DNA of 27,104 bases, taken from a virus. The position numbers and the translations under genes were made by a program. This document shows positions 1 through 27,104 of the stretch, one piece after another. Where the stretch lies: the IMG/VR virus record IMGVR_UViG_3300046816_000386, positions 1 to 27,104 of that record; one strand, 5' to 3'. Position 1 is the first letter of the stretch; each line of letters opens with the position of its first letter. Below the pieces are notes generated by a model. That model searched no databases and had not been told where the DNA came from. It saw only the letters and a list, made by a program, of their open reading frames with translations.

Positions 1-10
1 ACGAATAGGG

Positions 11-478
11 ATGATAATTGCGTTGTTGCTGTACTCCTTGGGAGCCATCGGACAGGACGCTAAGGTGATCGCGCTGACGCCGGAGGAGGCACGTCAGGCT
101 AAATTTATGCAGGATCAAGTGGATATAGCAATCAAGAGGCAGAAAGATTTTTACGAATCTCTTCGGCATAAATACACACAGTCCATGACGATGGGGTGTT
201 CGCTTTTCCAAGCCTATGGCGTAACAAATGGTGGCTCTATTGTAGTGAACGGACAGGGTGAGATACACGGTGTTGATAAAGATGGGAAGCCCATTCCACC
301 ACCGCCACCATGTAAGAAAGAGCCTCAATATCACGACAAGTCAGGATGGGGTGACGGATTTCGCTACAGCGAAGACTTCAAATATATCGTTCCCGTACAA
401 CAGAAACCATCAGTGAATGAATGCTACCCGTATGCCCGCTGGATTTGCAGCGGAACCGGAGTAGTTACCACGAATTAA
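11..478 (+). CDS. Small exported protein, start possibly upstream of window
   Basis: Unrecognised protein of about 155 residues. It begins with a hydrophobic stretch (MIIALLLYSLGAIGQ) that looks like a signal peptide with an Ala-Ile-Gly|Gln cleavage site; the rest is polar, with four cysteines and a proline run (PPPPP) near residue 98. The reading frame stays open to the window edge (codons Arg-Ile-Gly just before this ATG), there is no room for a ribosome-binding site in front of the ATG, and the missing basic n-region would be supplied by that Arg. The true start is therefore probably outside the window. It is followed 10 nt later by another exported protein, so the two look like an operon. 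Function unknown; four cysteines fit an oxidising, extracytoplasmic location. Confidence 0.6.
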   Translation: MIIALLLYSLGAIGQDAKVIALTPEEARQAKFMQDQVDIAIKRQKDFYESLRHKYTQSMTMGCSLFQAYGVTNGGSIVVNGQGEIHGVDKDGKPIPPPPPCKKEPQYHDKSGWGDGFRYSEDFKYIVPVQQKPSVNECYPYARWICSGTGVVTTN

Positions 479-488
479 GGAGAAGTTA

Positions 489-995
489 ATGAAGTTCCTG
501 CTCGCCCCAGCCCTTTTATTCGCTAGCGTTGTTGCGGCTCAAACGCCTGTAACGGTCAAGCCATCTCCTGCCGTGGAGGCTCTCAACCGCGCCGCACAGG
601 ATTGGAACGCAGAGCAAAAGTCCTTTGATGCCCTTTTGAGCAAGGCAAGGGAGTCTTCGACTGCGAACCAGAAAACCGTGCAGGCACAGATTCAGAAGGC
701 GAACGCCGATCTATTGGCGGAGTTGAAGGCTGACAAGAAGTACAAGGATAAATTGGAAGCGATTGACGCGCTCCAGAAGCAATTACAGACAGCGGCGCAG
801 CAGGCAGAGCAGAAATTCCAACAGGAAGCCGGACCAATTGGGAATGAAATCACGAAGAACAAGGCTCTAATCGATGGATTGACTCCAGTGGTCCGTAAGG
901 AGAATGATCTTCCGGCGTCTGCTACATTTGATTCAGCAACACAGAAGTGGACTACGCCAAAAGTTGAAGAGAAGGCAGTGGAGCCGAAGAAGTAA
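489..995 (+). CDS. Exported coiled-coil protein
   Basis: A 168-residue protein with a classic signal peptide (Lys at position 2, hydrophobic core, Val-Ala-Ala|Gln at 15-18). The rest is almost entirely helical and rich in Gln, Ala, Lys and Glu, a probable coiled coil over residues 25-130, with a charged, Pro-containing tail. It has no cysteine. The ribosome-binding site AAGGAG lies at 477-482, right after the stop of the previous gene. Family not recognised. A periplasmic coiled-coil next to phage genes could suggest a spanin-like or chaperone-like role, but there is no membrane anchor beyond the cleavable signal and no outer-membrane partner is evident, so this is weak inference. Confidence 0.7.
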   Translation: MKFLLAPALLFASVVAAQTPVTVKPSPAVEALNRAAQDWNAEQKSFDALLSKARESSTANQKTVQAQIQKANADLLAELKADKKYKDKLEAIDALQKQLQTAAQQAEQKFQQEAGPIGNEITKNKALIDGLTPVVRKENDLPASATFDSATQKWTTPKVEEKAVEPKK

Positions 996-1007
996 GGGGA
1001 GAGTGGT

Positions 1008-1316
1008 GTGACTAAGGATCAGGAAGAAAGGCTCGTAGCGGCTTGGGAGGGCATCGCAAAAGGATTAGGTGACCTCAATGAAACCGCCCGAAGTGCTATC
1101 TCCCAACAGTGGCCCGATGTTCGAGAGCCACGCGAAGCAGTCGTATCCCGAATTCCTACCCCAGAAGAAAAAGCGAGAGCGCAAACCGGAAACACTACCG
1201 GACCCATCGGAGAATGGCTCGGAGAGTTCGAACCCGAGGAAGAGATCGGGCCGCGTGAGAAAGAGTTCCTCGCAGGACAGGCTCAGAAATCTTCCAGTCC
1301 CAAAACCGCTTCGTAA
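1008..1316 (+). CDS. Small acidic hypothetical protein overlapping the next gene
   Basis: A 102-residue protein starting at GTG, with a strong Shine-Dalgarno (AAGGGGAGAG, 994-1003) immediately after the stop of the preceding gene. The N-terminal 35 residues look helical; the middle is Pro/Glu-rich and acidic, with a Ser/Lys tail. Composition is protein-like. Its last 248 nt overlap, in another frame, the 5' end of the longer gene that follows. The recognisable core of that longer protein begins almost exactly where this ORF stops. This could be a true overlapping gene, or the N-terminal part of a single gene joined to the next by a +1 frameshift or a sequencing indel. Function unknown. Confidence 0.55.
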   Translation: MTKDQEERLVAAWEGIAKGLGDLNETARSAISQQWPDVREPREAVVSRIPTPEEKARAQTGNTTGPIGEWLGEFEPEEEIGPREKEFLAGQAQKSSSPKTAS

Positions 1317-1962
1317 GCCAGTAGATCGAACGCAACAGGCGCTCATTCGGCTTGGTGTGGATTTGCAGCTTCTTCGCTCTGCGCCGGAAATAACCCCTCT
1401 CCTCAAGAACGCCGAAGGTGGCCTTAAGGCCGTCCTCGGCGCGATGCGCTTCGTTGCCGATGATCCCTCAATCCAAGCGTTTCTAGAAAAGTACGACGAG
1501 ATTCCTTCCGGCGACCGGGAGAAGCTTTCGTGGGAAGCTATCGCTCTGGCGGCAGGATTAGACCTTCGCATCTTCCTCGGTTCCGCGATGCTGGCGCTGC
1601 AATCGCAGGCGGTCAACATGGTGAAGATTATCGCCATGACGAGCCATCCCCGGATCACGAAGGCCAGAGTGAAGTACGGCCTCTTGCCCAGCGGCGAGAA
1701 GGATAGGACTGCTCTGGATACCGCGATGGGCTTCCTGCCATCCCCCAAGGGACCAACCTTCATTGGGAAAGCTGTCTTTGGTTCCGGAAAGCAAACGATG
1801 AAAGATCAAGGGGCGGGGCGGGATGATGACGACGATGATGACGATGGAGTGATCGACGCAGGCGACAGTGAAGCGGATTCCAACTTCCTGTTTCCAGATT
1901 CTAGAGACATCCAAGAAAAGATCAATCCTATTCGACAGAAGCTCTTGGGGGGCAATAAGTAA
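1069..1962 (+). CDS. Candidate terminase small subunit
   Basis: About 297 residues from GTG 1069 (ATG at 1078 is an alternative; neither has a strong ribosome-binding site). Residues 1-82 are low-complexity and rich in Lys, Arg, Pro and Ser. A helical core follows (roughly residues 83-235), then a run of eight Asp near residue 250 and a short acidic tail. The core ends in a segment, GFLPSPKGPTF, that I associate with small-terminase-like proteins of environmental phages. The stop overlaps the terminase large subunit start by 1 nt (TAATG), the usual place for a small subunit, which would recognise phage DNA and regulate packaging. Assignment rests on position and general resemblance, not on a clear DNA-binding motif. 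The N-terminal part may not be translated in this frame. Confidence 0.45.
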   Translation: MTSMKPPEVLSPNSGPMFESHAKQSYPEFLPQKKKRERKPETLPDPSENGSESSNPRKRSGRVRKSSSQDRLRNLPVPKPLRKPVDRTQQALIRLGVDLQLLRSAPEITPLLKNAEGGLKAVLGAMRFVADDPSIQAFLEKYDEIPSGDREKLSWEAIALAAGLDLRIFLGSAMLALQSQAVNMVKIIAMTSHPRITKARVKYGLLPSGEKDRTALDTAMGFLPSPKGPTFIGKAVFGSGKQTMKDQGAGRDDDDDDDDGVIDAGDSEADSNFLFPDSRDIQEKINPIRQKLLGGNK

Positions 1963-4115
1963 TGTACTCCCAAAAGATCATCAATCACTCCCTTGAACTA
2001 TTTGAAGCAGAGAACAAATGGCTTCCCAAGTACCACTCCTACGACGAAGTTCTGGAGTTCACAAAGTATATTGACTCGCTCGTAGAGATCGAATCGAACT
2101 CGAAGACGAGCGAAATCAGGGTCACGAAAAGGCTAAGCGCCAGCAGGCAACAGGAGATCAGGAGGTGGGTACAGAACGAGCAAGCATTGTGCTCTTTGGA
2201 TAGCGGGTATTGGGATCGTAATTATGCTTGGGTCGCCGACGAAAAAGGCCAGATTTTCAAGTTCAAGAACCGTAAGTCGCAAGAGGTTTTCGACTCAGTG
2301 ATTGCGGGGTTCGACGAAGATCAGGTGTCGATTGAGATTCTATGCCTTAAGGGCCGTCAGGTGGGCATCACGACGAAAGTCGCGCTCAAATTCATTCACC
2401 GTATGCTTTTCATCCCGCATACGCAAGCGGTTATGGCGTCGGTCCAGCGCGACAAGTCAGACCTTATCGAACGCATCCTCAACACAGCGTACAATCGCTG
2501 TCCGTGGTGGCTGGTGCCGCTCAGGATGCCGAAGAAGTCGTTCGACAATGGATCGATCCTTTCGATCCAGTCAGGTATGCAGGCGACAGGTATTGCTCAG
2601 GGATGGACCCCGCAGTTGATCCACATCTCCGAGGTCAGCCTCATCCCTAATCCGAAGGAAACGATTGAAGAAGGTCTACTCCCGGCCACGCACAGTTCTA
2701 AGAACCTCTTCATGGTGTTCGAGGGAACGGGATCAGGAAACGTAGGATGGTTTCCGGACTACTGGAGAGACTCGAAGAAGAACTGGCCGCTTGGTCTATC
2801 ACGTATGTGTCCGGTATTCATCTCGTGGCCTCTGGCTACCGATCTTTACCCACAGGAAGACTGGCTGCGGAAGTTCCCCATCCCCGGAAGCTTTTTGCAC
2901 GACCAATTGGATGCAACCAAGAAGCACGTGGCCCGTTGCGAATCGTACATCCGAAATACTCCATATCTGTCAAGAGTAGTTGGCAAGGATTATCGGATGC
3001 CCATCGAGCAGCAGTGGTTCTGGGAGTTCGAATACCGTCAGGCCAAGGAAAAGCACACACTCCAGAAGTTCGCAGCGCGTATGCCTGCGGACGACTTTGA
3101 GGCGTTGACTGGCGTCCACGACAGCGTGTTCGATATGGAAGTTCTGGCGGAGCTTGAAGACAACATCTATGAGGTGCGGGTGGTCGGGGGAGAGGCAGTC
3201 AAAGAACGGCGTACTCCCGTGGAGTCCTATGCCATCATCGGGCATGACGTGGATGAGATATTTCATCCTGATCCAGACTTGATTGACCACACGAAGGAAA
3301 AAATAAAGGTGGAGTGGCGGTCGTTCCGTGGAAACGAGTACGAGTGGTGGATGCTTCCGCTGAAGTATCAGGACGAGACTTTCGAAGGCAACACGATGGA
3401 TCGCTTGCTTATTTACGATCCGCCGCAGCGGGGATTGTATTATGCCTGCGGCGTCGATACCGCTGACGGTCTAGGCAAAGAGGATGAAGATCGTTCGGTT
3501 CTGTCTGTCACCAATAATCGTTTCAACGGGGAGTCTGATTACCAATGCGCCGAGTACACAACGAACAGGGTCAATTCTGCGCAGATCGTTCCCTTCGCCG
3601 CTTGTCTAGGTGCGTATTACGGAAAGATGTGTCCTGACGGTCGCGGGATGAAGTACGTCATCGAACAGGTGAGAGGGCCGGGAGATACATGCCAGCACCA
3701 GTTGAAGATGATGGGATTTAATAACCATCACAAGCCACGCCGCTACGATTCGAAGAAGATCAAGGACACCCCCGGAACGAAGGAAGGGTGGTATTCGAAC
3801 GGGTGGTCTGTGCCGATGTTGATGGACCGATTCCGCGAAGCCGTAAATGGTGGTTGGTACATTCCGCGCTCAAAGTGGTTGATCGAAGAGCTTCGAACAC
3901 TGGAGCGCCATGAGACGGCGGGTAAGTCAAAAATGGAGCATCGCAGCGGACAACATGATGATAGAGTGAGGGGGGCCGCGCAGTCTTACTTTACAGCACA
4001 CGACATGGATATCCTTACGGAACGTGCTCAGAAGCGGAGTGCTCCACCGAGGAAGATAGAGCGTCCCAAGGGTCCGGGAACAGCAAACCAGATGGCAGTA
4101 GGAGACGGTTGGTAG
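1962..4115 (+). CDS. terL: Terminase large subunit (packaging ATPase and nuclease)
   Basis: This 717-residue protein is the motor that pumps DNA into the procapsid and cuts concatemers. In the N-terminal ATPase, residues 129-139 (LKGRQVGITTK) form a variant Walker A of the K-x-R-Q-x-G-[IFM]-[ST]-T type, and 218-225 (QLIHISEV) a Walker B-like strand with Glu224 as likely catalytic carboxylate. FEGTGSG (253-259) fits the coupling motif. The C-terminal RNase H-like nuclease shows its acidic residues in order: Asp499 (GVDTADG), Glu568 (YVIEQV) and the HDD triplet 665-667. A segment of about 90 residues (400-490) lies between the domains. It overlaps the preceding gene by 1 nt. The protein is longer than many terminases but complete. 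The assignment is firm; the packaging type (headful or cos) cannot be told. Confidence 0.93.
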   Translation: MYSQKIINHSLELFEAENKWLPKYHSYDEVLEFTKYIDSLVEIESNSKTSEIRVTKRLSASRQQEIRRWVQNEQALCSLDSGYWDRNYAWVADEKGQIFKFKNRKSQEVFDSVIAGFDEDQVSIEILCLKGRQVGITTKVALKFIHRMLFIPHTQAVMASVQRDKSDLIERILNTAYNRCPWWLVPLRMPKKSFDNGSILSIQSGMQATGIAQGWTPQLIHISEVSLIPNPKETIEEGLLPATHSSKNLFMVFEGTGSGNVGWFPDYWRDSKKNWPLGLSRMCPVFISWPLATDLYPQEDWLRKFPIPGSFLHDQLDATKKHVARCESYIRNTPYLSRVVGKDYRMPIEQQWFWEFEYRQAKEKHTLQKFAARMPADDFEALTGVHDSVFDMEVLAELEDNIYEVRVVGGEAVKERRTPVESYAIIGHDVDEIFHPDPDLIDHTKEKIKVEWRSFRGNEYEWWMLPLKYQDETFEGNTMDRLLIYDPPQRGLYYACGVDTADGLGKEDEDRSVLSVTNNRFNGESDYQCAEYTTNRVNSAQIVPFAACLGAYYGKMCPDGRGMKYVIEQVRGPGDTCQHQLKMMGFNNHHKPRRYDSKKIKDTPGTKEGWYSNGWSVPMLMDRFREAVNGGWYIPRSKWLIEELRTLERHETAGKSKMEHRSGQHDDRVRGAAQSYFTAHDMDILTERAQKRSAPPRKIERPKGPGTANQMAVGDGW

Positions 4116-4607
4116 ATGAAGATGCAACGCAACGCCCAGCTTGGGAAGCCAATATGCTTTTATTTCTCAAATCCCGCCGTCTATGGTGGCACGGGCGAGA
4201 TTATCATGGGCCTTCCTGAACAGTACGCTGCGCCTCCGGGCTTCGAAAAGATTGTCTGTACGAACGTGGCGTCCGCCGAGAGGTGGTCCGCAAGGATGCG
4301 CGTGTGGGAAGAGACAAAAGAGAAGATCGCGCAAGCATACCAGAGACATCAGGAATCCGAGCAGGTAGAAGCCATGCGGAGCCAGATGCGGGCAAACATT
4401 GCCAACGCTCGAAATCCAGTAAATCGCGACTTCGCAATTAAGGCGTTGGAGAACTTCGATAAGCGGTACGAAGATCGGTTTAATATGGAGCGAACGAGCT
4501 TCCTTCATCTTGAGGGCTATGAAGAGAAAGACAAGTCCGTGAAGACGTCGAAGGTACGGCTGCCGAACAAACAGCATTTCAGGGACATTGCAGATTTCGA
4601 GGAGTAA
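4116..4607 (+). CDS. Conserved-looking hypothetical protein downstream of terminase
   Basis: A 163-residue soluble protein starting directly after the terminase stop; an AGGAG-like site at about 4100-4104 serves ATG 4116 (a second ATG follows at 4122). Residues 55-140 are strongly helical and charged, with a segment of Met, Arg and Ala (about 85-105) and the phrase ARNPVNRDFAIKALENFD. No catalytic motif is visible. I have an impression that proteins like this occur beside terminase and portal genes of environmental phages, but I cannot name a family. A role in packaging or head assembly would be guesswork from position. Confidence 0.7.
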   Translation: MKMQRNAQLGKPICFYFSNPAVYGGTGEIIMGLPEQYAAPPGFEKIVCTNVASAERWSARMRVWEETKEKIAQAYQRHQESEQVEAMRSQMRANIANARNPVNRDFAIKALENFDKRYEDRFNMERTSFLHLEGYEEKDKSVKTSKVRLPNKQHFRDIADFEE

Positions 4608-4609
4608 CT

Positions 4610-4927
4610 ATGAATGAGATTCAATTTGACCATGAGGTAATTAGTTCTCTCTTGATGATGATGGCTGCTCTCATTGGAGTTTTGATAGCCATAGCCTTTA
4701 GGGAGAGGAAAGATAAGCCAAAGGAAATTAAAAGAGATTTCACAACGACCTCTTGGTATAGAAAGGCATTCCCCGATGAGGGTGATTACGCTGACAAGCT
4801 GTTAAGGCACGCCCCGCTTGGGCGTACTCCAACCCACGCGGAACTCGATAAAATTTGGGACCACATATTCTGTGCTGGACATGGATGGGTTCCGCCTTCA
4901 CAGCGTCAGGAGAATCCCCATGAGTAG
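4610..4927 (+). CDS. Small membrane protein, one N-terminal TM segment
   Basis: 105 residues, with GAGGAG at 4598-4603 just upstream of the ATG. Residues about 12-30 (SSLLMMMAALIGVLIAIAF) form a single membrane segment followed by positive charges (RERKDKPKEIKR), so the C-terminal part should lie in the cytoplasm. The soluble part has no known motif. It lies in a run of tightly spaced small genes and overlaps the next start by 8 nt. Function unknown. Confidence 0.65.
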   Translation: MNEIQFDHEVISSLLMMMAALIGVLIAIAFRERKDKPKEIKRDFTTTSWYRKAFPDEGDYADKLLRHAPLGRTPTHAELDKIWDHIFCAGHGWVPPSQRQENPHE

Positions 4928-5063
4928 TCGCGATGCGGTTCTATTGGGAATGTTCTTCGGGGCTACGCTCGAAGGCTTGACAATATGTTTCTTCTATTTG
5001 TTCGGCGGAGAGTTTCAACAGGAAAAATCAACCGGGAGAAAAGAAAATGATTACGATTCATAA
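4920..5063 (+). CDS. Very small membrane protein (47 aa)
   Basis: The start chosen is ATG 4920, because CAGGAG lies about 8 nt upstream and the in-frame ATG at 4818 would bury the gene inside the preceding one. The product has one hydrophobic segment (residues 6-30, AVLLGMFFGATLEGLTICFF onward) and a charged, hydrophilic tail. It overlaps the gene before by 8 nt and the gene after by 17 nt, which fits translational coupling. Family not recognised. Small phage membrane proteins in such positions can be holin-like or superinfection-exclusion proteins, but nothing here supports one over another. Confidence 0.55.
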   Translation: MSSRDAVLLGMFFGATLEGLTICFFYLFGGEFQQEKSTGRKENDYDS

Positions 5064-5505
5064 GAGTCCCACTGCTGATAGCCGTACATGCGATTTCGCC
5101 AACACCACCAAAGAAACGTTATTAGAGAGCAGCGTGCGACACATAGAAGACGTGCGTCATGGCTTGTTCTTTTTTGAGTATCTTGTACATGAAGCTGCCT
5201 ACGCTCATGACACCGACAAGATCACAGATATCGATGAATTCCACAGAGATTTTTTGACTGGATTCAAGCGGACTGAGTGGTGGGATAGGCATCGTAAAAT
5301 CAATCGCCACCACTTGCTTCAGGCAGACGGCGTGCCGCAGGATGTGAATCTGATTGACGTTTTGGACATGATTGCCGATTGTGTAATGGCGGGAATGGCG
5401 CGGACAGGTAGCGTCTATCCACTCAACATCGAACCTGAAGTGTTGATGCGAGCCTTCCAAAACACGGTGGAACTTCTGAAGGCCAACGTGGAGGTGGCGG
5501 AGTAA
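5047..5505 (+). CDS. DUF5662-like (HD-like) protein
   Basis: 152 residues; GGGAGA at 5035-5040 serves the ATG. The pattern is a helix with HIEDVRHG (residues 32-39), then HDTDKITDIDEF (54-65), then WWDRHRKINRHHL (78-90) and an acidic helix DVLDMIADCVMAG. This ordered set of His/Asp residues matches what I know of the DUF5662 family, found in phages and bacteria and thought to have an HD-like metal-binding helical fold. No reaction has been established for that family to my knowledge. It shares 1 nt with the next gene and overlaps the previous one, so it is part of the small-gene run. The family call is from pattern memory, not a search. Confidence 0.65.
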   Translation: MITIHKSPTADSRTCDFANTTKETLLESSVRHIEDVRHGLFFFEYLVHEAAYAHDTDKITDIDEFHRDFLTGFKRTEWWDRHRKINRHHLLQADGVPQDVNLIDVLDMIADCVMAGMARTGSVYPLNIEPEVLMRAFQNTVELLKANVEVAE

Positions 5506-5732
5506 TGACACGTAAGGAACTGGAGGCTAACTGTCCAGAGGGGTATACCGTTGCCCTTCCCGGCCAGAACATTGACATGCTGGGAAAGACGGAGTTCTGG
5601 GGCATCTATGAGCATCATTCGGAACCTGATCTCGTCAGAATTCCGCAAGACTTGGTGGACACTCCTGATGGTCCTCCCGCGAAACGAATTCCGAGGGAGT
5701 GGGGAAGGCTCTTATATTGCAAGGTAGTCTAG
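5505..5732 (+). CDS. Small hypothetical protein (75 aa)
   Basis: Starts at the TAATG overlap with the preceding stop, with GAGGTGGCGGAG directly upstream. The product is soluble, with about 12 prolines scattered along it (PEGYTVALPGQ, TPDGPPAKRIPREWG), and probably folds as a small beta domain. Family not recognised. Its stop shares a CTAG palindrome with the stop of a minus-strand gene, so the two genes converge and overlap by 4 nt. No terminator hairpin is evident at the junction. Confidence 0.55.
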   Translation: MTRKELEANCPEGYTVALPGQNIDMLGKTEFWGIYEHHSEPDLVRIPQDLVDTPDGPPAKRIPREWGRLLYCKVV

Positions 5733-5875
5733 AGCCGTCCCATCAATAGTAGGACAATCAGGATAACCAGCAAGAGTCCGCCGAGGCCGAAACCTCCGTA
5801 ATATCCCGGCCCCGGCCCAAGCTGCCATCCTCCCAGACAAAACAAAAGGATGAGGACGATCAGGACGATAATCAT
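5729..5875 (-). CDS. DUF3309-like tiny membrane protein (48 aa)
   Basis: On the minus strand, ATG at 5875 to TAG at 5729 gives 48 residues: a hydrophobic helix (MIIVLIVLILLFCLGG), a glycine/proline/tyrosine turn (PGPGYYGGFG) and a second hydrophobic helix (LLLVILIVLLLMG) ending Arg-Leu. This two-helix, Gly-Tyr-rich hairpin of about 50 residues is the hallmark of DUF3309, common in bacteria and of unknown function. A GAGGT site lies upstream of the start. It follows the other minus-strand gene by 12 nt, so both probably share one transcript running against the surrounding late genes. Confidence 0.75.
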   Translation of the reverse strand: MIIVLIVLILLFCLGGWQLGPGPGYYGGFGLGGLLLVILIVLLLMGRL

Positions 5876-5887
5876 TGAGCTACCTCA

Positions 5888-6061
5888 CTACTTGATTAGT
5901 GCTCCGAAATCGTGCCATCCGAGTATGCCAACCAGAATCCAGAGGATCAGGTAGGCCCCCGCTCTGCGATACCAAAGTGGTTGACCCGCTTCGTAGTTCG
6001 ACCATACCCCAAACAGGATGGCAATCACATAGATTGTCCAAAACAGATAACCCATTGGCAT
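5888..6061 (-). CDS. Small two-TM membrane protein (57 aa)
   Basis: The start chosen is ATG 6061, preceded on the minus strand by GAGGTATTTCT; the longer in-frame start at 6115 lacks a ribosome-binding site and would add a polar segment. The product begins MPMGYLFWTIYVIAILFGVW (first membrane helix), has a polar turn (SNYEAGQPLWYRR), and a second helix (AYLILWILVGILGW) ending in a short tail. I have seen similar short proteins in phages and bacteria but know no function. With the DUF3309-like gene it forms a two-gene minus-strand unit, possibly a moron expressed independently of the late operon. No confident promoter was found upstream of it. Confidence 0.7.
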   Translation of the reverse strand: MPMGYLFWTIYVIAILFGVWSNYEAGQPLWYRRAGAYLILWILVGILGWHDFGALIK

Positions 6062-6120
6062 AGAAATACCTCGCGTTACTGTAGGATGCAGGTTCAGGCC
6101 GCAGCGCATAAACAAATTTA

Positions 6121-6149
6121 TGGACGCGCAGGAATATTTGCTCTATACT
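6121..6149 (+). promoter_or_regulatory. Sigma70-type promoter upstream of portal
   Basis: TGGACG (6121-6126) and TATACT (6144-6149) are separated by exactly 17 nt, matching 4/6 and 5/6 of the sigma70 consensus. Transcription would begin near 6156, pass through the hairpin at 6178-6201 and read the portal gene. It lies in the gap after the minus-strand pair, where a new + strand transcript is needed. Not tested against the host's own consensus. Confidence 0.5.
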
Positions 6150-6177
6150 CGCACGGAGTAAGCACTTGTGCAAACGT

Positions 6178-6201
6178 ATCTTGGCATAGGGAACCAAGAT
6201 A
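6178..6201 (+). promoter_or_regulatory. Leader hairpin before portal gene
   Basis: A perfect inverted repeat, TATCTTGG (6177-6184) against CCAAGATA (6194-6201) with a 9-nt loop, gives a 7-8 bp stem. No T-run follows, so it is not an intrinsic terminator. It sits between the putative promoter at 6121-6149 and the portal start, and could protect the transcript 5' end or modulate translation. It could also be an operator. Confidence 0.4.
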
Positions 6202-6225
6202 ACCGGGAGAGATTGAGACTGCGCC

Positions 6226-8313
6226 TTGCCAGTAATGGGAGAGTCAACCTCGTATTTCCGGGATAAAAACGAGACTTCCAGTTGGCAATTCAGCCCATTC
6301 TGGTCGCACCCCGAACAGATTTACGCGGACGTGGAGAATCAGATTCAAGAAGGCGAAGGCTTTCTCTCGTCGCAAAAGTGCTACAAGGACCTCTCTAAAA
6401 ATCTCCGTATTTTCAACGCAGTCTTCAACGACAATTGCCGTTCGACTCTCGTAACCAACACCCTGAAGTACGATATTCGAAAGTTCTGCGAGACGCTGGC
6501 GCAAGTTCGCGAGATCGCCGGGTACGGGTCGGATAACCCGTCGTACAAGAAGATGGCGGAGATGCTGACGAAGGTCTCCAAATGCGTCTACCTAGAATCT
6601 GATTTTCCCTTTCAAATCCTGAAGGTCCTGCAATATGCCGCCGTCATGGGGATCGGCTATCTATGGCCGAAGGTTAGGGCGACCGAGTACGGCTATGGCG
6701 AGCGGAGGATGGAGTTTGATGCGCTGGGCCTCTTGGATGTAATTCCCAGCCAGATTCCTTCCCGCACCAATGACATTCAGGATGCCTACGCGGTCACGAT
6801 CTACGACTATATGCCTATCGCGGAGGCGCATGGTCGCTTTCCCCTCTTCCAGAATGACATTCAAACAGTGGGGTTCCGCCGCAACTACCAGACGCGGATG
6901 CAGGCGCAGCGCGTCGATGTCGCGGAGAGAAACCGCTATGGCGATGTAGGCCGTTCGTTTGGCAACTTGTACGCCGAAATCCGCTACACGTTTGTTCGTG
7001 ATTTGAGAATCAACAACACCGGCTACGAGCTTCCCATGGGGGATATGGGGACGACGTGGTTCTATCGAGTACCTCACGTTGGCCAAAGAATTTTCGGCGG
7101 CATGAGGAATGGGGAACCATTCTATATTCCTGCCGAGCCGGAGCACTGCCGGGTCTATCCAAATCTTCGCCTTATTATCACCTCCACAGGTATGGCGAAG
7201 CCAATGTACGACGGTCCCGCCTTCGATTGGGACCCTCGTATGCCAATCATCCAGTACACCGTGGATGACTGGGCATGGGAGCCGCTGGGACGCTCCATCG
7301 TAGGGGATGTTGCCAGCATCGAGCAGACGATTCGGAAGCATGAGCGTTTGATGGATCAGGGCTTGGCTGCCGCGATGAATCCGCCGATGGGCTACAACCA
7401 TACGGAAACAGGTGGCCCCAAGGTTGAGCACTTTGACATATTCGAGCCGGACGTTCGCCTTGGCGTGGATGGAAAGCCGAGTGACGTTTTCCACTCGATC
7501 CTTCCGGACATTTCTCCAGACGAAAAGAACTTCAAGTTCGTAGAGACGCTTCGTGCCGTGCAGGGCAAGCAGCTAGGTCTCGAAGACCTTGGCAACCTTG
7601 GAGCCAACATGAAGCTCCAGATTGCTTCGGACACTGCGGACAAGATGCTGGAGTCGATTGGGCCTGTCGGCAAGGGAATAGCGCAGCGCGTCGAGAAGGC
7701 AAATAAGTCCGTTGGGCAAAGGGTAAAGTACCTTATCTTACAGTGGTTTGATACCCAAAGAATTATGGAATATGTTGGTCCGGAGAGCATGGCTGCGGAA
7801 ACGTTTGACTACAAGCCAAACGATCTAGTTCCCAGCCATTTGCCGGACGAATTAATCAGTGGACAGTTCCCGGATACAGAATCGAAGTACACCTCTTTGG
7901 AGCGAGCGCGGTGGTTTGTTAAACAAATCAGGCTGGTGTCTGTACCCAGCACGTTGCTGAAGGTAACTCAGATGCAGCAACAGTTGCTCATGCTCCAATT
8001 GAAAAAGGGACAAGCTCCTATTTCATGGTTAACCGTCTTCAAAGCGATGGATATTCCTAATCCGGAGAAGGAGATTGATGACTCCTTCAAAGAGCAGGAG
8101 AAGCTGGAAAAGATGAAGATGATGGCGCAGATTGACCTCATGCAGACCCTGAAGAAGCTGGGGATCGATCCGCAACAGGTAATGGGTGGGGGCGGCGGTC
8201 AAGATGGGAAGCCACACGCAGGCGGCAGGCCATCTTCCGGGCAGAAAGCGCCAAAATTGCGGCAAAAAGGCGCTAAAGGTGGAGACCCAAGATCGACGGT
8301 GACAGAAAGTTAA
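6226..8313 (+). CDS. Portal protein
   Basis: About 695 residues. Portals form the dodecameric ring at the head vertex through which DNA enters and exits. The length, the helix-rich N-terminus with repeated aromatic/charged helices, a central beta-rich region (about 240-380) and the Lys/Glu-rich helical C-terminus followed by a Gly-rich tail (GRPSSGQKAPKLRQKG near residues 667-682) match podovirus-type portals as I know them. Position after terminase and before scaffold and capsid supports the call. Start is uncertain: TTG 6226 has GAGA 8 nt upstream, ATG 6235 has no site; a TGA at 6214 excludes anything longer. No protease domain or cleavage motif is seen. Confidence 0.85.
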   Translation: MPVMGESTSYFRDKNETSSWQFSPFWSHPEQIYADVENQIQEGEGFLSSQKCYKDLSKNLRIFNAVFNDNCRSTLVTNTLKYDIRKFCETLAQVREIAGYGSDNPSYKKMAEMLTKVSKCVYLESDFPFQILKVLQYAAVMGIGYLWPKVRATEYGYGERRMEFDALGLLDVIPSQIPSRTNDIQDAYAVTIYDYMPIAEAHGRFPLFQNDIQTVGFRRNYQTRMQAQRVDVAERNRYGDVGRSFGNLYAEIRYTFVRDLRINNTGYELPMGDMGTTWFYRVPHVGQRIFGGMRNGEPFYIPAEPEHCRVYPNLRLIITSTGMAKPMYDGPAFDWDPRMPIIQYTVDDWAWEPLGRSIVGDVASIEQTIRKHERLMDQGLAAAMNPPMGYNHTETGGPKVEHFDIFEPDVRLGVDGKPSDVFHSILPDISPDEKNFKFVETLRAVQGKQLGLEDLGNLGANMKLQIASDTADKMLESIGPVGKGIAQRVEKANKSVGQRVKYLILQWFDTQRIMEYVGPESMAAETFDYKPNDLVPSHLPDELISGQFPDTESKYTSLERARWFVKQIRLVSVPSTLLKVTQMQQQLLMLQLKKGQAPISWLTVFKAMDIPNPEKEIDDSFKEQEKLEKMKMMAQIDLMQTLKKLGIDPQQVMGGGGGQDGKPHAGGRPSSGQKAPKLRQKGAKGGDPRSTVTES

Positions 8314-8321
8314 GGAGTAGT

Positions 8322-8564
8322 ATGCCGGTGAAAATCAAATCGCAGAAGGACTGCCTGACAACAAAGGTATGCATAGAGTTACCTACCGATTTGCAGGCTC
8401 TCGACCAACTCATGCGTGCCTCGAAAGCTACGGGAACCATTGTGGCGACCTACAATCAGGGCGGAATGATGGGCGTAAATATTGAACAAAGTAAGCATAT
8501 TTCGGAAAAAGTCTCCGAAGATGTCAGGAAAATTGTTGGTGTCGGAACAAAGGAAATGGCATAA
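8322..8564 (+). CDS. Small hypothetical protein after portal (80 aa)
   Basis: ATG 8322 is preceded by AAGGAG (8312-8317) overlapping the portal stop. The product is soluble, mixed alpha/beta, with a central Gly/Met stretch (YNQGGMMGVNIEQ) and a Lys-rich C-terminal helix. Family not recognised. It is the last gene before a 214-nt gap holding a promoter, so it closes the portal transcript. Confidence 0.6.
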   Translation: MPVKIKSQKDCLTTKVCIELPTDLQALDQLMRASKATGTIVATYNQGGMMGVNIEQSKHISEKVSEDVRKIVGVGTKEMA

Positions 8565-8634
8565 CGTGCAGGACAAATGCGCAGGAATAATTAAAAATTA
8601 GACTGCACTCCTGTACTTATTTTTACAAAATCTC

Positions 8635-8663
8635 TTGACAACCCATTAGGTTACCTCTACGCT
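8635..8663 (+). promoter_or_regulatory. Promoter of head-gene operon
   Basis: A perfect -35 TTGACA (8635-8640), a 17-nt spacer and TACGCT (8658-8663) as a weak -10. The upstream DNA is AT-rich (8590-8630), which resembles an UP element. It lies in the only sizeable gene-free stretch before the capsid genes. The perfect -35 makes a real promoter likely; the poor -10 may mean an activator or that the host prefers another sequence. Confidence 0.55.
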
Positions 8664-8713
8664 AACCCCTAGATCAACGAGAAACTAACCCCCCTTAGAT
8701 GGGAACAGGTATA

Positions 8714-8745
8714 GGCTCTGAGCCAAATAGGCTTAGCGCCTATTT
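8714..8745 (+). promoter_or_regulatory. Tandem leader hairpins / possible attenuator
   Basis: Two adjacent hairpins: GGCT-CTG-AGCC (8714-8724), immediately followed by AAATAGGC (8725-8732), loop TTAGC, GCCTATTT (8738-8745) and then TCGTTTAA. The second is a perfect 8-bp stem followed by a T-containing tail, so it could act as a weak intrinsic terminator. It lies 50-85 nt after the promoter and just before the ribosome-binding site of the 35-aa gene. It may stop upstream transcripts, attenuate this one, or stabilise its 5' end. Confidence 0.45.
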
Positions 8746-8778
8746 TCGTTTAACCCACACCAACTAAGGAGAATTGTC

Positions 8779-8886
8779 ATGGCAAAGCGCGGACGTAAGG
8801 CTTCTGCAAAGGCAGAGCACATCAAGAAGGGTCGCAAGAAGGGTCACAAGAAGCACGGCCACAAGAAGCACACCCTCAAGAAGTAA
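8779..8886 (+). CDS. Tiny Lys/His-rich basic protein (35 aa)
   Basis: ATG 8779 follows TAAGGAG (8765-8771) at ideal spacing. The 35 residues hold 13 Lys, 3 Arg and 5 His, with only one acidic residue (Glu13). The second half is built of KK pairs every four residues or so (KKGRKKGHKKHGHKKH). No family is recognised. The composition suggests nucleic-acid binding or charge neutralisation, as in DNA-condensing peptides, but this is inference. It is the first gene behind a promoter with a perfect -35, so it is probably well expressed with the head proteins. Confidence 0.65.
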   Translation: MAKRGRKASAKAEHIKKGRKKGHKKHGHKKHTLKK

Positions 8887-8911
8887 CCAGTAGCTAACCG
8901 GAGATACGAAC

Positions 8912-9217
8912 GTGGCTACTAGTCCCATGCCCGATCCACAGCAAGGAAGCGCAGCGCCTGCACCCGATGCAGGGGGCGCTTCCTCTTCTCCTCAAGGTGG
9001 CGGAGGAGATCAATCCTCAGCTTCCTCAGCACCCGCCAATCCACTTCAAATGCTCCTCGCTCGCTGGTATCAGACTGCCAAGCAAATGGCTTCGTCTGAT
9101 CCTCGTCTTGCGTCCGGCGCAGGCAAAGTAGCTGACGGAATTCAGGAAATGCAAACGGCTCTGGTAAGTCCTTCACCGAGTCAGCAACCTTCACCGAGTC
9201 AGACACCACCGCAGTAA
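8912..9217 (+). CDS. Pro/Ser/Gln-rich protein with central helix, head-operon accessory
   Basis: 101 residues from GTG 8912, with CGGAG about 9 nt upstream. The N-terminal 42 residues are a disordered Ser/Gly/Ala/Pro stretch. Residues 43-85 form one amphipathic helix region (NPLQMLLARWYQTAKQM and following), and the tail is a PSPSQ repeat encoded by an 18-nt tandem duplication. Small proteins of this design often sit between portal and scaffold genes of phages; a head-assembly role is plausible but unproven. There is no signal peptide or membrane segment. Confidence 0.6.
   Translation: MATSPMPDPQQGSAAPAPDAGGASSSPQGGGGDQSSASSAPANPLQMLLARWYQTAKQMASSDPRLASGAGKVADGIQEMQTALVSPSPSQQPSPSQTPPQ
9170..9202 (+). 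repeat. 15-nt direct repeat, 18-nt period
   Basis: The 15-mer CCTTCACCGAGTCAG occurs at 9170-9184 and again at 9188-9202. It encodes a doubled PSPSQ at the C-terminus of the Pro/Ser-rich protein and looks like a recent slippage duplication. Confidence 0.85.
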
Positions 9218-9243
9218 ATCGATTTCCGGGAGATTAAAAAATT

Positions 9244-10212
9244 ATGGCAACCGTAGCCGAAATTCTGAAAGCCTCTGGGCTTACCGACGAACAAATCGCC
9301 GCACTGGATGCGAAGGCTCTTACTGCGTTCAATGGCGTGTTGACGACCGCCGCAGAAGACGCCAAAAAGGCGGAAGCGGAAAGAGTGAAGGCAAAGGAAA
9401 TGCAGGACGCTGCCGAGTTAGCACAGCGTGCCAACAAAGAATTTTACGACCAGACCATCATGCCGTCGCTGACGGGATGGGAAGACAAAGAGAAGGCCCT
9501 GCAAATCGAGATTGCCAACGCCAAGGCGCTTGCAGCGTTCTACGAAGCACAGAATAAGGCGGCGAAGGAAGGCGGATTTATCGCTTCTGACGCGCCAGTG
9601 TATACCCCGGCTGCTGGTGCGGTTCGCGGCCCCGATGGAAAGTTTGTGGCGGGTGCTCAGGGCGCAACGCCGGGAAGTCCTACTTTCAAGATGGAAGACG
9701 TTGAGAATCGTCTCGGTCAAGGTTTGGACAACTCAGTTTGGGCTTTGCAAGAGTTTCAGCGTTTGTCTGGTGGCCAGTTTCTCCCTGATTCGATCAGTTC
9801 TCTCGCGCAGGAAGCGAATGCGCAGAAGCTTCCTTTCCGCGATTATGTTTCTCGGAAGTATGACTTCCCTGCGAAGCAAGCAGCGTTACAGGCCAAGGTT
9901 GAGGCGGAGAAGGCTGACGCCATCGCGAAGGCCGCTGTTGCTCCTTACGAAGAGAAGTTGAAGGCCAAGGACGCCGAGTGGCAACAGAAGCTTGAAGAGC
10001 AGGCCAAGGCCATCTCTGAGCGCGGCGGCAACAATCCCGATGTTCGCCGTGCGGCTATCAGCAACTACCCAGAGGTTAAGAAGGCTGTTGCCGAAGGAAC
10101 TCGCAAGGACCCGTTGAGCATGACGCGGGAAGAGCGGCAAGTTGAAATGCGTAAGCAAATTCAGGCTGACGTTGCAGTAAACGAAGAATCGAAAGCTGGA
10201 GCAGCAGCATAA
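9244..10212 (+). CDS. Scaffold-like protein
   Basis: 322 residues, GGGAG upstream. Strongly helical and rich in Ala, Lys, Glu and Gln, with coiled-coil-like stretches at about 25-115 and 215-265. A Gly/Ala/Pro-rich linker (about 118-148) separates two helical parts. The protein lies directly upstream of the major capsid gene, the normal place of a scaffolding protein, which fills the procapsid during assembly and then leaves. The call rests on position and composition; scaffolds diverge too fast for motif evidence. No protease motif is visible, so a protease-scaffold fusion is unlikely. Confidence 0.65.
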   Translation: MATVAEILKASGLTDEQIAALDAKALTAFNGVLTTAAEDAKKAEAERVKAKEMQDAAELAQRANKEFYDQTIMPSLTGWEDKEKALQIEIANAKALAAFYEAQNKAAKEGGFIASDAPVYTPAAGAVRGPDGKFVAGAQGATPGSPTFKMEDVENRLGQGLDNSVWALQEFQRLSGGQFLPDSISSLAQEANAQKLPFRDYVSRKYDFPAKQAALQAKVEAEKADAIAKAAVAPYEEKLKAKDAEWQQKLEEQAKAISERGGNNPDVRRAAISNYPEVKKAVAEGTRKDPLSMTREERQVEMRKQIQADVAVNEESKAGAAA

Positions 10213-10253
10213 AGTTTGTAACGAGATTTTCAAGGTTTTAGGAGATAGAAATC

Positions 10254-11504
10254 ATGCCAACCGTGACTCTTCCACAGGACCCGCAATTCAATGAGATCGA
10301 CGCCAATAACTTGGAGTCGGTTCGCCGTGATGTCGTGTGGAACCAGCTTTTCGTAGACACACCGTTCCAAGCGAAACTGCGCAGGGCGGGAGTCTGGGAA
10401 GATTTCCTCGGCGGCGCTGGCATGACGGAAGTCATTCAGTATGGTCGCGCTCAGGGCGCGGCTGTGAATCCCGGTCAAACGGTTACACTGACCCGGCAGC
10501 AGATCGACACGAAAGTTAAGTTCTATCCCAAGCTGTACGTCTCATGGTTTCCGATGGACGAGTGGGAGATGGACGACGGTTCCGGCACGGGTGGTGTCAT
10601 CAACTCCGGTCCTGCCAAGATCGCGGACATCTATGGCCTGTACATGGAGAACATGGTGATGAACATCAACACCATGCTCGAAATGGACTCCTTCCGCCAC
10701 GGGCAGTCGAACGCTTCAACTATCAGCGATAACCGTATCAAGTGCTCGAATGGTCTGGACGAAGCCTTGAACAATGGCATCGACTCCTCGCTCTTCGGCA
10801 ACCGCTACCCTACGTATGGCGGTCAGACGAGAAACGGCAACGTCGGCATCACATGGAACTCAACTCCCCAGTACCTCGGAACAGCTTCGGGTGGTACCGG
10901 CCAAATCGACGTGGCTTCCATGCAGAAGCTCTGGACACAGGTCACCACCTGCGGCGGCAAGCCTTCACTGGGCATCACGAACGGCTTCGGCTTTGCGGCC
11001 ATCGCCATCGCTCTCGATGCACAGCGCCGGGACATTCAGTTGAAGAAGCACGATCTTGAGTGGGTAGCTTTTAGCTACAACGGCGTGGAAATTTACTCTG
11101 ACCCGCTCGCTCCTTCGGCAACGGCCCAGTATTACATCCCGCTCGGCCAAGCAGCAGGCGGAGCCGCTGGCAACACGAGCTTGGTGGACGGTGTTGGATC
11201 GAGCACGGCGACCATCGCATTCACGACGCCACAGTTCACGAGTTCGGGTGCGCCAGTCAACTTCTCGCCAACCAACTCTGGCCTGCCGTCGAACACCACA
11301 ATTCAGCCTTCAGAAGCGTTGTACTTCCTTGAGCCGGAGAGCTTCAAGGTTCGTCCGACGAACAAGTCTGGCTTCAAGTTCGGCGTGCGCCGCGTTCCGC
11401 AGCAGAACAACGTTTCGGTGGACGGAATCATGATGCGGTTGGGAATCAACCTCTACAACTGTCAGCCGCGCCACAACGCTTACTGTTTCGGTTTCAGCAG
11501 CTAA
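10254..11504 (+). CDS. Major capsid protein (HK97-fold type)
   Basis: 416 residues; AGGAGAT at 10240-10246. The protein forms the head shell. Supporting features are position after scaffold and before decoration genes, length close to that of podovirus coat proteins, an N-terminal arm with a basic segment (residues 24-50, RRDVVWNQLF), a long central helix region (about 120-150), Gly/Thr-rich loops, and a C-terminal stretch of alternating beta strands around FKFGVRRVPQQNNVSVDGIM. Residues 9-23 (DPQFNEIDANNLESV) reappear in modified form at the start of a small basic protein encoded at 12889. No cleavable prosegment is evident. Exact fold subfamily not determined. Confidence 0.85.
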   Translation: MPTVTLPQDPQFNEIDANNLESVRRDVVWNQLFVDTPFQAKLRRAGVWEDFLGGAGMTEVIQYGRAQGAAVNPGQTVTLTRQQIDTKVKFYPKLYVSWFPMDEWEMDDGSGTGGVINSGPAKIADIYGLYMENMVMNINTMLEMDSFRHGQSNASTISDNRIKCSNGLDEALNNGIDSSLFGNRYPTYGGQTRNGNVGITWNSTPQYLGTASGGTGQIDVASMQKLWTQVTTCGGKPSLGITNGFGFAAIAIALDAQRRDIQLKKHDLEWVAFSYNGVEIYSDPLAPSATAQYYIPLGQAAGGAAGNTSLVDGVGSSTATIAFTTPQFTSSGAPVNFSPTNSGLPSNTTIQPSEALYFLEPESFKVRPTNKSGFKFGVRRVPQQNNVSVDGIMMRLGINLYNCQPRHNAYCFGFSS

Positions 11505-11545
11505 TCGCTGTGAAGTAAAAGTCTTAGCAGCACAAGGAGAAACAA

Positions 11546-12406
11546 ATGCCACTTACTCCATCAACTCCGACTTGGCTGGCGTGGAACAACGCTAACTTCA
11601 CGTCGCCCACTGGCCTTTCGGATGCGTATAACGGTCAGCCGATTGGTGCGGGTGGCTTGAACCTTGGTGCTTACTTTGACGCGACGAATCAGGAAGCCGC
11701 CAATGCGTCGTATGCAACCAATGGTGTTCTGTATGCGGGTCGATACCGTTTGGTGCAGGTTGACTCCGGCGCTACGGCGGCGAACGTCAAGACGGGCACC
11801 GTTGGATTCCTGCGGGCTGGTGGCGGCACGGGCGCGGTCAAGACGGTCAGCGTTACCAACGTTGGCACGGGCGCGACCGTGGGCACGTACACCATTGCGG
11901 CAGCCAACCCCAGCGGCGGCGGCACGGGTGCAGTGATCCAAGTTGTAGTTGGCGCTTCGGGTACGATCACTTCGGCCACTGTGCTCAATGGCGGATTCAA
12001 CTACAACTCGGTTCCGACCTTCTCGCTGACGGCGACGGGTACCACAGGCGGAGCAGTTGTCGCACAGTTGGATACGTCTCCGAACGTCGTTACCAGCGCA
12101 GATCAGGGTACGGTTACTGGCGTTCCCAACGTCCGTCCAGTCGTCTTCCTGAACGCGATCACTCCCGGCAACTTTGGGTTCGTTCAGGAGCTTGGAACAG
12201 CGACAGTTCTCGATGCAGCTTCGACGGTGCAAGCAGCGGGTCAGTTTGCCAACGTCACGGCTACCACGGGAATCATGGCAGCGTCTGGAACGACATGCCT
12301 CATCACCACGATTGGCCAAGTCATCGACGCAGTGGCAAGCTCTACCATCGCGAATCTTCCGTTCAAGATTCAACTTGGATACGCCTGCTCGGTTGTACAA
12401 GACTAA
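11546..12406 (+). CDS. Head decoration-like protein with inserted Gly-rich beta module
   Basis: 286 residues, AAGGAG upstream. The outer parts (about 1-90 and 177-286) resemble capsid decoration/stabilisation proteins: a strand-rich N-terminus (YRLVQVDSGATAANVKTGTV) and a later VVFLNAITPGNFGFVQELG segment, both typical in my experience of lambda gpD-like proteins carried downstream of capsid genes. Residues about 91-176 are a separate Gly/Thr-rich beta module that seems inserted into a loop and recurs elsewhere in this genome. It probably binds the outer head surface, the module facing out. Function by position and resemblance only. Confidence 0.6.
   Translation: MPLTPSTPTWLAWNNANFTSPTGLSDAYNGQPIGAGGLNLGAYFDATNQEAANASYATNGVLYAGRYRLVQVDSGATAANVKTGTVGFLRAGGGTGAVKTVSVTNVGTGATVGTYTIAAANPSGGGTGAVIQVVVGASGTITSATVLNGGFNYNSVPTFSLTATGTTGGAVVAQLDTSPNVVTSADQGTVTGVPNVRPVVFLNAITPGNFGFVQELGTATVLDAASTVQAAGQFANVTATTGIMAASGTTCLITTIGQVIDAVASSTIANLPFKIQLGYACSVVQD
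11816..12073 (+). repeat. Gly-rich beta module, copy 1 (in decoration-like protein)
   Basis: It encodes residues 91-176 of the decoration-like protein. Hallmarks in order are GGGTGA, a GTYT strand, a second GGGTGA, VGASGTITSATV, and GGFNYNSVPTFSL. These match the module at 13674-13925 and a related one in the lyase-like protein. This module type recurs in many phage structural proteins. Confidence 0.65.
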
Positions 12407-12412
12407 TGGAGT

Positions 12413-12432
12413 GGGGAGGGTCACACCTCCCC
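12413..12432 (+). promoter_or_regulatory. Intergenic GC-rich hairpin without T-run
   Basis: GGGGAGG (12413-12419) pairs with CCTCCCC (12426-12432) across a 6-nt loop. It starts 7 nt after the decoration gene stop. No T-run follows, so it may be an mRNA-stability or pausing element that keeps upstream capsid messages abundant rather than a terminator. Confidence 0.45.
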
Positions 12433-12461
12433 TCATCCTCGGAGCAGTAAGGAGTTAATTC

Positions 12462-12794
12462 ATGATTCTCACACCGATGGGCAGCGGAACCGCAGCGAGT
12501 GCTCTATATCCTGACTACGTTGGACGCCGCGCTATTTTTGTCGGAACTGGTAAGGGGCCAGCGAATGCCACGACCCTTGATCCCGTGAGTCTCTCTATTT
12601 CCGGCTGGTATATCGATGCGGTCCTCGACGGTGCATCTACCGATGGTCTCTATTACGTCCAAGCGACTCCGACTGCAATAGGGCCGCGTAACACGTGGAA
12701 CTTGTCTTACTACGCCATCGCCAACGGTGCGAAACAGTCGGGCAACCTTGCGGGAAGCACCTTTGTAATTTCAGCGTTTATTGGGCACTTCTAA
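12462..12794 (+). CDS. Small beta-rich protein, probable virion component
   Basis: 110 residues with a strong TAAGGAG upstream. Gly/Ala/Thr-rich with alternating hydrophobic residues and aromatic pairs (SGWYIDAV, GLYYVQAT, LSYYAIANG), suggesting an all-beta fold. It has no signal peptide, cysteine or membrane segment. It lies between the decoration-like gene and a terminator, so it is the last gene of the head transcript. Family not recognised; a minor head or neck protein is the likeliest role. Confidence 0.6.
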   Translation: MILTPMGSGTAASALYPDYVGRRAIFVGTGKGPANATTLDPVSLSISGWYIDAVLDGASTDGLYYVQATPTAIGPRNTWNLSYYAIANGAKQSGNLAGSTFVISAFIGHF

Positions 12795-12836
12795 TGCCCT
12801 AGTAAAGTCTGCATTCTCCCGGATGCGCGACAACTG

Positions 12837-12873
12837 AAACGCCCGTTGCGGGGAAACTCGTGACGGGCGTTTT
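12837..12873 (+). terminator. Rho-independent terminator ending head operon
   Basis: A perfect 10-bp stem, AAACGCCCGT (12837-12846) against ACGGGCGTTT (12863-12872), with a 16-nt loop and a short T-run (12870-12873). It lies 42 nt after the stop of the last head gene. The T-run is short, and the next ribosome-binding site (AAGGAG) begins only a few bases later, so read-through into the neck genes is likely. Confidence 0.8.
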
Positions 12874-12888
12874 AGCTAAGGAGTAAGG

Positions 12889-13113
12889 ATGGACCCGCAA
12901 TATAACTCGGTAGACACAAACAGTCTGGAGTCGGTCGGGAAGAGGAAAACGATGGCGAAGAAGATCATGAGATCGAGCGTTACGTATCCACAGAAACGTG
13001 TCTTGGGTACCGAGAAGAAGGTCAAGGCTGATCCCACCACGTCGCCGAAGCGAGTCACGAAGAAGAGTGGCGCGAAGAAGTACACGAAGGTGAAGTCCCT
13101 AACGAGGAAATAA
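12889..13113 (+). CDS. Small basic protein with capsid-like N-terminal peptide
   Basis: 74 residues, TAAGGAG just upstream of ATG 12889. Residues 2-16 (DPQYNSVDTNSLESV) match residues 9-23 of the major capsid protein at 10 of 15 positions; the remainder is Lys/Arg-rich (MAKKIMRSSV... to KSLTRK) and probably disordered, with about 20 Lys. A second ATG at 12952, preceded by GAAGAGG, could start the basic part alone. No family recognised. The basic part suggests contact with DNA or acidic surfaces; the shared peptide suggests a common binding partner or a partial duplication of the capsid gene start. Confidence 0.65.
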   Translation: MDPQYNSVDTNSLESVGKRKTMAKKIMRSSVTYPQKRVLGTEKKVKADPTTSPKRVTKKSGAKKYTKVKSLTRK

Positions 13114-13114
13114 T

Positions 13115-13327
13115 ATGGCGACCCAAAATAAGAAGCAGTACAACGACGACGGAGATTCTGGACACTTCGAGTCTGCGAAGGAAAAAGAGAAAGCAATGGG
13201 CGCTCCTCTGGACTCTGGAATTTATGTGCAGAAGCGGAAGAGTAAAAAGATCAGTACCGAGCAGGGCCGGACAGAGAAGTATCCGGAAAAGAGCAAGACG
13301 CGGAAGCGGATAGCAACAAAGAAGTAG
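13115..13327 (+). CDS. Small highly charged basic protein (70 aa)
   Basis: Starts 2 nt after the previous stop, with ACGAGG upstream. The product is hydrophilic throughout, rich in Lys, Glu, Arg, Asp and Ser, with few hydrophobic residues; the C-terminal half is strongly basic (KRKSKKISTEQGRTEKYPEK). It is probably disordered. Family not recognised. It pairs with the preceding basic protein in front of the neck gene. Confidence 0.55.
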   Translation: MATQNKKQYNDDGDSGHFESAKEKEKAMGAPLDSGIYVQKRKSKKISTEQGRTEKYPEKSKTRKRIATKK

Positions 13328-13337
13328 GTGTACAGCA

Positions 13338-14561
13338 ATGTCATTTAACAGCATGACTCAAGAGTTGTTGGGGATACCGGGTACCAACCTCGGCCTCGTT
13401 AAGACAAAAATTAACGAGGCGTTCACGCTGATCCAAGACGAGAACGTTTGGAGTTTCCAACTACAAACGGGAGGTTGGTTGACGCCCGGATTACTGGGAG
13501 GGAAGACCAATACATTCCTGAGTCCGGGAACGATTTCGATTCAGCCCTTCACAAACCAAATGACGGGTGATGCTGTAGCGACCGCTGCATGGTATGGGGC
13601 TATCAATCCCTTCATCACTGTTTACCAAATTCGTGTCCCGTACTACGACCTCTACAACATCATCGCCATCAACGGCAACGGCACGATAGCCTATGCGACG
13701 ATTTTCACTCCCGGCTCAGGACAGACACCCGGAACGTACACCTACCCCATCCTTGATAACGTAGGCCCCGGAACGGGAGGAAGTGTTTCGATCACAGTCG
13801 CTGCGGATGGGACTGTCAGCGCAGCGCCCATCACGCTAAGCGCGGGCAGTGGCTACATCAGCCCATACATCAATTTTGCGCAGGGGGGAACTCCCGCAAC
13901 CTTTACAGTGACCCAAATTGCCGTGCTGACACTGGACAGGTTGTGGACGAGTCCTGCGCAAATCAATTCTGGCTACATGGCCTACCAAGCGTACTTCCCC
14001 GCTCCGGCTGGTTTCCGGCGCTTCTATGCGATCAGGGATTTGGTAAACAACCAGCCGATGAACTGGGATAAATACACTCAGGTTGATCTTGGAATGATTG
14101 ACCCTCAGAGGACAGACTTTTCGCAGCCTGAGTATGTGGTCTATATAGGACCGGACGCTCGTCAAGGAAGCGCGACGTATGGCCAATTTTTGTACGAACT
14201 CTGGCAAGGACCGATCACGCAATTACCTTATGCGTGTCAGTGGCAAGTGATGTGGCCTGCGCTCGCAGGGCCAAATGATACGGTTCCTGCTCCGCTCACG
14301 GAAGAGCTTCTGAAGTTTCGAGCGTATGAAGTTTTGGCAGCGTGGAAAGAATCGCAAAAGGGCGACGACATGGAGCGCGGGTCTGGCTCTAACTGGCAGT
14401 TTCTCGTGATGTATTACCACCAACAGTATTTGGATTGTCTGAAGAAGCTTCGGATTGTGGATCGCAATGTCACAGACTTGTACTTCCAGAAAATGAACCG
14501 CAACCCTATCAATTCGGAGCCATTTGCCAGCGTGACAGGCCAAATGAGTGTCGGCAGCTAA
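13338..14561 (+). CDS. Neck/connector-like protein with inserted beta module
   Basis: 407 residues. The N-terminal helices (INEAFTLIQDENVWSFQ, residues 25-41) and the C-terminal helical part (320-390, LLKFRAYEVLAAWKES and YYHQQYLDCLKKL) flank a beta domain with YNIIAINGNG, LTLDRLWTSP and YMAYQAYFPAP. This order matches phage neck/head-tail adaptor-type proteins as I know them, and the gene sits where neck genes sit. Residues about 113-196 are a Gly-rich module that appears spliced between ...INGNG and LTLDRLW. It would join portal to tail. Adaptor versus tail-tubular role cannot be separated from sequence alone. Confidence 0.55.
   Translation: MSFNSMTQELLGIPGTNLGLVKTKINEAFTLIQDENVWSFQLQTGGWLTPGLLGGKTNTFLSPGTISIQPFTNQMTGDAVATAAWYGAINPFITVYQIRVPYYDLYNIIAINGNGTIAYATIFTPGSGQTPGTYTYPILDNVGPGTGGSVSITVAADGTVSAAPITLSAGSGYISPYINFAQGGTPATFTVTQIAVLTLDRLWTSPAQINSGYMAYQAYFPAPAGFRRFYAIRDLVNNQPMNWDKYTQVDLGMIDPQRTDFSQPEYVVYIGPDARQGSATYGQFLYELWQGPITQLPYACQWQVMWPALAGPNDTVPAPLTEELLKFRAYEVLAAWKESQKGDDMERGSGSNWQFLVMYYHQQYLDCLKKLRIVDRNVTDLYFQKMNRNPINSEPFASVTGQMSVGS
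13674..13925 (+). repeat. Gly-rich beta module, copy 2 (in neck-like protein)
   Basis: It encodes residues about 113-196 of the neck-like protein. It aligns with copy 1: PGTYTYPILDNVGPGTGG, VAADGTVSAAPITL and SGYISPYINF correspond to VGTYTIAAANPSGGGTGA, VGASGTITSATVL and FNYNSVPTFSL. The host fold reads continuously if it is removed. Confidence 0.65.
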
Positions 14562-14570
14562 GGAGAGAAT

Positions 14571-14954
14571 ATGCCCGGTTATGCAGGAATAGGACGAGCA
14601 ACATTGCTTCGCGAAAACAGACAGGCATTCGCGTGGCAGAACGAGACTGTTGCCGCTGGGACAGCGAACTCGTTAAGTGTGGCCTTTCAACTAGAGAGGG
14701 TACGCAGTGCTCACTACCCGTGGGGGTTTTCTGTCGAAGTGGCCTTCTCTGGTCCTCCGGGAGCGTTTGAAATCGACGTGATGGTGGCGGATACGGATAA
14801 CCCAAATTACTTCATTTCGGCAACGAATATTTCTGCTGTGAACTCCGGCAACGTGGGGCGAGTAGATGTTTTGAATAGCTGGGCAAAATACGTAGCGGTT
14901 TACGTGAAAACGTTGTCCAATGCCGTGGCTATTACTGCTCAGATCACTCGATAG
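14571..14954 (+). CDS. Small beta-sandwich-like protein, probable virion component
   Basis: 127 residues with AAGGAGAG upstream. The sequence alternates polar and hydrophobic residues (FSVEVAFSGPPGAFEIDVMV, AKYVAVYVKTL), as in a beta sandwich, with no signal peptide and no cysteine. It lies between the neck-like gene and the fibre-like gene, a place where tail accessory or fibre-attachment proteins occur. Family not recognised. Notably, it is the last gene before the run of export-signal proteins and lacks such a signal itself. Confidence 0.6.
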   Translation: MPGYAGIGRATLLRENRQAFAWQNETVAAGTANSLSVAFQLERVRSAHYPWGFSVEVAFSGPPGAFEIDVMVADTDNPNYFISATNISAVNSGNVGRVDVLNSWAKYVAVYVKTLSNAVAITAQITR

Positions 14955-14964
14955 GTTACCAAAC

Positions 14965-17900
14965 ATGAACCGTCTCAAGTTAATCGCGATCCTTGGACTT
15001 CTATTAGGAAGTGGGACGGCTTACGCCCAACTGACGGGGTTCAATGGATTCTGCGAGAAGGGTGCAACTCCAGCTACCGTATCTGGCCTCAACAGCACGA
15101 ATACGCTACAAGGTGTGGTTCCGGGAGGGAACGCAGGCTGTCTCGTACAGGTTTATTTGACGGGTACGACAACACCAGCGGTGATTAAGGCAAATGCTGG
15201 TGGTGGCACTCTCTCGAATCCGTTCCGTGCAAACCAAAATGGACAATGGCTTTTCTTCGCAAACACGGGACAGGGCTACGACGTAGTGATGAGCGGAGGA
15301 CTTGCACCGAACGCTTACACGACGCCCGTAACGCTGACGGATTTGCTTGTCCCTTCCGGAAGTGGTGGATCGGGAACGGTCACGAACTTCACGGCAGGCA
15401 ATCTTGCGCCGCTGTTCACCACCACGGTAAACAACGGCTCTACCACTCCCAACCTCGCGTTCAATCTCTCAACCGCTCCGAACCTAGACTTCTTCGGTAA
15501 CGTTAGTGGCAGCACGGGAGCGCCTAGCTACATCCACTTCGTCGCGGGCGCGAACATGACGATCACGCCCAGCGGAGGAAATACACTTACCTTCTCCTCG
15601 ACTGGCGGAGGAACTGGTCTCACCGGCCTCACGGGTGATTGCCTTGCGGGCGACCAATCAACAGCCTGCACTGTTGTGATGGTCCATGCGTTCGACAACA
15701 CTGGGGCTACGCCAAATTCCAGATTTTACATTGAGACGGAAGTTCCTCCAGCCCCCGGAGCTACAAGTGGTAGTGTCGGGTTGTATGCCGAAAATATCTT
15801 CAACGGCGGTGGACCATTTGGCAAGTACGCTTTGTATTACGACAATGACGATCTTTCGGAATGGGTTTCCCAATACATAGATAATTCTGCTCACACTAAC
15901 TCTTACCTCTATGGAAATAATAGTGCTTTAAATATTGTGAATGACGGTTCGCCTCTTGCGGGTACGTCGCAGTTTTTCTTCGCAAACGATTACGATGCGA
16001 TAAAGCAGAGATTGGGAATTTATATCGATAATCAGAATCCCAATTCCCTCATACAGATTCGGTCTGAAGGCACGGACCCGACTCCCTTCTTAGTATTCGG
16101 CAAAGGCACTGAGATTATCCAACTTGAAGGTCAGGAAGTCTTCACGTCGCCGATAAGTTTCGACCCCACGCCAGTAATTTCCGCCCTAAAGACCAACATC
16201 GACGGAGGTGTAGTCTCTGGCTCAATTCGCTCGCAAGCGACTAAAGGCTTTCAGTGGTACACGAATTCTCAAGCCTCCAGCTTCTCCAACATTGCCACTC
16301 TGGAATACAACCCTATAGGCGTCTCTAACGCATGGCGATGGGGATTTGACGCAGACGTGCAGTTTTGGACTGGGAGCACTTTCACTGCGTCTTTTGGACA
16401 CATCAGCGGAATCCAATTCCCCACTATCGCAACCGGAGGCATCTCCTGCCTTCAGGAAGACGCTACCGGGCACGTGACCGGCACAGGCTCAAGTTGCGGA
16501 GGTGGAGGCGGTTCGGGTACAGTCACCAACTTCATCGCAAGCTCTGGCAGTTGGCCGACGTGGCTCGTTCCATCTGTCGCAACTTCCACTACTATCCCAA
16601 CGCTTTCTGTCTCAGCTTCCGCTATCCCCTACACGGCGCTGACTTCGCTCTCCGCCAACACCGTCCTTGGTGCGCTGACGGCTACCACGCCGTCCGGTCT
16701 CGCTGTGCCTTCCTGCTCTGGCGTGACCAACGCGCTTACATGGACCTCCGGCACGGGCTTCGGGTGCAACAGCATCAGCGCTGGCGCTGCGACATTTCCT
16801 TCGATCACCTCCGGCACGAACACCAGTGCCGCAATGGTGGTAGGAACAGGAGCCTCACTCACCTTTTCGGGAGGTGGCACAATCAACGCCAGCACGCTCA
16901 ATGGTGTGTCTCAATTGGCGGTCACGAAGGCTTCCGTTTCGCACCAATTCTTCACTTCTTATACCTCGACGACGGGATTATTCACTTCGGCGCAGCCAGC
17001 CTTTACGGACATTAGCGGACAAACGACGCTGGCACAGTTCCCTAACGCCTCGGCTAACTCTGTACTAGTGGGTTCGGGAGTTTCCGGAGCGGGTACGCAC
17101 TACACCGAAATCACTCTCGGCAGCGGCCTAAGCATGGCTGGTACTGTACTGAGCGCAACTGGTGGTGGAAGTTTAGCTTTCTCGTCTATAACCTCCGCCA
17201 CGAACACCACTGCCGCGATGCTCGTCGGCACCGGCGCATCGCTCGCGCCGACCGGCTCGGGCGCGATTACCGCCACTGCGTTAGTGGCGCTCACAGGGTT
17301 GCCTTCGCAAGCTGCTAGTACCGTCATAGGCAATGCGAACTCTATAAGCGGATCACCCACGGCTCTGTCGATACCTTCATGCTCTGGTGCTTCGAATGCG
17401 CTAACCTTCACGTTCAGCGTGGGTTTTGGCTGCAATGGGGCGATCCAAGCTGTCAATATCGCAGGCACGATCACCGCTGGGTCTAACATCACCATCACCG
17501 GCTCAGGCACTACAGGATCGCCGTACAACATCGCCGCGTCGGGATCGCTGGGCGTAGCGTGGTCTAATATTACCGCTCCTTCGGCCAACCTCGCGCTGAC
17601 GATGGCTGCGAACACTTCGACGTTCACCTACAACGCCGCCACCGGCTCCAGTGATATGTGGAAGATCACCGATACCGCGTCAAACACAGGCACGGGCATC
17701 CTTCTCCATATCACTACAGCTTCCTCATCAACAGAGATTCCGTGGCAGGCTGACGCCAACGGTTGTGGTTGGCAAGTAACCGCCACTGGCTTGCTTAAAG
17801 GTGTGGGTACTTGTAGCAACCAGCATGGCGTTGTGCTCCCCGCTTCGTCTGGCGGGTTGCCTGCACCTATCGCGAGCACGGCGCAAATCTTCACAGACTC

Positions 17901-18312
17901 TTCCGGCAACCTTTCAGCATCGGAGGCTGGTGTATCTGCGGGTGCGTTTAGCCGCATTTGCACGGTGGCCAATACCCTCTGTGGCGGGGGTGGAGGTACA
18001 GCGACTCTAGTAGCCTCCGCTGAAGTTGTAAGTTTTAGCGCTACGCCTACCTTCTCAACCTCCTTCAACGTCTCTCGCATCGTGCTCACGGGCAACGTCA
18101 CCACCTTTACTCTCGGTGCGGGGGCGGATGGCCAACTAAAGACCCTCTGCTTCAAGCAGGGCAGTGGACCGTGGACCGTGACCAACCCTGCGGGCGTCCA
18201 CGGATTCTTCGCCATCGGCAATACGAATGGCCTCTGGAATTGCCAAGCCTTTGCTTACGACAACACTGACTCCATCTGGCAGGCAACCTCTCTAGGAGTG
18301 ACAAACCAGTGA
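14965..18312 (+). CDS. Large fibre-like adhesin with signal peptide
   Basis: 1115 residues. ATG 14965 is chosen because it starts a canonical signal peptide (MNRLKLIAILGLLLGSG, then AYA|Gln at 19-22); the in-frame ATG at 14920 lies inside the preceding gene. Residues 55-125 (VQVYLTGTTTPAV, NPFRANQNGQW) resemble the N-terminal domain of phage tail fibres. The rest is Gly/Ser/Thr-rich with internal repeats: GGSGTVTNF at 134 and 515, a PSCSG...GFGCN unit at 582 and 804, and a 33-residue unit at 611 and 739. The final ~95 residues form a distinct beta domain (VLTGNVTTFTL). I count 16 cysteines. Likely a trimeric receptor-binding fibre or exported adhesin; the export signal is unexpected for a virion part. 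Confidence 0.75.
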   Translation: MNRLKLIAILGLLLGSGTAYAQLTGFNGFCEKGATPATVSGLNSTNTLQGVVPGGNAGCLVQVYLTGTTTPAVIKANAGGGTLSNPFRANQNGQWLFFANTGQGYDVVMSGGLAPNAYTTPVTLTDLLVPSGSGGSGTVTNFTAGNLAPLFTTTVNNGSTTPNLAFNLSTAPNLDFFGNVSGSTGAPSYIHFVAGANMTITPSGGNTLTFSSTGGGTGLTGLTGDCLAGDQSTACTVVMVHAFDNTGATPNSRFYIETEVPPAPGATSGSVGLYAENIFNGGGPFGKYALYYDNDDLSEWVSQYIDNSAHTNSYLYGNNSALNIVNDGSPLAGTSQFFFANDYDAIKQRLGIYIDNQNPNSLIQIRSEGTDPTPFLVFGKGTEIIQLEGQEVFTSPISFDPTPVISALKTNIDGGVVSGSIRSQATKGFQWYTNSQASSFSNIATLEYNPIGVSNAWRWGFDADVQFWTGSTFTASFGHISGIQFPTIATGGISCLQEDATGHVTGTGSSCGGGGGSGTVTNFIASSGSWPTWLVPSVATSTTIPTLSVSASAIPYTALTSLSANTVLGALTATTPSGLAVPSCSGVTNALTWTSGTGFGCNSISAGAATFPSITSGTNTSAAMVVGTGASLTFSGGGTINASTLNGVSQLAVTKASVSHQFFTSYTSTTGLFTSAQPAFTDISGQTTLAQFPNASANSVLVGSGVSGAGTHYTEITLGSGLSMAGTVLSATGGGSLAFSSITSATNTTAAMLVGTGASLAPTGSGAITATALVALTGLPSQAASTVIGNANSISGSPTALSIPSCSGASNALTFTFSVGFGCNGAIQAVNIAGTITAGSNITITGSGTTGSPYNIAASGSLGVAWSNITAPSANLALTMAANTSTFTYNAATGSSDMWKITDTASNTGTGILLHITTASSSTEIPWQADANGCGWQVTATGLLKGVGTCSNQHGVVLPASSGGLPAPIASTAQIFTDSSGNLSASEAGVSAGAFSRICTVANTLCGGGGGTATLVASAEVVSFSATPTFSTSFNVSRIVLTGNVTTFTLGAGADGQLKTLCFKQGSGPWTVTNPAGVHGFFAIGNTNGLWNCQAFAYDNTDSIWQATSLGVTNQ
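16795..16893 (+). repeat. Fibre internal repeat, copy 1
   Basis: Encodes residues 611-643 of the fibre-like protein (FPSITSGTNTSAAMVVGTGA and following). A diverged copy lies at 17179-17277. Similar units are common in phage fibre proteins. Confidence 0.75.
17179..17277 (+). repeat. Fibre internal repeat, copy 2
   Basis: Encodes residues 739-771 (FSSITSATNTTAAMLVGTGA and following), matching copy 1 at most positions; the PSCSG/GFGCN unit lies upstream of copy 1 but downstream of copy 2, so the repeat order differs around the two copies. Confidence 0.75.
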
Positions 18313-19811
18313 AAGCACTTATTCTCACTCTTCTGCTGACTGCATCCGCATCTGCCCAGATCACCGCGAACGGCGTTCCCAATCAGGGCATCACGGGCGT
18401 TTCGCCGGTGCAGAATCGCCCCGCAGGGTCGCTTACTCTCAACACCGCTCCCGACAACCTCTCCGGCGACCGCCATGTGTTCAACCTACGTACCGCGACG
18501 GTTTCTATCGGCAACGAGTTCGATGGGTCCATCTCGGCTGGCTCGATAACCTGCCCCCTCGGAGTCTGCACGGGAACTGGTTATGGAGGACGCTACCTCT
18601 TTCCCAGCCCCTACACCAGCGCCACGGCCACCTGCTATGTAAAGAGCGGATCGGCGGGCGGAGACTTGGCTACGTGCAGCCCGGTTATTGCGGGGCCAGC
18701 CGTTTATGGAGCGACCATCACGGGCGGCGCAGGGCATGATTTCGGTTATTACGACACGAGCACTTTCCACACCGTTGCCGTTGTCGCCGCTTCCACCACC
18801 TTCTTCATGTGGACTGTGGTCAACAATGGGTACTCTTCGGTTGGCCTCTGCCCCGTAAACACGCTGGCGGGCTGCATCACTTCGGTTGACCAATCTACCG
18901 GTGCTCCCGCTCTGGTGTGGATGCAGATGCAGACGGGGGGCAATGGGGGCGTAAGTAATTTCTCCTACGCTGCCGATAACGTCTCCGGGGGCAGTCCGCT
19001 AACGCCTAACATGATTGCGATTCCGCCGACGGATGGGCAGGTTACGCAAGCGCTTCCGCTGCAACTTCAGGTGCCCTCGAATCCCGCAGGCTCGCAGGTC
19101 AACTTCCTCGTTATCCTCCCGCCGAACTACAACCCCACCGTGTCCAATCCGTGGGTGATGTGGATGCAGGGCGACGGCGGAAGCGTCTTCGACATCTTCA
19201 ATATCGCCGTGGATACGCAGATGGCGCAGGGATTGTCGGCGGCGGGATACACCGTCATCGCCACCGACTACACCAGCAATAGCTGCTGGGGCAATGCTGC
19301 TTGTGTTTCAGATATACAGACAGCCGTTTCCAGTGCCCTGCTGCAATTCAATCTCGACCCCATCCCGTACTGCTACGCGGGCTCGATGGGCGGGATGGTG
19401 ATGTTGAATGCCATCTCCCACGGAACGCTGAAGTGTCGCGCAGCAGAGATGGCCTTTCCTGCCGTCAATATGTCGAACATCTATGCGGGCGGGGGCGGAG
19501 CGTTCAATAGTCAACTCCAGACGGCTTATAGCTGCGCCAGTCCAACGACCTGCAATGCAGCGTTCCTGAATGCGGGTGGAGTGCCCTACGACCCCATGAC
19601 CATCGGGATGAAGGTTTTCTCGACAACGCCGATGGATGTGCGCTGTTCCGCGAGTGACGCGACGATTAGCTGCTCGAATAATGGGCAGGCACTTGTAACT
19701 GCCGTGAACGCCGTTGGCGGCTCCTCTGTCTTCACTTCCTGCACCGGAGCGCACGGCGATCCTTCCTGCGTTCTTCCAGCCGCAGCCGTTGATTTCTTCA
19801 AACAGCATTGA
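18309..19811 (+). CDS. Exported alpha/beta-hydrolase (putative esterase)
   Basis: 500 residues from GTG 18309, overlapping the previous stop by 4 nt (GTGA), with AGGAG 10 nt upstream. Signal peptide with ASA|Gln at 14-17. Residues 40-240 are a beta-rich N-terminal part. Residues 263-500 read as an alpha/beta-hydrolase: [13 protein letters not shown] strand, oxyanion-type MQGDGG (286-291), nucleophile elbow AGSMGG with Ser359, acid Asp443 (TTPMDVR) and His482 (GAHGDP), all in canonical order. Sixteen cysteines, an even number, suggest disulfides and an exported protein. It probably hydrolyses ester bonds in host surface or matrix polymers, for example removing acetyl groups, but the substrate is unknown; a polyhydroxyalkanoate or feruloyl-type esterase is also possible. 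Confidence 0.75.
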
Positions 19812-19816
19812 GGATT

Positions 19817-21352
19817 ATGAAGAGACTTCTTTTCACTCTCGCGTTTCTCCCGCTGTCGCTGATGGCGCAGACGATCAACTACACTCCCACGTTTATGGGC
19901 ATAGCGGTTAGTTCTGATGGAGGTTCTACCTATGCTCCTCTTACCAGCGCTTCAGGCATCACACCGATAACAATTACACCTCAGTTTTTCGTGCCGATGT
20001 GTTCGGCCACGGGAGTGGCTCCTTATTCGCAGTGTACGTTCGGCGGAGGCGGAGGCGGTACACAAGTAAGTGTGAATGGAAGTGCTGCATTAGTTTCACT
20101 TAACATCAACGGATCATTGCCTTCGCCGGATGCAAACTTCATTGCGGGCACAGTTAAGTATTCTGCGCCTAACATGATTACTGAGATTCCTTTCGGATCA
20201 GCTACGACCTTTGGTGTCTACAAAGTAGATAACACCTCTATCACGGCGAGCGCAGGTGTTATCTCTGCGAGCGCTGCTAACTTGGCAGCCTCCGGCAATG
20301 GCGGCGTTACTGGCAACCTTCCTGTGACCAATCTCAACAGTGGCACCGGAGCAACTTCCTCGACCTTCTGGCGCGGTGACGGCACGTGGGCCGCAGCGTC
20401 AGGTGGCGGTGGCGACACGATCACTTCGCCTAACGCGACCCTCAGTGTCGGCGGCACCTCAACAAACACCACGCTGGATGTGGTGGGCGCAACTGGCAAA
20501 ATCCTCGCAGGCGCGACTCCAGCACTCACATTCACGCCAGCGCTAGGTGTAGACGGCACCTCGGCGGGCACTCTGCAACTCGCGAACGGCTCTGCTTCCG
20601 CACACACGATCTGGGCCAGCGGCGCGACCACCACGAACACGATCCAAGGCTTCGCAGTGGTGCCCACCACGGGCCACCTCGTCGATTGCACTGTAACCTC
20701 GACCACCTGCCTGCTGCACGACAGCGCGGTCGTCACCGCGAACGTCGTCACGGCTGCCAGCGCCGCGACCGCAGCGAATCAACTCTGTGTGTCTAACAGC
20801 ACGGACAAGACCTGCAATTACATTGATTTTCCCGACCTGATAATCGTGCCAACTGCTAATTGCAACAACACCACGCCGGGTTCAGGGTGGTCGCTACCAG
20901 CTTCGGGCGCTCCCACTCTAATCTGCCGCACAGGAACCAACGTCAACACGGGTGCTCTACAGTTCGCGCAATCGAACTCGGCGCAATTCCAAATACATTT
21001 GCCCAAAGACTACGATTCAAGCGCAACCACCTACGCAACCATAGACCTCACGCAAAGCGCTAATGGAACTGCGGGGCAGTCCATCATTATGCAACTTGCT
21101 GTGGGTTGCGGCCCAACGGATGATTCCTCTTTCGGTGCGGCCCAGAACTTTACCACTTTCAACACCACGTTTACCACCATCAACGTGATTACCCCCGAAA
21201 CACTTTCAGGTGTGACTATTACCGGCTGCACTGCCGGTCAGCTAATGAGCTTCAAGGTGTCTCGCAGCGGAAGCGATACATCGACCGTGGTTCCCAACGT
21301 ATTCGCCGTCACGCTGACGATTCCTCGCAAGATTGTGCTACAGGCAAACTGA
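19817..21352 (+). CDS. Second fibre-like protein with signal peptide
   Basis: 511 residues. ATG 19817 is preceded by TGAGG, overlapping the upstream stop; a TTG at 19808 is possible but less natural. Signal peptide [17 protein letters not shown]|Gln at 17-18. A Gly run (GGGGGG, 76-81) follows. Residues 160-195 carry the phage-fibre phrase [11 protein letters not shown] and [10 protein letters not shown], common in tail fibres and their metagenomic relatives. Residues 338-511 form a beta domain with paired cysteines, probably the receptor- or glycan-binding end. Ten cysteines in all. It lacks any visible catalytic motif. Likely an adhesin working alongside the large fibre-like protein; whether it is on the virion or released is unknown. 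Confidence 0.7.
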
Positions 21353-22077
21353 TGAATAAGCTGCTCTCGCTCGCGCTGACGTGGTGCCTGATCTATGCAC
21401 AGTACATCCCTGTGCCCTTCACCCATTCGAGCGGTGGAGGCGGGGGCGTCATCGCCTCGTCGGTCTACAGCCAAGCCGGAAACGTCACCGTCCCCATGCA
21501 GATTGTCTACACCCCTTCCGGTTCAGGACATGGGCTGTACATCTTCGCCGCGTTAGGCACGGGAACAGTCACCAGCATCACCGACTCGGCGGGTTCGCCC
21601 TCCGTTATCACTTCTTCAACCGCATGGAATGTGCCCAACGGCGGCGGCGTTTACGAATCGTGGATGGAGAGCGGTGCGAGTTCAGGGGCGCACATTATTA
21701 CGGTCAACGTGGGAACGTCACCCACCTACGGCGTTCTCTATGTAATCGAGCTAACCAGCAGCAGCGCCGCTGGGGCAACTTCCGTCACCAGCATCGGTAG
21801 CTCCAGCACGAATCCCATCCCTTGCGGCTCACTGACCACTAGCAGTGGCTCCATCGTGCTCGCGTTTGCCTTCGTCTATGACGGGGGGGCTGTGCTGAGC
21901 GTAGGTTCCGGTCCACCCTCCTTCACCTTTCCCACGCCCACGGGAGTTGGCCTTCCCTACGCAGGTATGGAGTTTTCTGCCACGACAACCGCAACGACCT
22001 ATACCATCGCCAGCGGCTTCGTCCCAACGCTGACGGGCGATCCTTACTTTTGCTATGCAGTGGAGGCGCTGCCCTAA
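21352..22077 (+). CDS. Exported beta-sandwich protein (241 aa)
   Basis: ATG 21352 shares 1 nt with the preceding TGA stop. Signal peptide [16 protein letters not shown]|Gln. A Gly-rich linker (GGGGG, about 28-32) leads to a single domain of about 200 residues with strands such as GLYIFAALGTG, VTSITDSAGSP, GVLYVIELTSS and SIVLAFAFVYDG. This strand pattern resembles small jelly-roll-like domains that I have seen in secreted bacterial and phage proteins, some linked to carbohydrate binding, but I cannot name the family. The mature part has two cysteines. It stops on the start codon of the next gene (TAATG). Confidence 0.65.
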   Translation: MNKLLSLALTWCLIYAQYIPVPFTHSSGGGGGVIASSVYSQAGNVTVPMQIVYTPSGSGHGLYIFAALGTGTVTSITDSAGSPSVITSSTAWNVPNGGGVYESWMESGASSGAHIITVNVGTSPTYGVLYVIELTSSSAAGATSVTSIGSSSTNPIPCGSLTTSSGSIVLAFAFVYDGGAVLSVGSGPPSFTFPTPTGVGLPYAGMEFSATTTATTYTIASGFVPTLTGDPYFCYAVEALP

Positions 22078-25000
22078 TGAAGAGACTTTTCCCAATAATC
22101 CTGTTCGCCTCGTCGGCGCTCGCACAGAGCATCACTGTCACGCCGACCGGCCCGGTTGCGAAGGTGGGGGAATACCAAACGCTCACCGCGCAGATCGCCG
22201 ACCAGAACGATGTCCGCGTATCATGGGCCATCACCTCTGGGCCGGGTGGAGCTACCCTCGTCGGCGACAACCCAAGCACGAAGAACGAGCCAAGCACCAT
22301 CGCGCTGCACACCACCGCAACTGGCACCTATGTCGTCACCGCAACCTCAGTCACGGGCGGATTGACGGCGACCTCGACCGTAGTCGTCATTGCTGCGCCG
22401 ACACCTGTCGCGGGGAACCCCAAGTTCGGTGGTCTCAACTCCTCGAACCTCGCGGCCATGAAGACCAAGGCGAACACGGGCACGAACGCTCTCTACGCCA
22501 ACGGCTTGTGGTCTATCGCTACGGGTGCGGTGCCTACCATGAACTCCATTTGGAGTTGGAGCGATACCGGCTCAGGCTTGCCCAACGTCGATGTCACGTT
22601 CGCATACAACGGGTGCGGCCCCGGAGGAGCGCAGGAGAACAACGCTTACTACTTCTCGCTGGAAGAGATGTTGGACCCCGCCGACGCTACATGGAAGTGG
22701 GGTTCCAAGGGTCGTGACATCACAATGTATTTTGTGAATTACTGGCTCGATCCCCTAGATAACAGTTACGACGCGTGCAGCGGGCTGTATCGCCCGACCG
22801 ACGCAAACTTTATGCTGGGCGGCGACCGCGCCTCAAACGACACGCCGCCGTTCACACTGGGACCGGACTGGCAACTCGGGTCAGGTTTTGCTGGCGGCGG
22901 CTCGGGTGCGACGATGACGGCTGCCTACTCAACGTGCGCCGCCAACGGAACAGTGACTAACGGATCGCAGTCCATCACAGGCGTCTCCGTCACCAGCGGA
23001 ACCTGCCAAGTCGGTATGGAGATTGCCGGGACGGGAATTCCGACGGGCAACCTCATCGCGGCAATCAGCGGCTCAACCTATACGATGTACCAGCCCGCAA
23101 CCGCAGGCGGAAGCTCCTTCACGGCGGGCGGACTCATCGCATCCGTCACGGGAGGCGGCACGGGCTACCTGCCCAACAGCACCGTCTGGTGGTACGCGCT
23201 GGACGCAGGAGCGCTCTGCCCGCAGGCGGGAATGTACGGGAGCGGTATTGGCTATTTCAGCGGACCCAACGGCATCCGACTGGCAGCGCGTGGCACGGCG
23301 AAAACAAACGGTTCCGGCGTGGTGGTCGGTCCCGTCTTCTATCTCACGAACATCATTGGCTGCACGAGCGCTCCAGCGATCACCGTCAAAAGCGACAAGC
23401 AAGTGCTGCGCGACTACCTCGCCATCGTCGGACAGTCGATTATCCAGAACAACGGCGGTACGGGAACGGTTGCGCCGTGGAGGTGCGATTCGGGCGGCTG
23501 TGTGTGGAACACTTCAGCAGAGTTCAATGGCGGCGGACCCTACGATTTCGTTGGACAGGTGGCGATGGGTAACAACTACACTCACTCCAAGCTGATGTAC
23601 CTGCTCGCAGCGGGAGCGACGTTCGACGACAACAACACCGACGATCCTCCGCTAACAGGCAATCACAATACCTGCTCAGCCACGCGTTATCAAGTGTGCG
23701 TGGACGGCTCTGCGGGTTCCCTCCACGCCTATTTGAAGTACCTGTCGGGCGGAATGCTGTACAAGGACTGGGCGCACATCAGCGACCCCGATGTGACGTG
23801 GCCCGCCTACAACGCTGCGTACTCGAATCTGCCCACGTCCCCGACCTGTAACGATCCTTCAAGCACCACGACCGCGTCAGCAATCGTGCCTTGCTTCGGC
23901 GATGCGCGAGACGGCGAATCGAGCGAGGGAAGCTGGTATGACTACTCCTTCTACCGCGAAACACTGGCGATGGCGTCTCTCGTTTCGGCAGGGCTAGACG
24001 ATCCCTCAACCTCAACCGGTCTAGGCCCGCAAATGAGTCTCGTGACCGATTCTTTCTGGGACTTGAAACCAGACTCAGACCTGCGTGGCCTGAAGTATTA
24101 CTGGGACAACAGTTCGAATCGTTGGCAGTTCACAACCACCGGCGATGCGGTGAGTCATTACCACATCATGAACGACTTTCACTATGCGGGATGGCTCATG
24201 GTGCAGGACGCGCTCACAGGCCGCACTGATCGCAAAAATAAACTGCTCTGGCCCATCATCAATTCGCCCCTTGGGGGAATATCGAACTTCTACCATGATA
24301 TGAACAATGCGAATGGGAACTATCTGGCGATTCCTCTGTTCCTTGCGTTGCCTATCGGTGATCCAACATCTAGCCCTCCCTCTGATCCTCGTCCGAGCCT
24401 GCCAACCGAGGCGTACAGCTTCAACAATGGCCACATCACGGCGCTCAACGCGTGGGTAACGAATGGTCCGGAGTGGGCGGCTGACACTAGCCCGTCCCCT
24501 GTCACACAGCAGCGGTTTGAAGCCTTCGCGCAGAACACGCGCATCAACCACGCCTCGCAATGGTCTGGTGGTTTTTGGGTTCAGTCGAACGGCGAAGACA
24601 TCACGACCATGCGAATGGTGTCCGAAAATTATAATTACCAGTTAAACACGGCGCAGAACTCCAACATCCTCGGCATCGGTTCGACACAGGATGCAACGAG
24701 ATGTGGCATTGGATACTATCAAGGGCCAACTTGCATGGGAGCTACATGGTGGTCTGCGCAAAACTATGGCAAATACAACATAGTAGTTACCGGCACTGGA
24801 AGCACTTACGCAGAATGCTTAGGTGCGGCAGTTTGCCTATCCACCGACGCTCCCGGTAGCGGCGGCTCCAACTGGACAACCGTTTCCGGGCCTCGCGGCG
24901 GCGGTCAATACTGGCAGCAGACTGCGCAAGGCAACGCCTACATGAATCACGTGACGCTTGCGGATCGCGTAGCCTACGACATCGACACAACCCTGCTCTA

Positions 25001-25763
25001 CAACGGTTCGTGTGTTTCCGTGCTTGCATGGTGTGGCACCTTGAGTGGCGTTACCGGAGCGTCACGCTCTCTCATCTATTTGCGCAATTTGAAAACGGTG
25101 GTCTTCGAAGATCGCAGCGCGGGAGGCATCTCCAGCTTCGACAACCTCAACACCGTCGGCCCACTGACGATCACGGGGCAGACGGGAAAGTGGACTACAC
25201 GCTCCGGCAATCAGGATGCTTATGAGACCCTGCTGACACCCACCAGCGGAATCATCATGGAGGACCGGGGTGGGTATTTCACACAGGGAAATAACCCCGG
25301 CTTTGTAGCTGATGGCGAGATCGAGCCTTACTCCACGCTGACGGAAGACGCGGGGAACCCAGCTACAGAGCAATACTTGAACGTCCTGCAATGGGGTGCT
25401 AGCGGCTTCACTCGTCCGACGACAACGCTCGTACAGTCTTCTGCCGGACAGGGCTACGATGCGGCGCTCCTCGGCGGTACTACACTGGCCGCGTTCATGC
25501 GCGGCTGGACGGGAAGCACGGCGTTTACGGGCACGACCATCCCAGCTTCGGGTGCGACCACCGTCTACGTCAGCGACCTCACACCGAATACCGTCTATGC
25601 GGTCACAGGCGCAGGTACACCTGCCAACTGTACTTCCGACAATGCAGGCGTATGTATGTTCGCGGCAACCGGCACAGGCAATGTCACTGTAACGCCTTCA
25701 GGTGTGGTTGCTGCTCCTACTCAGCTTCAGGGAGTAATTCTTAAGGGGGTGACAGTCAATTGA
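22077..25763 (+). CDS. Large exported protein resembling heparinase II/III-type polysaccharide lyases
   Basis: 1228 residues from ATG 22077 (TAATG overlap; the earlier ATG 22050 lies inside the previous gene). Signal peptide with ALA|Gln at 14-17. Residues 18-107 are an Ig-like (Big-type) domain. Residues 115-265 and 440-770 are helix-rich and fit a split alpha/alpha toroid, with DGESSEGSWYDY (613-624) and HYHIMNDFHYAGW (694-706) like toroid active-site regions. Residues 272-438 are inserted phage modules. Residues 780-1110 look like the lyase beta sandwich (INHASQWSGGFWVQSNGED, 823-841). A C-terminal beta domain ends the protein. I count 20 cysteines, several in tight pairs (CDSGGC, CLGAAVC, CVSVLAWC). 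Predicted to cut an acidic polysaccharide; the lyase call is by resemblance only. Confidence 0.6.
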   Translation: MKRLFPIILFASSALAQSITVTPTGPVAKVGEYQTLTAQIADQNDVRVSWAITSGPGGATLVGDNPSTKNEPSTIALHTTATGTYVVTATSVTGGLTATSTVVVIAAPTPVAGNPKFGGLNSSNLAAMKTKANTGTNALYANGLWSIATGAVPTMNSIWSWSDTGSGLPNVDVTFAYNGCGPGGAQENNAYYFSLEEMLDPADATWKWGSKGRDITMYFVNYWLDPLDNSYDACSGLYRPTDANFMLGGDRASNDTPPFTLGPDWQLGSGFAGGGSGATMTAAYSTCAANGTVTNGSQSITGVSVTSGTCQVGMEIAGTGIPTGNLIAAISGSTYTMYQPATAGGSSFTAGGLIASVTGGGTGYLPNSTVWWYALDAGALCPQAGMYGSGIGYFSGPNGIRLAARGTAKTNGSGVVVGPVFYLTNIIGCTSAPAITVKSDKQVLRDYLAIVGQSIIQNNGGTGTVAPWRCDSGGCVWNTSAEFNGGGPYDFVGQVAMGNNYTHSKLMYLLAAGATFDDNNTDDPPLTGNHNTCSATRYQVCVDGSAGSLHAYLKYLSGGMLYKDWAHISDPDVTWPAYNAAYSNLPTSPTCNDPSSTTTASAIVPCFGDARDGESSEGSWYDYSFYRETLAMASLVSAGLDDPSTSTGLGPQMSLVTDSFWDLKPDSDLRGLKYYWDNSSNRWQFTTTGDAVSHYHIMNDFHYAGWLMVQDALTGRTDRKNKLLWPIINSPLGGISNFYHDMNNANGNYLAIPLFLALPIGDPTSSPPSDPRPSLPTEAYSFNNGHITALNAWVTNGPEWAADTSPSPVTQQRFEAFAQNTRINHASQWSGGFWVQSNGEDITTMRMVSENYNYQLNTAQNSNILGIGSTQDATRCGIGYYQGPTCMGATWWSAQNYGKYNIVVTGTGSTYAECLGAAVCLSTDAPGSGGSNWTTVSGPRGGGQYWQQTAQGNAYMNHVTLADRVAYDIDTTLLYNGSCVSVLAWCGTLSGVTGASRSLIYLRNLKTVVFEDRSAGGISSFDNLNTVGPLTITGQTGKWTTRSGNQDAYETLLTPTSGIIMEDRGGYFTQGNNPGFVADGEIEPYSTLTEDAGNPATEQYLNVLQWGASGFTRPTTTLVQSSAGQGYDAALLGGTTLAAFMRGWTGSTAFTGTTIPASGATTVYVSDLTPNTVYAVTGAGTPANCTSDNAGVCMFAATGTGNVTVTPSGVVAAPTQLQGVILKGVTVN
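22890..23390 (+). repeat. Nested phage beta modules inside the lyase-like gene
   Basis: Encodes residues 272-438. The outer module begins GGGSGATMTA and resumes at ASVTGGGTGYLPNSTV, ending GCTSAPAITV, like the Gly-rich module at 11816 and 13674. Between these lies a different module (about 291-349, DNA 22947-23123) with TNGSQSITG, VGMEIAGTGIPTG and IAAISGSTYTM, another phage-protein repeat type. Helical sequence resumes on both sides. Confidence 0.55.
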
Positions 25764-26311
25764 AACTCTTCTTTATTATCATCATGCAGGTAGCCATATT
25801 GGCGACTGGACAGACCCCAGCCGTCTCGCTGACATGGGTACCGAGCACCACGCCGAATGCTACGACCACGGTAACCCGAAACGGCCAAGCCATTGTTAGC
25901 GGTCTTACCGTGGCTTCCTATATCGATTCCACAGTCGCCGCAGGAAAGACTTATACCTACAATGTAACCGGAGTTTTAGGGGGAGCAACTTCTGCGCCTT
26001 CGAATCCCTTTATTGCCACTATTCCTCCAGCGCTTGCCCCAACTACCGTCACCATCACTACTAGCCCAGCAAACGCCTACTTGGATCGCATATCTGTTGC
26101 TGTGACTGCTAACAGCGGAAGTGGAATTCCCCAAGGCGTCGTCAGCTTCTCCATTCAAGGCACCATCATCCTAAATACTACCCTCGACAAAAAGGGTCAG
26201 ACTTCCACCCAACTCTGTATGATGTTACTTAAGTTTCTTCCGGTTACTGTTACGTATACCGGAAGTAGTACATTTGCATCATCATCTGCTAGTGTCGGGG
26301 GTCCGCAGTGA
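25760..26311 (+). CDS. Exported FN3/Ig-like protein
   Basis: 183 residues from TTG 25760, overlapping the preceding stop by 4 nt (TTGA), with AAGGGGGTG 8 nt upstream. Signal peptide with ATG|Gln at 15-18. Residues 20-90 look like a fibronectin type III-like domain (VSLTWVPSTTPNATTTVTRNG, YTYNVTGV), and 93-180 an Ig-like domain of the bacterial Big type (TVTITTSPANAYLDR, GVVSFSIQGT, VTVTYTGSS). Such domains mediate weak binding to carbohydrates or proteins and are often found on phage virions. There is one cysteine. It may be a surface-binding partner of the enzymes encoded upstream. Confidence 0.7.
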   Translation: MKLFFIIIMQVAILATGQTPAVSLTWVPSTTPNATTTVTRNGQAIVSGLTVASYIDSTVAAGKTYTYNVTGVLGGATSAPSNPFIATIPPALAPTTVTITTSPANAYLDRISVAVTANSGSGIPQGVVSFSIQGTIILNTTLDKKGQTSTQLCMMLLKFLPVTVTYTGSSTFASSSASVGGPQ

Positions 26312-26790
26312 CTCCGAATGTTAAATTCGATTCTGTTGAATCCACTGTAGCGGCCATCTGTCGTGGAGTGGTTGAAGGTAACCGTGAGCTTATAAGAGCC
26401 ATCCTTGCGGATCGAGATGTTAAGCACGCTCTACGAGAGAAAGTTCAAGACGTAGCTGACAAGAGTTTTGAATTGGACGGCGAAGTCAAACTAATCAAGG
26501 GGGTCTTGGTAACTCTCGTGGGCAATGGAGACGGGTCAAGTGGCATGGTTCCGCGTTTAGAGCGGGACCTTAAATCAATGGGAGAGGATATGTCGAACCT
26601 CTCCTCGGATGTGAGGGCGCTTACCCTCACGATGACTACGATGGCTGAAGATGTTCGGAAACTGGCGACACAGGGCGAGCAAAGCAGTGGATTTATCGCC
26701 GGATGGACCGGAGCTAAGACGGTTCTAACAATTATTGGGGCCTTAATCACGATTTTGGCATTTTTGATAGGGAGAGGATTTCATCTATGA
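26308..26790 (+). CDS. C-tail-anchored coiled-coil membrane protein (lysis cassette, holin-like candidate)
   Basis: 160 residues from GTG 26308, overlapping the previous stop by 4 nt. Residues 1-125 are helical with heptad-like spacing (LERDLKSMGEDMSNLSSDV), and residues 137-157 (KTVLTIIGALITILAFLIG) form one membrane segment near the C-terminus, followed by RGFHL. It overlaps the endolysin start by 4 nt (ATGA), so it belongs to the lysis cassette. The layout recalls haemolysin XhlA-type and related phage membrane proteins that assist holin function, but a single-TM holin or another lysis regulator is equally possible. No export signal of the Gln type is present. Confidence 0.6.
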   Translation: MTPNVKFDSVESTVAAICRGVVEGNRELIRAILADRDVKHALREKVQDVADKSFELDGEVKLIKGVLVTLVGNGDGSSGMVPRLERDLKSMGEDMSNLSSDVRALTLTMTTMAEDVRKLATQGEQSSGFIAGWTGAKTVLTIIGALITILAFLIGRGFHL

Positions 26791-27104
26791 TTCCTTCACT
26801 AAAATGCGCCAAATTGACGAAGGATTCCGAAGGTCTGGAACTACACGCCTATCAAGATTCAGGGGGTGTCTGGACTATCGGTTGGGGACACACTGGAGCG
26901 GACGTGAAGCCGGGGGCGGTCATCACTGAAGCTGAGGCTGAGACGTTGCTGATGGATGATCTGACTCACGCCGGAAACGCCGTCAATCGCCGGGTGACTG
27001 TACAGTTATCAGAGAATGAATTCGATGCGCTGACAGACTTTACCTTCAATCTTGGTGAGGGCGCGTTGGCGGGATCGACTCTCCTTAAGCTTGTCAATCA
27101 ATCG
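26787..27104 (+). CDS. Endolysin, GH24 phage lysozyme (cut by window end)
   Basis: The first 106 residues of a T4/P22-type muramidase that cleaves peptidoglycan between MurNAc and GlcNAc. The catalytic set is Glu15, Asp24 and Thr30 within SEGLELHAYQDSGGVWTIGW, with the same spacing (9 and 6) as Glu11-Asp20-Thr26 of T4 lysozyme. The family phrase LSENEFDALTDFTFNLG is also present. GGGAGAGG lies upstream of the ATG. The N-terminus has no hydrophobic signal or SAR segment, so release should depend on a holin; the preceding membrane protein is the obvious candidate. The C-terminus lies beyond the window. Confidence 0.92.
   Translation, partial: MIPSLKCAKLTKDSEGLELHAYQDSGGVWTIGWGHTGADVKPGAVITEAEAETLLMDDLTHAGNAVNRRVTVQLSENEFDALTDFTFNLGEGALAGSTLLKLVNQS

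Follow-up and report, generated by a model that had tools for sequence, protein, structure and literature searches.

What is a piece of the major capsid protein (MCP) doing at the front of a small basic protein encoded behind the head genes of a virus? The question arises in a 27.1-kb IMG/VR virus record, a partial genome that was analyzed over its whole length of 27,104 nucleotides (hereafter the window). The gene order is scaffold, MCP, a 286-aa protein, a 110-aa protein, the small gene, a second small gene of the S2 family and a tail-side protein (Table 1), and the small gene (12889-13113, plus strand) encodes MDPQYNSVDTNSLESVGKRKTMAKKIMRSSVTYPQKRVLGTEKKVKADPTTSPKRVTKKSGAKKYTKVKSLTRK. An initial annotation had noticed that residues 2-16 of this protein resemble MCP residues 9-23, and both of its counts were reproduced exactly: 10 of 15 amino acids are identical, as are 31 of the 45 nucleotides at 12892-12936 and 10278-10322 (11, 12 and 8 of 15 at codon positions 1, 2 and 3, respectively). 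A repeat finder applied to the head-gene region independently returned this pair as the longest direct repeat (10277-10321 and 12891-12935, 71%). Aligned without gaps to the MCP, the small protein scored 60 (BLOSUM62); 3000 shuffles of the small protein gave a mean of 26 and a maximum of 51, and the best non-MCP score among 2530 ORF N-termini of related loci was 39, ruling out a chance match. Neither the small protein of the window nor its relatives gave a significant Pfam or PHROG profile match, and a tblastn search of cultured phages with the small protein found no relative.

Table 1 Features of the window, with the evidence for each assignment.
Feature	Position	Strand	Evidence
Large terminase	1962-4115		
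Portal, weak P22-portal similarity	6226-8313		
Probable scaffolding protein, with a conserved C-terminal region as candidate docking partner	9244..10212	+	Position, composition, C-terminal alignment
Major capsid protein (MCP), HK97 fold	10254..11504	+	PHROG 9953 (major head protein); AF2 model; Foldseek
Source segment, MCP N-arm residues 9-23, DPQFNEIDANNLESV, near-invariant in 59 MCPs	10278..10322	+	Alignment; visible in Tunturi_1 MCP
Two-hairpin RNA-like element directly before the small gene	12800..12880	+	
Small basic protein, 74 aa, pI 10.6: N-terminal tag and type I Lys/Arg-rich tail	12889..13113	+	ORF, charge and pI, six tagged phages
Tag, 15 codons, DPQYNSVDTNSLESV, copy of the MCP N-arm segment	12892..12936	+	10/15 aa, 31/45 nt; six-phage purifying selection
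Linker GKRKT (GKGKK/GKGRK in relatives)	12937..12951	+	Codon table, L002/L021 alignment
In-frame ATG behind the tag; ACG in L037	12952..12954	+	Codon table
Basic tail type I (SSVTYPQKR...), common to the window, L037 and L044; other sequences in L002/L021 and L003	12955..13110	+	
S2-family protein with DDGDxxHF/W motif, the second small basic one; no tag here, tagged homologue in L003	13115..13327	+	tblastn, ORF lists
Tail-side protein	13338-14561		

Within the MCP, the matching segment is among the most conserved parts. In 59 MCPs (27-94% identity), P10 is invariant and D9, L20, E21, V23 and R24 are conserved in at least 90%, and the segment is still recognizable as NPLFSEIEAGTLEA in the Tunturi_1 MCP despite an overall identity of about 24%; a closer MCP (66%) is found in an Acidobacteriaceae MAG. 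An AF2 model of the MCP built from 59 sequences (pLDDT 74, pTM 0.75) retrieved HK97-fold capsids with Foldseek, including those of SU10, cyanophages, T7 and others (E down to 1.4e-10, probability 1.00). In this model, residues 10-13 form a short helix and residues 17-31 a longer one, a placement that is approximate (pLDDT about 37-61 for residues 1-30), and the shared peptide would roughly cover the outer N-arm. The near-invariant Arg that MCPs have right after the segment is replaced by Gly in five of the six tags known (Arg in L003), the remainder of the N-arm helix is absent from the tags, and Glu14 of most MCPs is replaced by Ser, Thr or Ala. As a separate observation, six loci (L040, L112, L116, L033, L025 and L142) have an MCP frame whose start, preceded by an SD-like site, lies 22 codons before the DPxxNEI segment; the frame opens with a hydrophobic leader, e.g., MIIKLLVLFIQRLFSLSFCFIT. 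The L028 and L029 MCPs have a different leader of 31 residues.

We scanned all translated frames of the related loci, comprising about 90 IMG/VR loci from MCP searches plus more from a further query, for the peptide. In almost all loci it occurs once, in the MCP. A second copy was found only in the window, L002, L003, L021, L037 and L044 (the last counted as tagged, its stretch not covering the MCP start), the other double matches being duplicate copies of the same contigs. Every second copy opens a small basic protein whose gene lies between those for the 110-aa and tail-side proteins, and each of the six phages has one tagged small protein within the stretch covered. These six are all the members of one clade that cover the region (6/6; MCPs about 93-94% identical where covered); the contigs of the close relatives L001, L004, L005 and L023 end before the small-gene region. 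Since the peptide is old and general in MCPs and limited to one clade in the small gene, its distribution indicates copying from the MCP gene into the small gene. At this site many of the more distant relatives lack a small basic gene, and others have unrelated ones, indicating that the cargo of the small gene is accessory. The expectation that related phages would keep the peptide in the small protein thus held for all close relatives; the small basic proteins of more distant relatives lack it, but most of these are unrelated in sequence.

Continuing gene conversion between tag and MCP was rejected as a general cause of their likeness, the small copies being mutually closer than to their own MCP in most genomes. 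An own-genome excess of tag/MCP identity was absent in the window, L002, L003 and L037, and only L021 lies close to its own MCP (36/45 nucleotides), where local gene conversion is possible. The MCPs of L001 (segment at 4964-5008) and L021 (6025-6069) have Ser at the Glu14 position, like the small-gene tags, and no other MCP segments come closer to the tags at the DNA level (up to 37/45), so that conversion in the direction from tag to MCP is conceivable in these two.

Is the tag maintained as DNA or as a peptide? Among the six copies (15 pairs), pS is 0.40-0.93, near saturation, and pN 0.03-0.14, and variation affects 4 first, 2 second and 12 third codon positions. When the same nucleotide changes were placed randomly in the tag, the number of altered residues rose about two- to fourfold (P 0.00015-0.012 for each tag against the window). 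Because synonymous sites are near saturation while the amino acids are held, these comparisons indicate that the tag peptide is translated and selected as a protein; likewise, since randomly placed changes would alter more residues, the frame from 12889 is translated, and its amino acids matter. Tail I behaves similarly (pS 0.65-0.89, pN 0.02-0.12).

The initial annotation had raised translation from the ATG at 12952 as the case against a tagged product. A start solely at this codon was rejected, since the codons upstream of it are under protein-level purifying selection in the six phages and L037 lacks the ATG; nothing was found showing translation from there only. The linker DNA at 12937..12951 is Shine-Dalgarno-like (GGGAAAGGA in relatives) and is followed by the in-frame ATG, which is kept in five of the six tagged phages with the SD-like GGAAAGGA before it. 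This ATG is possibly an ancestral or secondary start: the tagged frame may have arisen via fusion ahead of a pre-existing start, and a shorter product may be made as well.

Behind the one tag stand three different tails: type I (window, L037 and L044), type II (L002 and L021) and S2 (L003). A conserved N-terminal peptide is thus carried by otherwise unrelated accessory proteins, as with the capsid targeting sequence (CTS) of phage T4. Tags are acidic, with a charge of -2 to -3; tails are strongly basic, at +12 to +19. The L003 tag leads into an S2 protein with a DDGDxxHW motif, which other clade members have as a separate, untagged gene; untagged S2 relatives also occur in more distant phages. 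When homologues of tails I and II lacking the tag were sought, every copy found was tagged. The comparison of L002 with L021 was the most informative about exchange. The two tags have 9 differences in 45 bases, and the sequences just upstream are mostly 40-80% identical, whereas identity is 93-100% from the last tag codons through tail II and most of S2. The switch from diverged to near-identical sequence falls at the tag end and linker, and pS is 0.08 in tail II versus 0.64 in the tag. This near-identity starting at the tag end indicates that a cargo cassette was exchanged behind resident tags.

These results bear on the two explanations originally offered, a duplicated start of the capsid gene fused to a basic protein, or a docking peptide that both proteins need. 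Each found support, and they proved compatible rather than exclusive: the peptide is near-invariant in the MCP family and confined to one clade in the small gene, in line with duplication and fusion, and the preserved amino acids, saturated synonymous sites and swapping of cargo after copying form the pattern of a functional tag.

The tag is probably an address label that brings accessory proteins into the virus head. We regard as rather probable that the N-arm segment was copied in the clade ancestor and retained at the N-terminus of accessory basic proteins as a tag that targets them to the head, docking at the partner of the N-arm. In this history, a duplicate of the DNA for MCP residues 9-23 would have landed at the 5' end of a small accessory gene lying past the head genes, and been kept as the tag. 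The subsequent steps, namely the binding partner, packaging, DNA binding and ejection, are what we infer. During prohead assembly the tag would bind the partner of the N-arm. The likeliest candidate is the C-terminal region of the scaffold, with which the tagged protein would be carried into the prohead and the virion; failing that, the tag would bind neighbouring shell subunits. A small, strongly basic protein, probably DNA-binding, would thereby reach the prohead interior, where the charge of the tail would suit DNA contact or condensation. The tail would be interchangeable cargo, with different phages setting different basic proteins behind one tag. The chances are about even for the wider picture, in which a piece of the phage's own shell protein marks the cargo, the scaffold or the shell brings this cargo into the prohead, and the clade swaps cargo behind the resident tag.

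The alignment of the C-terminal region of the probable scaffold shows an invariant Asp-Pro and Arg, together with other basic residues. A database search with the scaffold gave no match, and a profile search of its C-terminus against the PDB gave no credible match and no sequence relation to P22 gp8 or a solved coat-binding domain. This missing sequence link to the P22 scaffold, the low-confidence N-arm model and the loss of the following Arg from most tags are counterpoints to scaffold docking. The clade is also small, the tag being carried by six phages only. No protease gene was recognized among the proteins scanned in this partial genome.

Three other roles for the small protein have to be weighed. 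It might regulate assembly as a decoy, competing with the MCP for the scaffold (or with the scaffold for the MCP) and so tuning or ending shell growth, with no need for packaging. The peptide nearly copies an MCP segment that probably forms an assembly contact, and since the gene follows the head genes and a terminator-like hairpin, its product would stay less abundant than the MCP. The peptide alone would suffice for such a role, however, yet the tails are themselves under selection, strongly basic and swapped as units, and the gene is absent from most related phages; we consider a decoy unlikely. About as unlikely is a minor capsid (cement) protein of the inner surface, with the tag on the N-arm sites of the shell and the basic tail on packaged DNA, linking the two. 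The N-arm of mature P22 extends into a neighbouring subunit, pairing there by beta-augmentation (PMC9965877), and the basic tails would suit this arrangement. Unrelated tails behind a single tag, and a gene missing from most relatives, are a poor fit for a structural component. MCP-derived DNA could also have been kept for translation initiation or as a homology seam for recombination, the peptide having no binding role. The L002/L021 near-identity does start at the tag end, and an SD-like stretch and ATG lie behind the tag; but selection acts on the amino acids and not on the DNA (12 of 15 third positions vary, with synonymous differences near saturation), MCP codons 1-8, the true initiation region, were not copied, and L037 has no inner ATG, leaving this reading quite improbable. 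Convergence or chance likeness between two unrelated N-termini is scarcely credible: the match is short, at 15 residues, but its score exceeds those of all the shuffles and of the best unrelated N-terminus, the peptide is retained in six phages and is the top DNA repeat of the head region, and the conservation data already contradict it.

The head-targeting tag can be compared with several known systems. The internal proteins of T4 are a diverse set whose only common element is the capsid targeting sequence (PMC3012670). As with the CTS of IPI, IPII, IPIII and Alt, the peptide here is short, N-terminal and carried by otherwise diverse small, accessory, often basic proteins; unlike T4, with several tagged proteins per phage, each of the six phages has one in the stretch covered, the tag is MCP-derived, and packaging is a proposal from sequence. 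In T4, the prohead protease cleaves the CTS, which is not known to be a copy of the MCP N-arm. Docking of the P22 type involves a helix-loop-helix at the scaffold C-terminus, with basic residues that contact the coat N-arm. In P22, R293 and K296 of the scaffold C-terminus bind D14, E15 and E18 of the coat N-arm (PMC9965877). The acidic N-terminal segment of the MCP is similarly a candidate docking site for the scaffold C-terminal region, although no sequence homology was found between the scaffolds. To our knowledge, no other protein borrows the coat N-arm in P22. Encapsulin cargo-loading peptides are short terminal peptides that send varied cargo into an HK97-fold shell; they are usually C-terminal, bind the shell interior, are not known to copy a shell segment and work without a phage assembly pathway. 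The proposed cargo entry here would share with them the short terminal peptide, the varied cargo and the HK97-fold shell, and differ in that the tag is N-terminal and copied from a segment of the shell protein.

The nearest cultured relatives by MCP (about 24% identity) are Tunturi_1 and Tunturi_2, podoviruses of Tunturiibacter, an Acidobacteriota host. They have the same N-arm motif and a similar head gene order, but lack both a small basic gene and a further copy of the peptide; the searched passages of the Tunturi paper report no virion proteomics. We know of no targeting peptide copied from an MCP N-arm, and a limited literature search for one found none. Targeting peptides of phage internal proteins are thus known from T4, and what appears to be new is a tag derived from the MCP. 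For phages without a T4-type core, little is known about the way in which small accessory proteins are selected for packaging. If the proposal is true, copying an assembly contact of the shell protein is a simple evolutionary route to a cargo address; it predicts an N-arm docking place in a capsid family of soil phages related to Acidobacteriota phages, points to more cargo genes, and offers a 15-residue tag for trying protein loading into such heads. The interest of the tag rests on how directly testable the proposal is.

The region contains further recurring features. The two-hairpin element directly before the small gene consists of a first hairpin with an invariant CUCCCGG box, followed by a long GC-rich terminator-like hairpin and a U run. 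It is kept in all six tagged phages and also precedes small basic genes in the distant L007, L008, L009, L015, L016, L018, L020 and L034; the element predates the tag fusion. It folds far better than shuffled sequences in most members (z about -3 to -6; -1.9 in L015) and matched no Rfam family above the Rfam thresholds. L003 and L037 have an extra 183-aa gene (MTKKISQFGNEFQLKAKAAEYAVASKLSLL...) between the MCP and the 286-aa gene, and N-terminally similar-looking genes occupy its place in L051, L056, L061 and L084. The 286-aa protein next to the MCP contains a Gly/Thr-rich repeat (11819-11936), with a similar stretch in the tail-side protein, and these stretches are the source of weak PHROG matches to head closure and baseplate wedge profiles. 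Finally, small basic genes of L007, L008, L009, L016, L018, L020, L086 and L087 share the peptide (K/R)KRVAGK. Several unrelated small basic proteins of one phage have it at the C-terminus, sometimes repeated internally, and it is possibly a common C-terminal signal.
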